From: Nesterenkonia lacusekhoensis
GTDB taxonomy: Bacteria; Actinomycetota; Actinomycetes; Actinomycetales; Micrococcaceae
Reading direction: 5' to 3'
Length of the DNA stretch: 64,000 nt
Assembly: GCF_017876395.1 (NCBI RefSeq)
Contig: NZ_JAGINX010000001.1
Location: 372,001-436,000 of the forward strand
Of this stretch, positions 1 through 64,000 are shown piece after piece (within the stretch, counting starts at the first letter, position 1; each line of letters starts with the position of its first letter). Made by a program: the position numbers and the translations under genes. Under the pieces are notes generated by a model. That model saw nothing but the letters and a program-made list of their open reading frames with translations, did not search any database and had not been told where the DNA came from.

Positions 1-1
1 G

Positions 2-322
<321 letters not shown>

Positions 323-334
323 GGACACCACCTC

Positions 335-1489
335 TTGAGCAACGAACTCCCCATCGGCCTGGCCAAGAACGCGCGCCGGGCCTGGGCACTGGACGATGTC
401 GCCGTCGTGCCCAGCCGCCGGACCCGCAGCCCGCAGGACGTCAGCCTGGAGTGGCAGATCGACGCCTATAAGTTCGACATGCCGGTCATCGGTGCGCCGA
501 TGGACTCGGTCATGTCCCCGGCGACGGCCATCGCCCTGGGCAAGCTGGGCGGCCTGGGCGTGCTGAACCTGGAGGGTCTGTGGACCCGGTATGAGAACCC
601 CGAGCCCATCCTCGAGGAGATCGCCGCGCTGGAGGCCAGCGACGTCTCTCCGGAGAACACTCAGCGGCTGCAGGAGCTCTACGCCGAGCCGATCAAGGCG
701 GAGCTGATCACTGCGCGGCTGGCAGAGATCCGTGAGGCCGGCGTCGTGGTCTCCGGGTCCCTGACTCCGCAGCGGACCCAGGAGTTCTACCAGACAGTGG
801 TCGACGCCGGCGTCGACATGTTCGTCATCCGCGGGACCACTGTCTCGGCCGAGCACGTCACGGACAACGGTGCGGACGGCACTGAGCCGCTGAACCTGAA
901 GAAGTTCATCTACGAGCTTGATGTTCCGGTGATCGTCGGCGGTGCGGCCGGGTACACCCCGGCGCTGCACCTGATGCGCACCGGTGCCGCCGGTGTCCTG
1001 GTGGGCTTCGGCGGCGGCTCGTCCACCACCACTCGCCGGGCACTGGGCATCCGCGTGCCGATGGCCACGGCCATCAGCGACATCGCAGCCGCGCGCCGGG
1101 ACTACCTGGATGAGTCCGGCGGGCGCTACGTGCATGTGATCGCCGACGGCGGCCTGGGCACCTCCGGCGACATCGTCAAAGCTCTGGCCATGGGCGCCGA
1201 CGCCGTGATGCTCGGGGCCACTCTGGCCCGGGCGGAGGAGGCCCCCGGCCGGGGCTGGCACTGGGGCCTGGAAGCCGTCCATGAGGAGTTCCCGCGCGGC
1301 CACCGCACCCACGTGGGCACCGTCGGGCCGCTGGAGGAGGTCCTCTGGGGCCCCAGCCACCACACCGACGGGACCTCCAACCTGATGGGCGGGCTCAAGC
1401 GGGCCATGGCCACCACCGGCTACGTGGACGTGAAGTCGTTCCAGCGGGTCGACGCCATCGTCTCCCCGCTGAGCCAGCAGGACCGCTGA
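335..1489 (+). CDS. guaB3: GuaB3-family IMP dehydrogenase-related protein
   Basis: A 384-residue TIM-barrel protein of the GuaB3 family that usually follows guaB in actinobacteria. Seen: LDDVAVVPSRRTR near the N-terminus, GAPMDSVMS, the phosphate-binding IADGGLGTSGD, and ATTGYVDVKSFQRV near the end. The loop that holds the catalytic cysteine in IMPDH (GSICTTR) is here a GGGSSTTTRR stretch without cysteine, and the CBS domains are absent. The exact reaction is therefore uncertain; a role in purine interconversion is inferred from family and position. The start is TTG, 12 bases after guaB, because the protein begins at the conserved N-terminus. A strong hairpin follows the stop. Confidence 0.9.
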   Translation: MSNELPIGLAKNARRAWALDDVAVVPSRRTRSPQDVSLEWQIDAYKFDMPVIGAPMDSVMSPATAIALGKLGGLGVLNLEGLWTRYENPEPILEEIAALEASDVSPENTQRLQELYAEPIKAELITARLAEIREAGVVVSGSLTPQRTQEFYQTVVDAGVDMFVIRGTTVSAEHVTDNGADGTEPLNLKKFIYELDVPVIVGGAAGYTPALHLMRTGAAGVLVGFGGGSSTTTRRALGIRVPMATAISDIAAARRDYLDESGGRYVHVIADGGLGTSGDIVKALAMGADAVMLGATLARAEEAPGRGWHWGLEAVHEEFPRGHRTHVGTVGPLEEVLWGPSHHTDGTSNLMGGLKRAMATTGYVDVKSFQRVDAIVSPLSQQDR

Positions 1490-1521
1490 GCAGCCCTCAC
1501 CGTTGATCGTCTCCCACAGTT

Positions 1522-1590
1522 GATTGGGCGAAGAACCGCCGTCTGAGCAGCAGATCTGCTCTGGGACGGTGGTTCTTCGCCCAATCTTTT
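1522..1590. terminator. Long bidirectional hairpin between convergent genes
   Basis: A 22-base stem (1522-1543 against 1565-1586, one G-T pair) contains ATTGGGCGAAGAACC and its complement. Inside is a second stem, GAGCAG/CTGCTC. It is followed by TTTT. It lies between guaB3 (plus) and the nuclease gene (minus) and can end transcription from both sides. Confidence 0.85.
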
Positions 1591-1596
1591 CTTCGG

Positions 1597-4500
1597 TCAG
1601 GGCTGGCCCAGGCGGGAACGGTAGGCCAGCAGAGTCCCGACGCCGAGCAGCCCGGCCGCGATCGCGGCGATCCAGAAGTTCTGGGCACCGGTCAGCGCCA
1701 GGTCTCCCTCGCTGGAGGCAGCTGTGGGGGAGGTGTCGTCGGGAGCAGCGTTCGAGCCTGCGGCTCCCAGATCCGTTCCGGCCTCGGCGTCCGCACGTTC
1801 GTCGCCTGCTTCGGAGCCGGCTGGCGCTTCTGCGGCTGAGGATTCGTCGTCGACCGGTTCCTCCCCAGCCGACGGTCCGTCTTCAGACACCCCGTCCTCA
1901 CCGGAGCCTGTGCCGGCCCCCTGATCTGCATCGTCTTCCTGGCCTGCGTCGTCCTCCTCAGTGGCGCCCTCCTCCTCGGCGCCGCCGTCGGTCTCCTCAC
2001 CCACGACGATGTCCGCGATGATCGGGTCGTGGTCGGAGGCCCGCCAGAGAGACTCGCTCCACGCGGGCTCGTCGTAGAGCCCGGGAGTCCCTGAGGCCTC
2101 GTAGCGGCTGTACTCCAGTGCGATGGGCTCCGGAGCGTTGGTGTTCCAGATGTGGGTCTGGGCCACTGTCTCCACTGCGGCGTCGGAGGCCACTACGTGG
2201 TCCAGCGAACCCGATTCACCGCTGTAGTTGTAGGAGTAGTTGCCGGTCTCCTCGGAATGCTGGGCCGAGAGGTTGGTGAAACCGGCGTCCTCGATGGTGA
2301 CCATCGGAGCCTCGGCCGCATAGGAGTTGAAGTCGCCCATCAGGTAGAAGCGGTCGGTGCTGTACTCCTCCCGCATAGCTTCGGTGAACGCCACCATCGC
2401 CTCGGCCTGGCGTGTGCGGTCTCCGTTGAAGGAGCCGCTGCCGTCGCCGGAGTCGGCGTTGTCGCCCTCGCCCTCGCCGCCCTTGGACTTCAGATGATTG
2501 ACCACCAGGGCGAACTGGTCGTCCTCATCGCCGTCGACCGGCTGGAACAGCGCGGCCATCGGCTCGCGGGCGTTGGAGTAGATCTCGTCCACGTCGTACT
2601 CGTCCAGGGCATCGGAAGCCAGGTGCTCCACGCCCTCCTCGAAGAGGATCAGCGAATCCACCAGCTCGACGGCTTCGGGCCGATAGATGTATCCGTTGCG
2701 GATGACGTCCTCATCCTCGGGAAAGTCCTCGACCGGGACATAGTCCCAAGTGCCCTCTCCCTCGACCGCGTTGAGCGCCTCCACCAGCACCTGGTGGGCG
2801 TAGTCGCGGTCCTCGCCGAAGTGGACGGAGTTCTCCATCTCCTGCAGCGCGATGACATCGGCGTCCATGCCCACGATCGTGTTCACGATGCGCTGCTGCT
2901 GCACCGCGAAGTGCTCCTCGGTGTAGGCCCCACGGCTGGTGCAGTAGTCAGTTGTGGTGGGCTCGCCGTGCCGGTCCTCGTGGTAGTCACAGTCCTCCTC
3001 GTACTCACCGACGTGCGGGAAGTAGTTCAGGACGTTGAAGCCGGCCACGCGGACATCCCCGGCGCGTCCGGGAAGGTCTGCCTCGGGGCGGGTGTCGCTG
3101 AAGGTGACCGGCTCCTGCTCCGGGTTCCCGGGCAGGAAGGAGGTCGGCTCGAAGCGCCACTCGTCATAGCGATGCTCCAGGATCACCGGGGCGTTCCACT
3201 CCACTGAGGTGCCCACGCGGGGGACCTGCCCTGTGCTCAGATAGGGGAGGGGCATATCGGCCTCATCCGACCAGCTGGTCCAGCGGTTGCGGCCGCCGTG
3301 GCCCAGTCGGATGTAGCGCTCCGCGTTGGAGGCGGCCAGCTCCTCGCGCTCCTGGGTGTCCGGGTGGTGCTGTGCGGTGGGGTTCACCAGAGGGTCGGTG
3401 CCGTCCACGACGCCGAGCACGCCGCCTACGCTGTCGGCCTCGCCGTGGAGCAGCCCGTAGTTGTCGGTGACCGTCCAGTCGCCCTCCGGGCTGAGCGTCA
3501 TGCCGATCAGCTGCTCGCGCTCCTCGATCTCCAGGAAGCCATCCACGGGGTAGGGGAGCGGAGCGTCGACGCTCTCGTCTTCGATGACTCCGACTTCGGG
3601 CTGGGTGATCTGCAGCTGAGCAGAGCTGGTGGAGCTGGACTCCTCCCAGGTGCCGACCTCCCCGGTCACTTCGACGTAGTCGCCCTCCTCGACCACGGCG
3701 CCGTCCCAGCCGGTGCCCATCCAGACGAAGACCGCACAGGAAACGTCGTGATCGCTGTAGTCCTCGCTGCCGCAGGCTGCCTCCTCCTGGAGGTAGAACC
3801 CGTCCCAGGGACGCGAGGTGTTCTCGGTGTCGGCGTAGCGCGCGGTGACCACACCGCGAGTGGTGACCTCCTCGCCCATATAGGGGCTGGCGGCGGGATC
3901 CGTGCCGGCTTCGCCGCGGACCTCGGAGATCGAGACCTCCGCTGCGGTCGACGAGTCGGTCGGATCCGAAGGCTCGGGTTCTGAAGGTTCCGGCTCTGAA
4001 GGCTCAGGCTCTGACGGTGCGGGTTCCGACGGTTCAGGATCAGCAGGCTCAGGCTCATCCTGGTCCTGCGTGATCAGAGCGTCGCCGCCGCTGTACCGGG
4101 GAGCCGCGGGCGCAGGGCCGAAGTCCTCGCCGTTCTCCCCGGAGGAGCCGGTGCGTTGAAGGGTCTCCCCGGAGGAAGCCTCCGCAGCGACCGCACGGGA
4201 GTCGCCCAGGCCGACCTCCGCCTCGCCCCAGCCCAAGGCGTCGACCACAGCGGGATGATCGGTGAGGTCGCCGGAGACGCCCTCGGGTGGTTCTGCGGTG
4301 GAGAACAGGGCCACAGAGGCGCCGCCGCCTGCCATGTTCAGCGCTGCTCCGGCGACGTGGTCGGCATGGAGCTCGGTGACCGGCCCGCCCGCGGCAGCCG
4401 GTCCCAGGATCAGGTAGCTGCCCTCGGCAGGGACGGAGCCGCTGAGCTGAGTGTTGCCGCCGCTGTAGGGGGTGCCGCTGCTCTGGTAGCCCTGGATGGA

Positions 4501-4752
4501 CCAATCGCTGAGGTCCACCTCGGTGTCACAGCTGTTGGTCAGCTCCACGTAGCGGGGGAGGTCCTGGGCGCTGCTTCCGCCGCGGGTGTTCACCTCGTCG
4601 ATCAGGATGCAGTCGGCTCCCTCGGCGTCCTGAGCCGGAGAGGCCATCGCCGGGGCGGGGCCCAGCATGGTTCCGCTCAGCACCGCTGCGGTCAGCAGGC
4701 GGGGGAGCCGGCGGCCGGAGGCGTCGGTGGTGGGACGGTCAGGGGTCGGCAT
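1597..4752 (-). CDS. Cell-wall-anchored ExeM/NucH-type extracellular endonuclease
   Basis: A 1051-residue secreted protein expected to degrade extracellular nucleic acid at the cell surface. Order of parts: signal peptide (about 1-38, ending near AMASP); lamin-tail domain (about 45-165, IDEVNTRG, YVELTNS, YLILG); a repetitive linker rich in PEPSEP (about 232-268); an OB-fold-like part (ISEVRG onwards); an endonuclease/exonuclease/phosphatase domain (about 590-900) with GFNVLNYF, IALQEMEN, NHLKSKGG, GDFNSY and SDHDPI, which hold the metal and catalytic residues; then an acidic low-complexity stalk. The C-terminus has LALTG, a hydrophobic segment and a basic tail, a class E sortase (LAxTG) anchor. 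The next minus-strand gene upstream is a 5'-nucleotidase with the same anchor, so the pair may turn DNA into nucleosides and phosphate. Confidence 0.9.
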   Translation of the reverse strand: MPTPDRPTTDASGRRLPRLLTAAVLSGTMLGPAPAMASPAQDAEGADCILIDEVNTRGGSSAQDLPRYVELTNSCDTEVDLSDWSIQGYQSSGTPYSGGNTQLSGSVPAEGSYLILGPAAAGGPVTELHADHVAGAALNMAGGGASVALFSTAEPPEGVSGDLTDHPAVVDALGWGEAEVGLGDSRAVAAEASSGETLQRTGSSGENGEDFGPAPAAPRYSGGDALITQDQDEPEPADPEPSEPAPSEPEPSEPEPSEPEPSDPTDSSTAAEVSISEVRGEAGTDPAASPYMGEEVTTRGVVTARYADTENTSRPWDGFYLQEEAACGSEDYSDHDVSCAVFVWMGTGWDGAVVEEGDYVEVTGEVGTWEESSSTSSAQLQITQPEVGVIEDESVDAPLPYPVDGFLEIEEREQLIGMTLSPEGDWTVTDNYGLLHGEADSVGGVLGVVDGTDPLVNPTAQHHPDTQEREELAASNAERYIRLGHGGRNRWTSWSDEADMPLPYLSTGQVPRVGTSVEWNAPVILEHRYDEWRFEPTSFLPGNPEQEPVTFSDTRPEADLPGRAGDVRVAGFNVLNYFPHVGEYEEDCDYHEDRHGEPTTTDYCTSRGAYTEEHFAVQQQRIVNTIVGMDADVIALQEMENSVHFGEDRDYAHQVLVEALNAVEGEGTWDYVPVEDFPEDEDVIRNGYIYRPEAVELVDSLILFEEGVEHLASDALDEYDVDEIYSNAREPMAALFQPVDGDEDDQFALVVNHLKSKGGEGEGDNADSGDGSGSFNGDRTRQAEAMVAFTEAMREEYSTDRFYLMGDFNSYAAEAPMVTIEDAGFTNLSAQHSEETGNYSYNYSGESGSLDHVVASDAAVETVAQTHIWNTNAPEPIALEYSRYEASGTPGLYDEPAWSESLWRASDHDPIIADIVVGEETDGGAEEEGATEEDDAGQEDDADQGAGTGSGEDGVSEDGPSAGEEPVDDESSAAEAPAGSEAGDERADAEAGTDLGAAGSNAAPDDTSPTAASSEGDLALTGAQNFWIAAIAAGLLGVGTLLAYRSRLGQP

Positions 4753-4799
4753 GCAGAGTCCTCAGCAGGTCGAGTGATGCGGGCAGGAGTCAGTCTCCG

Positions 4800-4821
4800 A
4801 TCCAATCAGGCCCGTGTGAAC
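4800..4821 (-). promoter_or_regulatory. Shared upstream element, copy 1 (before the nuclease)
   Basis: A minus-strand element beginning GTTCACACGG, 69 bases from the start codon of the nuclease gene. It matches a copy at 7514-7535 at 17 of 22 positions. The first half resembles the GTTCAC unit of actinobacterial PHO boxes, but a clear tandem repeat is not seen, so the assignment to a phosphate regulator is only a suggestion. Confidence 0.5.
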
Positions 4822-4877
4822 GCCGTGCTACGTCGAGGCGAATTGCCGTAGGCCGCCCCTGCCGCCGTCCTCCCAGG

Positions 4878-7466
4878 TCAGCCGGCTCGCCGCTGACGGG
4901 AACGGACCAGCAGCAGAGTCCCGACGCCGAGCAGGAGAGCCGCTGCCATCGCGATCCAGGCCACCTGAGCACCGGTCACCGCAAGGCTGCCGTCCTGGGC
5001 CGCGGCGGACTCCTGTGCAGGTGCCTCTCCAGCACCGGCCGCGGAAGTCTCGGCGGCAGGCCCATCAGCGCCTGCGGCAGGGTCCTCGGATTCCTCACCG
5101 GAGGCGGCCTGCTGGTCCGCGGACTCTTCGTCAGGCGAGTCCTCAACGGACGCGTCCTGAGGATCGGCGCCGGCGGGATCGGTCCCGGCGGAGTCGGTGT
5201 CTGTTGCCTCCTCAGTGTCTTCGGAGCCGTCAGTGCCGTCAGTGCCGGCAGAGCCATCAGAGCTATCAGGGCCGTCAGTGCCGGCCGGGGCGCCTTCGTC
5301 GGCGTCGCCTCCGGTGCTGTCCTGGCCCGCCGCCGAGCTCTGCACCGTCATCGGGATGGTGAGCTCCGTGCCGGTGGTCTCCTCCTGGATGACCAGGGGC
5401 ATCTCAGTCTGCTCCGCACCGTCGGAGCTGGCGCTCATCGCGCCCAGCCCGGGGCTCACTGAGCCGCTGAACTCCAGTGCGGCGGGGACCTCGGCGCGGA
5501 TCTCCGCAGTGCCGCGCAGATCGCTGGCATCGGCATATTCGGCGTCGATGTCGAAGTCGTCGAGGTCGAATCCGGCCAGCGAGACGCTGACCGATTCGCC
5601 GACCGGGACGTCCTCCGAGCTGTAGGCCAGCCCCGAGAGGTCCAGGGCGAGCTCGTCACCGGGGGCGTAGACCGTCTCCGAGGGGTGGCCGGAGACCCAT
5701 GTGGTACCCACCGCTCGGCGGTCCAAGGCTGGCTCCAGGACCTCCTGCTCGCGGGCGTACTCCACGAACGCCTCCAGGTCGTTCATGCCCGTGTCCTGGG
5801 TGCTGGCAGCCTCCAACGGCACCTCCACGCCTCCGCCGGAGGCCATGTAGGAGTTCATGCCCACGGTGTAGGTGGCGTCGGGGTCGACCGGCTCGCCCTC
5901 GATGATGACCTGCTCGATGTGCTCGCCGTCAGGAGCCGAGGCGTCATAGGTGTAGCGGACCTCGGAGGACTGGGCGTGCTTGGAGAAGCTGCCGTCCTCG
6001 CGCCACTGCTCCTCGAAGAGGCGGTAAACCTGCTCCCCGGTCAGCTCTACGTTGACCAGCGTGTTGGCAAAGGGCTGGACATCGCCCAGGTCCCTGTAGG
6101 TCAGCTGACCCAGGGGCAGATCGCCGCGCAGGCCGCCGGCGTTGGTCACTGCGAAGTCGACGTCGGGCTGGTTCTGGCGGATGGCCCAGAGCTGGGCATC
6201 GGCGATCAGCTCACCCAGTGTGGAAGCGGCACTTCGGTTCTCAGAGCCCTCGCTGTTGACCGCCCGGGCGAAGGGTACCTCCCCGGCGGTCTCCGCGATG
6301 ACCTCACTGCCGAGCTCATCAGCGGTGGACACTGCATCGGAGACGATCTGGTCCACCTCGGGGTGGCCCTCGCAGCGGGGTTCGCCCCCGGGGAAGAGCT
6401 CCACCAGTTCGGCCTCGGACTCCACGAGCTCCCCGGTGGAGGGGTCGAAGGAGAAGTCCAGGACGTTCACGTAGTCGCCGTACTCGCCGGCCTGGGCCAG
6501 CCATGTGCCGTCCACGTCATGGACATAGCTCTGGTGGGTGTGGCCGGACATGATCGCGTCGATCTCCGGATGTGCGTTCTCGATCAGGCCCCCGAAGGGA
6601 AGCCCGGAGGCGCTGTCGGGACTGGTGCTGGGCAGGCCCTCGTGGACCAGGACGGTGACCACATCGGCCAGGTCGTTCTCGGTCAGGTGCTCGGCGTAGT
6701 GGTTGGCCTCCTGACTCATGGAGGTCCACTCGATGCCCTCGATCCCATCCGGGCTGACCAGGCTGGGCATGCCCTCGGTGATCAGGCCGATGAAGGCCAC
6801 CCGAACCCCGCCGACCTCGTGGATGGAGTAGGGGCCATAGAGGTGTTCGCCGGTTTCGGCGTCGCGGATGTTCGCGCCGATCCAGGGGAAGTCGGACATC
6901 GGGATGACCCGGTCATCCATATCGGCTGCACCCTGGTCGAACTCATGGTTGCCCAGAGCGGAGACATCGAGGTCCATGGCATTGAGCGCTTCGATGCTGG
7001 GCTCGTCCTGCTGGATGAAGCTGGTGAAGGTGGATGCCCCGATGTTGTCTCCGGCCGAGGCGAAGAGGGTGTTCGGGTTCTGCGCACGGTAGTCATCCAC
7101 CGTGCAGGCCAGCACCGACGCCGACTCCTCCACCCGACCATGGAAATCATTGGAAGCGACGATGGAGAAGTCCACCAGCTCGTCGTCCTGGCCGGACTCC
7201 TGGTCAGCGGTGTCCTCCTGGCTGGAGGCCTCGTCCTGATCAGGGCCCTCCTGGGTGGCTCCGTCCTCCTGAGTTTCCTCTGCCTGCTGGGCCTGCGACT
7301 CTGCATCTTCTGCCTGAGGACTCTCCGCAGTGCTGGCCGCGGCGCTGGGGGCGGGGGCCAGGAGCACGGCGGCCAGGCCGGCGGCCGTGGCTCTGCGGGG
7401 CCAGGGACGCCGCTGTCGGGCGTCCTCGTCAGGGGTGCGTTCGGCAGAATCAGGTGCAGCTGTCAT
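4878..7466 (-). CDS. Cell-wall-anchored 5'-nucleotidase / metallophosphoesterase
   Basis: An 862-residue UshA-like secreted enzyme expected to release phosphate from nucleotides outside the cell. After a signal region and an E/Q/D-rich stretch comes the calcineurin-type metallophosphoesterase domain: SNDFHGRVE, ASAGDNIG, ALGNHEFD, VLVHEG and MSGHTHQSY supply the two-metal ligands. The 5'-nucleotidase C-terminal domain follows (NAGGLRGDL, GDVQPFANTLV, YMASGGGVEV), then an S/D/G-rich stalk. The end is LAVTG, a hydrophobic segment and an RSRQRR tail, a class E sortase anchor. It lies 125 bases upstream of the nuclease gene on the same strand, but each has its own copy of a shared upstream element. 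Confidence 0.92.
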   Translation of the reverse strand: MTAAPDSAERTPDEDARQRRPWPRRATAAGLAAVLLAPAPSAAASTAESPQAEDAESQAQQAEETQEDGATQEGPDQDEASSQEDTADQESGQDDELVDFSIVASNDFHGRVEESASVLACTVDDYRAQNPNTLFASAGDNIGASTFTSFIQQDEPSIEALNAMDLDVSALGNHEFDQGAADMDDRVIPMSDFPWIGANIRDAETGEHLYGPYSIHEVGGVRVAFIGLITEGMPSLVSPDGIEGIEWTSMSQEANHYAEHLTENDLADVVTVLVHEGLPSTSPDSASGLPFGGLIENAHPEIDAIMSGHTHQSYVHDVDGTWLAQAGEYGDYVNVLDFSFDPSTGELVESEAELVELFPGGEPRCEGHPEVDQIVSDAVSTADELGSEVIAETAGEVPFARAVNSEGSENRSAASTLGELIADAQLWAIRQNQPDVDFAVTNAGGLRGDLPLGQLTYRDLGDVQPFANTLVNVELTGEQVYRLFEEQWREDGSFSKHAQSSEVRYTYDASAPDGEHIEQVIIEGEPVDPDATYTVGMNSYMASGGGVEVPLEAASTQDTGMNDLEAFVEYAREQEVLEPALDRRAVGTTWVSGHPSETVYAPGDELALDLSGLAYSSEDVPVGESVSVSLAGFDLDDFDIDAEYADASDLRGTAEIRAEVPAALEFSGSVSPGLGAMSASSDGAEQTEMPLVIQEETTGTELTIPMTVQSSAAGQDSTGGDADEGAPAGTDGPDSSDGSAGTDGTDGSEDTEEATDTDSAGTDPAGADPQDASVEDSPDEESADQQAASGEESEDPAAGADGPAAETSAAGAGEAPAQESAAAQDGSLAVTGAQVAWIAMAAALLLGVGTLLLVRSRQRRAG

Positions 7467-7513
7467 GTAGGGGATCCCTCATCGTCAGGGCGGGTGTCGG
7501 TCGAGTGAGCTCC

Positions 7514-7535
7514 ATCCCATCAAGGCTGTGTTAAC
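7514..7535 (-). promoter_or_regulatory. Shared upstream element, copy 2 (before the 5'-nucleotidase)
   Basis: A minus-strand element beginning GTTAACACAG, 69 bases from the start codon of the 5'-nucleotidase. Sequence and spacing match the copy before the nuclease gene (17 of 22 identical). The rest of the two leaders differs more, which suggests a kept binding site rather than a recent duplication. Confidence 0.5.
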
Positions 7536-7610
7536 TGGAGAAGAAGGACCGGCGAATGGCCGGTTCAAGGCCCTGCAGGAGGGCGCGGCGTCGCCGGCGG
7601 CTGTCTCGTT

Positions 7611-7640
7611 TTGGGCAGGCGTGGTCTCGTCTCGTATAGT
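7611..7640 (+). promoter_or_regulatory. Promoter of tRNA-Ser(CGA)
   Basis: TTGGGC (7611-7616), an 18-base gap and TATAGT (7635-7640), 10 bases before the tRNA. The -10 is good and the -35 only fair. Confidence 0.55.
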
Positions 7641-7650
7641 AGACGGGCCT

Positions 7651-7741
7651 GGTGACGTGTCCGAGCGGCCGAAGGTGCGACACTCGAAATGTCGTGAGCG
7701 GTAACCCCGCTCCGTGGGTTCAAATCCCACCGTCACCGCCA
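7651..7741 (+). tRNA. tRNA-Ser (anticodon CGA)
   Basis: Acceptor strands GGTGACG and CGTCACC pair fully. The anticodon arm CGACA-CTCGAAA-TGTCG gives CGA, which reads UCG. There is a long variable arm as in serine tRNAs, a T-arm with GGTTCAAATCC, discriminator G and an encoded CCA. Confidence 0.95.
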
Positions 7742-7749
7742 GCTTCGAA

Positions 7750-7788
7750 GGCCCCGGTCCCTTGATCTCTCAAGGGCCCGGGGCCTTT
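7750..7788 (+). terminator. Terminator after tRNA-Ser(CGA)
   Basis: GGCCCCGG/CCGGGGCC with inner CCCTTGA/TCAAGGG, then TTT. It follows the tRNA by 8 bases. Confidence 0.85.
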
Positions 7789-7825
7789 CTCATGCCATCG
7801 ACTCCTTCAGGCCCGGTGACAGGCT

Positions 7826-8638
7826 TCAGTTTCGATTCAGGCCGTGCGTCCGTGAGTCGAGGGCGAGCTTGAAGTGATTCTCTGCCGCGTTGATCCGAGA
7901 GGTCGGTGTCGTCGGGTCGAACACGCGCAGGACCGAGAAGCGAAACGTTGACGGTTCCAGGCCGCGCAACTCGACATTGCCACCGTGTCCATTGGCCGCG
8001 TATACGCTCCAGCGCTGTCGCAGGCTCTCCGAGCCGTCAGCCTTGCCGACATATTGCCGTCCGTCCCGACGATCGGTGATCAGATAGACGGCAGCCACAG
8101 ATGCCAGCGCCGTACGCCATGAGGCATAGCGGTGGTCGCGCATCACCGCCTGCAGCTGCGCGTGATCCAGTACGAGATCGTCGAATCCTGGAAACGGAAC
8201 TGGCCGCGCGTCAGCGATCTCCACAACCGGGTAGTCGGCGGCCGTGGATGCGTTGAGTCGCCAGGTGCGTGGCGACCTCCAACCGATCACGAGTCGGTTC
8301 CGCAGGTCTGTCATGCGCTCGGAGACCACGAGGTCGAAGGTACGTCGTGTCCCGTCGTTCGACATTTCACCGTGATTCTCGACCACTGCCCAGAGTCTGG
8401 CTCGGTCGCCACCTTCGCGGAGAAACACGACCCAGGTTCGAGGCGGCACAGCGGGGAAGATCCGTGGATTCGCGGACTGTTCCCTCGTGTACTCGAGGAT
8501 CTCAGTGTCAGTGGATTCAGGGTGAATGCCGCTGTTTCCGGAATCCTCGTGCTCTTTGATGTACACGTGACGGATCACTTGGGCGTCCTGCGGATCGATC
8601 TCCGCGGTGTCCATGATGGAACCAAGCGTCAGTGTCAT
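7826..8638 (-). CDS. GIY-YIG domain protein
   Basis: A protein of about 270 residues whose last third looks like a GIY-YIG nuclease fold: VYLITD, YVGKADG, LRQRWSVY and a late ENHFKLAL supply the expected Tyr, Gly, Arg and Glu. The N-terminal two thirds are not recognised. The ATG at 8638 is chosen because GGAAGGAAAG lies just upstream; the frame stays open 34 codons further. The gene sits between tRNA-Ser and an Lsr2-like gene in a patch that is less GC-rich than its surroundings, which fits an acquired accessory pair. DNA cleavage is expected from the fold; the target is unknown. Confidence 0.75.
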   Translation of the reverse strand: MTLTLGSIMDTAEIDPQDAQVIRHVYIKEHEDSGNSGIHPESTDTEILEYTREQSANPRIFPAVPPRTWVVFLREGGDRARLWAVVENHGEMSNDGTRRTFDLVVSERMTDLRNRLVIGWRSPRTWRLNASTAADYPVVEIADARPVPFPGFDDLVLDHAQLQAVMRDHRYASWRTALASVAAVYLITDRRDGRQYVGKADGSESLRQRWSVYAANGHGGNVELRGLEPSTFRFSVLRVFDPTTPTSRINAAENHFKLALDSRTHGLNRN

Positions 8639-8740
8639 GGGTGGCTTTCCTTCCCCGGGTCTGAGTGATCCGATGATCACGGAGGTATTCGTCGCGATCT
8701 CGTCATCGTTGCAGACCAGGACGGATGATTCGGAGAACAC

Positions 8741-8779
8741 AGGAAAGGCCCCGGATCGTTGAGGTTCGGGGCCTTTCCT
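8741..8779. terminator. Perfect 13-bp hairpin, bidirectional
   Basis: AGGAAAGGCCCCG (8741-8753) pairs fully with CGGGGCCTTTCCT (8767-8779). It lies downstream of the Lsr2-like gene on minus, just upstream of the GIY-YIG gene, so it separates the two transcription units. Confidence 0.8.
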
Positions 8780-8865
8780 GAATCAGCGGTTCGTCACCAG
8801 GGCCTACTGGTCATGATTCCTTAAGGACTCTTTCAGACTCGGCGGACCGAAGATCAGTATGAAGT

Positions 8866-9201
8866 TCAGTATTTGGTGCCGTGTGCCTTGTTGTAGGCCT
8901 CGATGACGGCCTTCGGAACCGCTCCGCGGTCGCTCTTGAGAAGACCGCTGATCTTCTCCGGCTGCTGCTTCGCCCATGCGCGGATCTCCTTGGCAGGGAC
9001 AGAAGGACGCTTGGCCGTGGTCGCTGCTGTGCCGGAGGCCGCATGCTTGATGAACGGTTCCAGTGCTTCCTCGAGCTGCTTCCGATGATCAGGCCCGAGG
9101 TCGATCACATAAGAGCGGTTGCCTACGGAGAACTGAACGGTCTGTACATCCTCTGTGATCGAATTATCGATATCGTCCAGGAGAATAGTTCGAGTAGCCA
9201 T
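8866..9201 (-). CDS. Lsr2-family nucleoid-associated protein (divergent)
   Basis: 111 residues with the Lsr2 layout: an N-terminal dimerisation part (TILLDDIDNS, VQFSVGNRSYVIDL) and a C-terminal DNA-binding part (EIRAWAKQQ, AVIEAYNKAHG). Lsr2 proteins bridge AT-rich, often foreign, DNA and silence it. The R-G-R that enters the minor groove in typical Lsr2 is here R-G-A (SDRGAVP), so binding may be altered or weak. GC content is lower than in the neighbours. It is probably an accessory paralogue rather than the housekeeping copy. Confidence 0.85.
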   Translation of the reverse strand: MATRTILLDDIDNSITEDVQTVQFSVGNRSYVIDLGPDHRKQLEEALEPFIKHAASGTAATTAKRPSVPAKEIRAWAKQQPEKISGLLKSDRGAVPKAVIEAYNKAHGTKY

Positions 9202-9327
9202 ATCTGCAGGCTATCACTGCCCCTCAATAATGTGAGCGGACGGATCATCCTTATTCTTCAGTCTTGCCGATGAACGGCAGATTCTCTTCTCTGCGTCACC
9301 TCGGTGCCGCTGAGCTACTCTGGCCCC

Positions 9328-10068
9328 ATGTGCGGACGATATGTGCAGTCCAAGGCAGCCGGGCAGCTCTCTCTGGACCTCCGCGCCGGTTTCGGTGACG
9401 GTCTTCAGGAGACGATCTCGTGGAACATTGCGCCCACTGCGGCGGTGCCCATTCTGGTGGACCGCCCCGACGGCGATCGGGCACACCGGGAGCTGCACAC
9501 CGCACGGTGGGGCCTGCTGCCGATCTGGGCCAAAGACAAGGCGCAGTCGGCCCGCGCCTTCAACGCACGCAGCGAGACGGTAGCCGATAAGCCCACGTTC
9601 CGCTCGGCCGTGCGGTCCAAACGCTGCGCCGTACCAGCGGATGCCTACTATGAGTGGCATGCCTCCGGCGGTTCCAAACAGCCCTACGCTGTGCGGAGGG
9701 CCGACGGCGCCTCCCATCTCTTCGCCGGGCTCTACGAATGGTGGCGCCCCCAGGACGCCGAAGCCCACGATCCGTGGGTGCTCTCCTGCACCATTCTCAC
9801 CGGACCGTCGCCTGACCACGGCCACGACGGAGTCCTGGGTGAGCTGGCCTGGCTGCATGATCGGATGCCCCTCCCGCTGTCCGAGGAGACGCTGGAGGAA
9901 TGGCTGGCTCCGGGGAAGCTCACCAAACCCGACGCCGAGCATCTGGTGAACCGAGTCCGCTCGGAGGCGCTCCATGTGGCTTCCGGATGGGAGGTCTACC
10001 CGGTGAGCCGCGCCGTCGGCAACGTCCGCAATGACAACGCTGAGCTGCTCCAGCCTGTCTCTGCCTGA
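9328..10068 (+). CDS. SRAP (YedK/HMCES) abasic-site shielding protein
   Basis: 246 residues. The family links covalently to abasic sites in single-stranded DNA through Cys2. The ATG at 9328 places MCGRY at the very start, so the catalytic cysteine becomes residue 2 after Met removal; upstream codons in the same frame are therefore not used. Also seen: TARWGLLPIWAKD, FNARSETV, CAVPADAYYEW, FAGLYEWW and LHDRMPLPL, which carry the conserved Asn, Glu and His. It is convergent with tadA. Confidence 0.93.
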   Translation: MCGRYVQSKAAGQLSLDLRAGFGDGLQETISWNIAPTAAVPILVDRPDGDRAHRELHTARWGLLPIWAKDKAQSARAFNARSETVADKPTFRSAVRSKRCAVPADAYYEWHASGGSKQPYAVRRADGASHLFAGLYEWWRPQDAEAHDPWVLSCTILTGPSPDHGHDGVLGELAWLHDRMPLPLSEETLEEWLAPGKLTKPDAEHLVNRVRSEALHVASGWEVYPVSRAVGNVRNDNAELLQPVSA

Positions 10069-10108
10069 TCCCGCCCCGTGCGACTCAACGTCTGTGCGGT
10101 CCGCCGAA

Positions 10109-10591
10109 CTACCGGAACTGCTGGAAGAACGAGGTGAGCTGCGCGGCGCATTCCTCCTCGCGGACACCGGGATGGACCTCCACCCAGTGGTTGAGTCGGG
10201 GTTCGCGCAGGATGTCGAACACTGACCCGGCCGCCCCCGCCTTCTCGTCCCAGGCGCCGAAGACCACGGTACGAATCCGTGATTGGCTGATCGCCCCGGC
10301 ACACATCGGGCACGGCTCCAATGTCACCGCGAGTGTGCAGCCCTCCATGCGCCACTGGCCTGTGGCTGTGGCGGCCGCGCGCAGGGCTGCGATCTCAGCA
10401 TGACCGGCCGGGTCGGCGTCGCGCTCTCTGGTGTTGTATCCCTCACCGAGCGTCTCACCGTCGGGGGAGACCACGACGGCGCCCACCGGCACTTCGCCGG
10501 AACCTTTCGCCTGCTCAGCCAGCTCCAGGCAGCGTCCGATCAGCCGGTGCCGAGTCTGCGGGTCGCGCGCGGGCAGGGGCGAGAAAGGCAT
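10109..10591 (-). CDS. tadA: tRNA-specific adenosine deaminase
   Basis: 160 residues. Converts A34 to inosine in tRNA-Arg(ACG). The zinc-deaminase motifs are intact: HAEIAALR (His ligand and proton-shuttling Glu) and PCPMCAGA (two Cys ligands); VPVGAVVV precedes them. The substrate tRNA-Arg(ACG) lies about 2.5 kb away in this window. It is divergent from upp. Confidence 0.95.
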   Translation of the reverse strand: MPFSPLPARDPQTRHRLIGRCLELAEQAKGSGEVPVGAVVVSPDGETLGEGYNTRERDADPAGHAEIAALRAAATATGQWRMEGCTLAVTLEPCPMCAGAISQSRIRTVVFGAWDEKAGAAGSVFDILREPRLNHWVEVHPGVREEECAAQLTSFFQQFR

Positions 10592-10623
10592 GGTGCCAGC
10601 TTAGCTCCTGGTAGTTTTGACCT

Positions 10624-11259
10624 ATGCGCGTACAGGTCGTGGAACATCCCCTCATTGCCCATAAGCTCACCCAGCTCCGCCGCAAGGAGGCTCCCTCCAA
10701 CGTCTTCCGGCAGCTGACCGGCGAGCTGGTGACCCTGCTCTCCTATGAGGCAAGCCGCGACATCGCGACCGAACCCGTGGAGATCCAGACTCCGGTGGCC
10801 ACGACCACCGGCACGGAGCTCTCCGACCCCAAGCCGCTGGTGGTGCCGATCCTGCGCGCCGGTCTGGGCATGCTGGAGGGGATGACTGCGATGGTCCCCA
10901 CGGCCGAGGTCGGTTTCCTGGGCATGGCCCGGAACGAGGAGACCCTCGACATCATCACGTATGCGGAGCGTCTGCCCGATGACCTGACCGGCCGCCACGT
11001 CTTTGTGCTGGACCCGATGCTCGCCACCGGAGGCACGCTGGTGGAGTCCATCCGCTTCCTGAAGAACGCCAACGCTGCGAAGATCACCTGCATCTGCCTG
11101 GTCGCCGCCCCGGAGGGGATCGATCGACTGCGTGAGGGCGTCGGTGATCTCGACGTGGACCTCTACGTGGCAGCCATCGACGAGGGTCTCAATGAGAAGT
11201 CCTACATCGTGCCGGGTCTGGGCGACGCCGGAGATCGGCTCTACGGCCTGGCTGAGTGA
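10624..11259 (+). CDS. upp: Uracil phosphoribosyltransferase
   Basis: 211 residues, full family length. Joins uracil and PRPP to UMP for pyrimidine salvage. Seen: RVQVVEHPL and LTQLRRK at the N-terminus, [11 protein letters not shown], the PRPP loop [12 protein letters not shown], and the uracil-binding end [15 protein letters not shown]. The start lies 32 bases from the divergent tadA start. Confidence 0.96.
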
Positions 11260-11623
11260 ACCGGGGGCTCACCGCCGGTGGGCTGACCGTTGCTGGGGCT
11301 GACCGTGGGTCGGCGTCGAGCGCGTTGAGGAGCCGTTAAGGTTACTCTGCGATAGCCATCTATGATGGGCCGCTTTCAGCGCCTGTCTGCCTCCGCGCAT
11401 TCGCGTGTGTGAGGTGCCCTGACCAGGGGTTTTTCTGTGAGACCGTGGCCTCGTCCGCTATCCGGGTACGCTGTGTCCATCGCGATGATGATGTGTTTCT
11501 CGTCACGTACAAGCTGACTTGTCTCAATATGCGGAATATCTGTCCGTATGTTACTTGCAAAATCTTTATATGACAGAGAGTCTGGGGTGACAAGTCCACC
11601 GGCAGCACCGCCAGGGAGAGAGC
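11260..11623. other. 364-base intergenic region with weak hairpin and AT-rich leader
   Basis: Between upp and the winged-helix gene. A small hairpin CCCT/AGGG followed by five T (11417-11434) may end upp transcription. Bases about 11,500-11,580 are unusually AT-rich for this genome and carry the perfect inverted repeat ACAAG-CTGA-CTTGT (11509-11522), with another ACAAGT at about 11,590. This could be an autoregulatory site of the downstream regulator. No gene seen. Confidence 0.5.
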
Positions 11624-12448
11624 ATGGCTATGTCCGCGCATCTGAGTCAGGCCCAGAATCCAGGGTACGTTCATGTCTCCGTGCGAAACGCCGCACGCCG
11701 CGCGGAGATCGCTCGGAGGATGAAGGGCGGCGGAGCTGGCGCCGACGGCGCGGCGCCGACATCTGACTCAGCTCAGGCGAACGGTCACCCCGCCACCTCT
11801 CCGGTGCCCGTGCTGGCACAGAACGGCGGCGGCCCTCAGGTCGTTCAGCCCGATGTGGTCGCCCGCGGCTTCGTGGTCTACGTGGGCCTCGATGAGGACA
11901 CAGCCACGGCGGCAGGCACCTCGCTGCATAAGATCGCCACCGAGCTGCGCGACTATGTCGAATCCATCGCTCCGGAGTCCCAGGTTCACATCGCGATGGC
12001 TATGGCCTCAGCGCTGACCGAGGGCAGCGACCTGGACGTGGTCCGTCAGGCGCTCGGTGATCCCACGGTCACTCACCGCACGATGGAGGCCCAGGTGCCT
12101 GCGCCGCCGGCGCCGTCGAACTCGGGCGTGCTGATCGACCTCTCCCGTCGTGAGGTCAAGCTCGACGGAGAGGATCTGAGCCTCACCTACAAGGAGTTTG
12201 AGCTGCTGAACTACCTGGTGGAGAACGGCGCCCGGACAGTGGGCCGCGAAGAGCTGCTCAAGACCCTCTGGCGCAACATCGACGAGGACCAGATGCCCAA
12301 TGAGCGGACCATCGACGTCCACATCCGTCGCCTGCGCTCCAAGCTGGGCCGCCTGGCCAACACCGTGCGCACAGTGCGGGGCCAGGGCTATCGCTTCTAT
12401 GAACACCCTGAGGTGACGGTCTGGGCCGCACCTGAGTACTCCATCTGA
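11624..12448 (+). CDS. Stand-alone winged-helix (OmpR-type) transcription regulator
   Basis: 274 residues. The C-terminal part (about 165-260) is an OmpR/PhoB-type winged helix: LTYKEFELLNYLVENG, REELLKTLWR, ERTIDVHIRRLRSKLG and VRTVRGQGYRF. A receiver domain with its phospho-Asp is absent. The N-terminal half has a basic start, a linker and an unrecognised globular part (FVVYVGLDEDTATAAG). It is thus not a classical response regulator. RBS GGAGAG precedes the ATG; a second ATG two codons on is possible. Targets unknown; an inverted repeat in its own AT-rich leader hints at self-control. The SixA gene follows closely. Confidence 0.85.
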   Translation: MAMSAHLSQAQNPGYVHVSVRNAARRAEIARRMKGGGAGADGAAPTSDSAQANGHPATSPVPVLAQNGGGPQVVQPDVVARGFVVYVGLDEDTATAAGTSLHKIATELRDYVESIAPESQVHIAMAMASALTEGSDLDVVRQALGDPTVTHRTMEAQVPAPPAPSNSGVLIDLSRREVKLDGEDLSLTYKEFELLNYLVENGARTVGREELLKTLWRNIDEDQMPNERTIDVHIRRLRSKLGRLANTVRTVRGQGYRFYEHPEVTVWAAPEYSI

Positions 12449-12460
12449 GTCTGGATCCCT

Positions 12461-12970
12461 GTGAGATCTCTGCTGATCCTCCGCCACGGCGAGGCCGGCC
12501 ACTCCTTCTCCGGAGACGATCACGCCCGCACGCTGACCTCTCATGGCGAGCAGCAGGCTCGCCAGGTGGGGTCGTGGCTGCGCGACTCCGGGCTGGTGCC
12601 TGATGCCACGATCTGTTCCGATGCCATGCGCACCCGTCAGACCTGCATCTGGGTCAATGAACAGCTGGGGGAGAAGGCTCCCACGGCCTATCTGGACGAC
12701 CGGCTCTATCTGGCCGCACCGCGGCAGGTGCTCTCGGTGATCAACGAGACCCCGGAGACGGTCCAATCTCTGCTGGTCGTGGCCCATATGCCCGGAGTCC
12801 AAGAGGTCAGCATGGAGCTGGCCTCTGTGTATTCCGAGGAGGACCCGGTGATCCGTATGGCTGGTTCCTGGCCCACTGCCGGCGTCGCGCACCTGCAGTT
12901 CGACAAGCCCTGGGCAGAGCTCGATGGACGCGACGCGCGCCTGGTCGCATTTCAGGTGCCCGGCTCCTGA
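12461..12970 (+). CDS. SixA-type histidine phosphatase
   Basis: 169 residues of the SixA branch of histidine phosphatases, which remove phosphate from protein histidine. Seen: LLILRHGEAG with the catalytic RHG, SDAMRTRQT, and VVAHMPGVQEV with the second histidine. The GTG start is 13 bases after the winged-helix gene, so the two are probably co-transcribed. The actual phosphoprotein target is not shown. Confidence 0.88.
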   Translation: MRSLLILRHGEAGHSFSGDDHARTLTSHGEQQARQVGSWLRDSGLVPDATICSDAMRTRQTCIWVNEQLGEKAPTAYLDDRLYLAAPRQVLSVINETPETVQSLLVVAHMPGVQEVSMELASVYSEEDPVIRMAGSWPTAGVAHLQFDKPWAELDGRDARLVAFQVPGS

Positions 12971-13001
12971 GGGATTGGATCCTGAATGTCCGGCTCCAGG
13001 C

Positions 13002-13036
13002 GGCCCTCCGCTGCCTGTGATCCTGCAGGAGGGGCC
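13002..13036 (+). terminator. Likely terminator after the SixA gene
   Basis: GGCCCTCC pairs with GGAGGGGCC (one bulged base), with inner CTGC/GCAG. It follows the stop by 30 bases; there is no clear T run. Confidence 0.4.
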
Positions 13037-13053
13037 TGGTGGAGAGCTCGATT

Positions 13054-13082
13054 TTGCATGGCGGCTCAGAGGTGTGTATAGT
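13054..13082 (+). promoter_or_regulatory. Promoter of tRNA-Arg
   Basis: TTGCAT (13054-13059), 17-base spacer, TATAGT (13077-13082), 56 bases before the tRNA. Spacing and -10 are near ideal. Confidence 0.65.
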
Positions 13083-13138
13083 CTTCTAGGTCGCGATCAC
13101 GACAGAGTGATCGGGACGGAGTGCTCGAGAGAGTGCTT

Positions 13139-13212
<74 letters not shown>

Positions 13213-13220
13213 CAGAGACA

Positions 13221-13265
13221 GACCCCTGGTCAGAAGGTGAGAACCCTTCCGACCAGGGGTCTTTT
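13221..13265 (+). terminator. Terminator after tRNA-Arg
   Basis: GACCCCTGGTC (13221-13231) pairs fully with GACCAGGGGTC (13251-13261), with inner GAAGG/CCTTC, then TTTT. Confidence 0.9.
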
Positions 13266-13340
13266 CGTGTCTGGGGCCGTCGTATAAGCGGATCACCCCG
13301 GGATCTTCCTGAGAAGCGGCGCTTCCGGGCCTCGGGTTCT

Positions 13341-14750
13341 AGTGAACGTCGCAACGACCTGACCGTTCAGGAGTTGCGATGCCCGCACGCGAACCCTCCC
13401 GAGGAGAGCCTTATACCGAAGCGGTGAAGGCTGACTGCCTTCACCGCTTCGGCCAGACCCCAAACCTGGTTGCAGTCGCAGCTGAGACCGGAGTCTCTGC
13501 CAGGACCTTGTCTGACTGGGTCAGAGCCGCCGGGATGTATCACCTGGTACGTCCCGGCCGGGCGCATCCACGCAGAGATGAGTACCATCGACTGCGGTTA
13601 GAGGGATTCAGCCGTGCAGAGGCTGCCCAACGAGTCGGTGCATCTGCGCGATCGGCGCGGAATTGGGACCGTCAGAGTGCGCCCAATGGGTATAACAAGA
13701 AGATGCACAGCACCTTCCCTGATCCCGCCGCGCCCGCGACTCACCGGCGGTACCTCAACGCGGCAGACAGACTCGCGATCTCTGACCTGCTGCGACGAGG
13801 CTGTTCCTACGCTCAGATCGCTGCTGAGCTGGGACGGAGCCGTTCAACGATCAGCCGAGAGGTCACCCGCAACAGCCACAGAGGCCTCTACCACCCGTAC
13901 CTCGCTCATCAGCAGAGCGTCGACCGGCGGGCACGGCCCAAGCCCAGGAAACTGGTGCCTGGCAGCCGGATCTTCGCCTACGTCTGGGACAAGCTGCAGC
14001 TGGAATGGTCCCCGGAGCAGATCAGTGGAAAGCTCGCTGAAGAGTTCCCCGAAGATCAGGAGATGCGTGTGTGCCACGAAACGATCTACCAGGCCCTGTA
14101 CCTACAGGCTCGTGGTGGATTGAAGCGTGAAGTCCAAGCCGCGCTGCGCACTGGTCGGGCGATGCGCAAGCCTGCCGGTGACCAGCGCAGATCCCGGAGT
14201 CTGGGTGGGCAGATGGTCATGATCAGCCAGCGTCCTGCTGAGGTCGAGGACCGGGCAGTGCCGGGGCACTGGGAAGGAGACCTGATCATCGGTGCTGGCA
14301 GTAAGTCCGCGATCGCGACTTTGGTGGAGCGTCATACCCGGTTTGTGATGCTCTGCCATCTTCCTGGTGATCACACCGCCCAGACGGTCGCGGCCGCGCT
14401 GACCCAGCGGATGAAGACGCTTCCTGAGCATCTTCGCGGTTCGCTGACGTGGGATCAGGGAGCCGAGATGGCCGCTCATCACACGATCAGCGTGGCTGCT
14501 GATCTTCCGATCTACTTCTGTGACCCGGCTTCACCCTGGCAGCGGGGATCGAATGAGAACACCAACGGGTTGCTTCGCCAGTACTTCCCTAAGGGAACTG
14601 ATCTTTCAGTCCATGGCCCAGAGGATCTGGAGCTGGTCGCGAACAAGCTCAACGGCAGGCCTAGGAAGACATTGGGATGGGACAGTCCCGCAGACCGCAT
14701 GAAAGAGTTGCTCACGACCAGCTGAGTTCACTGTTGTTGCGACAACCACT
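13341..14750 (+). mobile_element. IS30-family insertion sequence
   Basis: One transposase gene framed by imperfect terminal inverted repeats. The left end AGTGAACGTCGCAACGAC (13341-13358) and the complement of the right end (14733-14750) share AGTG and GTCGCAAC at the same spacing; TTC outside each end also matches, so the true ends may lie 4 bases further out. No clear target duplication is seen, which is not unusual for the 2-3 bases expected in this family. It sits between the tRNA-Arg terminator and the pckG leader and breaks no gene. Confidence 0.8.
13379..14725 (+). CDS. IS30-family transposase
   Basis: 448 residues, longer than classical IS30 because of an extra N-terminal helix-turn-helix region (VAAETGVSARTLSDW, AAQRVGASARSARNW). 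The second HTH (YAQIAAELGRSRSTISREV) is the usual IS30 one. The DDE catalytic core is complete: GHWEGDLIIG (D), LTWDQGAEM (D) and QRGSNENTNGLLRQYFPKG (E). It is intact and may be active. Confidence 0.95.
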   Translation: MPAREPSRGEPYTEAVKADCLHRFGQTPNLVAVAAETGVSARTLSDWVRAAGMYHLVRPGRAHPRRDEYHRLRLEGFSRAEAAQRVGASARSARNWDRQSAPNGYNKKMHSTFPDPAAPATHRRYLNAADRLAISDLLRRGCSYAQIAAELGRSRSTISREVTRNSHRGLYHPYLAHQQSVDRRARPKPRKLVPGSRIFAYVWDKLQLEWSPEQISGKLAEEFPEDQEMRVCHETIYQALYLQARGGLKREVQAALRTGRAMRKPAGDQRRSRSLGGQMVMISQRPAEVEDRAVPGHWEGDLIIGAGSKSAIATLVERHTRFVMLCHLPGDHTAQTVAAALTQRMKTLPEHLRGSLTWDQGAEMAAHHTISVAADLPIYFCDPASPWQRGSNENTNGLLRQYFPKGTDLSVHGPEDLELVANKLNGRPRKTLGWDSPADRMKELLTTS

Positions 14751-14993
14751 CGAATCCGCCGGCGATTCTGAGGAAGAGTGCGGGGTGATCGGGCCCGCAG
14801 CCGCCATCAGCCTCGCTGACCACACCCGAATTCCAAAACGTGGTCATCATCACGCTGTCTTTTGCCCCAGCGCGTTTCTCTCGCGCTACAGTGGAGACGA
14901 CTGGTCTGCGATGGGGCGGACGAACGACGGTGTTCTTCCGCGTGCATTCCCATCCGGGTCAGCTGACAAACCAGTACCCAATGGAGGGAAACG

Positions 14994-16838
14994 ATGGTCA
15001 ACACCGTTGCAACGGCGCCCGGTGATTCAGCCACGATCGCGGCAGAAGCTCCGACTGACAACCAGAAGCTGCTGGACTTCGTCACGGAGATCGCACAGCT
15101 CACCACACCTGATCGCATCCACTGGGTGGACGGTTCTGAGCAGGAATACACGCAGCTCACCGACGAGCTCGTCGAGGCCGGCACGCTCACCCGGCTCACC
15201 AGTCCGGACTTCCCGAACTCCTTCGCCGCCTTCTCGGATCCCGCCGATGTGGCCCGGGTGGAGTCCCGTACGTTCATCTGTTCAGAGCAGGAGCGCGACG
15301 CCGGCTTCACCAACAACTGGGTGGACCCCTCAGAGATGCGCCAGACGCTCAGCGGGGTCTTCGACGGCGCCATGAGGGGCCGCACCATGTACGTGATCCC
15401 CTTCGTCATGGGCCACCTGGAGGCGGAGGATCCCAAGTTCGGTGTGGAGATCACCGACTCCGCCTACGTGGTGGCCAGCATGCGCATCATGGCGCGCATC
15501 GGTGCCGATGTCCTGCGCAAGATCGAGGAGCTGGACGCGTTCTTCGTCCCCGCGGTCCACTCGGTCGGCGCTCCGCTGGAGCCCGGACAGGAGGATGTGC
15601 CGTGGCCCTGCAATGAGGAGAAGTACATCGTCCACTTCCCGGAGACCCGGGAGATCTGGTCCTACGGATCCGGTTACGGCGGCAACGCTCTGCTGGGCAA
15701 GAAGTGCTACGCGCTGCGCATCGCCTCTGCCATGGCACGTGACGAGGGCTGGCTGGCCGAGCACATGGTGATCCTGAAGCTCACCAGCCCCCAGGGCAGG
15801 AGCTACCACCTCTCCGCCGCGTTCCCCTCCGCCTGCGGAAAGACCAACCTGGCGCTGATCGATCCCACGCTGGAGGGGTGGAAGGCCGAGACCCTCGGAG
15901 ATGACATCACCTGGATCCGCCCCGGCAAGGACGGCGAGTTCCGGGCCATCAACCCGGAAGCCGGCTACTTCGGCGTCGCTCCGGGCACCGGCTGGCACAC
16001 CAACGCCAACGCCATGCGCGCCATCGCTAAGGGCAACAGCATCTTCACCAACTGCGCGCTGACCGACGACGGCGGCGTCTGGTGGGAAGGCATGACAGAG
16101 GAGCCTCCGGCGCACCTGACCGACTGGAAGGGCAACAGCTGGACCCCTGACTCTGCGGAGCCTGCGGCCCACCCCAACGCCCGGTTCTGCACCCCCATCG
16201 ACCAGACCGACATGCTGGCTGACGAGTACTTCGCTCCCGACGGGGTGAAGCTGGATGCCATCCTCTTCGGCGGGCGCCGCAAGACCACCGTTCCGCTGGT
16301 GACTCAGGCCCGCGACTGGAACCACGGCATCTTCTACGGCGCCACACTCTCCTCGGAGACCACGGCCGCCGCCGAGGGCGCAGTGGGCACGCTGCGCCGG
16401 GATCCGATGGCGATGCTTCCGTTCATCGGCTACGACGCCGGCGACTACCTCAAGCACTGGGTGGAGGTCTCCTCTGAAGCGGATCCGGAGAAGCTTCCGG
16501 CGATCTTCCTGGTCAACTGGTTCCGCCGGGGCCGTGACGGCACGATCGCCTGGCCCGGGTTCGCGGAGAACACTCGCGTGCTGAAGTGGATCATCGAGCG
16601 TCTGGAAGGAACTGCCGAGGCCGTGGAGACCCCGATCGGCTTCACCCCGACCCCTGATGCCCTGGATGTCGAGGGCCTGGAGATCACGCAGGAGGAGCTC
16701 GAGGACGCCATCACGGTCAGGCCCGAGGAGTGGAGGACCGAGCTGGAGGACATCGACGCCTGGTTCTCCCGGTTCGGCGAGTCCCTGCCACAGTCCATCC
16801 AGGATGAGCTCGAGGAGCTGCGCAGCCGGGTGGCCTGA
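14994..16838 (+). CDS. pckG: Phosphoenolpyruvate carboxykinase (GTP)
   Basis: 614 residues, full length. Converts oxaloacetate and GTP to PEP, CO2 and GDP, the entry to gluconeogenesis. Seen: the nucleotide-binding loop [15 protein letters not shown] (about 280), the metal-binding region [21 protein letters not shown], and the C-terminal [20 protein letters not shown] precedes the ATG. The leader between the IS30 element and the gene keeps about 240 bases. Genes for glycerate use further along could also feed the PEP pool. Confidence 0.97.
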
Positions 16839-16891
16839 CGGCGCTCGCCGGAGCTCGTCGGTCGGCGCGCGGCCGAGCCTGCAGCTCAGAA

Positions 16892-16948
16892 CACACAGCA
16901 CTGGGGCCGTTTCTCCCGGACGGGGAGGGGCGGCCTCAGTGCTGTGTG
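16892..16948. terminator. Hairpin between pckG and the PTS genes
   Basis: CACACAGCACTG (16892-16903) pairs fully with CAGTGCTGTGTG (16937-16948); GGGCCG/CGGCCT extends the stem inside. There is no T run, so it may be a rho-independent-like end of pckG or an RNA element of the PTS leader. Confidence 0.6.
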
Positions 16949-17017
16949 CGTGCCATCATTGTGAAGCACGTCGCACCGCACGTGCCGCTTCAGCATGCAC
17001 GCACCAAGGAGACTTCG

Positions 17018-17794
17018 ATGAGTACAGCTCTGGCTGACCTGCTTCCGGAGGAGGCGATCCTGCTCGACTCCGAAGCCTCGGACTGGCAGGAGGCCATCCG
17101 TCGCGCCGGGGAGCTGTTGGAACAGACCGGCGTGGCCGATGAGCGCTACACCGCCGCGATGATCGACAGCGTGGTCGAGCACGGTCCCTACATCGTCCTC
17201 AGCCCTGGCTTCGCCCTGGCCCACGCTCGCCCGGACAGCTCGGTGGTCCGCACCGGTCTGTCCTGGGTCCGCTTGGCCGAACCGGTGAGCTTCGGGCACC
17301 CGGAGAATGATCCGGTGCGGCTGGTGGTCGCCCTGGCCGCCGTCGACGACGCCGCCCACACCAGCGCGATGGCTGAGCTCGCCGGGGTGCTCGCGGATGC
17401 GCACCAGCAGGCCCAGCTGGAGGCGGCCAGAACACCTGAGCAGCTGCGCGCCGTGCTGACGGGAGAGCAGGACCACAGCGCCTCGGCCGAGCAGCCGGCG
17501 GCCCTCGACCAGCACCTGATCCTCACCGTCTGCGGCAACGGCTTGGGCACCTCTCTGTTTCTGAAGAACACCCTGGAGACGGTGCTGAACACGTGGGGCT
17601 GGGACCGTCACGTCACCGTGGAGGCCACGGACACCATCTCCGCCCGCGGCCGTGCCAAAGAGTGTCAGGCGATTCTGACCTCCGGAGAGATCGCCAAGAC
17701 CCTGGGCGACGTCGGCGTCCCCGTCCGTGTGATCACCAACTTCACCAGCACCACTGAGCTCGACGCCGCCCTGCGCGAGCTCTACGAGATCTGA
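17018..17794 (+). CDS. PTS sugar transporter EIIA-EIIB fusion, ascorbate type
   Basis: 258 residues. The N-terminal half is a mannitol/fructose/ascorbate-type EIIA with the phospho-histidine in SPGFALAHARP. The C-terminal half is an EIIB with the phospho-cysteine in LTVCGNGLGTSLFLKN. Phosphate would pass from HPr to EIIA, EIIB and the incoming sugar. The ATG at 17018 is chosen because AAGGAGA lies just before it and MSTALADLLP begins the domain. It stops 10 bases before the EIIC gene. The ula catabolic genes are not next to it, so the substrate is inferred from EIIC similarity only. Confidence 0.9.
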   Translation: MSTALADLLPEEAILLDSEASDWQEAIRRAGELLEQTGVADERYTAAMIDSVVEHGPYIVLSPGFALAHARPDSSVVRTGLSWVRLAEPVSFGHPENDPVRLVVALAAVDDAAHTSAMAELAGVLADAHQQAQLEAARTPEQLRAVLTGEQDHSASAEQPAALDQHLILTVCGNGLGTSLFLKNTLETVLNTWGWDRHVTVEATDTISARGRAKECQAILTSGEIAKTLGDVGVPVRVITNFTSTTELDAALRELYEI

Positions 17795-17804
17795 GGAGAG
17801 CACC

Positions 17805-19370
17805 ATGGAGTGGCTCATCGTCATCGCAGAATTCCTGGTCAACGAGATCCTGTCCGTTCCCGCCTTCCTCATCGGCATCATCGTCGCCGTGGGGCTGATC
17901 GCACTGCGCCGCTCTGCAGGCCAGGTGATCGGCGGGGCGGTGAAGGCCACTCTGGGCTTTCTGCTGATCGGGGCCGGCGCCGACTTGGTGGTCGCCTCCT
18001 TGGATCCGCTGGGGGTGATGATCCAGGGCGCCACCGGGGCTCAGGGCGTGATCCCCACCAATGAGGCGATCGTGGGCATCGCCCAGGAGCAGTACGGTGC
18101 CCAGGTGGCCTGGCTGATGATCCTGGGCTTCGCGCTGAGCCTGGTGTTGGCCCGGTTCACCCCGCTGAGCTATGTGTTCCTGACCGGCCACCACATCCTG
18201 TTCATGGCCACACTGCTGACCATCGTGCTGGCCACTGCGGGCTACTCGGGCTCGGTGACCGTCCTGGTGGGCGGCGCGCTGCTGGCCATCCTCATGGTCT
18301 CCCTGCCGGCCTTCGCTCACCCCTGGACCCGGCGGATCACAGGAGACGACAGCATCGCCATCGGTCACTTCGGCACCGCCGGCTACGTGGCCGCCGGCGC
18401 CGTCGGGCGTCTGACCGGTGGCAGGCGCAGCCGATCCACGGAGGACCTGAAGCTGCCTGAGGGTCTGCGCTTCCTGCGCGACTCCATGGTGGCCACCGCC
18501 CTGTCCATGGTTCTGATGTACGTGGTCGTGTCCCTGGTCTTCTTCGCCCGCGAGGGGGAGACGGCCTATGAGGCTTTCGACGGCGGCGCCACCGGTTCGG
18601 GCAACTTCGTCATGCAGTCGGTGACACAGGGCCTGCAGTTCGGCATCGCCGTGGCCGTGATCCTCTTCGGCGTGCGCACCATCCTGGGCGAGATCTTGCC
18701 GGCGTTCCAAGGAATCGCCGCCAAGATCGTCCCCGGCGCGACTCCGGCCCTGGACGCGCCGATCGTCTTCCCCTACGCCCAGAACGCTGTGCTGATCGGT
18801 TTCCTCACCAGCTTCTCCGGCGGGCTCATCGGCCTGGCCGTGCTCTCGCTGTGGCTGAATCCGGCCCTGGGTCTGGCACTGATCCTGCCGGGCCTGGTCC
18901 CGCACTTCTTCACCGGCGGTGCGGCCGGTGTCTACGGCAATGCCACCGGCGGACGCATCGGTGCGGCGGCCGGCGGCTTCGTCAACGGCCTGCTGATCAC
19001 CTTCCTGCCGGCGGTGCTGCTGCTGGTGCTGGGCGACTTCGGCACGGCCAACACCACCTTCGGGGACACCGACTTCGGGTGGTTCGGCGTGCTGATCGGC
19101 TACGGCGCGGGGATCGGCTCAGTGGGCGGACTGATCGTCGTCGCTCTGCTCGGAGCGCTGATCCTGACCTCAGCGATCCTGGTCCAGCTGCGCGTGGTCA
19201 GAGGCGGGTGGGACCCCTCACCGCACCGGGAGTTCCCGGCACCGACCGCTGACGGCGCCGCTGAGGGCCAGGAGGGCGCCCCGGCAGGCAGCTCCGCGGG
19301 GACCGCGGGTTCCTATCCGAAGATCATTCCGCCGCGCGGTGCCCCGACGCCGCCCCCACCGCCGCAATGA
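17805..19370 (+). CDS. PTS EIIC, UlaA-type (ascorbate family) membrane permease
   Basis: 521 residues with about ten membrane segments. The UlaA family imports and phosphorylates L-ascorbate or related substrates. Seen: FLVNEILSVPAFLIGI at the N-terminus, GFLLIGAGADLV, YVFLTGHHILFMA, and GLVPHFFTGGAAGVYGNATG in the late part. It ends in a cytosolic tail rich in A, G and P. It is co-transcribed with the EIIAB gene. Confidence 0.9.
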   Translation: MEWLIVIAEFLVNEILSVPAFLIGIIVAVGLIALRRSAGQVIGGAVKATLGFLLIGAGADLVVASLDPLGVMIQGATGAQGVIPTNEAIVGIAQEQYGAQVAWLMILGFALSLVLARFTPLSYVFLTGHHILFMATLLTIVLATAGYSGSVTVLVGGALLAILMVSLPAFAHPWTRRITGDDSIAIGHFGTAGYVAAGAVGRLTGGRRSRSTEDLKLPEGLRFLRDSMVATALSMVLMYVVVSLVFFAREGETAYEAFDGGATGSGNFVMQSVTQGLQFGIAVAVILFGVRTILGEILPAFQGIAAKIVPGATPALDAPIVFPYAQNAVLIGFLTSFSGGLIGLAVLSLWLNPALGLALILPGLVPHFFTGGAAGVYGNATGGRIGAAAGGFVNGLLITFLPAVLLLVLGDFGTANTTFGDTDFGWFGVLIGYGAGIGSVGGLIVVALLGALILTSAILVQLRVVRGGWDPSPHREFPAPTADGAAEGQEGAPAGSSAGTAGSYPKIIPPRGAPTPPPPPQ

Positions 19371-19413
19371 GCCGAGCGGGCCAGGCACTCAGCTGCCCAG
19401 ACGCATATGCAGC

Positions 19414-20355
19414 TCATCTGCCCACTGGGTGCTCGGGCTCCTGGCCGTCGAGTACGTCGAGTACGGCCTGAGCGGCCGAGAGGCCTGCTCGGCGTCGAGC
19501 TTCGGCGGTCTGCCCGGCCAGATGTGAGGTGATGATGACGTTGTCCAGGCCGCGCAGCGGACTGTCCTGGGGCAGCGGCTCGGCCTCCAGCACATCCAGG
19601 GCGGCGGAGGAGAGAACCCCGCTGCGCAGGGCTGCGGCCAGGGCCTGTTCGTCTACCAGGGACCCACGGGCGGTGTTGATGAGCATGGCGGTGGGCTGCA
19701 TCAGAGCCAAGCGTCCGGCGTCGAGGAGGGGGCCCGCACCGATCTGAGCCTGAGTGTGCAGCGTGAGCACATCGGCAGTGCGCAGGTTCTCTTCCAGCCC
19801 GACGAAGGCCGCCGCGGCCGACGGGTCAGGATGGGCTGTGGTCACCTGGACGTGCATACCTAAGGCCGCGCCCAACTGGGTCACCGCACGTCCGCTGGGT
19901 CCATAGCCGATGACTCCGAGCCGTCTGCCGCGCAGCTCCTGGCCCGCGTCCCGAGGCCAGCTTCCCCCGCGCACCGCCGCAGAGACTTGGGGGATCTGCC
20001 GGACGGAGGCGAGCATCAGCCCCAGCGTCAGCTCAGCCACCGAATGGTGGTTGGTCCCCGGGGCGTTGCAGACCTGGACGCCCCGGGCGGACGCGGCTGA
20101 GACATCGATGGAGTCATAGCCGACTCCGCTGCGGGCCAGGACCTTCAGCCGATCCGCCCGTTCGAGCATCTCCGAGGTGATCGGCTCACTGGCGAGGATC
20201 GCGGCGTCGACGTCCTGCAGCAGCAGTGCCTGCTCCTGGGCCGGACGCGGACCGGTGTGGGGCAGGTGGACGGTGTGGTGGCCGTGCCGGCGCAGCAGAC
20301 GGTCGACGTCGTCGTCGGGCTTCAGGTAGTCGGTGGTGATCAGTACCCGCGCCAC
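19414..20355 (-). CDS. D-2-hydroxyacid dehydrogenase (NAD(P)-dependent)
   Basis: 313 residues with the D-isomer 2-hydroxyacid dehydrogenase fold. NAD-binding GVIGYGPSGRAV; catalytic Arg in KVLARSGVGYDSID, Glu in LDVLEAEPL and His in TSHLAGQT; INTARGSLVDEQAL is family-typical. Reduction of hydroxypyruvate or glyoxylate to glycerate or glycolate is plausible because a permease and glycerate kinase follow; phosphoglycerate and other substrates cannot be excluded. It starts 9 bases after the permease stop on the same strand, so it is likely the second gene of that transcript. Confidence 0.87.
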   Translation of the reverse strand: MARVLITTDYLKPDDDVDRLLRRHGHHTVHLPHTGPRPAQEQALLLQDVDAAILASEPITSEMLERADRLKVLARSGVGYDSIDVSAASARGVQVCNAPGTNHHSVAELTLGLMLASVRQIPQVSAAVRGGSWPRDAGQELRGRRLGVIGYGPSGRAVTQLGAALGMHVQVTTAHPDPSAAAAFVGLEENLRTADVLTLHTQAQIGAGPLLDAGRLALMQPTAMLINTARGSLVDEQALAAALRSGVLSSAALDVLEAEPLPQDSPLRGLDNVIITSHLAGQTAEARRRAGLSAAQAVLDVLDGQEPEHPVGR

Positions 20356-20364
20356 GCCAGCCGC

Positions 20365-22062
20365 TCACCAGCCTTCCGGAGTGACGGTCAGCTCGATGCC
20401 CCACAGCAGGGGCAGCAGCGTGAAGGTAGCCAGTACGATCAGCAGCAGCGTGGTCACGTTCAGCCAGAACCCGATCCTGATCATGTCCATGATGGTGATC
20501 TTGCCGGTGCCGAAGATGATGGCGTTCGGCGGAGTCCCCACCGGCAGCATGAACGCGCAGTTCGCGGCCATGGCCGCCGGGACCATCAGCGCCAAGGGGT
20601 GGACGCCCAGGGCCAGGCCCAGGGCCGCCATGACCGGAAGGATCATCGTGCCGGTGGCGGTGTTGGAGGTGATCTCGGTCAAGAAGAGCACCAGGGCCGC
20701 GGCCACCAGCACAGTGATGATGAAGTTGACGTTCTCCAGCACCAGCAGCTGTTCGCCGATCCAGTCGGAGAGCCCGGTCTCGGTGAACCCGCCGGCCACG
20801 GCCAGGCCTCCGCCGAAGAGCAGCAGCACGCCCCAGGGGACCTTCTTGGTGTCATCCCACTCCAGGATCCGCGGCTGCTCGGCGCTGCGGCTGGGCAGGG
20901 CGAAGAGCACGACGGCGGCGGTCACCGCGATCAGCCCGTCGGAGATGCCGGGGATCAGGTCGTCCCAGATGAACCCGCGGGTGACCCAGAAGAAGGCGGC
21001 ACCGACGAAGACCGTCAGCACGGCCTTCTCCTCCGTGGCCAGGCTGCCCAGTCCCTCCTTCTCGTCGCGGATGACGTCACGGCCTCCGGGCAGCGTCTTG
21101 AACCGGAACTTAAACTTCACGAAGGTCAGGTAGAACCAGCAGAAGGCCAACAGCAGGACCACCATGGGTACACCGAAGAGCATCCACTGGGCGAAGGTGA
21201 TGGTCTCGCCGAAGGTCTCCCGCACCACCCCGGAGAGGAAGGCCAGCGGCGGGGTTCCGATCAGGGTGCCCAGACCGCCGATCGTGGCGGCATAGCCGAC
21301 GCCGAAGATCAGGCACTTCTCGAACTTGGGGACTTCGCTCTCATGTTCGCCGCCCTTCATCACCTGGGCGGCCTGGTAGGTCACGGCCAGGGCCACAGGG
21401 ATCATCATCATGGCGGCGGCGGTGTTGGTCACCCACATGGACAGGAAGGCCACGGCCACCATGAAGCCCAGCACGATGCGCCGCGGGCTGGTGCCGATCA
21501 TCAGCACGATGGTCAGGGCGATGCGCTGGTGCAGGTTCCATTTCTCCATGGCGATGGCCAGGGCGAAGCCGCCCAGGAAGAGGAAGACGATGTCATCGCC
21601 GTAGGAGGAGGCCACATCGTCGCCCGGCATCGCATTGGTCAGCGGCAGCAGGATCAGCGGAAGCAGCGAGGTGGCTGGGATGGGGATGGCCTCGGTGACC
21701 CACCAGGTGCCGATCCACAGGGTGCTGGCCAGCACGGCCACACCCTCGGAGGAGAGGCCCTCTGGGCGGAGGAAGAGCATCGTGAGCAGGAACAGCGTGG
21801 GCCCCAGGATGAGCCCGACGAGCCGTGCTCGGGTATAGCCGCCCGGGGGACCGCTCCTGGGACGAACTGAGGGTTCGGGCTCCTGATGGTCCGGCCGGTG
21901 GGCCGAGGCGCTGGAGCGCTGGCCCGGGCTGCCGGCGTCGGCGTGCTGGCGGTGCCGTTCGGGCTCCTTCTCCACGGAGAAGGTCAGCAACCGTTTGATC
22001 TGGTGGTGGGACCTCCAGAGCTCATCCCAGATCCGGCGCGCAGGATGTGGATACGCCGTCAT
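20365..22062 (-). CDS. DASS/SLC13-family anion permease
   Basis: 565 residues. An unusual hydrophilic N-terminus of about 80 residues precedes the membrane domain. The two Ser-Asn/Thr-type motifs of the family are seen (SMWVTNTAAAMMMIP and TEITSNTATGTMILP), as is the end VGTPPNAIIFGTG. Members move di- or tricarboxylates, sulfate or related anions with Na+. In this setting a hydroxy-acid substrate such as glycerate or tartronate is possible but not proven. RBS GAGGAAG precedes the ATG. It is divergent from glycerate kinase. Confidence 0.88.
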   Translation of the reverse strand: MTAYPHPARRIWDELWRSHHQIKRLLTFSVEKEPERHRQHADAGSPGQRSSASAHRPDHQEPEPSVRPRSGPPGGYTRARLVGLILGPTLFLLTMLFLRPEGLSSEGVAVLASTLWIGTWWVTEAIPIPATSLLPLILLPLTNAMPGDDVASSYGDDIVFLFLGGFALAIAMEKWNLHQRIALTIVLMIGTSPRRIVLGFMVAVAFLSMWVTNTAAAMMMIPVALAVTYQAAQVMKGGEHESEVPKFEKCLIFGVGYAATIGGLGTLIGTPPLAFLSGVVRETFGETITFAQWMLFGVPMVVLLLAFCWFYLTFVKFKFRFKTLPGGRDVIRDEKEGLGSLATEEKAVLTVFVGAAFFWVTRGFIWDDLIPGISDGLIAVTAAVVLFALPSRSAEQPRILEWDDTKKVPWGVLLLFGGGLAVAGGFTETGLSDWIGEQLLVLENVNFIITVLVAAALVLFLTEITSNTATGTMILPVMAALGLALGVHPLALMVPAAMAANCAFMLPVGTPPNAIIFGTGKITIMDMIRIGFWLNVTTLLLIVLATFTLLPLLWGIELTVTPEGW

Positions 22063-22107
22063 AAGAAGTCTTCCTCACAGTCGTCATTGAGCGGTGGGGT
22101 TCGTTCG

Positions 22108-22135
22108 CACAGACACTACACACTAGTAGTCTGTG
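22108..22135. promoter_or_regulatory. Operator-like inverted repeat in the permease/glycerate kinase region
   Basis: CACAGAC-ACTA and TAGT-A-GTCTGTG form an 11-pair inverted repeat with one bulged base. It ends 4 bases before the glycerate kinase ATG, leaving no room for a ribosome site; that mRNA may be leaderless and the repeat a repressor site for both divergent genes. Confidence 0.6.
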
Positions 22136-22139
22136 TTTC

Positions 22140-23339
22140 ATGTCACTGACCCGAACCTCCTCCTCAGCACTGCGCGTCGCCGTCATCCCGGATTCCTTCA
22201 AAGGCAGTGCGACCGCGGGTGCGGTGGCCCGCGCCATGGCCGAGGGGGTGGAGCGAGCCTGCGCCTCCGCCAGGGTATCGGCCCGGAGCGCAGTCGTGCC
22301 CTTCGCCGACGGCGGTGAGGGGACGTTGGACGCGATCTGCAGCGCGTGGGGGATCGAGCCTCAGCGGGTGGCTGTGACTGATGCGCTGGGTCGTCCTGCG
22401 GAGGGCCGTTACGCGGTCCACACAGTGGAGGGCAGGACCACAGGCGTGATCGAGGCGGCCGAGGCCAATGGTCTGCCTGCTGTCAGTGACGTGCCGCTGC
22501 AGCCTCAGCGTGCCACCACCTATGGCGTGGGCGCTCTGGTCACGGCCGCCCTGGACGCCGGCTGCGAGGAGGTGCTGCTGTGCATCGGCGGATCGGCCAC
22601 CACCGACGGCGGTGCGGGACTTCTGCAGGCACTGGGCGCACGGCTCCTCGACAGCTCCGGTGCGCAGATCGGGCCCGGAGGAGGGGCGCTCGCCGATCTT
22701 TCACATATCGACACAGAGGGCTTGGATCCGCGGGTGCCGGGACTTCGATGGCGGATCGCCTGCGACGTGACCAACCCCCTGCTGGGTCCTGAGGGTGCGG
22801 CTGCGGTCTTCGGCCCACAGAAGGGTGCGGACCCACAGGACGTCATAGAGCTCGACGCCGCCCTGGGCCACTTCGCTGATGTCTTGGCCGCCCAGACCGG
22901 GCAGGACGTCCGTGAGACCCCCGGCATGGGTGCGGCCGGAGGACTGCCGATGGCACTGGTGAGCCTCTTCGACGCAGAGATCGCCCCAGGTGGCGAACTG
23001 GTGGCCGAGGTCCTCGGAGTCCAGCAGGTCGTGGCAGAGGCCGAGATCGTGCTGACCGGTGAAGGCAGGCTGGACTCTCAGTCCCTGGGCGGCAAAGTGG
23101 TGGACACGGTGCGGCGCCTGACCCCCGATCAGACTCCGGTGTTCGTGCTGGCCGGATCGGTAGAGATCTCGGCTGCGGAGCTCGACGCCGCGGGGCTGTC
23201 GGCGGCACTGTCCATTGCGCGGGGCCCCGAGACTCTGAACCAGCTCTCTGCTGAGGCGGAGACCCGGGTCAGCTGCGCGGCCGAGCAGCTGATCCGGATC
23301 TATCTGAGCGGAAGGGCAGCTCACCGACCCTCGGCCTGA
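22140..23339 (+). CDS. Glycerate kinase (GarK/GlxK family)
   Basis: 399 residues, family-typical length. Phosphorylates D-glycerate with ATP to a phosphoglycerate. Seen: [15 protein letters not shown] at the N-terminus, [33 protein letters not shown], and [13 protein letters not shown] near the end. No Shine-Dalgarno site precedes the ATG. Its 3' end overlaps the ureohydrolase gene tail to tail by 19 bases. Confidence 0.93.
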
Positions 23340-24271
23340 GCGCCCATCGCAGAGATCAGCTCATAGACCACATGGGCCGCCGCTATGGCCGTCAGCTGCG
23401 CGTGGTCATAGGCGGGGGAGACCTCGACGACGTCGGCGCCGACGATGTTCAGATCCGTGAGGCCGCGGATGATCCTCAGCAGCTCGCGGCTGGTCATGCC
23501 CGCGGCCTCCGGGGTGCCGGTTCCGGGGGCATGGGCCGGGTCCAGGACATCGATGTCGATGGAGATGTAGACCGGCTTATCGCCCAGCCGTGCGCGCAGC
23601 CGCTCCAGGGCGGCGAGCACACCGTGCTCTTCGATGAAGTCGGTGGTGGTGATCTCGAACCCGAGCGTCTGATCATCCTCCAGGTCGCCCTTGCCGTAGA
23701 GCGGTCCGCGGATGCCCAGGTGTGCGCTCGCGGTCAGGTCGATGAACCCGTCCTCGCTGGCCCGGCGGAAGGGGGTGCCGTGGGTGATCGGGGCACCGAA
23801 GTAGGTGTCCCAGGTGTCCAGGTGGGCATCGGCGTGCAGCACTGCAATAGGGCCATGCTTCTCGTACATCGCCTTCAGCAGCGGATAGGCCACCGTGTGG
23901 TCGCCGCCGATCATCACGAACCGTCCGGCCCTCTCCAGCAGGTCGACCGCCCCCTGATGGACCTGCCGGACGGCCTCATCCAGGTCGAAGGGGTTGGCGA
24001 CGATGTCGCCGGCGTCGGCGACCTGCTGCACTGCGAAGGGAGAGATGTCCTGCGCCGGGTTGTAGGGGCGCAGGAGCCGGGAGGCCTCACGGACATGACT
24101 GGGGCCGAAGCGAGCTCCCGGGCGGTAGCTCACGCCCGAGTCGAAGGGGATACCGGCCACCGCCACATCAGCGGTGCCGACCTCCTCCAGGCTCGGCAGC
24201 AGGGCGTAGTTGGCCCGTCCGGCGAAGCGCGGGGTGGCGCTGCTGTCGCGGGGGCCGATGGGTTGAGTCAT
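23321..24271 (-). CDS. Agmatinase / ureohydrolase family enzyme
   Basis: 316 residues. Hydrolyses a guanidino compound to an amine and urea using two Mn ions. All ligand motifs are present: [19 protein letters not shown] and [36 protein letters not shown] is agmatinase-type, but guanidinobutyrate or guanidine are also possible substrates. The ATG at 24271 (MTQPIG) is taken; a further start 12 codons up is less likely. It is divergent from the siderophore-binding protein gene. Confidence 0.88.
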
Positions 24272-24349
24272 ATCGATGAACCTAGGTGCTGGGCGCGGTC
24301 TGAGCAATACCTGATGCGATGTGACACGCGCCTTCTTCCCTCGCTCGAC

Positions 24350-24368
24350 TTAGGTTAGGCTCACCCCG
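24350..24368. promoter_or_regulatory. DtxR/IdeR iron box
   Basis: TTAGGTTAGGCTCACCCCG matches the DtxR/IdeR consensus TTAGGTTAGSCTAACCTAA at 15 of 19 positions. It lies 38 bases before the siderophore-binding protein ATG and fits iron repression of that operon. Confidence 0.8.
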
Positions 24369-24405
24369 ATACTTCTGATTCATGTCATGTAATGGAGGAT
24401 GATCC

Positions 24406-25440
24406 ATGAGCGCATTGCGGGACCGCCGAGCCCCCACTGTCCGAATCTTCGCCGCGGCCGCAGCTGGAGCAGTGTTGCTCTCGGCCTGCGGCGAAGGTGA
24501 GGCCGCAGGACCGGAGGCCGCCGGCGACGGCGACTTCGAGGCCACCACCATCGAGCACGCCCTCGGCGAGGCCGTCATCGAGGAGCAGCCGGAACGCGTG
24601 GTCACCCTGGGCCAGGGATCGGCCGAGACCGCCATCGCCCTGGGTGTGGTCCCGGTGGGCATGGAGGAGTACGAGTGGGGCGCCGATGAGACCGGGCACC
24701 TGCCCTGGATCCATGAGGAGGTCACGGAGCAGGGGGAGGAGCTGCCGGAGCTCTTCACCGGAGGCACCGAGATCGATGTCGAGGCCATCCTGGAGCTCGA
24801 GCCCGATGTCATCCTCGCCCCCTGGTCCGGCATCACGCAGGAGCAGTACGACGTCCTCTCGGACATCGCGCCCACTGTGGCCTACCCGGAGCTGCCCTGG
24901 ACCATCACCTGGGAGGAGCAGATCCACACAGTCTCCGAGGCTCTGGGGTATGAGGAGCGGGCCGATGAGCTCATCGCTGACATCGAGCAGCAGTTCGACG
25001 ACGCCGCCCAGCCCGAGTGGGAGGAGCACACCTTCTCCTTCGTCTATAACGACGGTCCCGGCACCCTCGGCGTCTTCTTCGAGGACGAACAGCGCGTGGC
25101 CATGGTCCGCAAGCTCGGCCTGACGGTGGACCCGGTGGTGGATGAGATGGGCGAGTACGAGGTCGAGGGCACCGATTCGGCCATGATCGGCCTGGAGAAC
25201 GCCGACATGCTCGAAGACTCCGATCTGATCTTCACCTGGTACTCCGATGACGAGAACCGTGAGGAGATCGAGGCTCAGGATCTCTACTCCTCCATCCCCG
25301 CCATCGAGGACGGAGCGGTGGTCGCCCCACAGGACAATTCCCTGGTCACCGCGTCCTCGATCATCACCCCGCTCACGGTGCCGTGGGTGATCGAACGCTA
25401 CGAGCCGCTCGTCGAAGAGGCCGTTGAGAACATCGACTAG
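24406..25440 (+). CDS. Iron-siderophore ABC transporter, binding lipoprotein
   Basis: 344 residues. A FepB/FecB-type solute-binding protein held to the membrane by a lipid: signal AAGAVLLSAC with the lipobox Cys near 28. PERVVTLGQGSAETAIALGV, LELEPDVILAPW and the C-terminal VPWVIERYEPLVEEA are typical of the family. A DtxR box precedes it. Two FecCD permeases follow with overlapping ends. Confidence 0.92.
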   Translation: MSALRDRRAPTVRIFAAAAAGAVLLSACGEGEAAGPEAAGDGDFEATTIEHALGEAVIEEQPERVVTLGQGSAETAIALGVVPVGMEEYEWGADETGHLPWIHEEVTEQGEELPELFTGGTEIDVEAILELEPDVILAPWSGITQEQYDVLSDIAPTVAYPELPWTITWEEQIHTVSEALGYEERADELIADIEQQFDDAAQPEWEEHTFSFVYNDGPGTLGVFFEDEQRVAMVRKLGLTVDPVVDEMGEYEVEGTDSAMIGLENADMLEDSDLIFTWYSDDENREEIEAQDLYSSIPAIEDGAVVAPQDNSLVTASSIITPLTVPWVIERYEPLVEEAVENID

Positions 25441-26413
25441 AGCTCTCGCCCTGTCCGGGGCGGCGGTGCTGCTGCTGATCGTGGCAGCCCTCAGCCTCAC
25501 CCTGGGCAACCGCGAGACGGAGCCCGAGCGCATGCTGGCAGTCCTGATGGGGGAGGGCGACCAGTTCATGGAGCAGGTCCTGGCCGCCCGCTGGCCGCGC
25601 ACCGTCATGGGTGCCGCGGTCGGGGCGGCTCTGGCCGTCTCCGGAATACTCATCCAATCGGTGATGCGCAATCCCCTGGGGGAGCCGGGCCTGTTGGGCG
25701 TGACCATGGGAGCCTCGGCGTCGGTGGTGACCGCTTCCGCCGTCTTCGGCGCAGCCGGTGGCTTCGCCGTCGTCGGGGCGGCCATGCCCGGAGCCGTGTT
25801 GGCCGTGACGGCGGTGTATCTGCTGGGCAGCCGCTCCGGCAGCAGGTCAGTGATTCCGCTGATCCTGGCCGGAGCAGTGGTCTCGGCCGTGCTGGGAGCC
25901 TATGTCCAAGCGATGATCCTCGCTCGTCCCGAGGTCTTCGACTCCTACCGACACTGGGTGGTCGGCTCACTCGCCGGGGCCCGATTCGAGACTCTGTGGG
26001 CGGTGCTGCCGGCTCTGCTGCTCGGGCTGCTGCTGGCCCTGGCCTCCGTGGGTGGGCTCAACGCTCTCGCCCTGGGGGAGGATCTGGCGGCAGGGCTCGG
26101 AGTGAAGGTCCGCAGGCTCAGGCTCATGGCTCTGGCGGCCGCCACTCTGCTGGCGGCCGCGGCCACCGCCGCCGTCGGGCCCATCGCCTTCGTCGGGCTG
26201 GCCGTCCCGCATCTGGTCCGTGCTCTGGTGGGAAGCGATCACCGTTGGCAGCTTCCCCTGGCGCTGATCCTGGGCGCTGCCCTGCTGCTGGTCGCAGACG
26301 TGGCCGCCCGGATCGTGGCCCGTCCGGAGGAGCTGATGGTGGGAGTGGTCACCGCCTTCGTGGGAGCGCCCTTCCTGCTGGCGGCCGTGCGAAAGGGGAA
26401 GGTCCGCGGATGA
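25424..26413 (+). CDS. FecCD-family siderophore permease 1
   Basis: 329 residues, about nine membrane segments. Seen: RWPRTVMGAAVGAALAVSG, VMRNPLGEPGLLGVTMGAS, and GPIAFVGLAVPHLVRALVG where the ATPase docks. TTG start overlapping the binding-protein gene by 17 bases. Translation is probably coupled. Confidence 0.9.
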   Translation: MRTSTRALALSGAAVLLLIVAALSLTLGNRETEPERMLAVLMGEGDQFMEQVLAARWPRTVMGAAVGAALAVSGILIQSVMRNPLGEPGLLGVTMGASASVVTASAVFGAAGGFAVVGAAMPGAVLAVTAVYLLGSRSGSRSVIPLILAGAVVSAVLGAYVQAMILARPEVFDSYRHWVVGSLAGARFETLWAVLPALLLGLLLALASVGGLNALALGEDLAAGLGVKVRRLRLMALAAATLLAAAATAAVGPIAFVGLAVPHLVRALVGSDHRWQLPLALILGAALLLVADVAARIVARPEELMVGVVTAFVGAPFLLAAVRKGKVRG

Positions 26414-27528
26414 GCACGCTGGACACGACAGCTGTAGGCACGACAGCTGCAGGTACGACCACCACAGAGGCCACCGCAGAGAGGCCCATCCATGGTGCAC
26501 GCGTCTTCCGCTGGGGAGAGCGCGTCCGGCTGCCCTGGCGGGTCCGGAGCGGCTGGGTGCTGGCCGGGCTGACCGCCCTGATCGTCGGTCTGGGGTTGGC
26601 CACATTGGCCTGGGGACCCATGGGCGCCGGGCCGCGGGACCTTCTGGCAGCGCTGCGAGGCGAGGCTGAGGCCACCACGCTCTTCGTCCTGGAGCGGCTG
26701 CGGGGCCCACGGGTGCTCGCCGCCGTCGGAGCCGGCGTCGCGCTCGGTCTGGCCGGAGCTCTGTTCCAATGCGTGACGCGCAATCCTCTGGGCAGCCCGG
26801 ACGTCATCGGGCTGGGTGCCGGAGCCGGGGCCGGCGTCGCGGTGAGCACTCTGCTGTGGCCCGGGATGGTGCCGGCCCCCGTGGGGGCGGTGCTGGGCGC
26901 TGGGCTGGCCGTGGCGGTGGTGTGGTGGTCCACCGGGATGGGTTTCGCCTCGCCCGCCCGGGTGATCATCACCGGCATCGGAGTCTTCGCCATGGCCACA
27001 GCGGTCACCCACTATGTGGTGGCGGTGGCGCTGCGCGACTCCGCCCATGATCTGGCCGCCTACCTGGTGGGATCGTTGGGCACTCGGAACATGGGGCACG
27101 TGCTGATCATCGCCGTCTCCCTGGCCGTGCTGATCCCGCTGGTCTTCCTGATCAGCCGTCGCCTGCTGCTGATGGACCTGGGCGACGAACTCGCCCAGTC
27201 CCTGGGTGCACGGGCGACGGCGACCCGCACCTGGGCCATCCTGCTGGCAGTCCTGCTGGCGGCGGCTGCGGTCTCCGTGGCCGGGCCGGTGGCCTTCGTC
27301 GCGCTGACCGCACCGCATATCGCCCGGAAGCTGACCCGCGCTCCGGGTCCCAACCTGACGGTCTCGGCAGCCGTGGGCGCCTTCATCCTGGTCAGCGCGG
27401 ACCTGCTGGTCCAACAGATGCCAGGCCTGGACGGACTGCCGGTGGGGATCGTCACCGCCGGCGCCGGCGGGCTCTACCTGGGATATCTGCTCCTGCTGGA
27501 GTTCCGCAGGACCTCGGGCCAGACCTGA
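26410..27528 (+). CDS. FecCD-family siderophore permease 2
   Basis: 372 residues starting at the ATGA overlap with permease 1. Seen: LERLRGPRVLAAVGAGVALGL, CVTRNPLGSPDVIGLGAGAG, and GPVAFVALTAPHIARKLT. The N-terminus has a Thr/Ala-rich stretch of about 30 residues. No ABC ATPase gene follows: the next gene is on the other strand 21 bases further. Confidence 0.9.
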   Translation: MSTLDTTAVGTTAAGTTTTEATAERPIHGARVFRWGERVRLPWRVRSGWVLAGLTALIVGLGLATLAWGPMGAGPRDLLAALRGEAEATTLFVLERLRGPRVLAAVGAGVALGLAGALFQCVTRNPLGSPDVIGLGAGAGAGVAVSTLLWPGMVPAPVGAVLGAGLAVAVVWWSTGMGFASPARVIITGIGVFAMATAVTHYVVAVALRDSAHDLAAYLVGSLGTRNMGHVLIIAVSLAVLIPLVFLISRRLLLMDLGDELAQSLGARATATRTWAILLAVLLAAAAVSVAGPVAFVALTAPHIARKLTRAPGPNLTVSAAVGAFILVSADLLVQQMPGLDGLPVGIVTAGAGGLYLGYLLLLEFRRTSGQT

Positions 27529-27549
27529 GAAGGCGCAGCCTGAAGCCCC

Positions 27550-28980
27550 TCAGCTCTGGCGGATGATGGAGAGCACCTCATCGCGGATCTGCTCCATGGT
27601 CTGCTGATCGTGGGCCTCACCGTTGAACCGCAGGAAGGGCTCAGTGTTGGAAGGCCGCAGGTTGAACCACCAGGTGCCCTCGGCATCAGAGATGGTCAGC
27701 CCGTCCATGCGGGAGACGGTCACCTCACGCTCAGCGAAGGCCGCCTCCACCCGCGACGCCGCGCCTTCCTTGTCCTCGACCTCAGAGTTGATCTCCCCGG
27801 AGGCGAAGTAGGGGTCGTACTCGGCCGCCAGTTCGGAGAGCGGCTGGTCCTGGCCACCCAACGCGGCCAGCACGTGCATGGCGGCGAGCATGCCGGTGTC
27901 TGCGTTGAAGAAGTCCCGGAAGTAGTAGTGGGCCGAGTGCTCCCCGCCGAAGACGGCCGCCTCCTGTGCCATGACCGCCTTGATGAAGGAATGACCCACC
28001 CGGGTCTCCACCGCGCGGCCGGCCTCCCGCTCCACCGTCTCCGGCACAGCCTTGGAGGTGATCAGGTTGTGGATGACCACCGGAGTCTCCTCGCCCTCGG
28101 CACGTGCCCGGGCGATCTCACGCTTGGCCACCAGGGCGGTCACCGCGGAGGGGGTGACTGGCTCGCCGCGCTCGTCGATGACGAAGCAGCGGTCGGCGTC
28201 ACCGTCGAAGGCCAGGCCGATGTCAGCGCCGTGCTCCGTCACCGCGGCCTGCAGGTCGCGCAGGTTCTCGGCTTCCAGCGGGTTGGCCGGGTGGTTGGGG
28301 AAGGTGCCGTCCAGCTCGAAGTACAGGGGCACGATCTCCAGGGGGAGGGCGTCCAAGGTGTCATCGCCGAGCACGGCGGGAGTGGTCAGCCCGGACATGC
28401 CGTTGGCCGCATCCACCACCACCTTCAGCGGGCGGATGCCGGAGAGGTCCACCAGGGAGCGCAGGTACTCGGCGTAGGGGGTGAGCATATCGGCTGCATC
28501 GACGCGGCCGGTGGTCCCTGCCTGGGGGAGCGCGCCCGCATCGGTGGCCTGGCCGGCGTCGAGCAGCGCCTGGGCGGCGTCGCGGATCTCCATCAGACCG
28601 CTGTCGGCCGAGAGCGGCACAGCGCCGGCCTTGGACATCTTCATCCCGTTGTACTCGGCCGGGTTGTGGCTGGCGGTGAAGACCACCCCGGGGGCCTGCA
28701 GGGTGCCGGAGGCGAAGTAGAGCAGGTCGGTGGAGATCAGGCCCAGCTGGGTGACATGGGCGCCTCGTGCCGTGGCCCCCTCGGTGAAGGCCTCGGAGAA
28801 CTCGCTGGAGGAGGGGCGCATGTCCCCTCCGACCAGGACCTGCTGGCCGGACAGGCCCAGCACGTCGACGAAGGCCGCCCCGACGGCGCGCACAGATTCG
28901 GCAGTGATGGTCTCGCCCACGAGTCCGCGGACGTCATAGGCCTTGAAGGATGCAGACAGATCGATGCTCACGGCATTCAT
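27550..28980 (-). CDS. manB: Phosphomannomutase/phosphoglucomutase
   Basis: 476 residues of the alpha-D-phosphohexomutase family, which interconverts hexose 1- and 6-phosphates. Seen: KAYDVRG at the start, the phosphoserine loop TASHNPAEYNGMK, the metal loop LAFDGDADRCF, the sugar loop GGEHSAHYYFRDF, and the phosphate-binding end RPSNTEPFLRF. Probably supplies GDP-mannose or UDP-glucose precursors for the envelope. Convergent with the permease gene. Confidence 0.92.
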   Translation of the reverse strand: MNAVSIDLSASFKAYDVRGLVGETITAESVRAVGAAFVDVLGLSGQQVLVGGDMRPSSSEFSEAFTEGATARGAHVTQLGLISTDLLYFASGTLQAPGVVFTASHNPAEYNGMKMSKAGAVPLSADSGLMEIRDAAQALLDAGQATDAGALPQAGTTGRVDAADMLTPYAEYLRSLVDLSGIRPLKVVVDAANGMSGLTTPAVLGDDTLDALPLEIVPLYFELDGTFPNHPANPLEAENLRDLQAAVTEHGADIGLAFDGDADRCFVIDERGEPVTPSAVTALVAKREIARARAEGEETPVVIHNLITSKAVPETVEREAGRAVETRVGHSFIKAVMAQEAAVFGGEHSAHYYFRDFFNADTGMLAAMHVLAALGGQDQPLSELAAEYDPYFASGEINSEVEDKEGAASRVEAAFAEREVTVSRMDGLTISDAEGTWWFNLRPSNTEPFLRFNGEAHDQQTMEQIRDEVLSIIRQS

Positions 28981-29041
28981 CGTACGGGAACAGGGGCCGC
29001 TGGACCGCGCGCTGAGCGCAAGAAACTCCTAGACTGGGTTC

Positions 29042-30007
29042 ATGGAAATACTGGTGATGCTCCTCTTCGGTGTCCTGCTGTTCTTCGGGCTGCGCAGGCT
29101 GATGCGCGGTCAGGCCTCGAAGATGAACAGCCGGATCGAAGAGAGCGTGACTCCGGAGAACGCCCGGATCGCGGCCCTGCAGCTCGATGATGAGCAGCAC
29201 CGCGAGGTCTATCGCGCCATCGCGGCCGAGGACGGCCGCCGCGCCCTGACGCTCTACCGTCAGTACAGCGGCGCCTCCATCCAGGACTGCATCATCGCCG
29301 TGCAGGCTCTGCACACCTACCCCCAGCCGCTGCCTTCTGAGATCCGGCTGGAGGAGGAGCTCGGCGGGGGCGACGCCGTCTCAGCGGCCGACAGCGCCTC
29401 CGGAACCTCCGCAGATCCCCGGGATGAGGACCTCTCCTGGCAGGGGCGCGAGGACTCTGAGGAGTCTGAGCGCGGGGCGCGTGCCGATTCCAGCGAGCAC
29501 AGCGCGCCCGAGGCTGAGGACGAGGGCGAGTCGGTGGAGGACATGATCGACGGCGTGCGCGACGACGTCGGCGAGGATCAGAGCGGGTTGGTCGCTGAAG
29601 CTGATCCCAACACCGGCGAGATCCTCGGCGGGAACCGCGGCGACGTTCCGGACATCCCTGGCGGCGAGGAGCCGCGCGAGAAGCGTTCCGAACCGGCGGA
29701 GGACGTCGATGAGCAGGCCCGCAAACTCATGGCCGAATCGGGCTTCGACCCCGATGAGGAGCTGACCATCCCGGAGGAATGGGCCCGAGAGGATGACGAG
29801 ATGGCCGGCTTCCACCTGGAGGTCCAGCGCGGCGGAGAGACCATCACCCTCTCTCATGAGGACTTGGAGCCTTGGGTCCACGACCAGCTCTACGCGCTGC
29901 TGCGCGATGACCACGTGACCGAGGCGGCCCAGTTGCTGGCGGAGCACTCACCGCTGACCCCCGAAGAGGCCCATAAGTTCCTGGTGGTCTTCAAGAACGA
30001 GGGCTGA
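29042..30007 (+). CDS. Membrane-anchored acidic protein, unknown function
   Basis: 321 residues, not recognised. One N-terminal membrane segment (about 1-19, ILVMLLFGVLLFFGL), then a helical stretch at 45-95 (HREVYRAIAAEDGRRALTLY, CIIAVQAL) that faintly resembles a ribosomal L7/L12-like helical unit, then a long E/D/S-rich disordered part (about 105-230). A second helical unit near the end (HDQLYALLRDDHVTEAAQLL, LTPEEAHKFLVVF) repeats the same pattern, so the acidic linker may join two related domains. The 3' end overlaps the oxidase gene by 17 bases. Confidence 0.7.
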   Translation: MEILVMLLFGVLLFFGLRRLMRGQASKMNSRIEESVTPENARIAALQLDDEQHREVYRAIAAEDGRRALTLYRQYSGASIQDCIIAVQALHTYPQPLPSEIRLEEELGGGDAVSAADSASGTSADPRDEDLSWQGREDSEESERGARADSSEHSAPEAEDEGESVEDMIDGVRDDVGEDQSGLVAEADPNTGEILGGNRGDVPDIPGGEEPREKRSEPAEDVDEQARKLMAESGFDPDEELTIPEEWAREDDEMAGFHLEVQRGGETITLSHEDLEPWVHDQLYALLRDDHVTEAAQLLAEHSPLTPEEAHKFLVVFKNEG

Positions 30008-30548
30008 ACCGCCACTCGCCCTCCTCTTTGGTGTAGATCAATCGGGTGTCGCGGCGGTCCGGAGATCCCTGCCAGAACTCCACCCGTGTGGGTTGGACCC
30101 ACCAGAGCGTCCAATCATCCGGGTCGATCTCAGCCTGAGCTTCAGGCGCACGGGCGCGGAGGTCCTTGAGGCTCTCCTCCGGTGAAGCCGACACGGCGGA
30201 CCCGCGGATGCGCACCGAACGGATCTGGGGCTGCCACCAGAAGGTCAGAGCGGCGAGCTGGTTGGCGGCCAGCTGTCCGCCTTTGCGCGAGGAGTCCGTG
30301 GTGGCGAACGCCCAGCCGCGTTCGTCGACGTCCTTGAGGATGAGCATCCGAGTGTCCGGGACGCCGGCGGCATCCACAGTGCTCAGAGACATGACGTGCG
30401 GCTCAGGGACACCGGCAGCCTCTGCCTCATCCAGCCAGGTCAGAAATGCGCTCACCGGCTCATCGGGGAAGGACGCCGGGTCCACAGGCTCTTTGGTGCC
30501 GGTCAACGAAGGCATCCTCCGAAGCCGAGCGCGGGTGCTCTCAGTCAT
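29991..30548 (-). CDS. Pyridoxamine 5'-phosphate oxidase family protein
   Basis: 185 residues, FMN-binding split-barrel of the PNPOx family. Seen: TRMLILKDVDERGWAF, SSRKGGQLAANQLAALTFWW, SVRIRGSA and a C-terminal WWVQPTRVEFWQG. PdxH would oxidise PNP/PMP to PLP, but the protein is shorter than typical PdxH and the end (RRDTRLIY) differs from the usual RLHDR, so the substrate is uncertain. The ATG at 30548 follows GGAGGG. Confidence 0.82.
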   Translation of the reverse strand: MTESTRARLRRMPSLTGTKEPVDPASFPDEPVSAFLTWLDEAEAAGVPEPHVMSLSTVDAAGVPDTRMLILKDVDERGWAFATTDSSRKGGQLAANQLAALTFWWQPQIRSVRIRGSAVSASPEESLKDLRARAPEAQAEIDPDDWTLWWVQPTRVEFWQGSPDRRDTRLIYTKEEGEWRFSPRS

Positions 30549-30674
30549 GAACCCTCCTGGGGAGTGTGCGCTGTGCAGACCAGGGTCTGCTGCGACTGCT
30601 TCAACCACTTCGATTCTGGCCGCTGGCGGGGTCCTGAGTCCATGGGGTGAGGAAGGCATCTTCCGCCGGACGCG

Positions 30675-30710
30675 GTGAGGGCCCCGAACCGACTGGTTCG
30701 GGGCCCTCAC
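30675..30710 (-). terminator. Perfect 16-bp terminator hairpin after tRNA-Ser(TGA)
   Basis: GTGAGGGCCCCGAACC (30675-30690), loop GACT, and the complete complement (30695-30710). It lies 13 bases downstream of the minus-strand tRNA. Confidence 0.85.
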
Positions 30711-30722
30711 TGCGTGGATCGG

Positions 30723-30810
30723 CGGAGCGTGTGGGATTCGAACCCACGGTGCAGGGTCGCTGCACAACAGTTTTCAAGACTGTCACCTTCGGCCGCTCGG
30801 ACAACGCTCC
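30723..30810 (-). tRNA. tRNA-Ser (anticodon TGA)
   Basis: On minus: acceptor GGAGCGT with ACGCTCC, anticodon arm CAGTC-TTGAAAA-CTGTT region giving TGA, long variable arm TGCAGCGACCCTGCA, T-arm GTGGG-TTCGAAT-CCCAC. CCA is not encoded. Confidence 0.94.
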
Positions 30811-30888
30811 TGGATGAAATTTTTGAGCCCTACGACGGTATCGTGAAAACTCCAGATACTGACTATACGTGAGGTGAGGAGTCCACGC

Positions 30889-31881
30889 ATGCGCGCAGTC
30901 CGCTACGCAGAGGCAGGAGGCCCAGAGGTCATCCGGACGGTGGACGTCGAGGACCCCGTCCCCGCCGCCGGAGAAGTGCTGATCGAGGTGGCCGCGGCAG
31001 GGCTCAACCGTGCCGATTCCATGCAGCGTATGGGCGTCTACCCGCCGCCGCAGGGCGTCACTGACATCCCGGGGCTGGAGGTCTCCGGCACAGTGGCGGC
31101 CGCCGGTGAGGGCAGTGAGGAATCAGTCCGCGACCTCATCGGGACGGATGTCGTGGCCCTGCTGGCCGGCGGCGGCTACGCGGAGAAGGTCGTCGTGGAC
31201 GCCCGTCAGGTGCTTCCGGCGCCGGAAGGAGTCAGCCTCACCGACGCCGCCGGGCTGATCGAAGTCGCCGCCACCGTCCACTCCAATCTGCGTGGGGAGG
31301 CCGGGGTCACCGCAGAGGACACCGTCCTCATCCATGGCGGAACCGGAGGCATCGGCAGCTTCGCTCTGCAATATCTGCGCCACGTCGGGGCCACCACCAT
31401 CACCACAGTGGGCAGCCCGCAGAAGGCGGAGCTGGCCGCGCAGCTCGGTGCCGATCATGTGATCGACTACCGCGCCGAAGATGTGCAGGACCGAGTCCGT
31501 GAGATCACCGAGGGGCGCGGCGTCGACGTGATCCTCGACGTGGTCGGGGCGAAGTACCTGGAGACCAACCTGAAGTCCCTGGCCGTGGACGGGCGGATGG
31601 TCGTCATCGGGCTGCAGGGCGGCCGGAAGGCTGAGCTGGATCTGGGCCTGATGCTGGGCAGGCGGCTGCGGATCATCGCCACCACTCTGCGCTCCCGCGA
31701 CGCCGCCGCCAAGGGCGAGATCGTCCGCGGCGTCGGTGAGGAGATCTGGCCGCTGATCAGCAGCGGGGACATCGCGGTGCAGACCGGCCGGGTCTTCGGG
31801 CTGGATGAGGCGCAGCAGGCCCACGAGTACTTCGACTCCGGCGAGCACACCGGCAAGGTCCTGCTCGAGATGAGCCGGTAG
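30889..31881 (+). CDS. Quinone oxidoreductase-like NAD(P)H dehydrogenase
   Basis: 330 residues, medium-chain reductase of the zinc-free quinone oxidoreductase/PIG3 type. Seen: EVAAAGLNRADSMQRMGVYPPP, VLIHGGTGGIGSFALQ (nucleotide loop), QLGADHVIDYR, and HEYFDSGEHTGKVLLE at the end. Zinc-binding cysteines are missing, as in this subfamily. The ATG at 30889 follows GAGGTGAGGA. Expected to reduce quinones or unsaturated carbonyls with NADPH. Confidence 0.9.
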   Translation: MRAVRYAEAGGPEVIRTVDVEDPVPAAGEVLIEVAAAGLNRADSMQRMGVYPPPQGVTDIPGLEVSGTVAAAGEGSEESVRDLIGTDVVALLAGGGYAEKVVVDARQVLPAPEGVSLTDAAGLIEVAATVHSNLRGEAGVTAEDTVLIHGGTGGIGSFALQYLRHVGATTITTVGSPQKAELAAQLGADHVIDYRAEDVQDRVREITEGRGVDVILDVVGAKYLETNLKSLAVDGRMVVIGLQGGRKAELDLGLMLGRRLRIIATTLRSRDAAAKGEIVRGVGEEIWPLISSGDIAVQTGRVFGLDEAQQAHEYFDSGEHTGKVLLEMSR

Positions 31882-31893
31882 ACTTCCCACACT

Positions 31894-32316
31894 ATGAAGC
31901 TGTTCACCCGACGACGCCGCGCCCGCCGGCTGGACAAGGATCTCGGCAAGGGGCTCTGGCGTCAGGCCCACGACCGGTACGTCCGTGGGCTGGACCGCTA
32001 CCACCAGGTGATCGAAGGCGTGGAGGACGACGCCGTCTACAACCAGCTGGTGCTGATCGGTGATGAGCTCTCCGAACGCCTCACCGATATCTATGAGCTC
32101 TGCCGGAAGGCCCACGCTCAGCATCCGGGGGAGGGCATGCACGTTCCTGGTGCGGCCAGGCCGCTTCACGCGGCACTCTCCCGGGCGGCGAACCACCTGG
32201 CCACCGCAGCTGAGGCTGCGGCGATGGTGCGGCTGGGTAGTGCGGAGGTGACCGCTGTGCGGCGTCGTGCTGATCAGGTTCTGGCCTGTGTGAAGGATGC
32301 CGGAGGCGGCGAGTGA
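31894..32316 (+). CDS. Hypothetical helical protein
   Basis: 140 residues, not recognised. A very basic start (TRRRRARRLDKDLGKG) and a largely helical body with ERLTDIYELCRKAHAQHP. It lies 12 bases after the quinone oxidoreductase gene, so is probably co-transcribed. It is the last chromosomal gene before the prophage boundary, 4 bases from the tRNA remnant. Confidence 0.7.
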   Translation: MKLFTRRRRARRLDKDLGKGLWRQAHDRYVRGLDRYHQVIEGVEDDAVYNQLVLIGDELSERLTDIYELCRKAHAQHPGEGMHVPGAARPLHAALSRAANHLATAAEAAAMVRLGSAEVTAVRRRADQVLACVKDAGGGE

Positions 32317-32320
32317 GGAG

Positions 32321-32354
32321 TGGAGCCTCCAACCGGATTTGAACCAGCCGCCCA
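32321..32354 (-). other. Candidate attachment site: 3' end of a tRNA without its 5' half
   Basis: Read on minus: T-arm GCTGG-TTCAAAT-CCGGT, acceptor 3' strand TGGAGGC, discriminator T and CCA. No pairing 5' half exists next to it; the adjacent sequence is phage. U73 is typical of Gly and Cys tRNAs. This is what an attachment site looks like when a phage has entered the 3' end of a tRNA gene and carried the other half to its far end. Confidence 0.7.
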
Positions 32355-32366
32355 CCACACACTACA

Positions 32367-32406
32367 ATGCCGCCACTTCCCCGCCATTACAGGGAAGTAG
32401 CGGCAT
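32367..32406. repeat. 15-bp inverted repeat next to the attachment site
   Basis: ATGCCGCCACTTCCC (32367-32381) against GGGAAGTAGCGGCAT (32392-32406), one mismatch. It could be a terminator of the leftward immunity transcript or a site for recombination proteins. The rest of 32,407-32,501 shows nothing. Confidence 0.6.
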
Positions 32407-32501
32407 CACAGCCACCCAAGGCAGAGGGTCAGTATGTCCCTCATAACCCCCTGGTGACCCCCTCAGTTTCCCCAATGGGAAACGCCGGGGAACGCTGATG
32501 T

Positions 32502-32855
32502 TCAGATCGAGTGATACACCCTCACTAAGTGCGGGATCACTCCCAGCTCGTGCGCGACACCTTGCACCGTCTCATGGATCTTAACAGCTGCCGCCCACTC
32601 GCACGGGCGGATTAGCCAGGTCGCGGCGAAAACGTCGGCCTCCCACTCCCAGCGCGACCACGAACACGAGTGCCCATGGAAGGCGTGCCCCGCCTCGTGA
32701 GCCAGTGCGTAGGCGTACTGCGCCGCCCCTAAGTCCGGCCTGATCCTGATTGTCTTAGACCGTGAGCACCACTCTGCCCACCGTCGCTGCGCTTCTGGTG
32801 CCTGGTGGAGCACTTTCACACCTAATGCTTCTAAGTAATCGATCAGCGTCCCCAT
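32502..32855 (-). CDS. ImmA/IrrE-type metallopeptidase
   Basis: 117 residues. The zinc motif HEAGHAFHGH is intact, and WEADVFAATWLI supplies the distal Glu helix typical of phage ImmA/IrrE-like proteins. In related systems such a protease cleaves or inactivates the phage repressor to allow induction. The repressor gene lies 40 bases upstream on the same strand, which supports that role. It is the outermost gene at this prophage end. Confidence 0.85.
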   Translation of the reverse strand: MGTLIDYLEALGVKVLHQAPEAQRRWAEWCSRSKTIRIRPDLGAAQYAYALAHEAGHAFHGHSCSWSRWEWEADVFAATWLIRPCEWAAAVKIHETVQGVAHELGVIPHLVRVYHSI

Positions 32856-32895
32856 GCCAGCAGGCTAAGTGTGACCGGTGACATGGGGCCGCGCC

Positions 32896-33429
32896 TTACG
32901 GGTCCTCTATGCCCGGATCATCATGGGGGGTCCCATCGTCCGGGCCTTCCGTCGCCGCGGTCTCTTCCCGCTCCCACGGCGGCGTGTGCTTGCGTGTGAC
33001 GCCACGCTCTGCGCGGCGTGCCTCAAGCTCATCTTCTGCCGCACTCCCTGCGGCCCGATTCATGGCGGCGGAACCGTCTGCATGTTCCTCACCCTCTCCT
33101 GACTGATCGTGAGCGGAAGCAAGGACTCGGATCATCTCGGTCACCAGGTCTTGCTCCCGCTTCGTAAGCCTGTGCACGTCGGCAGGCGGCTCCCAGCTTC
33201 GGGTGCTGATGTCCTGCCCGTGCGTCAGCTTGTAGATAGTGGACGCAGGCACGTTGAGCGCTCCGGCTAGAGCATCGACTGTCTCCGCGCTTGGCAGGTT
33301 GTCACCGTGGACCACTCGGGTAGCGCCAGTGTGGGCGATCCCTGCGGCCTCTGACAGTCTCCGAAGAGAGCTGACGCCTGCCGCGTCCATCAGTGCCTGC
33401 CACTCGGGAGGCGTTCGTCTACGTGCCAT
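32896..33429 (-). CDS. Phage repressor, XRE-type
   Basis: 177 residues. N-terminal helix-turn-helix (SLRRLSEAAGIAHTGATRVVHGDNLPS) followed by an acidic and Ala-rich tail without a recognisable protease domain. Likely the immunity repressor, because it is divergent from a Cro-like gene across a large inverted repeat and is followed by an ImmA-type protease gene. The ATG at 33429 is preferred since MARRRTPPEWQ starts the domain; a TTG 12 codons up is possible. Confidence 0.78.
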   Translation of the reverse strand: MARRRTPPEWQALMDAAGVSSLRRLSEAAGIAHTGATRVVHGDNLPSAETVDALAGALNVPASTIYKLTHGQDISTRSWEPPADVHRLTKREQDLVTEMIRVLASAHDQSGEGEEHADGSAAMNRAAGSAAEDELEARRAERGVTRKHTPPWEREETAATEGPDDGTPHDDPGIEDP

Positions 33430-33461
33430 GTCCCAACTTTCGATCAGGCTTGGAGAATGTA

Positions 33462-33581
33462 GCAAGCATCAGTGTAAACGCGGCGATTACAAGTGAGTTG
33501 GGGGATGCCCGGCGGTTCCCTGAAATCTCGCCAGAAAAAACTTCTTGCAATGTAATCGCATCCGTGTACACTGATGCTTGC
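33462..33581. promoter_or_regulatory. Immunity operator region with 30-base inverted repeat
   Basis: GCAAGCATCAGTGTA-ACG and CGATTACA at 33462-33491 return inverted at 33551-33581. The arms differ at only a few bases and frame about 60 bases. Each arm also holds GTGTA(A/C)AC and GCGATTACA half sites. This is the expected place for the divergent lysogenic and lytic promoters. Confidence 0.75.
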
Positions 33582-33625
33582 GGCACATGCCAAAGTCCAG
33601 TAGGGTTTACATATCAGGAGGAGCC

Positions 33626-33919
33626 ATGACGGCACCGACCATCACGAAACGAGGAGTTTTCTACGTGGAACTCATCAGCACAGACGCGCTGCGGCAGTAC
33701 ATGAAGTACCGCGGCTACAGCGTCAAAGGACTGGCCGACAGGATCAAAGTCAGCAAGGCAACTATCGGACACCTCCATAGCGGGGGGCGGCGCACCGTTG
33801 GGCCAGAGATCGCCAAGAGCATCGAGAAAGCACTCGATGCCCCTATCGGTTCTCTTTTTTTGCCCAAGGTGTCCACTGCCGCAAGTTCCACCTACCAGCG
33901 GGGAAGGCGCGCCGCTTAG
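33626..33919 (+). CDS. Cro-like helix-turn-helix protein
   Basis: 97 residues. XRE-type fold: LRQYMKYRGYSVKGLADRI and KVSKATIGHLHSG, then GPEIAKSIEKALDAPIGSLF. First gene rightwards from the immunity region, so a Cro-like role is likely. AGGAGGA precedes the ATG at 33626. Confidence 0.78.
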   Translation: MTAPTITKRGVFYVELISTDALRQYMKYRGYSVKGLADRIKVSKATIGHLHSGGRRTVGPEIAKSIEKALDAPIGSLFLPKVSTAASSTYQRGRRAA

Positions 33920-33970
33920 TCAGAGCGGCACGTGCACTGACACCGCCGAATCCATTGAGGGAGACAACGA

Positions 33971-34762
33971 ATGAACACCACAGAGGAGGACACCATGAAC
34001 GATCTGATGATCACGGTTCACGAAGCACCGTTCGACCAGATCAAGACGACCACCCCGGACGGGAACGAGTTCTGGGCGGCACGCGACCTGATGCCACTGC
34101 TCGGGTACGGGGCCGACTGGCGAAACTTCCGGGAAGCTATTGATCGGGCAAAATCCACAGCGGAGAGCCAAGGCCAGCCTGTTCCGGCCCTTTTCGTTGA
34201 CGCCACCGAAAAGACTGGTGGCCGTCCCCGGCAGAACTACCGGCTCACTCGGTACGCGGCTTATCTGGTTGCGATGAATGGCGACCCGCGGAAGCCGGAG
34301 GTTGCGGCGGCGCAGTCCTACTTCGCTATCCGCACCCGAGAAGCCGAAGTGCTCCAGGTCCAGCCCAACAACTTCCGGATCCCGCAGTCACTCTCAGAAG
34401 CTCTCCGACTCGCCGCCGACCAGGCAGATGAAATCGCGGAACTCTCACCCAAGGCAGAGGCGTATGACCAGTTCATCGACGGTGACGGGCTGTACAGCAT
34501 CGGCGCAGTCGCCAAAATGCTGGGCCTCTCCCAGAACAAACTGTTCACCCTACTCCGGAACAGCGGCGTACTGATCAGCAAGGGCGCAATGAGGAACACC
34601 CCCTACCAGCAGTACATGCACCACTTCGCAGTGAAGGCGTACGACTACAAGCGATCCGATGGGACACGGGGAACCAGTTACACCACCCGCGTTCAGCCGT
34701 CCGGCGTGGACTTCATCCGCCGGAAGCTCGGTGTCGCCAGCAAGCAGCTGGAGGCCGCATGA
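33971..34762 (+). CDS. Phage antirepressor (BRO-N/DinD-like plus KilAC domain)
   Basis: 263 residues. The N-terminal half (ARDLMPLLGYGADWRNFREAIDRA, NYRLTRYAAYLVAMNGDP) is BRO-N/DinD-like; the C-terminal half (DGLYSIGAVAKMLGLSQNKLFTLLR, YQQYMHHFAVKAY) is a KilAC antirepressor domain. Such proteins inactivate repressors. A second ATG at 33995 with its own GAGGAGGA site could also be used. Confidence 0.85.
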   Translation: MNTTEEDTMNDLMITVHEAPFDQIKTTTPDGNEFWAARDLMPLLGYGADWRNFREAIDRAKSTAESQGQPVPALFVDATEKTGGRPRQNYRLTRYAAYLVAMNGDPRKPEVAAAQSYFAIRTREAEVLQVQPNNFRIPQSLSEALRLAADQADEIAELSPKAEAYDQFIDGDGLYSIGAVAKMLGLSQNKLFTLLRNSGVLISKGAMRNTPYQQYMHHFAVKAYDYKRSDGTRGTSYTTRVQPSGVDFIRRKLGVASKQLEAA

Positions 34763-35001
34763 GTGCCCGGAGTCTGAGTGTCACTGATGCGGCTGAGCTT
34801 CTGCACTTCAAGCCGAAGACGATTCGGGCATGGTGCGCAAAAGGCGTGTTCCCGAACGCACGCAAGTACCCAGACGACAAGCCACGTAGCGAGTGGCGCA
34901 TACCAGAGACCGACATTCACGAGCTAGAAGCTCAGAGACGCGAGCGACCACCCAGCGCGCTCGACCCCAAGCGACGAGAAGCCCTGCTACTGGGCCTCTA
35001 A
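34759..35001 (+). CDS. Small helix-turn-helix protein, excisionase-like
   Basis: 80 residues. LSVTDAAELLHFKPKTIRAWCAKGVFPNARK is a MerR/Xis-type winged-helix reading head. ATGA overlap with the antirepressor gene. Excisionase or early regulator are both possible; no integrase is next to it. Confidence 0.65.
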   Translation: MSARSLSVTDAAELLHFKPKTIRAWCAKGVFPNARKYPDDKPRSEWRIPETDIHELEAQRRERPPSALDPKRREALLLGL

Positions 35002-35056
35002 GAACACCCCCCCCCAAGTCCGCTGTTAGGCGGCATCCCACAAGAGGGAGAGACAC

Positions 35057-35317
35057 ATGTTGATTACCCATGCCCAAATGTCGTTCACCGAGATCCGCCG
35101 CCAGGTGCAGGCCGAGGCTCTCGCGGCGGGGGAGCGGATCAGTAACCGTAAGTCGAAGGCGCTTGCACAGGCGATCATCGACAAGACCAGCCGCGACCAG
35201 TGGCACCACAACACGGACAACTTCAAGAACTTCAACCACACAGACCCGGTTGGAGAGAAGGTTGTGCGCCGGGTCATGGCGATGTTGGCCGGATATGAGC
35301 CGGAGCCAATCGGCTGA
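35057..35317 (+). CDS. Hypothetical phage protein
   Basis: 86 residues, not recognised. Helical, with charged stretches (EIRRQVQAEALAAGERI) and a WHHNTDNFKNFNH polar patch. GAGGGAGAG precedes the start. The short upstream gap holds a run of nine C (35007-35015). Confidence 0.6.
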   Translation: MLITHAQMSFTEIRRQVQAEALAAGERISNRKSKALAQAIIDKTSRDQWHHNTDNFKNFNHTDPVGEKVVRRVMAMLAGYEPEPIG

Positions 35318-35448
35318 TGTTCGGGATCTTGGTTCATTGCGCGGTGTGTGACACGGACTTCTATGTGTCCGAGTGCACGGCGCGCAGGCAAGCAGCACAG
35401 TACGAGAACAAGAACAGGTGCAACAAGCACGAGGAGGAGACAGTATGA
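35317..35448 (+). CDS. Small Cys-rich phage protein, 43 aa
   Basis: Starts at the ATG overlapping the previous stop (TGATG) and ends in an overlap with the next ATG. Cysteines in HCAVCDTDFY, SECTARRQ and RCNKHEEE could bind zinc. Unknown function. Confidence 0.55.
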   Translation: MFGILVHCAVCDTDFYVSECTARRQAAQYENKNRCNKHEEETV

Positions 35449-36044
35449 GCCAGAAACCAGCAGACCAAGTTCGCAGCATCATCAACATGTTCGAACACAA
35501 CATGGAGCAGCAGAAGCTTCGCAACGAGGTGTTGAAGAAAGAGCGAGATAAGTTCAAGCGCCGTTGCGAGTCATACGAGGAGCAGGAGATGGGCGTCGCG
35601 GCCGAGTGCTGCGACAGAGAGAACTCCGTGCCCCGCGTCATCACCGCCGACAAGCTGAAGGGGGGGCAGTCAGTGGCGCTTATCGACAAGCGCGGGATGG
35701 TGTCTGGTGGCCGAGTACTTGACGCGAATGAAGCAAGTGCCGTCTTCGAGCGCCAGTACTCCACGACGATCTATACCCGCATGGACAACCTGCGCGCCCT
35801 CGTCCTGCTGGAGGATGCCCCCGCCGAGGAGCCGGAGACGGTGAAGGTGGGCGACACGATCAGCACCCTGGAGCAACTGGAGGAGTTGCCGAAGGGAACC
35901 ATCCTCCGAGGGCGCTACGGTGACGCGCTCGAGCGGGGCAGTGAAGGCTGGTGGATGGTTGGAGGGCCGGGTCAGGCCTCCAGCTCACTGGCGCTCAGTC
36001 ATGCTCCGCTCACTGTCCTGCACCTGCCCGAGGAGGACGCATGA
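35445..36044 (+). CDS. Hypothetical phage protein with coiled-coil start
   Basis: 199 residues, not recognised. Residues about 8-45 form a charged helix (IINMFEHNMEQQKLRNEVLKK). The later part is beta-rich with TISTLEQLEELPKGTILR. The ATG at 35445 follows GAGGAGGAGAC. Last gene before an intergenic signal region. Confidence 0.6.
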   Translation: MSQKPADQVRSIINMFEHNMEQQKLRNEVLKKERDKFKRRCESYEEQEMGVAAECCDRENSVPRVITADKLKGGQSVALIDKRGMVSGGRVLDANEASAVFERQYSTTIYTRMDNLRALVLLEDAPAEEPETVKVGDTISTLEQLEELPKGTILRGRYGDALERGSEGWWMVGGPGQASSSLALSHAPLTVLHLPEEDA

Positions 36045-36047
36045 CCG

Positions 36048-36083
36048 GAACTGTTAGTAGGAACCCAAGCTTACTAACAGTTC
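36048..36083. repeat. Perfect 12-bp inverted repeat
   Basis: GAACTGTTAGTA (36048-36059) and TACTAACAGTTC (36072-36083) with a 12-base loop. AT-rich compared with its surroundings; an operator or RNA hairpin just after the stop of the preceding gene. Confidence 0.6.
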
Positions 36084-36123
36084 TGGCGCGCTCTTAAAGC
36101 AAACCACCCAACCACTTACATTC

Positions 36124-36149
36124 AGGCCCTCACCATGTGGGGGCCTTTC
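36124..36149 (+). terminator. Terminator in a hairpin/ribosome-site cassette
   Basis: AGGCCCTCAC-CAT-GTGGGGGCCT (one G-T pair), then TTTCTCATGCCCAAAA and GAGGAGAG before the next start. The same layout recurs at 39.6, 46.9 and 47.4 kb. Confidence 0.65.
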
Positions 36150-36176
36150 TCATGCCCAAAAACAGAGGAGAGAAAC

Positions 36177-36416
36177 ATGAGAGCAGTTAGCGAGGACACC
36201 CGGCCATACGTGACAGCCCCTTGTGAAGGGACCGCGCCGGGCGGCTGGCAGTGCATGAACCTGGTCCAGGAGGACGGCGACCTGCTCGAAGAGGTCGAGG
36301 AGCATTACGGGTTCCTTCTGTGTGGTGATTGTCAGGCCGACGCGGATAACGGGAACACGCCACACGATGAGGAAGCGGCGAAGGAAGCCGCGTGGGAGTG
36401 GGCGAATAACAGATGA
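36177..36416 (+). CDS. Small phage protein with paired cysteines
   Basis: 79 residues, not recognised. Cysteines in PCEGTAPGGWQCM and LCGDCQAD look like a zinc site; the end is acidic. Start at 36177 with GAGGAGAG upstream. Confidence 0.6.
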   Translation: MRAVSEDTRPYVTAPCEGTAPGGWQCMNLVQEDGDLLEEVEEHYGFLLCGDCQADADNGNTPHDEEAAKEAAWEWANNR

Positions 36417-36583
36417 GCCAGACACTCAACTTCCAGAACCTACTTGGACTCTCAGCCACAGTGCTGGGAGTCCTTTTCATCGCCCTCACACAGACCAGTG
36501 AGGCAGCAATCTTCGGCATCGTGCTGCTCAGCATCGGCATCAGCGCACTACTACCCGAACCACAAAAGGAGACGACAACATGA
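36413..36583 (+). CDS. Small membrane protein, 56 aa
   Basis: Two hydrophobic segments (LLGLSATVLGVLFIAL and AAIFGIVLLSIGISALL) with a short polar link. ATGA overlaps at both ends with the neighbouring genes. Unknown function. Confidence 0.6.
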   Translation: MSQTLNFQNLLGLSATVLGVLFIALTQTSEAAIFGIVLLSIGISALLPEPQKETTT

Positions 36584-36981
36584 GCGACCTACAGGACGCG
36601 CTGGCCCGGATCAAGGCACGGGTGGAGGAAATCGAGTCCACCAATGACGCCCTGGACGCTATCGGCGCAATGGAGAAGTCGCAGGCCGACGTCCCCCGTC
36701 TGGTCGCCTCCGTAGAGGCGGTGCTGAAGGAGCATCGGAAGGTGCCTCTATACGGCCACGAGGACGACTGCACCAACACCGACGAAGAGCACCGCGAAGA
36801 GCACATCCAATCCGATGACGATGCCGGGGAGTTCTACTGCCACGAACTGGTCGAGGACTGGACTTGTGGCGAATGCGCTGACATGCAGGACGCCGCCAGT
36901 TTGGCCGGACCGCCCGAATGGCCCTGCCCGACCGTCCGCACCCTTACCAGCAAGCTGACAGGAGAAGGGGAGGACGCATGA
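36580..36981 (+). CDS. Hypothetical acidic phage protein
   Basis: 133 residues. N-terminal helix (ALARIKARVEEIESTNDAL), then an acidic part with C/H pairs (GHEDDCTN, FYCHELVEDWTCGECADM) that may bind zinc. ATGA overlap with the exonuclease gene. Not recognised. Confidence 0.6.
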   Translation: MSDLQDALARIKARVEEIESTNDALDAIGAMEKSQADVPRLVASVEAVLKEHRKVPLYGHEDDCTNTDEEHREEHIQSDDDAGEFYCHELVEDWTCGECADMQDAASLAGPPEWPCPTVRTLTSKLTGEGEDA

Positions 36982-37661
36982 CTATCACCGTGTACGAGGA
37001 GCTTGAGCAGGGAAGCGATGCGTGGTTGCAGGCGCGTGCTGGCATCATCACCGCGAGCACTGTCGGCAAGCTGCTCAGTGGGAAAACCTACGCGCCAGCG
37101 GACAATGACACCAGCCGCACGCTCATTCGGAGCCTGGTCACTGAGCGGATCACGGGCAGGCCGGAGGAGACGAGCCAGTCATACGACATGCTACGCGGCT
37201 CCTTGTCTGAGCCGCACGCCCGAGAAGAATACGAGAAGCACCACACACCGGTGGATGAGGTCGGGTTCATCACCCGCGACTTCGGAGACTTCACCCTCGG
37301 CTACTCACCCGATGGCATGGTGAGCGAGGAAGGACTCATTGAAATCAAGAGCCCGAAGCCGCACCACCACCTGCGCACCCTCACCGAAGACCGCGTTCCC
37401 GGCATCTACCTGCCCCAGCTCCACCAGGGCCTGATGGTGAGCGATAGGGAATGGATCGACTACATCAGCTACAGCCCCGGCCTGCCCCTGTACGTGACGC
37501 GGGTAGAGCGGTCGCTCGTGTGGGACCGGGCAATCCTGCAAGCGGCTGAGCGGGCAGAGCAGCAGGCACGGGAGCTGATGGCCGCATACAACGCAGCCGC
37601 CAGCAAGCACCCGGCTACTGAATGGCGGGACGTATTTGAAGAGGAGGAGATCTTGCTGTGA
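36978..37661 (+). CDS. YqaJ-type viral recombination exonuclease
   Basis: 227 residues of the lambda-exonuclease/YqaJ nuclease fold, which makes 3' single strands for phage recombination. Seen: GSDAWLQARAGIITASTVGKLL, RGSLSEPHAREEYEK, LGYSPDGMV with the metal Asp, and EIKSPKP with the Glu-x-Lys. The later LPQLHQGLMVS matches the family. The start at the ATGA overlap (36978) gives the conserved N-terminus. It works most likely with the next gene and the SSB. Confidence 0.88.
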   Translation: MTITVYEELEQGSDAWLQARAGIITASTVGKLLSGKTYAPADNDTSRTLIRSLVTERITGRPEETSQSYDMLRGSLSEPHAREEYEKHHTPVDEVGFITRDFGDFTLGYSPDGMVSEEGLIEIKSPKPHHHLRTLTEDRVPGIYLPQLHQGLMVSDREWIDYISYSPGLPLYVTRVERSLVWDRAILQAAERAEQQARELMAAYNAAASKHPATEWRDVFEEEEILL

Positions 37662-38248
37662 TGGACATTTCGAACACGATTGAGGCGAAGAGCGACCAGC
37701 AGAACGCTGTGGATTATGTTTCAGGGCCGCGAGTTGTGACTATCTCGGAGGTCCGCAAGGGTAACGCGGATCAGCCAGTGGAGCTTCACCTGGTGGAGCA
37801 TCCGGGTAAGCCCTACAAGCCGTCTAAGAGCATGCGTCGCGTGCTCGTGAAGGTGTGGGACAAGGACGCATCCGTGTATGTGGGGCGTCGTCTGGAGCTG
37901 TATAACGAGCCGTCTGTGAAGTGGGCGGGTCAGCCGGTGGGTGGGATCAGGATCAGCCGCGCTAGTGATATTGACGCGCCGGTGAAGATCCCGTTGCAGG
38001 TGGCGAAGGGGAAGATCGAGCACGTCACCGTCCACCCGCTTCCTGACGCGCCCACGTCCCCCACGGGCCCGGCGATGATCAGTCGTGGGCAGTGGGAGCA
38101 GATCACCACAGCGGCGGCTAATAGCGGGATCACCGAGCCGCTGGAGTGGGCCGCTGGGTTCCTGTCACGAGAACTTGACGGACCCCAGCAGATCACCGCA
38201 GACGAAGCAACACAACTCATGAACAGCTTAGAGGAGAGAACAGCATGA
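37658..38248 (+). CDS. Phage protein next to exonuclease, possible recombination partner
   Basis: 196 residues, not recognised with certainty. Beta-rich middle (VVTISEVRKG, YVGRRLELYNEP, GGIRISRASDID) and a helical end. Position directly after the exonuclease, overlapping by 4 bases, suggests a strand-annealing or exonuclease-helper role; no RecT or Erf motif is seen. The GTG at 37658 has better spacing to GAGGAGGAG than the ATG at 37661. Codon use is more T-rich than the neighbours. Confidence 0.5.
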   Translation: MMDISNTIEAKSDQQNAVDYVSGPRVVTISEVRKGNADQPVELHLVEHPGKPYKPSKSMRRVLVKVWDKDASVYVGRRLELYNEPSVKWAGQPVGGIRISRASDIDAPVKIPLQVAKGKIEHVTVHPLPDAPTSPTGPAMISRGQWEQITTAAANSGITEPLEWAAGFLSRELDGPQQITADEATQLMNSLEERTA

Positions 38249-38520
38249 GCGAGCCGACCAAGTACAGGAAGCGCCCCGTCACCATCGAGGCCATGCAATA
38301 CAAGACACCCCAGGTCGCTGGCGACATTGCCGACTGGATCGAGGAGAACGGCGGAGAAGTAAGCCTGGATTTGCTCACCGACGTGCTTTCCATTGAGACC
38401 TTGGAAGGCTCCATGCTCGCGAGGCCTGGCGACTACATCATTCGCGGGGTCCAGGGGGAGTTCTACCCGTGCAAGCCTGACATTTTCGAGGCCACTTACG
38501 AGAGGGCGGATGATGCGTGA
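38245..38520 (+). CDS. Phage PGDYI-motif protein
   Basis: 91 residues of a small family common in actinophages and other phages, with PGDYIIRGVQGEFYPCKPDIFEATYE near the C-terminus and YRKRPVTIEAMQYK at the start. Function unknown. Confidence 0.7.
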   Translation: MSEPTKYRKRPVTIEAMQYKTPQVAGDIADWIEENGGEVSLDLLTDVLSIETLEGSMLARPGDYIIRGVQGEFYPCKPDIFEATYERADDA

Positions 38521-38617
38521 CGTTTGGGAGCACATCGGCCTTGCCCTGTTGCGCACGTCGCAACCGGAGCAGGTGGCCGCGTACCTGACCGCCGTCGAAA
38601 GGACGTGGGCCGCATGA
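38510..38617 (+). CDS. Small phage protein, 35 aa
   Basis: Begins ATGATG inside the end of the previous gene, with GAGAGGGCGG upstream; encodes MRDVWEHIGLALLRTSQPEQ and a short helix. It ends in an ATGA overlap with the next gene, supporting translation. Unknown function. Confidence 0.5.
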   Translation: MMRDVWEHIGLALLRTSQPEQVAAYLTAVERTWAA

Positions 38618-38802
38618 CCTGCGACTACGGGCAGCTGGAGCCAGACGGCTGCGACAGGCCCGCGACCCACTGGGTCCACTGGGGATCGCCCCTTACCCCG
38701 AACCGCCTGTGCGAGGAGCACACCGAGCCGATCTATGAGGACCAGAAAGATCCGCTCATCGGCCCATACATCCAGATCCGACCGCTAAAGGAGACCGAGT
38801 GA
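38614..38802 (+). CDS. Small zinc-site phage protein, 62 aa
   Basis: CDYGQLEPDGCDRPATHWVHW and LCEEHTEP give a C-C-H-C-H set typical of small treble-clef-like phage proteins. ATGA overlap with the previous gene; GTG overlap with the next. Confidence 0.55.
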   Translation: MTCDYGQLEPDGCDRPATHWVHWGSPLTPNRLCEEHTEPIYEDQKDPLIGPYIQIRPLKETE

Positions 38803-39071
38803 CCCAGCCAATCGTGACCGTGTACAGCCGACCAGCGTGTGTGCAGTGCAACGCCACATACATGGCGCTGGATAAGGCAGGGGTCGAGTACGAGGTCATC
38901 AACCTAGCCACCGACTCAGAATCACTCGAGCTAGTACGCACTGAGATGGGCTACATGCAGGCACCCGTCGTCATTGCCGAATACGCGGACGGCACAGCAG
39001 AACACTGGTCAGGATTCCGACCAGACAAGATCGCTGAGCACATCACCAGCCACACCACACAGGAGAAGTAA
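38799..39071 (+). CDS. NrdH-like glutaredoxin
   Basis: 90 residues of the thioredoxin fold. VTVYSRPACVQCNATYMAL has the redox pair CVQC, and MQAPVVIA has the cis-Pro. NrdH reduces ribonucleotide reductase; no phage reductase gene is visible here, so it may serve the host enzyme. GTG start in a GTGA overlap. Confidence 0.85.
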   Translation: MTQPIVTVYSRPACVQCNATYMALDKAGVEYEVINLATDSESLELVRTEMGYMQAPVVIAEYADGTAEHWSGFRPDKIAEHITSHTTQEK

Positions 39072-39073
39072 GC

Positions 39074-39562
39074 ATGAGCAGCATCACCGTCATCGGCAAC
39101 ATCGGCAGCGCAGAGCTGAAGTTCACACAGTCCGGGAAAGCCGCACTGAACCTCAGCCTCGCAGAGAACCATCGCCGGAAGAACCAGCAGACCGACGAAT
39201 GGGAAGACGCCGGCACCTCTTGGTATCGCGCCACCCTGTGGGAAGAGCAGGCCGAGCTTGCCGCCGATCAGCTCCAGAAGGGCACCCGCGTCATCGTCAC
39301 CGGGACACCGGTCACCCGCACTTACACCACCCAGCAGGGAGAGGAGCGGGAGTCACGGGAAATCCTGGTGAACGCTATCGGCCCGGCTATCCCCAAGAGG
39401 AAGCCGCAGGCTCAGCAGGGCGGCGGGTTCGGCGGGGGTCAGGCTCAGCAGCCTGCCGCGGACCCGTGGGGGCAGCAGAACAACGCCGCAGACCCCTGGG
39501 GAGGACAGCCCTCTACCGGTGGCGGCTGGGACACGCCCAACACCGGACAGCCAGCATTCTGA
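39074..39562 (+). CDS. ssb: Single-stranded DNA-binding protein
   Basis: 162 residues. OB-fold region 1-110: SITVIGNIGSAELKFTQSG, SWYRATLWEEQAE, GTRVIVTGTPVTRTY; then a G/Q/W-rich linker. The end is TGQPAF, not the acidic DD-x-PF tip of host SSB, so contacts with host repair proteins may be altered. Part of the recombination set. Confidence 0.92.
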   Translation: MSSITVIGNIGSAELKFTQSGKAALNLSLAENHRRKNQQTDEWEDAGTSWYRATLWEEQAELAADQLQKGTRVIVTGTPVTRTYTTQQGEERESREILVNAIGPAIPKRKPQAQQGGGFGGGQAQQPAADPWGQQNNAADPWGGQPSTGGGWDTPNTGQPAF

Positions 39563-39622
39563 AATGGATCATCACCGGTGCGCACATAGCACACCACGCA
39601 ACGCACAAACAGCACACACACC

Positions 39623-39690
39623 AAGCCCCACGCCGATAAGGCTGGGGCTTTTCTCATGCCCCCGGTAAGGCACACGTCTTACCGGGGGCA
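39623..39690 (+). terminator. Two tandem hairpins
   Basis: AAGCCCCA/TGGGGCTT followed by TTTC (39623-39652), then a perfect 13-bp stem TGCCCCCGGTAAG/CTTACCGGGGGCA (39657-39690). They close the SSB transcript; the second may be a processing or control hairpin before the methyltransferase gene. Confidence 0.7.
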
Positions 39691-39712
39691 CCCTTTGAGA
39701 GGAGACCACCAC

Positions 39713-40336
39713 GTGAGAATCCTGAACCTATACGCCGGGGTAGGCGGGAACCGGAGACTCTGGCCCGGCCACCACCAAGTAACCGCCGTCGAATACGACC
39801 CGACCATCGCAGCCGCATACGCCGACCTCTACCCAGACGATGAGGTCATCACCGGCGACGCACACGAATACCTGCTGCACCACCACGACGAATTTGATTT
39901 CATCTGGTCATCACCGCCCTGCCAGACCCACTCCCGGATGCGCTACCACCTGGGATCGGCCAAGGGGTTCGAGCCGAAGTACCCGGACATGAGCCTGTAC
40001 GAGGAAATTGTGCTCCTTCGCGCCAAGAGGCAGGAGAGGCCTTGGGTGATCGAGAACGTCCTGCCCTGGTACGAGCCGCTGATCCCCGCCCGACAGCTGA
40101 ACCGCCACCTGTACTGGTCCAACTTCGAGCTGTCCGACGCGCCGAAGCAGGTGGAGAAACTGAGGAAGGCACAGATTCCAGACCTTCAAGAGCTCCACGG
40201 GATCGACCTGAGCAAGTACCGGATACCGAACAAAAGACAGGTGCTCCGCAACATGGTCCCCCCGTGCGTGGGGCTGAGCATCCTCAACGACGCAGAGAAC
40301 CACATGAGCAGCCTCGCCACGGCGGGTCTTTCCTAG
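39713..40336 (+). CDS. DNA cytosine C5-methyltransferase-like protein
   Basis: 207 residues, short for the family. Motif I RILNLYAGVGGNRRLW, motif IV SSPPCQTHSRM with the catalytic Cys, motif VI WVIENV, and an NRHLYWSNF that recalls the QRR region. The target-recognition domain is small or absent. It may protect phage DNA from restriction or be a degenerate enzyme. GTG start with GAGAGGAGACC upstream. Confidence 0.72.
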   Translation: MRILNLYAGVGGNRRLWPGHHQVTAVEYDPTIAAAYADLYPDDEVITGDAHEYLLHHHDEFDFIWSSPPCQTHSRMRYHLGSAKGFEPKYPDMSLYEEIVLLRAKRQERPWVIENVLPWYEPLIPARQLNRHLYWSNFELSDAPKQVEKLRKAQIPDLQELHGIDLSKYRIPNKRQVLRNMVPPCVGLSILNDAENHMSSLATAGLS

Positions 40337-40349
40337 TTAAGGAGACACC

Positions 40350-40535
40350 ATGACACGACCATCCGACCCCTGCAAATCGTCCTGCTGCAAGACCCCCTTC
40401 GGCGTATGTGCGACTAAGGGCGCGTGCGATCACCACCGGGCCGCCCAATGGGACCAAGAGCTGTACGACCTCACACAATCCGGCCAACAAGACACACACC
40501 GCTACAACCACCAAGTAGCACAGACACGCCGGTAA
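40350..40535 (+). CDS. Small Cys-rich phage protein, 61 aa
   Basis: DPCKSSCCKTPFGVCATKGACDHH gives six Cys and two His in 24 residues, a probable zinc cluster; the rest is polar. Same CCTAGTTAAGGAGA leader motif as the gene at 43,677. Confidence 0.6.
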   Translation: MTRPSDPCKSSCCKTPFGVCATKGACDHHRAAQWDQELYDLTQSGQQDTHRYNHQVAQTRR

Positions 40536-40550
40536 CGAAAGAGACACCCA

Positions 40551-40871
40551 TTGGCTCGAACACCCATCACCCCATACACGCCCTGCCACAACTGCGAACG
40601 CCCCATGCGACCAGCACGCGCACCCGAAACCACCTACCCCGGCACAGCAGTACACGACGGCCGCGGATACTGCCGATCCTGCCGCACCGCCAAGAACCGT
40701 GACGGCACGTGGAGCCTGCTACCCGAACTGGAAGAGCACATGATGACGCCCATGACCTACCCGGCCCTGCACGACCCAGACCCCGAGGTACGCAAAATGT
40801 CCGCCGACCTCAAAGCACTCATCGACAACAGGCGCAGACGCGGAATCCCCACCAAGGGCATCGGCACATGA
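40551..40871 (+). CDS. Zinc-ribbon-like phage protein
   Basis: 106 residues. CHNCERPMRP and YCRSCRTAK form a C-x2-C pair set; the C-terminal half is helical and basic (LIDNRRRRG). TTG start. Possibly nucleic-acid binding; not recognised. Confidence 0.55.
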   Translation: MARTPITPYTPCHNCERPMRPARAPETTYPGTAVHDGRGYCRSCRTAKNRDGTWSLLPELEEHMMTPMTYPALHDPDPEVRKMSADLKALIDNRRRRGIPTKGIGT

Positions 40872-40975
40872 ACACATTCCAATGCGGATACTGCATCACC
40901 CGAATGCCCGACAAGTGCATGCGAACCATGACCGTGTACGGCGAAACCTACCAATGCAGAGGAGCCAACAAGTGA
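40868..40975 (+). CDS. Small Cys-rich phage protein, 35 aa
   Basis: MNTFQCGYCITRMPDKCM with a C-x2-C and two further Cys. ATGA overlap with the gene before and GTGA overlap with the gene after. Unknown function. Confidence 0.5.
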   Translation: MNTFQCGYCITRMPDKCMRTMTVYGETYQCRGANK

Positions 40976-41208
40976 ACATCAAAGCCGACCTGAAGCCATC
41001 CCGACGATACGACAAAGCCGCCAACGCAATCAGCACACTCCCACCAGAAGTGCAGGAAGACGTGCGAGAGGTCATCCTCAGCGACGACTACACGCACGCC
41101 GATGTGGCCGACTGGCTCACCCGGCACACACGCGACAACACCGGCGACACCATCAACGGGAAACAGGTCGCAGACTACGCCCGAAAGCTCAAAAGGGGAG
41201 AAGCATGA
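40972..41208 (+). CDS. Hypothetical phage protein
   Basis: 78 residues. NIKADLKPSRRYDKAANAI, then a helix-turn-helix-like EVILSDDYTHADVADWLTRH. The first codons (AACATCAAAG-CGACCT) nearly repeat those of the next gene. GTG start in an overlap. Confidence 0.55.
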   Translation: MNIKADLKPSRRYDKAANAISTLPPEVQEDVREVILSDDYTHADVADWLTRHTRDNTGDTINGKQVADYARKLKRGEA

Positions 41209-42422
41209 ACATCAAAGACGACCTTCTGAAGACCACACAGGCGTCTGTCCGCAGGCAGGCTGAGGCACGTATCCCAAAGACGTGGAGAGCCGGGGAGCGG
41301 CACAACGACGACGGCACCACCGACGTAACCAGCCGCCCGTATGAGGGCAGCTATGAGGCGTCTGAGGCCGCACTTCTGGAGGACCACGGCTACGACCCTG
41401 ACACCCACATGATTGTCGGCGGGTGGCGTCATTCAGCGTGGACCGCGCACAAGCCGAAGGAATACCGGCAGAACACCGGCGGCAACGACGACCAGGACGC
41501 CTACACGTTCACCGCGAAGGCGTACAAGTTCAAGGTGACCAAGCGGCCCGAAGGTAGCACCGCCAGCGAGGTCGCTGCCCTGGTCTCCTCAATGGACGCA
41601 TGGACGCCAGCACCAGCACAGGGCACCACAGGGCCGGGCGCGTTCATCCTCGCCATCGGAGACACCCAGATCGGGAAACTCGAATCACCGGTAGACGAGC
41701 TGGGGGAGCTGTTCACCCGCCATGTGGACCAGGCCCTCGCTGAGTACCTTGCCGCACCGGATCGGCCCGGACACGTGCATATTGCCTGGCTCGGGGACTG
41801 CATCGAAGGGCAGGAATCACAGGGCGGCAAGAACAGGTGGCGGACCAACCTCACCATGACCGAACAAGTCCGCGTGCTCCAGCGCTTCATGATCTACGCG
41901 ATCAAAGCATTCTCTGCACAATGCGACCGGCTCACCGTCATCTCAGTGCCCGGCAACCACGATGAAGCAGCACACCGCGACCTGTCCACCCGCTCCGATG
42001 ACTCATGGGCAGTGCAGGCGCTCGTATCAGTAGAGGACGCCCTCACACTGTCCGACAACCCCGCGCTAGAGAAAGTCGAGTGCTACGTGCCTGGAGCCGA
42101 CCAGCACGGCGTAACCATGAACATCGGCGGCTGCACCATCGCCCACGTGCACGGCCACCAGTTCCGACCACGCAAAGAATATGAGTGGTGGCAGGGCCAA
42201 GCATTCGGAGGGCAGGACGAAGGGCAAGCAGACGTGCTACTGCACGGGCACCAGCACCACTACCAGGTGGAAGAACAGGGCCACCGGACACGGATCTGCA
42301 CCCCAGCAATGGAGAAAGAATCCGTCTGGTGGAAACACGCCACCGGCACACCAGGAAACCCAGGCTCACTCATCATCCACATCACCGACGGACGACCATC
42401 AACCATCAAACGACTCAACTAG
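41205..42422 (+). CDS. Phage metallophosphoesterase
   Basis: 405 residues. The calcineurin-type core is complete: ILAIGDTQIGK, AWLGDCIEG, SVPGNHDEAAH, AHVHGHQ and LLHGHQHHY supply the two-metal ligands. The N-terminal 110 residues are a phage-specific addition that may bind DNA. Similar phage proteins are annotated as SbcD-like nucleases or phosphoesterases; substrate not known. Confidence 0.85.
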   Translation: MNIKDDLLKTTQASVRRQAEARIPKTWRAGERHNDDGTTDVTSRPYEGSYEASEAALLEDHGYDPDTHMIVGGWRHSAWTAHKPKEYRQNTGGNDDQDAYTFTAKAYKFKVTKRPEGSTASEVAALVSSMDAWTPAPAQGTTGPGAFILAIGDTQIGKLESPVDELGELFTRHVDQALAEYLAAPDRPGHVHIAWLGDCIEGQESQGGKNRWRTNLTMTEQVRVLQRFMIYAIKAFSAQCDRLTVISVPGNHDEAAHRDLSTRSDDSWAVQALVSVEDALTLSDNPALEKVECYVPGADQHGVTMNIGGCTIAHVHGHQFRPRKEYEWWQGQAFGGQDEGQADVLLHGHQHHYQVEEQGHRTRICTPAMEKESVWWKHATGTPGNPGSLIIHITDGRPSTIKRLN

Positions 42423-42434
42423 AGAGGAGGACTA

Positions 42435-43277
42435 ATGCCTTGGTTCAAGGTAGATGACAAGTTCCACAGTCACCCGAAAGTAATGGAGCTAACCCCTAGT
42501 GCGGTCGGGTTGTGGACTCTCGCCGGTGCTTGGTGCGCTGACTACCTCACAGATGGGTTCATCAGGACGGGGCAGATTCGTCGTCTCGGGGGCACGGAGG
42601 AGGAGTCTCAGCAGCTTGTAGAGGCTGGTCTCTGGGAGCCGGTGGAGGGTGGTTGGCAGTTTCGTGACTGGCACGAGTACCAGCCCACGGCGGATTCAGT
42701 GAAGCAGGGTCGGGATGACAAGTCGCGTGGCGGCAAGCTCTCGGCGCACAACCGGTGGCACGTGGGCAAGGGTAAATCGGTGGCGGATTGCGAGTACTGC
42801 GATAGCTCCACCCATAACACCACTTATAAGACCTCTTATAGCTCACCTATAAGTGACCGATGGGATGGGGTATGGGATAGCGATGCTCCCGTACCCGAAC
42901 CCGTGCCAGAAGTACCTAAAGGTACTTCTTCCCCCAAACCCCCACGCGGCAAGAAACCAGCCACCACCATCCCCGACGACTGGCTGCCCACCGACGCGCA
43001 CAAGGCGAAAGCGCACGAGAGAGGAGTGAACCTCGAACAGCAGGCAGAAGCATTCAGGCTCCACGCTGAGACACACGACCGCCGCTGCGTGAACTGGAAC
43101 TCAGCTTTCAGCATGTGGCTCACCAAAGCCCGACCAGACACCGGCCCGAAGCAATACCAGAACGCGGCTGAGAAGAAGGTGGAGGTCGCTAAGCACTGGC
43201 TCTCACAGCCCACCAGCCAAGCCCCCGTCGACCCGTGGGCGATCACACCCAACACCTGGAAGGAGATAGAAGAGTGA
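42435..43277 (+). CDS. Replisome-organizer-like replication protein
   Basis: 280 residues. The N-terminal domain (about 1-80) is winged-helix: FKVDDKFHSHPKVMELTPSAVGLWTLAGAWCADY, GQIRRLGGTEEESQQLVEAGLWE. A polar linker with prolines follows, then a C-terminal DnaD/DnaT-like part (WLPTDAHKAKAHERGVNLEQQ, VNWNSAFSMWL). Such proteins bind the phage origin and bring host DnaB. An AT-rich repeat-bearing patch lies inside the gene. No phage helicase or polymerase gene is seen. Confidence 0.72.
   Translation: MPWFKVDDKFHSHPKVMELTPSAVGLWTLAGAWCADYLTDGFIRTGQIRRLGGTEEESQQLVEAGLWEPVEGGWQFRDWHEYQPTADSVKQGRDDKSRGGKLSAHNRWHVGKGKSVADCEYCDSSTHNTTYKTSYSSPISDRWDGVWDSDAPVPEPVPEVPKGTSSPKPPRGKKPATTIPDDWLPTDAHKAKAHERGVNLEQQAEAFRLHAETHDRRCVNWNSAFSMWLTKARPDTGPKQYQNAAEKKVEVAKHWLSQPTSQAPVDPWAITPNTWKEIEE
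42821..42929. other. Candidate phage replication origin inside the replication gene
   Basis: CACTTATAAG, CTTATAG and CTATAAGTG crowd 42821-42855 in an otherwise GC-rich gene. A repeated GATGGGAT/TATGGGATAG stretch follows, then a perfect 10-bp inverted repeat AGAAGTACCT-AA-AGGTACTTCT (42908-42929). Direct and inverted repeats in the initiator gene are the usual sign of a lambda-like origin. Confidence 0.5.
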
Positions 43278-43633
43278 CACTAGAAGAAGACCGGTTGACC
43301 CCAGAAGGAGCGAAGGCTGCAGTCGTCTACCTGTCCAACGTAGACGGGCGCGTGACCATCTCGAAAGAAATCACCGCCCTGCCCGAGACATGGCACCAGG
43401 GCCTCAAGGACTACACCTACGACCAAGTCACCTGGGGCATCCGTGAATACTACGGACGCCTAGCACCCGACAGCCCACCAGTGCTGACCCCTGCCGAGTG
43501 CCGCCGCATTCTCATCAAGCACAAGACGATGATCGAGACGAAGCAGCGCCAGCTAGAGCCTCCGACCAGGAAGGGGACGGCACCACCGACGCACATCAAA
43601 GAGAAGCTAGACCGAATCCTGAAACGACCATGA
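43274..43633 (+). CDS. Possible helicase-loader-like phage protein
   Basis: 119 residues. TLEEDRLTPEGAKAAVVYLSN start; ITALPETWHQGLKDYTYDQVTWGIREYY and LTPAECRRILIKHKTMIE are helical. Size and position right after the replisome organizer recall G39P-type loaders; sequence similarity is not clear. GTG start in a GTGA overlap. Confidence 0.45.
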   Translation: MTLEEDRLTPEGAKAAVVYLSNVDGRVTISKEITALPETWHQGLKDYTYDQVTWGIREYYGRLAPDSPPVLTPAECRRILIKHKTMIETKQRQLEPPTRKGTAPPTHIKEKLDRILKRP

Positions 43634-43658
43634 CCCGCCCAACAGTGGCGGGTCTTCC
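43632..43658 (+). terminator. Hairpin at the end of the replication gene pair
   Basis: GACCCGCC (43632-43639), 7-base loop, GGCGGGTC (43647-43654), then TTCC. The downstream CCTAGTTAAGGAGA also precedes the gene at 40,350. Confidence 0.65.
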
Positions 43659-43676
43659 TAGTTAAGGAGAAACACC

Positions 43677-43946
43677 ATGAGCACCCTCGAACAGCTTGAA
43701 GCCGAAGCCGCAGAGCTGTACCCATACCCGACCGAGATTGACCACCTCTGCCGACAAGTACACGTCCGCGCCCGAACCGTGAGCATCGTGCAGGTAGAAC
43801 AGGCGGCGGCATATGACTACAACCGCCACGGGCAGGACTGTCCGACCCCGTGGGAAGACGCACCGGATTATCTGCGGTCCAGATACCGCGCCTATGCCCG
43901 CGAGCAGTTCCGTGCGGCTGGTTTCTACGTGGAGGGGGAAGCATGA
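43677..43946 (+). CDS. Hypothetical phage protein
   Basis: 89 residues, helical, with AAAYDYNRHGQDCPTPWEDAP and RYRAYAREQFRAAGFYVE. AAGGAGAAAC precedes the ATG. Not recognised. Confidence 0.6.
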   Translation: MSTLEQLEAEAAELYPYPTEIDHLCRQVHVRARTVSIVQVEQAAAYDYNRHGQDCPTPWEDAPDYLRSRYRAYAREQFRAAGFYVEGEA

Positions 43947-44119
43947 ACACGAAGCAGAAGCGCGCCATGCTCGCCGCCATCGAGGAGTTGAATGAGGCCG
44001 CATACCAAGCAGGCCAATCACTCAACACGGACGACGCCTACGACAAGCACCTAGACCAGCACTACGCGCTCGGCGTCGTACACGGCATCATCCGGACCAT
44101 CGAGGAGGAAGCATCGTGA
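43943..44119 (+). CDS. Hypothetical phage protein, 58 aa
   Basis: Helical, MNTKQKRAMLAAIEELNEAA. ATGA overlap with the previous gene and GTGA overlap with the next. Not recognised. Confidence 0.55.
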   Translation: MNTKQKRAMLAAIEELNEAAYQAGQSLNTDDAYDKHLDQHYALGVVHGIIRTIEEEAS

Positions 44120-44313
44120 CGTGCATTGAGCAGCTGAAGAGTATCCGCGCCTCGCTTTCCGACACGTCTCGCGCCGCGTACGAGCTAGACAAGGCCATAG
44201 CCGCCCTCACAGCCGAACAAGGCCAGGGTGGGACAACCACACACGAACGCCCCACGAGGCCCGCAGAAGAGCACACAGCCCCCGTAGACGACGCAAACAA
44301 CTGGGAGGAATAG
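44116..44313 (+). CDS. Hypothetical phage protein, 65 aa
   Basis: Helical N-terminus (IEQLKSIRASLSDTSRAAYE) and a polar tail. GTG start in a GTGA overlap. Not recognised. Confidence 0.5.
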   Translation: MTCIEQLKSIRASLSDTSRAAYELDKAIAALTAEQGQGGTTTHERPTRPAEEHTAPVDDANNWEE

Positions 44314-44316
44314 GCC

Positions 44317-44442
44317 ATGCCGTTGACCCCCGAGGAGCGGCGCAACGACATAGCCGCGTTGAGAGCACTAGACCCACGCAAATGGGCCGACACCATACGA
44401 CACCACCAGCAAGAACTCAGGAAGGAGCAGGAGCAGAAATGA
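44317..44442 (+). CDS. Small phage protein, 41 aa
   Basis: MPLTPEERRNDIAALRAL then a charged helix ending EQEQK. GGGAGGAATAGGCC precedes the ATG. Its end carries the first copy of the GGAGCAGAAATGAGC start motif of the next gene. Confidence 0.5.
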   Translation: MPLTPEERRNDIAALRALDPRKWADTIRHHQQELRKEQEQK

Positions 44443-44906
44443 GCCGGACCACGGAACAGCAACTCGAAGCAGCACGGAAGCGACTCGCACAAGCAGAAGC
44501 CGCATGGGACCGCACCGGACCAGCCACACGAGACCCCGGCGCACTATCCGGCATCAAGGGATACAACGACACCCAAGCGCGCGTCACACACAACATCCGC
44601 AAAGCAAGCAACGCGGCGCGTGAAGCAATCGACGCGCAACGGGAAGTGGAGGCCCTAGAAGCCAAGCTATCCGCGCAGGAACGCAACCAGCGGATACGAG
44701 ACACCGCCGTCACCGAAACACCCATCGAAGACCTCCATCCCGGCGACATCATCCGCTACGAGAAATACGGCAGCCCACGCAACCTCGGCCGCGTCATACG
44801 CAACAACCAGAAGACCATCACCATCGACGCGCCACCCGGATACGACAAACCAAAAATCAACAAGAACCACATCATCGCCACCCACCGACCACAGGAGCAG
44901 AAATGA
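44439..44906 (+). CDS. Phage protein with coiled coil and small beta domain
   Basis: 155 residues. The first 90 are coiled-coil-like (QQLEAARKRLAQAEAAW, EAIDAQREVEALEAKL). The rest (IEDLHPGDIIRYEKYGSPRNLGRVI) looks like a small beta barrel. Ends QEQK, like the gene before. Not recognised. Confidence 0.6.
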   Translation: MSRTTEQQLEAARKRLAQAEAAWDRTGPATRDPGALSGIKGYNDTQARVTHNIRKASNAAREAIDAQREVEALEAKLSAQERNQRIRDTAVTETPIEDLHPGDIIRYEKYGSPRNLGRVIRNNQKTITIDAPPGYDKPKINKNHIIATHRPQEQK

Positions 44907-45253
44907 GCATCGGGCCGAACAAGACCTGCACCCACTGCGGCCGCCACGGATTCATGGGAGCCAGCATCAACGGCAAACCCTACTGCCACGACGACGACCG
45001 GTCATGCTACGTGCTCGTCAGCCAGACCAGCCGCATGACCCCCGAAGAGCGCGACACATACATCAACGGCGACACCGTAGACCGGCTGAACACGTCCATC
45101 CGCGTCTTCTACCGACACGTAGGCGAAGCACTCGACCGGTACGAGCAGGAACGCGGACTGACCGCAGAAGTGCCCCCAGCGGAGGAACTGCCGCCTATGG
45201 ACGACTGGGACCACTTTGCCGCCAGCCAACTCAACGACAAGGAGCAGAAATGA
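44903..45253 (+). CDS. Zinc-site phage protein
   Basis: 116 residues. CTHCGRHGF and YCHDDDRSCY form a likely zinc knuckle at the N-terminus; the remainder is helical and acidic. It starts at the second GGAGCAGAAATGAGC copy and ends KEQK. Not recognised. Confidence 0.55.
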   Translation: MSIGPNKTCTHCGRHGFMGASINGKPYCHDDDRSCYVLVSQTSRMTPEERDTYINGDTVDRLNTSIRVFYRHVGEALDRYEQERGLTAEVPPAEELPPMDDWDHFAASQLNDKEQK

Positions 45254-45684
45254 GCGACGACACCCGCACATTAGCGGAGAAGCTAAAAGAGGAACTAGCC
45301 GCCATGCTGGCCGAGCGTGGCATCACCGAAGACCAACGGCACCAAGAGAACCTTGACCGCGAAATCCAGCGAGTCAAAAACGACCAGGAGCGACCAGCCG
45401 AGGAACGCATCAACGATTTCGAGACAGAGCGCCACGGCAATCTCGACAGCGCGCTACTGAAACACCTTTCCGCAATCATCCGTGAATTCACACAAAACGG
45501 CATCACCGTCATCAGCGAAGAAGAAGAGCAGCTGGCCGATGACTTCGAGCAGGCAGAGCTCGATTACGTGCGCATGTTCGACGTCCACGGCATCGTGACC
45601 GACGACGAGAAGGCCGCGATTGAAGCCCGACGCATCGAGCTATTCGCCCGGCTAGGAAAAATGCTGCCAGGAATCTGGGTCTAG
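45250..45684 (+). CDS. Hypothetical helical phage protein
   Basis: 144 residues, acidic and helical (LAEKLKEELAAMLAERGITE, IEARRIELFARLGKML). It starts at the third start-motif copy. Its first 15 bases (ATGAGCGACGACACC) are identical to those of the next gene. Not recognised. Confidence 0.55.
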   Translation: MSDDTRTLAEKLKEELAAMLAERGITEDQRHQENLDREIQRVKNDQERPAEERINDFETERHGNLDSALLKHLSAIIREFTQNGITVISEEEEQLADDFEQAELDYVRMFDVHGIVTDDEKAAIEARRIELFARLGKMLPGIWV

Positions 45685-45696
45685 AAGGAGCACCCC

Positions 45697-45900
45697 ATGA
45701 GCGACGACACCACGGAAGCACTCAACAGGATCGCGGACGCACTCGAACTACAAGCACTAGTAGCCGCACGAGACAGCGGCAACGCAGAAACCATTATGGA
45801 AAACGACACAGTCCTGATCGGCGATGAAGGAACAAAGAGCCGGTGGATGTACTACACCCACCGCATCGACCAGCTCAGCGGCTACAAGGAGGACAAATGA
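45697..45900 (+). CDS. Hypothetical phage protein, 67 aa
   Basis: MSDDTTEALNRIADALELQALV helix, then ENDTVLIGDEGTKSRWMYY. Start shares 15 bases with the gene before. ATGA overlap with the next gene. Not recognised. Confidence 0.55.
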   Translation: MSDDTTEALNRIADALELQALVAARDSGNAETIMENDTVLIGDEGTKSRWMYYTHRIDQLSGYKEDK

Positions 45901-46091
45901 GTACCAGCTACATCCTTGCCCTGGGAGTTATCTACGCCTTCAGCGCGATTCAGTACCTCCTCGTCGTCCGCCTGGACCGAGAAGTGCAGGAGATGGAGCG
46001 CCACCACCAGCAGGCAATGGGCGAGCTGATCCAAGCCAAAGTCCACCTTGCCAAGGCGACCATCCAAATGAAGAAAGGGGAAGGCGCATGA
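45897..46091 (+). CDS. Small membrane protein with coiled coil, 64 aa
   Basis: One membrane segment (YILALGVIYAFSAIQYLLVV) followed by a cytosolic helix (REVQEMERHHQQAMGELI). Shape resembles spanin or holin accessory proteins, but the gene is in the early region. Unknown function. Confidence 0.55.
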   Translation: MSTSYILALGVIYAFSAIQYLLVVRLDREVQEMERHHQQAMGELIQAKVHLAKATIQMKKGEGA

Positions 46092-46297
46092 CCTACCCGA
46101 AGCCAGAAAATAGCGCTCTTCCCATGCCCAAGCGCGGGAACCTCGACCACTTCGCAGGAGACGCCTGGGAAGCAGCAGAAGCCAGTGTGCCCCAGGGCGA
46201 CTGGGAAGCCATGTTCGAACGCGCCGCACAGCTCGAATACTTCTACATCGGCGCACTCTGGGCACGCACCTACATCAAGGAACAGGAGGACGAATGA
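46088..46297 (+). CDS. Hypothetical phage protein, 69 aa
   Basis: FAGDAWEAAEASVPQGDWEAMFERAAQLEYFY. ATGA overlaps on both sides. Not recognised. Confidence 0.55.
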   Translation: MTYPKPENSALPMPKRGNLDHFAGDAWEAAEASVPQGDWEAMFERAAQLEYFYIGALWARTYIKEQEDE

Positions 46298-46545
46298 CTC
46301 TCATCGATATCTTCATATGGACTATCGGCATCGCGGTCTTCCTGACCATCACAGCCGGACCCCTGGCTGTTCTCTTGGTGTCCGCACACTGCTTCGCGGT
46401 GCGCAACATCGGGGAGGGTGTGATCAGCCTGGTGCTCGGACTACTCCTTTCTTTCGCATACATCATAGGGCTGGCCGAGTTCTCCGAAGCCACAGGGATC
46501 GGCCCCGAATGGATCAAGAAACCCGAATGGGTGGAGGGCGAATGA
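46294..46545 (+). CDS. Small membrane protein, 83 aa
   Basis: Two membrane segments (IDIFIWTIGIAVFLTITAG and VISLVLGLLLSFAYIIGLA), then a short polar tail. Unknown function; sits just before RusA. Confidence 0.55.
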   Translation: MTLIDIFIWTIGIAVFLTITAGPLAVLLVSAHCFAVRNIGEGVISLVLGLLLSFAYIIGLAEFSEATGIGPEWIKKPEWVEGE

Positions 46546-46895
46546 CCATGATCGAAATCGTCATCCCTGGTAAGCCTATCGGCAAAGGTCGGCCACGGTT
46601 CACCCGCTCAGGTCGCACCTACACACCCCAAGACACGCGCGACCATGAAGCGCTCATCGCCTGGCACGCCAAAGCAGCAATGAACCGGCGCGAACCACTC
46701 GACGGGCCGGTAGAAGCACGGTTCCTATTCGTGCTCCCCGACCGACGCAGAAGAGACATCGACAACCTCATCAAACTCGCCGCCGACGCACTCAACGGCA
46801 TCGCCTACCACGACGACACACAGATTCACCGAATCGAGGCGACCAAACACGTCACCAGCGAACCGCACACAGAAATCATCATCACACCCATGTGA
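46542..46895 (+). CDS. RusA-family Holliday junction resolvase
   Basis: 117 residues. Resolves four-way junctions made in phage recombination. IPGKPIGKGRPRFTR at the start and DIDNLIKLAADALNGIAYHDDTQI with the catalytic aspartates. The later start at 46548 is also possible. Forms part of the exonuclease/SSB recombination set. Confidence 0.9.
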   Translation: MTMIEIVIPGKPIGKGRPRFTRSGRTYTPQDTRDHEALIAWHAKAAMNRREPLDGPVEARFLFVLPDRRRRDIDNLIKLAADALNGIAYHDDTQIHRIEATKHVTSEPHTEIIITPM

Positions 46896-46917
46896 CACCC
46901 GCTGTGACCACACACCG

Positions 46918-46942
46918 AGCACCCCACGGAGGGTGCTTTTTT
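46918..46942 (+). terminator. Terminator after RusA
   Basis: AGCACCC-CACGGA-GGGTGCT then six T. Followed by AATACCCAAAAGGAGGA leading to the next start, the same cassette as at 47.4 kb. Confidence 0.8.
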
Positions 46943-46963
46943 AATACCCAAAAGGAGGATGAA

Positions 46964-47194
46964 GTGAGCGCACCGTTCTGGCTAGGAATGCTGACAATGC
47001 TTGCACTACAAGTGACCCTCGTAGTCCTGATTATCCTGCTCAACTGGGCAACTCAGAGGGTCGCCTATCAATGCGGAGACTGCGGTTTCAAAACGCAAGG
47101 ATTCGGATTCCACGAGCGACTCGTAACGCCGAAGTGGAAGGCCAAGCTGCAGCTTCAATGGCATCAACTGACAGCCCACAGGAGGATGAAGTGA
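46964..47194 (+). CDS. Small membrane protein with zinc pair, 76 aa
   Basis: N-terminal membrane helix (MLTMLALQVTLVVLIILL) followed by YQCGDCGFKTQGFGFHERL. GTG start after AAGGAGGA. Unknown function. Confidence 0.5.
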   Translation: MSAPFWLGMLTMLALQVTLVVLIILLNWATQRVAYQCGDCGFKTQGFGFHERLVTPKWKAKLQLQWHQLTAHRRMK

Positions 47195-47397
47195 GTGGAC
47201 ACGTGAAGCCCCGAACCTGCTGTGAGACCCACTCAGACAACTGCCGATTCGGGCGAATGCACGACTGGTCAGGACCGTTCCTGCTAGATCAAGGCAGGCC
47301 CGTAAACGGACAGATCTGGTCTCATGACGAAGACCTACACTGCGCCACTTGCGGAGGCGTCTGCACGGCAGGCAGGGAGGACGCCGACGATGAGTGA
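47191..47397 (+). CDS. Small Cys/His-rich phage protein, 68 aa
   Basis: CCETHSDNCRFGRMHDW and LHCATCGGVCTAG suggest one or two zinc sites. GTG start in a GTGA overlap. Unknown function. Confidence 0.5.
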   Translation: MSGHVKPRTCCETHSDNCRFGRMHDWSGPFLLDQGRPVNGQIWSHDEDLHCATCGGVCTAGREDADDE

Positions 47398-47410
47398 CCC
47401 GTCCACCCCA

Positions 47411-47447
47411 GCCCCTGGAAGCGCCACACAAGCGCACAGGGGCACTT
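47411..47447 (+). terminator. Hairpin in a terminator/ribosome-site cassette
   Basis: GCCCCTG (47411-47417) and CAGGGGC (47437-47443) with inner GCGC/GCGC, then ACTTCTATACCCAAAAGGAG before the next start. Confidence 0.55.
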
Positions 47448-47468
47448 CTATACCCAAAAGGAGAAACA

Positions 47469-47726
47469 ATGACAACACGTGAACAGCGACGCCAGTGCAT
47501 CAACAACCACCGCGACGAAATCAACCAGGAATATGGGCCCCTCGCAGTCCTCGTCTTCGCGAACTTCTTCTTCACTCTCGTCGCACTCATCGCCTGGGGA
47601 TTCGGCGCACCCAACATGCACTGGGCCACTCTCGTCCTCGCCGCACTCACCGCATACCTGTTCTACACCTTCAAGAAACGAGTGCGCGAATACGCAGACC
47701 AGCGAATCCAGGAAGGCGACCAGTGA
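47469..47726 (+). CDS. Small membrane protein, 85 aa
   Basis: Two membrane segments (LAVLVFANFFFTLVALIAWG and WATLVLAALTAYLFYTF) between polar ends. AAGGAGAAAC precedes the ATG. Unknown function. Confidence 0.55.
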   Translation: MTTREQRRQCINNHRDEINQEYGPLAVLVFANFFFTLVALIAWGFGAPNMHWATLVLAALTAYLFYTFKKRVREYADQRIQEGDQ

Positions 47727-47803
47727 GCAGCATCCTCGCCGCACTCGCACTCGTAGCAGCACTATGGGCCATCGCCACACTCACACCAGAGGAGAACAAA
47801 TGA
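47723..47803 (+). CDS. Very small membrane peptide, 26 aa
   Basis: SSILAALALVAALWAIATL is one membrane helix, then TPEENK. GTGA overlap with the previous gene and ATGA overlap with the next, as for the other translated small genes here. Confidence 0.4.
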   Translation: MSSILAALALVAALWAIATLTPEENK

Positions 47804-48393
47804 ACCCAGAACCAGGGATCTGCACCGTCAACACCTGCGACACCCCAACGCAGGAATACCTCTGCCACCACTGCACCAACGAACTACAAGAAGCCTGGAA
47901 CCAAATCCCACCACTCATCCCGGTCCTCGAAGACATCAGCCGAGGACAAGACACCGCATTCAGCCTCCCCAACGCCGAGAAACGAGGCGGCAGCACCACC
48001 GGCAGCAAGCCACCCATGAACCTGTCCGCCTACCAGCTCGCCCTCAACCTCTCACAAGCACTCATCTTCACCCCGCAGGAATACGCACAACACCAAGACG
48101 CATGGCGATCACACACCCAAATCCTCCAATGGGTCCACGACGCCGACCTCATGGTCAACGGCGAAACCGAGGCAGGGAACAGTGAGGAATACAACAAGCT
48201 GCGAGTCAAAGCGGTAGGACTCGAAACAGAGAAGAAGCCCCAAGAGATCGTTGATTACCTCCAAGACCACGCAGGAATCACCGACCTAACCGCCGACGCA
48301 ATCCGGCAATGGAAGACACGAGGCAACATCACCGCCTACACCATCAAAGAAATTTGGCTCCACTACGACAAGAAACGAAAACCTGTGGTATAG
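47800..48393 (+). CDS. Zinc-finger phage protein with helix-turn-helix-like end
   Basis: 197 residues. CTVNTCDTPTQEYLCHHC at the N-terminus forms a zinc site; the C-terminal 60 residues (QEIVDYLQDHAGITDLTADAIRQW, ITAYTIKEIWLHYD) look like a winged helix. Last early gene before the tRNA-like region and late module, so a late-gene regulator is possible but unproven. Confidence 0.55.
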   Translation: MNPEPGICTVNTCDTPTQEYLCHHCTNELQEAWNQIPPLIPVLEDISRGQDTAFSLPNAEKRGGSTTGSKPPMNLSAYQLALNLSQALIFTPQEYAQHQDAWRSHTQILQWVHDADLMVNGETEAGNSEEYNKLRVKAVGLETEKKPQEIVDYLQDHAGITDLTADAIRQWKTRGNITAYTIKEIWLHYDKKRKPVV

Positions 48394-48394
48394 T
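48365..48394 (+). promoter_or_regulatory. Candidate promoter for a short RNA or the tRNA-like region
   Basis: ACGACA (48365-48370), 18-base spacer, TATAGT (48389-48394), overlapping the end of the preceding gene. A strong terminator lies only about 75 bases downstream, so this could drive a short RNA. Confidence 0.4.
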
Positions 48395-48441
48395 TGTGAC
48401 ATCCGGGCGATACAGTCGTATCCAACTCCGGTTCTAGCTGG

Positions 48442-48473
48442 CCACCGTCCCACGAGGACTGGTGGTCTTTTTT
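48442..48473 (+). terminator. Strong terminator at the end of the early region
   Basis: CCACC-GTCC, loop CACGA, GGAC-T-GGTGG, then TC and six T. Confidence 0.85.
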
Positions 48474-48569
48474 ATGCGCGCTGTCGTGGTGGTCAGCTGT
48501 GCTTGTTCTCTCCTCTCGCGTGTGCCCCAGACGGCGACTCATCTAGTCTCCTGGGGCACACGCCCCCAA

Positions 48570-48650
48570 CCTTCTGACTGCGCACGGCGCGCGCCCAGCA
48601 AACATAAGAACCGCTGGGAAGTGCACCGGGTTCGACTCCCGGCAGAAGGG
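48570..48650 (+). tRNA. tRNA-like element 1 (anticodon not assignable)
   Basis: Acceptor CCTTCTG pairs fully with CAGAAGG, and the T-arm CCGGG-TTCGACT-CCCGG joins it directly. The middle is odd: a GC-only D-like arm with a very short loop, no U8, and a stem CCCAGC/GCTGGG closing a 13-base loop instead of 7. Could be a decayed tRNA or a tRNA mimic. Confidence 0.4.
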
Positions 48651-49015
48651 CTGCAACTTAGGATGGTTGCACCCATAACTGAATAAATCAGCCTCGCCCG
48701 TTGACGCCCCGGCTATCACGGGGACAGTGCGCCCATGTCGCACGCGCCGACGAGCAGGCTGCGGCAAGGTCACCCTATCGGTGCGCTAAGCCGCGTTAAA
48801 ACACCCGCGCAGGCCACAACACCAACGACCGCGGGTCACTCCTCCCAGGGCGTCACGTTGGGCGGTGCTGCCACCGCACCCCTTAAGTGGGTCCAACGCC
48901 ACTGCCTGGGAATTATGGTAAGGCCGGGCACAGTCACCCCAGGGGAGACGAGGATGCCGTCTTAGGCCAACCCTAGTTCGCCGTGGTCCCTGCTGGGATT
49001 CGCGGCGCATATATC

Positions 49016-49125
49016 GGCAGGGTGAAGGCGTGTCAGAGCGGACAAATGAGCGACACGGGTCGCGCCGTGATTGCACCCAGTGCCACTGGGTCGCGGGTTC
49101 GAATCCCGCCGCCGCTCGCCCTGCC
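49016..49125 (+). tRNA. tRNA-like element 2 (Ser-like)
   Basis: GCGTGTCAGAGCGG aligns with the host tRNA-Ser D-arm (ACGTGTCCGAGCGG). Then CACGG/CCGTG with a 6-base loop, a long variable stem ACCCAGT/ACTGGGT, and a T-arm GCGGG-TTCGAAT-CCCGC. The acceptor GGCG/CGCC is short and is extended by GGCAGGG (49016-49022) with CCCTGCC (49119-49125) across an internal loop. Not a standard tRNA. Confidence 0.4.
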
Positions 49126-49224
49126 GAGCGCTTGACTGGAATCGCGCCCGACAAGATGACAGCTCATCTTCCCAGCCGCCCAAGAAGCGACGGGATAGGC
49201 AACGCGAGTCCACCAGACGTGGTG

Positions 49225-49248
49225 CCGGGTTCAACTCCCGGAAGCGTG
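49225..49248 (+). ncRNA. tRNA-like element 3 (T-arm only recognisable)
   Basis: T-arm CCGGG-TTCAACT-CCCGG followed by AAGCGTG. A possible partner AGCGCTT lies 94 bases before the T-arm (49127-49133), giving a structure of about 120 bases with an extra perfect hairpin AAGATGA-CAGC-TCATCTT. No anticodon arm can be assigned. Confidence 0.3.
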
Positions 49249-49295
49249 CTATGGCCCGTCCGCTTCTCCAGGCTGAGACGCGGGCGGGTTCTCAA

Positions 49296-49369
49296 TGGGC
49301 ATTCGTCTAGTGGTAAGACAGCGGCTTCCAAACCCGCCAACTGGGGTTCGATTCCTCAATGCTCAGCCA
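49296..49369 (+). tRNA. tRNA-Trp (anticodon CCA), phage-encoded
   Basis: Acceptor TGGGCAT/ATGCTCA (one G-T), D-arm GTCT/AGAC, anticodon arm GCGGC-TTCCAAA-CCCGC with a C-C mismatch next to the loop, T-arm TGGGG-TTCGATT-CCTCA, discriminator G and encoded CCA. The anticodon reads CCA in a 7-base loop; a Gly(TCC) reading would need a shifted loop and is less likely. Confidence 0.7.
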
Positions 49370-49389
49370 AGCGCAGGGAAGTCCCAGTG

Positions 49390-49425
49390 GCGCATAACCC
49401 GCACGCCGATGAACGTGCGGTGCGC
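49390..49425. repeat. Nested hairpin in the tRNA-like region
   Basis: GCGCA/TGCGC outside, CGCACG/CGTGCG inside, 8-base loop CCGATGAA. Unknown function. Confidence 0.45.
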
Positions 49426-49545
49426 TTGCACGGTAGCCAAAGCCTGACGAGGCAAGCCCGGATCATGACCGGGAAGCGCACGACGCCAACACCCCGGAGC
49501 CGTCCCTGTAACGCTCAGGCGTCGATCAAACGGCCGGGGTTACGC

Positions 49546-49618
49546 GGTGCCTTAGCTCATCAGGTAGAGCGGCTGAGTGAAGATCATCAGGCGCGTGGTT
49601 CAAGTCCACGAGGCACCA
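49546..49618 (+). tRNA. tRNA-Phe (anticodon GAA), phage-encoded
   Basis: Acceptor GGTGCCT/AGGCACC perfect, D-arm GCTC/GAGC, anticodon arm GCTGA-GTGAAGA-TCATC with one C-T mismatch, T-arm CGTGG-TTCAAGT-CCACG perfect. CCA not encoded. Loop gives GAA. Confidence 0.7.
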
Positions 49619-49770
49619 CAATGACCGGGCTGGCCTCTCCAAGTGAAGCTCAAATAGCGTCAGGGCCAGCGAGTGCACCGCCACCCTGTTAGCCGGTCCC
49701 TTCTTCTGAACAAGGGAGACGCCCATGCACGTATGCGACGCGCGAGGATGAGCGAAAAGGGGGGCGCACA

Positions 49771-49905
49771 ATGAGCGGCCAGCACCAAACCTACTGCGGG
49801 GCACCTGTTTGCTGCGGAGGCACCGTCTACCCAGAGTGCCAGCACTACTACGAGGGCGAAGACCCAGGCCAAGACACGGGCACCCATAAAGGCCCCACCC
49901 AATAG
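49771..49905 (+). CDS. Small Cys-rich phage protein, 44 aa
   Basis: YCGAPVCCGGTVYPECQHYY could bind zinc; the tail is polar. It lies between the tRNA-like region and the HNH gene. Unknown function. Confidence 0.45.
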   Translation: MSGQHQTYCGAPVCCGGTVYPECQHYYEGEDPGQDTGTHKGPTQ

Positions 49906-49944
49906 GGGCAACACCACCACCCCCTAACCCGGAGCCAAACCCGC

Positions 49945-50343
49945 ATGACCGCACGCGTATGCAGCACACCAGGCTGCCCCAACCTGCTACCCAAAGACGG
50001 GGGCAACCAGGGGAAGGCAGGCCGGTGCCCAACATGCAGGGCCAAAGCGGACAGGGACCGGCGACCGGACGGCAACCCATACAGCACCACAGGACACAAG
50101 CAGTTCCGTGAAGCGGTCCTAGCCAAAGACCCTGTATGCGTCCTATGCCGAGCCACCAGGGCTACCGTAGCCGACCACTATCCCACCGAGCGCCGAGACC
50201 TAGTAGACCAAGGACTCAACCCGAACGATCCAACGTTCGGTCGTGGACTTTGCGTTACTTGTCACAACAGCAAGACAGCAAGAACATTCGGCTTCGGTGG
50301 CTCACACTACAAAATGCGAGCAAACCCCGAGCAAATTTCGTGA
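49945..50343 (+). CDS. HNH endonuclease next to terminase
   Basis: 132 residues. Two zinc pairs (CSTPGCPN, CPTCRAK; later CVLC and CVTCHNSK) frame the HNH core VADHYPTERRDLVDQ and RGLCVTCHNSKTAR. In many cos phages an HNH protein beside the terminase is needed for DNA packaging cleavage, so this one is probably part of the packaging machine rather than a homing enzyme. Confidence 0.85.
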   Translation: MTARVCSTPGCPNLLPKDGGNQGKAGRCPTCRAKADRDRRPDGNPYSTTGHKQFREAVLAKDPVCVLCRATRATVADHYPTERRDLVDQGLNPNDPTFGRGLCVTCHNSKTARTFGFGGSHYKMRANPEQIS

Positions 50344-50513
50344 GCAAAAAATAGGGCCGCAAAATTTGCGAGCCCAAACAAAACGGCGGGGGATACCCCC
50401 TGTTTGCGATAGCAACCCTAGCCGCCGGGTAGGGATCTCTATGGTCCGGAGGGTTCAAACATTTTGCGGCTTGCCGTTTGCAAACGCCGATTCAGCGCCG
50501 AAAGGGTGATTTT
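50344..50513. other. Candidate packaging (cos/pac) region
   Basis: Non-coding, between HNH and terminase small subunit. Repeated AAATTTGCGAG, TGTTTGCGATAGCAA, ATTTTGCGGC and CGTTTGCAAACG words, and GGGGG-ATA-CCCCC (50388-50400). Such repeats beside terminase genes often mark the site bound and cut by terminase; the cut itself cannot be placed. Confidence 0.45.
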
Positions 50514-51044
50514 GTGGCTTCTGGTGGTGCGCGTAATAGGTCTGGTCCTGCTGCTGATCCGTCGTCGGGTCGCTCTGAGGGTAGGGGCTTGAGCTTTGAC
50601 AGGTTGCCTTCTGAGGGGCGCGTTGGTGCGCCTCCGACTGGTTGGCCGTTGTCTGATCCGCAGGTGTATATCGAGACGATGAGCAATGGGAAGCCTGTTA
50701 AGGAGCTTGATCCTGTTGCTTCGGAGGAGCGTAAAGAGGCGGAGTTGTCCCTGTGGGAGCAGGTTTGGACGTATCCGCAGGCGGTTGCGTGGGAGCGGGA
50801 GCCGTGGCGGTGGAACATCGTGGCGATGTGGTGTCGCACGTTCCTTACTGCGTCTGGTCCGGAGGCTAAGGCGGCGGATAAGACGGCCTTGCACCGGTTT
50901 GGTGATCAGTTGGGGTTGACTCCTGCTGGGTTGAAAGAGAATGGCTGGCAGATTGTGCGCGATGAGGTTTCGCCGCGCCGTGAGGATTCTGAGGAGGTGC
51001 CCACGGCTAAGCGTCAGCGACGACTTAGGGCGGTGGGCGATTGA
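50514..51044 (+). CDS. Terminase small subunit
   Basis: 176 residues. A polar start (ASGGARNRSGPAADPSSGRS), then ELDPVASEERKEAELSLWEQVW and a helical C-terminal part ending in a basic KRQRRLR. Identified mainly by position before the large subunit and by size. GTG start after AAAGGGTG. From here codon use becomes T-rich in the third position. Confidence 0.75.
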   Translation: MASGGARNRSGPAADPSSGRSEGRGLSFDRLPSEGRVGAPPTGWPLSDPQVYIETMSNGKPVKELDPVASEERKEAELSLWEQVWTYPQAVAWEREPWRWNIVAMWCRTFLTASGPEAKAADKTALHRFGDQLGLTPAGLKENGWQIVRDEVSPRREDSEEVPTAKRQRRLRAVGD

Positions 51045-52699
51045 ATCAGAACACTGATGTTGGGGTTGTGAACTTTCCGACTTTGGGCGATCTGTTGGAC
51101 GCCTGGTATGAACAGCATTGCACGATCCCGGATAGCTTGGGTCGCCGGATTAGGTTTCAGCAGTCGGATTGGCAGTTCTGGTGTACGGCGAATCATTACC
51201 GTGTCAAAGAGGACGCTGTGTGGAATCCTGATCAGCCGCTTCTGGCTCAGGCGTTCACTTATCGTCGGTCTTTGATTGTTGCGCCTCAGAAGACTGGTAA
51301 GGGTCCGTGGTCTGCTGCTATTACTGCGGGTGAGGCTGTTGGGCCGACGCTGTTTGCTGGGTGGGCTCGAGCTGGTGACGTGTACCGGTGCGAGGACAAC
51401 GGTTGCTCGTGTGGCTGGTATTTCGAGTATGAGCCTGGTGAGCCGATGGGCAGGCGTCGTCCTGGGCCGCTGATTCAGCTCCTAGCTTCGTCTGAAGGCC
51501 AGGCGGGGAACGTGTACGGGCCGTTGTCCACCATTGTGATGGATGGGCCGTTGTCGGATCTTATGGCGATCCGTGAGGGTTTTATCCGCGTACTAGATGG
51601 TGATGGCGGTCCTAAGTCGGACCGGATCGATGTTGTGTCGTCGTCTGCTAAGTCTCGTCTTGGTCAGCCGATTACTTTCGCGGTGCAGGATGAGGTTGGC
51701 CTGTATACGAAGCGGAACAAGCTGACTGAGGTTGCGAATACTCAGCGTCGTGGTCTTGCTGGTATGGGTGGCCGGTCGATTGCGACTACTAACGCGTGGG
51801 ACCCGTCGATGGAGTCTTATGCGCAGGAGACGTTTGAGTCTCCGGCGAAGGATATTTTCAAGTTTTACCGGACTCCGCCTGCTGATCTGAGCTATCACGT
51901 GAAGAGTGAGCGCCGGAAGATCCATAAGCATGTCTATGCGGGGTCTCCGTGGGTGAATCTGGGTGATATTGAGGCTGAGGCGGCTGAGATGATCCGGACT
52001 GATCCAACTGAGGCTGAGCGTTTCTTTGGGAATCGCGTGGTGTATGGGTCTGGTTCGTGGTTGCATGATTCTGATTTTGAGGGTTTGACGGTTGATCAGG
52101 ATTTGCCGCCGGACGGTACTGCGGTTGCTGGCGGTTTTGACGGCTCCATGAATGATGACTGGACGGCTATTAAGCTCGAGACGCGGGAAGGGCTGCTGTT
52201 CACTCCTCTGTATGGGCCTGATCAGCGCCCGGCGTACTGGAATCCGTCTGAGTGGAACGGTGAAATTCCGCGGGGCGAGGTAGAAGCGGCGTGGGAAGAG
52301 ATTTCCCGGCGCTATGAGCTTGTGCGCGTCTACTGCGATCCGGGTTTCCATGATGAGCGGTCTTGGGAGTCGGATATCGAGCAGTGGGACCAGGATTATG
52401 GGCCTGACGTGTTTGTTCCGTGGCCTACTAACCAGGTTATGCGCATGTTTGGCGCGTTGACTCGGTTCCATGCGGATATTCAGAAGCGTCAGATTGAGCT
52501 TGATGGGTGTTTGCCGACCCGGTTGCATCTGAAGAATTGCAAGAAGTTGGCTAAGCCTGGTGACCGGTACATTCTGGGGAAGCCTGCGAATAATCAGAAG
52601 ATTGATATTGCGGTGACTTCGGTGCTTGCTCATGAGGCTGCGGCTGATGCTCGTGCGGCTGGTTGGCCGGAGCCTAAACAAGAGTACGTGTTTTTCTGA
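51041..52699 (+). CDS. Terminase large subunit
   Basis: 552 residues. The ATPase and nuclease that fills the capsid with DNA. Walker A-like RRSLIVAPQKTGKGPW (about 78-92), Walker B-like ITFAVQDEVGLY (about 210), nuclease residues in AGGFDGSMNDDWTAIKL and VRVYCDPGFHDERSWE, and a late KIDIAVTSVLAHEAA. TTG start overlapping the small subunit gene by 4 bases. Confidence 0.93.
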   Translation: MNQNTDVGVVNFPTLGDLLDAWYEQHCTIPDSLGRRIRFQQSDWQFWCTANHYRVKEDAVWNPDQPLLAQAFTYRRSLIVAPQKTGKGPWSAAITAGEAVGPTLFAGWARAGDVYRCEDNGCSCGWYFEYEPGEPMGRRRPGPLIQLLASSEGQAGNVYGPLSTIVMDGPLSDLMAIREGFIRVLDGDGGPKSDRIDVVSSSAKSRLGQPITFAVQDEVGLYTKRNKLTEVANTQRRGLAGMGGRSIATTNAWDPSMESYAQETFESPAKDIFKFYRTPPADLSYHVKSERRKIHKHVYAGSPWVNLGDIEAEAAEMIRTDPTEAERFFGNRVVYGSGSWLHDSDFEGLTVDQDLPPDGTAVAGGFDGSMNDDWTAIKLETREGLLFTPLYGPDQRPAYWNPSEWNGEIPRGEVEAAWEEISRRYELVRVYCDPGFHDERSWESDIEQWDQDYGPDVFVPWPTNQVMRMFGALTRFHADIQKRQIELDGCLPTRLHLKNCKKLAKPGDRYILGKPANNQKIDIAVTSVLAHEAAADARAAGWPEPKQEYVFF

Positions 52700-52713
52700 T
52701 TGGAGGCGGTGTT

Positions 52714-54153
52714 GTGCTGTCGTTTGCTGGTGCCGCTGCTGAGGCTGACGAGCTTTATGAGAAGTTGCGTAAGCGCCGCCCTCTGATTGATCAGTATGAC
52801 CGGTATTACGAGGGTGAGCAGCCGCTTAAGTATGCTTCTAAGGAGTGGGCGAAGTTCCACCAGGAGCGTTATAAGGGGTTTGCTGACAACTGGTGCAGCG
52901 TTGTTATTGATGCGCTGAATGAGCGTTTGCAGGTTCGCGGCTTCCAGGTGGGCTCTGAGCTCACTACGGAGTCACGCACCTTGTGGGATGACTGGAAGCG
53001 TAATGAGATGGATGCGCAGTCGTCTCAGGGTTTCTTGCAGACTATTGGCTCGTCTCGGTCGTTTGTCCTGGTGTGGGGCGATGATGAGGGGCTTCCGGTT
53101 TATTCGTGGGAGCATCCGGGGCAGGCTTATGTTGAGTATGAGCCTGAGGTTACTCGGCGTCGTCGTTCGGCTATTAAGGCTTGGAAAGAGGATGACCGTG
53201 AGTGCGTGACGCTGTTTACGCGTGATTATGTGTATAAGCTCGAGCGGCCGTCTTCGGAGCCGCGTGGCCAGCGCGAAGGCTACTCAGGTGTTTCCGCTAT
53301 TGGCGGCTGGTCTGAGCGTTCTGATGCTGATTGGGTGATTCCTAACCCGATTGGTGAGGTTCCGATGGTGGAGGTTCCTAAGCGTCCTCGCCTGAATCGT
53401 GGGCCTATCTCGGATATTTCGGGGACTATGGCCATGCAGGACGCTACTAACCTGCTTTGGGCTTACCTGTTCTCTGCCGCGGATCATGCGTCGATGCCTG
53501 CTCGTGTGGTGATGGGCCAGGAACCGCCGAAGATGCCTATCTTCGATAATTCTGGTAAGCAGATTGGTGAGCGTGCTGTTGATAATGATGATCTTCAGCA
53601 GAAGCGTCTTCTATGGCTGACTGGCAAGGATGCGTCGATTGGTCAGTGGGATTCCGCGAAGCTGGACGTGTTCACTGACATTATCAATGAGAACATTAAC
53701 CACATTGCGGCGCAGACCAGGACGCCTGCCCATTACTTCATTGCGAATAAGGGCATGAGTAACATTAACGGTGAGACTCTGAAGGCTACTGAGACGCCTC
53801 TTGTGAAGAAGGGTGATGAGTTTCAGCTGTATTCGTCGCCTGCTCTTGCTGAGGTTTTCCGTCTGGGCTCTAAGGTTCGCGGCTGGGATGGTTTTGCCGA
53901 CAAGATTTCTTCTGATTCGATCATTTGGGCGGATAAAGAGATCAGGTCTGAGTCTCAGCGGGCTGATTCTTTGATCAAGAAGAAACAGATGGGCTATCCG
54001 ATGAAGTGGCTGCTCTTGCAGGATGGCAATACTCCTGAAGAGGCTGAAGAGATTATGAACATGATCAAGGACGAGCAGGCATCTGATCCGCTGTTTGCTG
54101 CTACTGAGGCTGTGCGCCAGGGGGTTCCTGATGAGTCTGGCGGGGTTAGCTGA
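52714..54153 (+). CDS. Portal protein (SPP1 gp6-like)
   Basis: 479 residues, usual length. Forms the ring through which DNA enters and leaves the head. Seen: LYEKLRKRRPLIDQYDRYYEGEQPL, NWCSVVIDALNERLQVRGF, and INHIAAQTRTPAHYFIANKGMSNINGE, typical of SPP1-type portals. GTG start. Confidence 0.92.
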   Translation: MLSFAGAAAEADELYEKLRKRRPLIDQYDRYYEGEQPLKYASKEWAKFHQERYKGFADNWCSVVIDALNERLQVRGFQVGSELTTESRTLWDDWKRNEMDAQSSQGFLQTIGSSRSFVLVWGDDEGLPVYSWEHPGQAYVEYEPEVTRRRRSAIKAWKEDDRECVTLFTRDYVYKLERPSSEPRGQREGYSGVSAIGGWSERSDADWVIPNPIGEVPMVEVPKRPRLNRGPISDISGTMAMQDATNLLWAYLFSAADHASMPARVVMGQEPPKMPIFDNSGKQIGERAVDNDDLQQKRLLWLTGKDASIGQWDSAKLDVFTDIINENINHIAAQTRTPAHYFIANKGMSNINGETLKATETPLVKKGDEFQLYSSPALAEVFRLGSKVRGWDGFADKISSDSIIWADKEIRSESQRADSLIKKKQMGYPMKWLLLQDGNTPEEAEEIMNMIKDEQASDPLFAATEAVRQGVPDESGGVS

Positions 54154-55240
54154 TCAGCATTTCAACGCGCGCCGGTTGTTGACTGCTACTACTGGTGCCC
54201 GGTTGTCTCGGTTGTGGTCTCGCAGTGTTGATCCGGATGACATTTTCCGGTCTTGGCGTGCGACGATCCCTGAGGCTGTTGAGGTTGTTGCTGAGGGCCA
54301 GGAGCGCGCGGCGTCGGATGGCCAGAACTACATGGATGCGGCGCTTATGCAAGCTGGCATGGGTCCGGCTGGCGTGGCGGTGAATCCGGTTGGGTTTTCT
54401 GGGTTCACGTATCCGACTCGCAACGCTCCTCCGCGCCCGCTTGAGGAGTCGTTAGAATTTCCGGCTTTCACGGCTCTTGACGGTCGGCGGCGTGGTGCGT
54501 CGTCGTCTCGGTCGATGGCTTCGGGTCTTGATTCTTTGGTGACTATTGGTGGGTCGTCTGTTGCTGATGCTGGGCGTGCGGCTGATGGTGCTATCGCGGC
54601 TGCGGATCAGCGCATTACGGGCTATGTGCGGCAGGTGGAGGCTAACGCGTGCTCCAGGTGCATAATCCTTGCTGGTCGCCGTTATCGGAGTTCTGAGGGC
54701 TTTTCTCGGCACCCTAATTGCTTGTGTGAGCATGTGCCGATTATTTCGGGGCAGGGTTCGCCGCCGATCCAGGATAGCTATGAGCTTTTCAATGACCTGT
54801 CTGAGGCGGATCAAGACCGGATCTTCACGAAGGATGGCGCTCAGGCGATCCGTGATGGTGCGGATATTTACCAGGTGGTGAATGCGCGCCGGGGCATGTC
54901 CACGACGGCTGGCGGATCGCTGATCACAGAGTCTGGCGCTGGGCACCGGCGCGGCAGGGCTCGAGGCTACGCGCAGCGGCAGATGGACCGTCATGGCATT
55001 TCTGGTCCTCGCATGATGCCGGAAGAGATCTACAAGCGCGCTAACGGTAATCAGCGTCTGATTCGTGAGCAGCTTGAGCGGTACGGGTACATAGTTCCTG
55101 ATGCGCGCCGGTCTGGGGTTGAGGGCGACCCGGACCCGCAGTATCGCCGCGATTCGGACGGCGGGATCAACCCGCAATTGTCGGGCTGGTATGGGGCTGC
55201 CGCCTCCCGCCCGTCTTATGGAATGAATGACTACTTATAG
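54131..55240 (+). CDS. MuF-like minor head protein
   Basis: 369 residues. A helical N-terminal part typical of head morphogenesis proteins, and a MuF cluster CSRCIILAGRRYRSSEGFSRHPNCLCEH with Cys/His ligands at about 175-205. The long C-terminal part (GISGPRMMPEEIYKRANGNQ) has no recognised toxin domain. The ATG at 54131 overlaps the portal gene by 23 bases. Confidence 0.88.
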   Translation: MSLAGLADQHFNARRLLTATTGARLSRLWSRSVDPDDIFRSWRATIPEAVEVVAEGQERAASDGQNYMDAALMQAGMGPAGVAVNPVGFSGFTYPTRNAPPRPLEESLEFPAFTALDGRRRGASSSRSMASGLDSLVTIGGSSVADAGRAADGAIAAADQRITGYVRQVEANACSRCIILAGRRYRSSEGFSRHPNCLCEHVPIISGQGSPPIQDSYELFNDLSEADQDRIFTKDGAQAIRDGADIYQVVNARRGMSTTAGGSLITESGAGHRRGRARGYAQRQMDRHGISGPRMMPEEIYKRANGNQRLIREQLERYGYIVPDARRSGVEGDPDPQYRRDSDGGINPQLSGWYGAAASRPSYGMNDYL

Positions 55241-55259
55241 TCCCGAAAGGGGAACGAAA

Positions 55260-55907
55260 ATGCCTGAAGAGAATAGTGTGCCCGTTGAGCAGGAGAACGC
55301 CGAAGTTGGAGGAGCGCTGGCATCTCCAGGCGGCGAACGCTCGCCCGCGGAAGGCGGCACTGAGCAGGAACAGTCTGAGCCTGATTTCCGTGAGAAGTAT
55401 GAGGCTCAGCGGAAGGTGAACCGCGATCTTGAGAAGAAACTCAAGGGCGAGGCGGGCACACTGAAGCAGGAGAATGAGGAGCTTCGGGCGAAGCTGGAGG
55501 GCCGTGAGGAAGAGTTTAAGCAGACTCAGGCTCAGCGTGAAGCTGAGGCGGCGGCTCTCGAGAAGGCTAACAAACGCATCCTTGATGCTGAGGTTCGTGC
55601 GGCGGCTAAGGGTGAGCTGAATGATCCCGGTGACGCGCTCCTCTATATTGATTTGTCTTCCTTTGAGGTCGGGGAGGACGGTGCCGTTGATTCTGAGGCA
55701 ATCGCGGCGGCTATTAGCGACCTTACAGAGCAGAAGCCCTACCTAGCCGCGCAAGGTGGCAAGAAATTTCAGGGCGGCGCTGACGGTGGCCCACGTGGTG
55801 AGTCTCGTCCGGCGCAGCTTCACCAGTCGGATTTGGCTGGAATGTCATCTACAGAAATTAATCGTGCGCGCGCTGAGGGTCGGCTTGATGACCTCCTCGG
55901 CCGCTAA
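55260..55907 (+). CDS. Capsid scaffolding protein
   Basis: 215 residues, acidic and strongly coiled-coil (KYEAQRKVNRDLEKKLKGE, LKQENEELRAKLEGREEEF), with a basic, helical end (SSTEINRARAEGRLDDLLGR) that would bind the capsid. Directly before the major capsid gene. AAAGGGGAACG precedes the ATG at 55260. Confidence 0.9.
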   Translation: MPEENSVPVEQENAEVGGALASPGGERSPAEGGTEQEQSEPDFREKYEAQRKVNRDLEKKLKGEAGTLKQENEELRAKLEGREEEFKQTQAQREAEAAALEKANKRILDAEVRAAAKGELNDPGDALLYIDLSSFEVGEDGAVDSEAIAAAISDLTEQKPYLAAQGGKKFQGGADGGPRGESRPAQLHQSDLAGMSSTEINRARAEGRLDDLLGR

Positions 55908-55922
55908 CTCTTAGGAGGTCTC

Positions 55923-56795
55923 ATGTCTGTTGAGAACTTTGTCCCTGAAATTTGGAGCGCTGCACTTCTTCAGTCGCTGCGTGATCGTCTTGTGTATGGT
56001 CAGGATGGTGTGATCAATCGCCAGTATGAGGGCGAGATTGCTAACGCTGGTGACACTGTGCACATTACTCAGTTCGCTGACCCTGATGTTCGTTCTTACA
56101 CGAAGAACGGTTCTATTGATTGGGATCTGCTGGAGTCTTCTCAGCAGACTATGGTTGTGGACCAGGCGAACTACTTTGCTTTCAGCGTTGATGACATTGA
56201 TCGTCGCCAGGCGCTGAGCGGGTTCGTCGAGGAGTCCACTACTGGCGCGTCTTACAACCTGGCTGCTGAGGCTGACGCTTACCTCGCTGGCCTGATGTCT
56301 GACGCTATCACTGGTGACAATGAGCTGCCTGATGACGGTGTTCTGACTGCTGCTGACGCGTATGCGTACCTGGTGCGGCTGCGCACTCGTCTGACTCGCT
56401 CTAACGCTCCGGATGAGGGCCGTTGGGTGATCGTGCCGCCGGAGTTCTACGCGCTGCTGCTTCAGGATGACCGTTTCATTCGTGCGGATGCTGCTGGCAC
56501 TACTGAGGGTCTGCGTAATGGTTCTGTGGGTCGCGCTGCTGGCTTCGACGTGATCGAAGCTAACCGGGTGCCTGAAGTTGATGGCGGCTACCGGGTCATC
56601 GCTGGTCACGGTATCGCTACTACCTTCGCTGAGCAGATCACTCAGACCGAGGCTATGCGGCTTCAGAACACTTTCGCTGATGGTGTTCGCGGCCTTCACT
56701 TGTATGGCGCGAAGGTTATTCGTGGGGACAAGCTTGCTGGCGGCACTGTGCAGGTTGATCCGGATGGTGATGAAGGCGGCGCTGAGGGAAACTGA
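55923..56795 (+). CDS. Major capsid protein (with predicted -1 frameshift extension to 56857)
   Basis: 290 residues. MSVENFVPEIWSAALLQSLR, YTKNGSIDWDLLESSQQTMVVDQANYFAF and TEGLRNGSVGRAAGFDVIEANRVP match the P22/HK97-fold capsid group. GGAGG precedes the ATG. The last codons GAG GGA AAC TGA contain the slippery heptamer G GGA AAC; a -1 shift would read through to 56857 and add 21 residues beginning LTYPDSEVYPG, giving a minor product of about 311 residues. The tail-tube gene ends the same way. Confidence 0.93.
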   Translation: MSVENFVPEIWSAALLQSLRDRLVYGQDGVINRQYEGEIANAGDTVHITQFADPDVRSYTKNGSIDWDLLESSQQTMVVDQANYFAFSVDDIDRRQALSGFVEESTTGASYNLAAEADAYLAGLMSDAITGDNELPDDGVLTAADAYAYLVRLRTRLTRSNAPDEGRWVIVPPEFYALLLQDDRFIRADAAGTTEGLRNGSVGRAAGFDVIEANRVPEVDGGYRVIAGHGIATTFAEQITQTEAMRLQNTFADGVRGLHLYGAKVIRGDKLAGGTVQVDPDGDEGGAEGN

Positions 56796-56831
56796 CCTAC
56801 CCCGACTCTGAGGTTTACCCAGGAGCCGGGG
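56784..56831 (+). promoter_or_regulatory. Predicted -1 ribosomal frameshift site, capsid gene
   Basis: Slippery GGGAAAC (56786-56792) in the frame G GGA AAC, stop TGA next, 7-base spacer, then stem CCCCGACTC (56800-56808) with GAGCCGGGG (56823-56831), one mismatch. Bases 56784-56823 are identical to 59751-59790. The hairpin is followed by TTTT and could also slow transcription. Confidence 0.8.
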
Positions 56832-56863
56832 TTTTCCCCGCTATTGAGAGTGAGTGATTTTTG

Positions 56864-57133
56864 ATGGCTTATGTGCCTTATACATGGGCGGATGGTGAAG
56901 AGGGTGGCACTCCGATTACTGCGGAGCGTCTGAACAGCCTTGAGCAGGGTATCGCTGAGGTTGAGCTGCTTGAAGGCCCTGAGGGTCCGGAGGGTCCGCA
57001 GGGACCGCAGGGCGAGGCCGGACCGGCGGGCTCTGACGGCTCTGACGGGTCTGACGGTTTCCCTACCGAAGCCCAGTGGGATGACCTGGTTGCTCGTGTG
57101 GCGGCTCTCGAGTCCGCTGATGCTGAGGGCTAA
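56864..57133 (+). CDS. Collagen-like head-fibre or decoration protein
   Basis: 89 residues. VPYTWADGEEGGTPITAERLNSLEQGIAEVE is the N-terminal attachment segment common in phage fibre proteins. It is followed by G-x-y triplets (GPEGPEGPQGPQGEAGPAG and GSDGSDGSDG) that can form a collagen-like triple helix, then a short helix. Position right after the capsid suggests a head fibre. Confidence 0.75.
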   Translation: MAYVPYTWADGEEGGTPITAERLNSLEQGIAEVELLEGPEGPEGPQGPQGEAGPAGSDGSDGSDGFPTEAQWDDLVARVAALESADAEG

Positions 57134-57163
57134 TCGTTTCGTGTGATGTGAGAGGGGGCCACC

Positions 57164-57766
57164 GTGGCTGATGATGTGTTGCCGCCGTTGGTCACGGTGG
57201 CCGACCTTGTTGCATTCAACGTCGATGTTGAGGATGAGGAGCTTGCTAAGCAGGTAGCTAAGTCTGTTTCGGCGGGTATTCGTGCTGCTGCTGGCGTGCC
57301 GATTAGTCGGACTACTAGCACGGTCGAATTGTACGGGGTGCGTACGGCGTTCTTACCGTTGCCTGGTGGGCCTGTTGTGAGTGTCGAGAAGGTGCTTGTA
57401 AATGCCCAGCCGATTGAGGATTTCAAGATTCGTGACGGGATGCTTTGGCGTCGTTACGGGTGGGGCGATATTGAGGATGACGTTACGGTCACGTTCTCGC
57501 ATGGGTGGGACCCGGTGCCGCCTGATGTGGTCAAACTGGGCGTGAACCTGGTGGCGGCTGGCCTGAATGAGGCCACCAGCGAGGGTGGTCTTGCTTCCCG
57601 GCGTGGTCTTGTGTCGCGTCAGGAATCCATTGATGACTACAGCCTCCAAGAGTCTTATGTCCGTGGCGAGGACGAGGTTATCGACCTGACCGAGATTCCG
57701 GACCGTACCCGCGAGTGGTTGCGGAACCGGTTCGGCAATCAGGCATATGTGACGGGGAGCTACTGA
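57164..57766 (+). CDS. Head-tail adaptor protein
   Basis: 200 residues of the gp6/gp15-type adaptor: LVTVADLVAFNVDVEDEELAKQVAKSVSAGIRAAAG, GGPVVSVEKVLVN, YGWGDIEDDVTVTFSHGW. GTG start. First of the connector genes, overlapping the next by 1 base. Confidence 0.82.
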   Translation: MADDVLPPLVTVADLVAFNVDVEDEELAKQVAKSVSAGIRAAAGVPISRTTSTVELYGVRTAFLPLPGGPVVSVEKVLVNAQPIEDFKIRDGMLWRRYGWGDIEDDVTVTFSHGWDPVPPDVVKLGVNLVAAGLNEATSEGGLASRRGLVSRQESIDDYSLQESYVRGEDEVIDLTEIPDRTREWLRNRFGNQAYVTGSY

Positions 57767-58161
57767 TGCCTACTCGTGCTCTTTTGGCTCGTGGCCGGGA
57801 GGCCGCTGAGCGGCTGATGACTGACACTGTGCGTGTTGAGCGGCGAACCGGTGGGACGACGCTGGATCCGGAGACGGGCCGTGATGTGCCGGTCTTCGAG
57901 ACGGTGTATGCGGGGCGCGGGAAGCTGTCGTCTACTCCGTCTACTGGTGAGACGTATGAGTCTGGTGAGCATTCCTACCTGGTGGAGTCTCCGCGGCTGC
58001 ATCTGCCTATTGATGTGTCTGTGCGGCCGGGGGATGAGGCCGTGGTGACGGCTACTGAGACTGAGAACGCGTCTGTTGGTGCGCGTATGCGGCTCAGGGA
58101 TTTGAACCGTGGCACTCACCGGACGGCACAGCGCTGGAACGTGGAGGTGATCACGGGATGA
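57766..58161 (+). CDS. Head-tail joining (stopper) protein
   Basis: 131 residues, small beta barrel: MTDTVRVERRTGGTTLDPETGRD, VYAGRGKLSS, LPIDVSVRPGDEAVVTA. Position after the adaptor and size fit a stopper. The ATG at 57766 overlaps the adaptor stop. Confidence 0.75.
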   Translation: MPTRALLARGREAAERLMTDTVRVERRTGGTTLDPETGRDVPVFETVYAGRGKLSSTPSTGETYESGEHSYLVESPRLHLPIDVSVRPGDEAVVTATETENASVGARMRLRDLNRGTHRTAQRWNVEVITG

Positions 58162-58550
58162 GCGCGAACATTCAGGGGCTGGGTGATCTGGATGCGCTGG
58201 TGCGCGATCTTGGTGTAGCCCCTAACAAGGCGCACAGGGCTATCCGCAGGGTGATGAAGCGCGGTGGCCAGGAGATGAAAAAGAAGATGCAGGCGGATTT
58301 CCGGGGGTCCAGGTCTTTCCGTCATGTTGGCCGGTCGGTGACGTATGACGTTGTTGAGCGGCGAGGCGCTACCACCGTTGAGATTGGTACTGATGCGGCC
58401 CGGTCGTCGTCTGCTCCGCTTTCTGGCATCGCCTACTTCGGTGGCGCAAGAGGAGGCGGCGGGACCGTGCAGGAGCCGGACTACATTCTCGAGGCCGAGG
58501 CCGATAACGCGGTGGACTGGATCGAGAAAGAACTTAGGGGGCTGCTGTGA
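58158..58550 (+). CDS. Tail completion protein (HK97 gp10-like)
   Basis: 130 residues: LGDLDALVRDLGVAPNKAHRAIRRVMKRGGQEMKK and IAYFGGARGGGGTVQEPDYILEAEADN, typical of HK97 gp10-like proteins. ATGA overlap with the stopper gene and GTGA overlap with the next. Confidence 0.82.
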   Translation: MSANIQGLGDLDALVRDLGVAPNKAHRAIRRVMKRGGQEMKKKMQADFRGSRSFRHVGRSVTYDVVERRGATTVEIGTDAARSSSAPLSGIAYFGGARGGGGTVQEPDYILEAEADNAVDWIEKELRGLL

Positions 58551-58996
58551 GTGTCCCTAACCCGCTCGAGGCTATCGCGGCGCTGATCAGTGACCCGGCC
58601 GTGAACGTTGCTCAGGGCAGCGCGCCACTGTCGATGCCGCCTGCGCTGTCTGACTTCCCTTACGTGGTGATCTGGTCGGATCTGCCTACCCGGTTCAGTG
58701 GTGGCGGGTTCGATGAGCCGTCGTTGTCGGATCGGCCTGACGCTTTCTCAGCGACTGTGCGGCTGACGTACGCGGCGACCTCTGCGGCGTCGCTGTTCTG
58801 GCTGGTGAACCGTGTCCGTCCCTCACTGGAAGACGCAGAGCTGGTCATCGATGGTTATCAGATTGGGCGGCTTCGTCCGCGCTCCCTCTTCCCGTCTGAG
58901 ATTGATCGGACGATCACACTCGAGGGAGGTATCTCCCCGGTGTATGCGGTGGATGAGGTCGAGCTGGTCGGTACAAGGGCGAAGGAGGCTTCCTGA
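58547..58996 (+). CDS. Tail terminator protein
   Basis: 149 residues: VPNPLEAIAALISDPAVNVAQGS, PYVVIWSDLPTRFSG, FWLVNRVRPSLED and RSLFPSEIDRTITLEGG. Fold and position match phage tail terminators that cap the finished tail. GTG start. Confidence 0.78.
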   Translation: MSVPNPLEAIAALISDPAVNVAQGSAPLSMPPALSDFPYVVIWSDLPTRFSGGGFDEPSLSDRPDAFSATVRLTYAATSAASLFWLVNRVRPSLEDAELVIDGYQIGRLRPRSLFPSEIDRTITLEGGISPVYAVDEVELVGTRAKEAS

Positions 58997-59202
58997 TGGT
59001 GAGTAAAAAGAATGACGGCAAGGTTCGTGCCGTCGATAAGAACGGGCGCAAGGTCTGGGTTCCAGCCGCGTGGCTGGACGTGAAGAAATTTGGTTTCCGG
59101 GTTCCTCCGAGTCAGCGCAAGGCTAAGCGGAATAAGCCCACCACACATACTACTGCGCTTGTCGTTACTGACAGCGCTACTGACTCTAAGGAGGATTCAT
59201 GA
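58996..59202 (+). CDS. Small basic phage protein, 68 aa
   Basis: KKNDGKVRAVDKNGRKVWVPAAWLD, then a basic stretch (SQRKAKRNK) and a Thr/Ser tail. Small proteins of this type often sit before the tail-tube gene. Function unknown. ATGA overlap with the tail-tube gene. Confidence 0.6.
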   Translation: MVSKKNDGKVRAVDKNGRKVWVPAAWLDVKKFGFRVPPSQRKAKRNKPTTHTTALVVTDSATDSKEDS

Positions 59203-59762
59203 GCCGTCGTGTTCTGGCTATGGGAAAGATCAAGTTCGCGGTGCTGACTACTGCGCCGGCTAACCCGGAAGCACCTACTGCGACTGAGCTGAATGAGGGC
59301 ATTGATGCGTCGTGCCTGATTCGTACCGCTGATTTCAATTTCTCGGCGCAGGCGTCCACTACTCAGGACGTTACTCTGCTGTGTCAGAAGAATCAGGCTA
59401 ACGCGCCTACTCAGAAGCAGCACCAGTCGGAGTTCACTTATGACCTGTACTTCGATGAGGACGGGCGCAGCGTTCCTCCTGCTGGCGAGATTTCGGCTGA
59501 GGATCAGCATGCTCTTCATGCGGCTCTTCGTGAGTACAACGAGGAAATTTACGTGTATGCGCGTGAGACTTCCAAGGACTCCGCTGAGCTTTGGGAGGCT
59601 GGCGATGAGATTTACATGGGCGGGTCGTTCCTGACCGATGTGCCTCAGCGCCAGAACGGTGATGACTTCATTAAGCGTCACGCTGTTCTTCTGCCTCAGA
59701 TTGTTCACGACAATATTGAGGTTGCGGAAGATTCTGATGGCGGCGGTGAAGAGGGAAACTGA
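59199..59762 (+). CDS. Major tail (tube) protein (with predicted -1 extension to 59824)
   Basis: 187 residues: KIKFAVLTTAPANPEAPTATELNEGIDASCLI, NQANAPTQKQHQSEFTYDLYFDEDG, LREYNEEIYVYARET. GGAGGA precedes the ATG. The last codons GAG GGA AAC TGA hold the same slippery heptamer as the capsid gene. A -1 shift would add 21 residues beginning LTYPDSEVYPG and end at 59824, giving about 208 residues. Confidence 0.9.
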   Translation: MSRRVLAMGKIKFAVLTTAPANPEAPTATELNEGIDASCLIRTADFNFSAQASTTQDVTLLCQKNQANAPTQKQHQSEFTYDLYFDEDGRSVPPAGEISAEDQHALHAALREYNEEIYVYARETSKDSAELWEAGDEIYMGGSFLTDVPQRQNGDDFIKRHAVLLPQIVHDNIEVAEDSDGGGEEGN

Positions 59763-59797
59763 CCTACCCCGACTCTGAGGTTTACCCAGGGTCGGGG
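59751..59797 (+). promoter_or_regulatory. Predicted -1 ribosomal frameshift site, tail-tube gene
   Basis: Slippery GGGAAAC (59753-59759) in frame G GGA AAC, stop TGA next, 7-base spacer, stem CCCCGAC (59767-59773) with GTCGGGG (59791-59797). Compared with the capsid copy the 3' arm has changed while pairing is kept. Confidence 0.8.
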
Positions 59798-59869
59798 GTC
59801 TACCCCGAATCATCTGAAGGCTGATACCGCGATCAGCTTTTGACAACTTTATACACATTGTTTGAGAGG

Positions 59870-59917
59870 AGGCCCCGCTGTCTGGTCATCGTGAGGATGA
59901 CCAGGGCGGGGCCTTTT
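59870..59917 (+). terminator. Terminator after the tail-tube gene
   Basis: AGGCCCCGC/GCGGGGCCT with inner CTGGTCATC/GATGACCAG, then TTTT. It would separate the head/tube genes from the chaperone and tape-measure genes. The TTGACA at 59840 before it has no convincing -10 at the right distance. Confidence 0.85.
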
Positions 59918-59937
59918 CGTGTATCCGAAAGGGAACC

Positions 59938-60573
59938 ATGACTGAGAACGCCGCTGAGACCATTAGCCCGGAAACGTACGATATTGAGGCGTGGCTTAAC
60001 GACGCGCACCTGCCTGAAGAGTCTGCCCGTATCTACCGGCGCGGCGACCTGCTCGGCTCTATTAACGCGCTTCAGGATCGCATCAGGGAGCTGACTACGG
60101 CGGTGGACTCTTCCACTGATCTGGATGACACGAAGGCGTTCACGCGGGAGCTGTCTCAGGCTCGCTCTGAGTATGAGGAGCTGCTGACCCAGTTTGGCGA
60201 GTCGGGCCTGACCGTGTTCTTGCAGGCTGTCCCGTCGCGGAAGACTCGCCAGATCCGCAGGCGGGTCAACGAGGCAGAGGAAGCCAAGGTTAAGGCCGGT
60301 GCGACCCGCCAGGATGCCAAGGTATGGGGCAACGAGGAGTTCATTTACTCGATGGTTGCTGCCGCCGTTGTCGGCGTTGAAGGCCCTGATGGTGTGCGTC
60401 ATCCTGCCGAATGGGACGCCGACATTCTTCGTGAGCTAGAAGACCGCATCGGTCCGGGCCAGTTCGGGGAGCTGCTTGAGGCGCGTAAGCGTGCTGATGG
60501 GAAGCTTCAGGAGCCGGACCCGGATTTTTTGCTCACAGTCTCTGGCACCAGCAACGGCGATACCGACGGCTGA
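59938..60573 (+). CDS. Tail assembly chaperone (G-type)
   Basis: 211 residues, helical: IEAWLNDAHLPEESARIYRRGDLLG, REKAFTRELSQ-like segment, and WGNEEFIYSMVAAAVV. Binds the tape measure during tail building. The heptamer T TTT TTG lies in frame at 60525-60531, 14 codons before the stop; a -1 shift there joins it to the next gene. Confidence 0.85.
   Translation: MTENAAETISPETYDIEAWLNDAHLPEESARIYRRGDLLGSINALQDRIRELTTAVDSSTDLDDTKAFTRELSQARSEYEELLTQFGESGLTVFLQAVPSRKTRQIRRRVNEAEEAKVKAGATRQDAKVWGNEEFIYSMVAAAVVGVEGPDGVRHPAEWDADILRELEDRIGPGQFGELLEARKRADGKLQEPDPDFLLTVSGTSNGDTDG
60525..60531 (+). promoter_or_regulatory. -1 frameshift site of the tail assembly chaperone
   Basis: TTTTTTG in the frame T TTT TTG (X XXY YYZ). 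After slipping, GCT CAC AGT continues without stop into the frame of the gene at 60579, producing a fused protein of about 317 residues. Confidence 0.82.
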
Positions 60574-60578
60574 CCAAG

Positions 60579-60890
60579 GTGCTAGAGACGGCCGAGAAGT
60601 ATGGTCGTCCGCCGTCCACGTGGTTGGGCGGTCTTGATGGTGAATGGGGCGAGAAGGACCAGGTGCTGACTCTGGTCTACACGCTCTATAAGGATGGGCT
60701 GTGTTCGTGTGGTCAGCCGATCATCCTTGCCCACGATGACGAGAATTCCGGCTGGTTTGTGGCTCAGGAGTCTGTGTGTGTGGCGTGTGCCGCGGTGGAG
60801 GATCACCGCGAGGACAAGGGCGATGACGTGGAGAAGGGCGCGAAGGTGTTTCCGGTGAGCGAGCTAGACCAGAAACCCTCCGGCTCCTAG
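60579..60890 (+). CDS. Tail assembly chaperone, frameshift-made C-terminal part (T-type)
   Basis: 103 residues when read from its own GTG, but most likely made as the C-terminal part of a -1 fusion with the previous gene. ETAEKYGRPPSTWLGGLDGEWGEKDQ, then a C-x-C and C-x2-C set (LCSCGQP, CVACAAV) that may bind zinc. Its end overlaps the minus-strand lipoprotein gene by 4 bases. Confidence 0.82.
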   Translation: MLETAEKYGRPPSTWLGGLDGEWGEKDQVLTLVYTLYKDGLCSCGQPIILAHDDENSGWFVAQESVCVACAAVEDHREDKGDDVEKGAKVFPVSELDQKPSGS

Positions 60891-61273
60891 TCGAACCGCT
60901 CCCCGCCAAATGTCTCGGCGATCTCATCCAGCAAGTTCGGATTGTCGTGAATGATCATCCACGTATCCGAGACCAACGTCTGGTTGCCGTTGAGCGACGC
61001 CCCAAAGGAAATCCTGGTGGTGCTCCCCGCGTAATCCGGCATGTCCTCTTCCCACGCGATGAGGGCCATTCCTGAGCTGCATCGAAGCTCTTCGCCGTGC
61101 CCTTCGAACACGTCAGCGCGCCCCTGCTCAGGGCAGGGGAAGCCTTCGCTCTCTAGCGCTTCGTGGAAGTCGTCAACGGTTTCGTAATGCGCGTCAGGCT
61201 CTACGCCTCCGCATCCGGTGACTGTCAGTGCGAGTGATGCGCCGATGGCCAGTGTGAATCCCCTCTTGATCAT
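60887..61273 (-). CDS. Phage-encoded lipoprotein, antisense in the tail module
   Basis: 128 residues on minus between the chaperone and tape-measure genes, all else around being plus. The signal MIKRGFTLAIGASLALTVTGC has a basic start, hydrophobic core and lipobox VTGC at about 21. The mature part is acidic with two further Cys (FPCPEQG, LRCSSG) that could form a disulfide. Codon use is GC-ending, unlike the T-rich neighbours, so it is a real gene with separate history. TAAGAT lies 6 bases before the start codon and might be a -10 of a leaderless message. Likely made in the lysogen; see findings. Confidence 0.8.
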   Translation of the reverse strand: MIKRGFTLAIGASLALTVTGCGGVEPDAHYETVDDFHEALESEGFPCPEQGRADVFEGHGEELRCSSGMALIAWEEDMPDYAGSTTRISFGASLNGNQTLVSDTWMIIHDNPNLLDEIAETFGGERFD

Positions 61274-61307
61274 TCGATCATCTTAGCTCTTTTTTGGAGG
61301 TTTCGTT

Positions 61308-64000
61308 ATGGCTGATCGTCGCGTAAGGATGATCCTTGAGGCCCAGGTTGACAGCTTTAATCAGCGTTTGGCTTCGGCTCGGCAGTCTGCTGACGGCTTG
61401 GGCAGCTCTCTGCGGACGGCGGTGAATCAGCCGGAGGTCCAGCAGATGGGCCGCGCGCTGACTGCTTTCGGCGCGGTGACTACTGCCGCGCTGGGTGCGG
61501 CGGCGAAGTCAGCGATGGACTGGGAGACCTCTTGGACTGACGTTATGCGGCGTACTGATGGTACGCCTCAGCAGCTCGCGGCTCTTGAGGATGGGCTGCG
61601 GGGGATTGCTCGTGAGATGCCTGCTACTCATGCGGAGATTGCTGAGGTTGCGGCGTCTGCGGCTCAGCTGGGCGTGAGCGTGGAAGACGTCGAGGACTTC
61701 ACGCGGACGATGGTCATGATGGGTTCGACCACTGATATGACTGCGGATCAGGCGGCTACTGCTATGGCTCGATTCGCTAACGTCATGGGCACCAGCACTA
61801 GTGACATGGACCGTCTCGGGTCTGCTGTGGTGGATTTGGGTAACAACGCGGCTACTACTGAGTCAGAGATTATGACGATGGCTCAGCGGCTGGCTGGTGC
61901 TGGTCAGGCTATGGGCATGACTGAGGGCGATGTGCTCGGTATCGCTGCGGCCCTCTCTTCGGTGGGTGTTGAGGCCGCTGCGGGCGGTACTGCGATCAGC
62001 CGGACCATGTATGACATTGATGCCGCGGTGTCTCAAGGTGGCGAGTCTCTTGAGGCTTTCGCTGAGGTTGCTGGCATGTCCGCGGATGAGTTCTCGCAAT
62101 TGTGGCAGGACGACGCCGCCGCAGGGCTTGAAGCGTTCGTCTCTGGTCTGGGCCGGGTCACAGAGGAGGGCGGCTCCGTCGCTGAGGTGCTGGCAGAGCT
62201 GGGCATCAGTGAGCAACGGACTGTTGCGGCTATGACTCAGATGGCGGCTGCTGGTGACATGCTGGGCGATTCGATCCGTCGCGGCAATGACGCGTTTGAA
62301 GACAACACAGCGATGTCTGCTGAGTACGCCTACATTCAGGAGACGCTGGGTGCGCAGATCCAGGTCTTCAAAAACCGCGTCAATGATGCGGCTATCGAGC
62401 TGGGCCAAGTGCTCCTTCCTGCTATTGAGATGGTTGTCACTGGGCTGTCTGAGCTGGTGACGTGGTTCGCGGATCTTCCCGGTTGGGTGCAGGGAAGTAT
62501 TGTTGCGGTGGCTGGACTCGCTAGCGGCCTGTCTCTGCTTGCGGGTGCCGCGATCATGCTTGCTCCTGGCCTGCTTGCGGCTCAGACGGCGCTTAGTGCG
62601 CTGCGTGGCACTGCCGGGCGAACCGGTGGCGTCATGGGCAGGCTTGGGCGCACGGCGGGCATCGCCACCGCCGCTATCGCTGGCCTCTCTATCGCTAACG
62701 ATGTGTTTGACCCTAAGCGGACCACTGGTAACGCCGAGGACTTCACTAATGCCCTTAGCGGCATGGAGGTCCAGCTTGGTGGCGCGAGCGGTGGCCTTGA
62801 CGAGCTGTTTGAGCAGACGATTGTGGCCGGCACGGGGATTGAGAGCCTGGACCATGCGCTGAATCTGAAGAACGATAACACTTTTGCCCGTGGCATCATG
62901 CATATCGGTGGGCTTATCCCAGGTGTCGGAGATGGTGCGGCTGAAGCTGATGCGGCCATTCAGGAGCTTGATGGGGCGATGGCCGGTCTCGTGTCGGCTG
63001 GGTCTATTGACGCGCTGGCGGCTGGGTTCAATGAGATCCGGCACCAGGCCCACTACGCGGACGCTTCCATTGGCGAAATTATGGAGGATTTTCCACAGCT
63101 CGAGACGGCTCTTGAGTCGGCTGGTATCTCTGCTGAGGAGCTTTCTGAGGCTACTAGCTGGGCGGCTGAGGGCATCACTGAGGCTGGCGCGGCTTCGGAG
63201 TATGGCGGGGTCACGCTTGGTGATCTTGCTGATCGCATGTCTGACGCGGAGCGCGAGGCCCTGGCGGCTGAGCTGGGCGTTGAGGATCTTGATGACGCAC
63301 TGGGCGGCATGGGCGATGAGGCTGAATCTGCGGAGGAAGCTATGCGCGGGCTTGTCGATTCACTCATGGAGGCCGGTGTGCTGACTCGTGATGCTCGTGC
63401 GGCGTCTCGTGATTATGAGGCGGCGCTTGACAACCTGACGGACAGTATCGCTGAGAACGGGCACACGCTAGACACGACTACTGAGGCGGGCCGAAATAAC
63501 GAAGCCGCGTTGGACGGTATCGCGGATGCTGGCCAACGCGTTTTGGAGTCGATGGCCGCTAACGGGGCGACTCAGCAGGAGCTTCAGGGCCAGCTTCAAC
63601 GGACGTATGACGACTTGGTAGCGGGCGCTATGGCTTTCGGCCTTACTGAGCAGGAGGCCACAGACCTGACCCGCTCGATTCTGGGCGTCCCTGATGGCGT
63701 GACCATTGACTCGTGGATGAGTGATCAGGCTCTGCAAACGGCTGAACGGACCCGCCTCACCTTGCTTGGTCTGGATGGGTGGAGGATCTTCACCGAGCAT
63801 GTCCACACGGTGAGGCAGCGCACGATTGGTGCGGCACAGAACTTTGCTTCCCGCGGCTGGGCGAACATCACGGGCCGCACCTATTCGACTGGTGGCGCTG
63901 TTGATGCTGTGGGCGGCCCGGTGCAGGATAACATTCCTGCGCTTTTGTCGCCTGGTGAGCATGTTCTGACGGCGGCTGATGTGGCCGCTATGGGTGGTCA
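61308..64000 (+). CDS. Tape measure protein (5' part, runs off the window)
   Basis: At least 897 residues with no stop before the window edge. Starts at 61308 after TTGGAGG. Sets tail length and takes part in DNA entry. Seen: TP901-type core AMDWETSWTDVMRRTDG, AEVAASAAQLGVSVEDVEDFTRTMVMM, MARFANVMGTSTSDMDRLGSAVVDLG; then a hydrophobic region (VQGSIVAVAGLASGLSLLAGAAIMLAPGLLAAQ) and long helical repeats. Its 5' end lies 34 bases from the antisense lipoprotein start. Confidence 0.93.
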   Translation, partial: MADRRVRMILEAQVDSFNQRLASARQSADGLGSSLRTAVNQPEVQQMGRALTAFGAVTTAALGAAAKSAMDWETSWTDVMRRTDGTPQQLAALEDGLRGIAREMPATHAEIAEVAASAAQLGVSVEDVEDFTRTMVMMGSTTDMTADQAATAMARFANVMGTSTSDMDRLGSAVVDLGNNAATTESEIMTMAQRLAGAGQAMGMTEGDVLGIAAALSSVGVEAAAGGTAISRTMYDIDAAVSQGGESLEAFAEVAGMSADEFSQLWQDDAAAGLEAFVSGLGRVTEEGGSVAEVLAELGISEQRTVAAMTQMAAAGDMLGDSIRRGNDAFEDNTAMSAEYAYIQETLGAQIQVFKNRVNDAAIELGQVLLPAIEMVVTGLSELVTWFADLPGWVQGSIVAVAGLASGLSLLAGAAIMLAPGLLAAQTALSALRGTAGRTGGVMGRLGRTAGIATAAIAGLSIANDVFDPKRTTGNAEDFTNALSGMEVQLGGASGGLDELFEQTIVAGTGIESLDHALNLKNDNTFARGIMHIGGLIPGVGDGAAEADAAIQELDGAMAGLVSAGSIDALAAGFNEIRHQAHYADASIGEIMEDFPQLETALESAGISAEELSEATSWAAEGITEAGAASEYGGVTLGDLADRMSDAEREALAAELGVEDLDDALGGMGDEAESAEEAMRGLVDSLMEAGVLTRDARAASRDYEAALDNLTDSIAENGHTLDTTTEAGRNNEAALDGIADAGQRVLESMAANGATQQELQGQLQRTYDDLVAGAMAFGLTEQEATDLTRSILGVPDGVTIDSWMSDQALQTAERTRLTLLGLDGWRIFTEHVHTVRQRTIGAAQNFASRGWANITGRTYSTGGAVDAVGGPVQDNIPALLSPGEHVLTAADVAAMGG

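Follow-up and report, generated by a model that had tools for sequence, protein, structure and literature searches.

The closest described system to the locus studied here is Lactobacillus phage A2, in which the major head and the major tail genes each undergo one −1 frameshift (Garcia 2004 and Rodriguez 2005, as described in the review PMC5009743). According to our recomputation, both A2 genes end in a common 13-nt block, CCCCAAAAGCGTA, and the two −1 extensions, Ig-like domains of 81-86 AAs, are homologous (38% over 82 columns) and both match Big_2 (PF02368). Listeria phage PSA, which had been named as the precedent in an earlier note on this DNA, turned out not to be the nearest one: both of its structural genes, cps and tsh, have longer shifted forms, as proposed here, but these arise by a +1 shift on proline codons (PMC5009743), and in record NC_003291 the two +1-frame tails do not match each other. 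Bxb1 gp14 and gp19 provide capsid and tube with related C-terminal tails, reported to be 47% alike, absent in close relatives, dispensable and located outside the shell (PMC8704799); our recomputation gave 41% over 85 AAs. These tails of about 90 AAs are in frame on every subunit, and no in-register heptamer is present at either of the two Bxb1 gene ends. SPP1 makes, as a dispensable minority (3:1), a frameshifted form of its tube protein, gp17.1* beside gp17.1 (PMC8718954), which adds an FN3 domain and is described for the tail. In the cases found in print the add-ons are folded domains or long tails, with 80-90 residues.

The window (the whole 64,000-nt stretch of DNA that was analysed) contains genes which the bacterial host carries as a prophage, among them those of the major capsid and the tail tube proteins; this assignment by the earlier note was confirmed by profile matches. 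The capsid gene (55923..56795, 290 AAs in the zero frame; all features are on the + strand) matches the phrog_267 major head protein (E 3.9e-65), and its product matches PDB 8e16, which is gp6 of Che8 according to the structure title. The major tail (tube) protein gene (59199..59762, 187 AAs in the zero frame) matches PF25595 Phage_TTP_16 (E 9e-28) and phrog_2491. Between them, a small head-fibre-like gene with a collagen-like repeat (56864..57133) matches the phrog_5711 head fiber protein over residues 1-32 (E 1.6e-10), while its Collagen score of 26.7 bits is under the cut-off of 27.2.

Two blocks, 56784..56823 in the capsid copy and 59751..59790 in the tail copy, are identical at 40/40 nt and run across both stop codons, as had been claimed; the base directly upstream of the blocks already differs. 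No match to the 38-nt core with up to 3 mismatches occurred in 100 dinucleotide shuffles of the window. The blocks belong to a longer repeat of 110 nt at 76% identity, the longest among the direct repeats listed for 50000-64000. Past the block, identity drops abruptly from 40/40 to 17/35 matches, and because of this sharp edge the copying event is taken to be recent; a 40-nt core recently copied or gene-converted between the two genes would fit the comparison best.

The heptamer GGGAAAC lies at 56786..56792 and 59753..59759, in both genes in the zero-frame register (G_GGA_AAC) and with the TGA stop immediately 3' to it (56793..56795 and 59760..59762), just as had been noted. The −1 frames open with a CTG at 56792 and 59759 and extend, TGA included, over 56792..56857 and 59759..59824; each adds 21 codons and ends at an equivalent codon (stops at 56855-56857 and 59822-59824), the length given in the earlier note. 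The capsid −1 peptide is LTYPDSEVYPGAGVFPAIESE (+2223 Da) and that of the tail LTYPDSEVYPGSGVYPESSEG (+2215 Da); EGNLTYPDSEVYPG is the predicted junction peptide of the −1 products, upstream of the two distinct ends. A short word upstream of each heptamer (56775..56779 and 59742..59746) is equally spaced in both copies, yet 700 of 2782 background positions have one in range, which makes it weak evidence.

Downstream RNA structure is predicted at suitable spacing in both genes: a hairpin at 56799..56832 (−18.8 kcal/mol) in the capsid copy, 6 nt past the heptamer, and one at 59767..59797 (−24.6 kcal/mol) in the tail copy, 7 nt past the heptamer. The 7-base spacer of the earlier note is thus exact for the tail gene and one base too long for the capsid gene, and its observation that the hairpin arms differ between the copies yet pair was borne out by folding. 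The folding z values are −2.1 and −2.6, respectively. Shuffles of the 3' arm folded equally well in 11/2000 (capsid) and 0/2000 (tail) cases; when the −1 peptide was recoded synonymously, 62/3000 and 1/3000 versions did so. Rfam gave nothing at E ≤ 1 within 50000-64000.

The two copies share with A2 an in-register heptamer in both genes, predicted downstream structure and mutually related −1 extensions, and with Bxb1 related peptides on capsid and tube and gene ends of the relatives examined that have no such cassette. The A2 heptamer is not the same as G_GGA_AAC, and the DNA shared between the two genes, 13 nt in A2, comprises here 40 nt across stop, loop and peptide codons. With 21 AAs in a linear Tyr-Pro repeat of three Tyr/Phe-Pro hexads, the extension is below domain size and hence no Ig-like domain. 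Nor is it an in-frame fusion of the Bxb1 type, as in both genes a TGA precedes the extension and a −1 shift is required. A PSA-type +1 shift on a proline codon does not apply at either gene end: CCC is absent before both stops and the +1 frame closes within a few codons. The principle of a twin frameshift, or of a shared add-on, is already known from other phages, of which this locus looks like a miniature variant, and the twin −1 shift of A2 into homologous domains lowers its novelty; new here are the tiny linear repeat peptide and a cassette that is identical in its nucleotides and that the examined relatives lack. To our knowledge, no such system is smaller than this 21-residue peptide encoded by a nucleotide-identical cassette.

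That the −1 frame stays open over 21 codons is in itself hardly informative, considering that 74% of randomly diverged copies kept it open and that in relatives without the heptamer the −1 frame is open for up to 237 codons beyond the stop. Past the identical block, the peptides of the two copies are most similar in the −1 frame, with a BLOSUM score of 17, compared with 7 in the zero frame and 2 in the +1 frame. When the 18 differences were placed randomly (50,000 trials), the observed −1 score (23 with the shared Gly and stop) was reached in 0.34% of the trials; in 0.07% the frame also remained open as far as the shared stop. Six-frame translation of 98 kb contains the triple Tyr/Phe-Pro hexad at two places, both of them the cassettes, and none of 40 Markov simulations produced it. 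The −1 stop of the tail gene lies 19 nt, and its zero-frame stop 81 nt, from TGACAACT (59841..59848), a landmark common to the relative L104, and in this single relative the ordinary tail stop is 18 nt before its own copy of the landmark. The gap from the capsid −1 stop to the next start (56864) is just 6 nt. In codon usage, the −1 frame scores −0.10 and −0.29 in the two copies, whereas the 5th percentile for genuine reading frames of late genes is −0.055; the tail copy also scores below its zero frame (+0.008). The differences are distributed over codon positions 3/2/1 as 8/6/4, a weak bias. Not counting the cassettes or the chaperone site, five more strong heptamers stand in register within other late genes. 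G_GGA_AAC is one of the four heptamers most often found in IS1/IS3 elements (PMC4066793), and GGGAAAC is of low efficiency in E. coli.

When distinct gene ends of capsid (95) and tail (91) were surveyed (XXX(AAA/TTT)N in register, ≤30 nt before the stop; own ends included, four cut-off ends skipped), the only in-register heptamers near a stop were the two of the window, with 0/94 among the other capsid ends and 0/90 among the other tail ends. Related phages with the same 3' repeat, which the earlier note had suggested looking for, were not found by pattern scans, blastn or tblastn in viral, phage and genome sequences. All 83 stretches matching GGGAAACTGACNTAC in viral contigs were chance-like on inspection, as were the one viral-contig and ten genome-contig matches of GGGAAACTGACNTAYCCNGA and the two viral-contig matches of TAYCCNGAYWSNGARGTNTAYCC; the search with GARGTNTAYCCNGGNDSNGGNGTNTWYCC gave no matches. 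Blastn of the cassette region against phages gave short, apparently chance matches in six records, and tblastn of the extension peptide against phages none, the power of a 23-AA query being weak. Among 30 genomes of the genus, the pattern scan recovered the own two copies exactly and three others with two mismatches, which are chance-like; among 396 genomes of the order, 17 others match solely query positions 1-38 (the Gly linker). Searching the capsid protein against genome contigs gave 49 stretches and no confirmed relative. Acquisition of the cassette in the phage's own lineage is the best explanation that these comparisons offer.

We propose, with a probability of roughly 0.7, that the twin cassette directs a programmed −1 shift by which a minority of both capsid and tube subunits gain a Tyr/Phe-Pro peptide. 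This frameshift, in a cassette copied between the genes as the earlier note had read it, is the best fit to the register of the heptamers, the frame-specific similarity, the hairpins and the absence of the heptamer from homologous gene ends. The cassette would be read in the order Gly/acidic linker, G_GGA_AAC, UGA stop, hairpin and 21-codon −1 frame. The majority of ribosomes would end at the UGA and yield plain capsid and plain tube proteins, while a minority, assisted by the hairpin and the stop, would slip one base back on GGGAAAC and extend either protein C-terminally by the [T/V](Y/F)P hexad peptide, giving a minority tube form as in SPP1. Shell and tube of the virion would then display a few copies of a linear Tyr-Pro peptide that is near-identical on the two, which would parallel the related domains of A2 and Bxb1. 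We infer the slippage itself, its rate, the entry of extended subunits into virions and their role, and the fixed fraction of subunits, the surface position and the common partner suggested by the earlier note likewise belong to this tentative part; most likely, the peptide would bind weakly, either to the surface of the cell or to some virion component that shell and tube have in common. The proposal bears on why phages put one add-on on shell and tube, sometimes only on a fraction of the subunits, it would show how such extensions arise and spread inside a genome, and it is simple to test by a reporter.

The same layout might instead reflect an RNA element, the post-stop hairpin guarding the mRNA end, attenuating transcription, tuning expression or helping coupling, with an incidental −1 frame. 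Both hairpins are strong in folding, both copies sit behind genes whose products, the major capsid and tail tube proteins, are abundant in virions, the stem of the capsid copy is followed by TTTT, and codon usage shows no preference for the −1 frame. However, no T run follows the tail stem, and a terminator-like hairpin after the tail gene (59866-59918, z −7.75) is already far stronger than that of the cassette; a promoter/terminator scan flagged neither cassette but also overlooked this strong hairpin, so that it carries little weight. As such an element leaves the in-register heptamers beside both stops, the frame-specific similarity and the triple hexad unexplained, we consider it unlikely. 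Still less likely is a recent, mostly neutral 40-nt gene conversion or duplication with a trace, unused slippage product: the sharp edge of identity and the lack of the cassette in the homologous ends examined agree with it, but the older, diverged part retains frame, stop and GxGV(F/Y)P beyond simulated chance, and the diverged arms retain pairing through different bases.

Readthrough of the UGA in the zero frame would add 22 and 26 residues, counted by eye. UGA followed by C is a leaky stop context, neither copy meets a further zero-frame stop within at least the next 20 codons, and in the tail copy the codon usage of the zero frame is not worse; against this, the between-copy similarity is 7 compared with 17 in the −1 frame, the lengths are unequal and the heptamer is left over, which makes readthrough very improbable. 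Least credible is re-initiation at the CTG, which would yield the 21 AAs as a free peptide: CTG can rarely act as a start codon and a GAGG is just upstream, but the spacing is too short, a standard start codon is absent and the heptamer stays unaccounted for.

A bolder version of the programmed shift, which we put forward only tentatively and think doubtful, is that the cassette is a portable 'frameshift tag' of ~75 nt, serving together as slip site, stop, stimulatory hairpin and code for a linear Tyr-Pro repeat ligand, that tags shell and tube for one common receptor or virion partner. If true, pasting it whole onto the end of a highly expressed gene would make a set small share of the product display the ligand.

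Phage-enzyme glycosylation of an extension has a precedent reported for Che8 (PMC11256854). A scan of 20 proteins encoded by the prophage or at its borders, a set that includes some host genes and covers only part of the small prophage ORFs, detected no glycosyltransferase, and a PF00535 search of the own genome gave five matches, every one outside the window. The structure model of the capsid protein is poor (mean pLDDT 51.6) and that of the tube protein fair (74.9). In both, the zero-frame C-terminus has pLDDT <50 (capsid 282-290, tube 181-187); that of the modelled tube fits a flexible linker, while that of the capsid says little, since residues 1-113 are also <50. Foldseek gave Che8 as the top match of the capsid model and nothing at E ≤ 0.001 for the tube model, with the SPP1 and lambda tubes ranking best.

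The slippery heptamer of phage lambda is GGGAAAG, of the same GGGAAA type as the one found here. The gpG/gpGT tail chaperone frameshift of lambda is described in PMC5009743, and the chaperones stay out of the virion. For a shift of this type the phage of the window has a separate candidate, T_TTT_TTG (60525..60531) in the tail assembly chaperone gene, which is in register and has a −1 frame open into 60579-60890, and which would probably be an ordinary −1 site, the third in this phage beside the two cassettes.

The major capsid gene (55923-56795, +) and the tail tube gene (59199-59762, +) end in two copies of one element, and, as the earlier note had claimed, 56784-56823 and 59751-59790 match at 40 of 40 bases. 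This block sits within a longer repeat, which extends over 110 nt with 76% identity according to a repeat search; directly downstream of the block the identity drops abruptly (17 matches over the next 35 bases). A 141-nt query spanning the capsid copy matched its own genome at the capsid and tail copies only. The GGA AAC described directly before TGA is indeed there: both genes close with GAG GGA AAC TGA, which puts G_GGA_AAC in the register that tandem -1 slippage requires. The 7-base spacer ascribed to both copies holds to within one base: the predicted hairpin begins 7 nt after the heptamer in the tail copy and 6 nt after it in the capsid copy. Translation in the -1 frame yields LTYPDSEVYPGAGVFPAIESE and LTYPDSEVYPGSGVYPESSEG, with TGA as the next codon in both copies; the two peptides can be arranged as hexads (TYPDSE VYPGAG VFPAIE vs TYPDSE VYPGSG VYPESS). 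The zero-frame protein ends are also similar (VQVDPDGDEGGAEGN vs IEVAEDSDGGGEEGN, 8 of 15 residues identical). Layouts of this kind are conventionally read as sites of programmed -1 frameshifting, which would generate a minority extended product.

In the diverged stretch the copies resemble each other most in the -1 frame, with a similarity score of 17; the zero frame scores 7 and the +1 frame 2. When the 18 differences were placed randomly (positions independent, base choice even), the observed similarity was reached in 0.34% of 50,000 trials, and similarity together with the same stop in 0.07% of them. The hairpin arms were said to differ between the copies and still pair, which is borne out by 3' arms that are unlike each other and keep the pairing. 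The observed energy was matched in 11/2000 (capsid) and 0/2000 (tail) cases by shuffling the 3' arm alone, and in 62/3000 and 1/3000, respectively, by synonymous recoding of the -1 peptide. Counted against the -1 frame is its poor codon usage, with scores of -0.10 and -0.29; among 133 true late-gene stretches the 5th percentile stands at -0.055, and the off-frame medians are -0.85 and -1.05. For the tail copy, the zero frame reaches 0.008, although one stop counts against that frame. Codon usage is neither proof nor exclusion of the -1 frame, and an open -1 frame past the stop is common in the relatives as well.

A related locus, L104 (capsid 74%, tail 48% identical), is devoid of the cassette. 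In L104 the distance from the ordinary tail stop to TGACAACT is 18 nt, and AGGCCCCGC comes next, an order that the window shares. The corresponding distances in the window are 19 nt for the tail -1 stop and 81 nt for the zero-frame stop, a comparison made with this one relative; the landmark with GGCCCCGC behind it was found in none of the other loci compared, copies of the window aside. On the capsid side, a gap of 6 nt separates the -1 stop from the next gene start.

Capsid and tail relatives were gathered from genomes, viral contigs (for the capsid, the best 80 of 577 confirmed) and phage records, and their gene ends were surveyed for an in-register XXX(AAA or TTT)N heptamer at most 30 nt before the stop. 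With the ends of the window counted in, and after exclusion of 4 ends that lay off their locus, 1/95 distinct capsid ends and 1/91 distinct tail ends carry such a heptamer, each being the window's own. In 11 late genes of this phage, heptamers of this type occur in register at five sites, the two cassettes and the chaperone site not counted. An unrelated capsid gene of the HK97 type (PF05065), present in the IMG/VR loci L012 (2107-3923, -) and L054, likewise ends with GGGAAAC-TGA; a fold of -27 kcal/mol comes directly behind it, and the -1 frame is open for 129 residues. This case was drawn from 83 pattern matches selected for GGGAAAC itself, and its -1 frame may be a separate gene because it has its own ATG.

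The same tail on shell and tube is already known, and so is -1 frameshifting as the means. Lactobacillus phage A2 is described as requiring a -1 shift twice, for a head component and again for a tail protein, and is named among phages with Ig-like extensions made via -1 shifts (PMC5009743). In the A2 record the same CCCCAAAAGCGTA block ends both genes, and the -1 extensions, which are 86 and 81 aa long and align over 82 columns with 38% identity, both match Big_2. Mycobacteriophage Bxb1 is reported to carry related extensions of ~90 aa on both proteins, dispensable and absent from close relatives, and its authors remarked on the same pattern, with Ig-like motifs, in Wildcat (PMC8704799); recomputed, the Bxb1 extensions are 41% identical over 85 aa. 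Listeria phage PSA, which the earlier note had put forward as precedent, is less close than A2: it is described as shifting +1 (PMC5009743), and its two tails do not match each other. In contrast to A2 and Bxb1, the present case involves a tiny linear repeat and a nucleotide-identical, lineage-specific cassette. No short frameshift peptide common to both proteins is reported in the titles and abstracts of the literature searched, subscription papers being mostly outside this scope.

G_GGA_AAC is reported to have low efficiency in E. coli and to be among the four commonest IS1/IS3 heptamers, where it is very likely used (PMC4066793). A low slippage rate would suit a minority subunit; for the SPP1 tube protein a 3:1 ratio of plain to extended form is given (PMC8718954). 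The zero-frame C-terminal end is disordered in the tube model (for the capsid, model quality is too low to judge this end), and both zero-frame ends are Gly/acidic (DGDEGGAEGN and DSDGGGEEGN), from which we would expect the -1 peptide to hang from a flexible stalk on both proteins. The C-terminal additions of the lambda, T5 and YSD1 tube proteins are described as facing outward (PMC8718954) and those of the Bxb1 capsid as external (PMC8704799). We infer a putative role of the peptide in binding the cell surface or a shared partner.

The window (C1:372001-436000 of the host chromosome G000; 2.74 Mb, 2 contigs) contains the late operon of a prophage, with genes for portal (SPP1_portal), scaffold, major capsid, a small head-fibre-like protein, connector, tail tube, tail chaperone and tape measure; the genes beyond the window encode a Dit-like protein (just below the Pfam cut-off), then a tail protein of 1460 aa, an amidase and an integrase. 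To judge from the phage matches, the host is probably an actinobacterium: of 401 phage records matched by the capsid, 340 bear names derived from Mycobacterium, Brevibacterium, Streptomyces or Arthrobacter, although the two best capsid matches come from Aeribacillus phage AP45, and four of five tail matches belong to phages of Arthrobacter and Brevibacterium. The other contig of the host genome holds, at C2:19652-20125, a distant tail tube relative (27%) that may belong to a second phage-like element. The head-fibre-like protein (56864-57133), with a collagen-like segment, is encoded directly 3' of the capsid cassette, and by eye such a gene is apparently missing at this place in a 75% relative, L105. 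Between the tail chaperone and tape measure genes, a lipoprotein-like gene (60890-61273, 128 aa) lies on the opposite strand and has no match in Pfam; its position suggests a prophage-expressed surface protein, for which superinfection exclusion would be a guess. A very strong hairpin (59866-59918, -43.9 kcal/mol, z -7.75) with CCTTTT at its end separates the tail tube and chaperone genes, and GC-rich inverted repeats are seen by eye 3' of the tail gene also in relatives such as L104 and L105.
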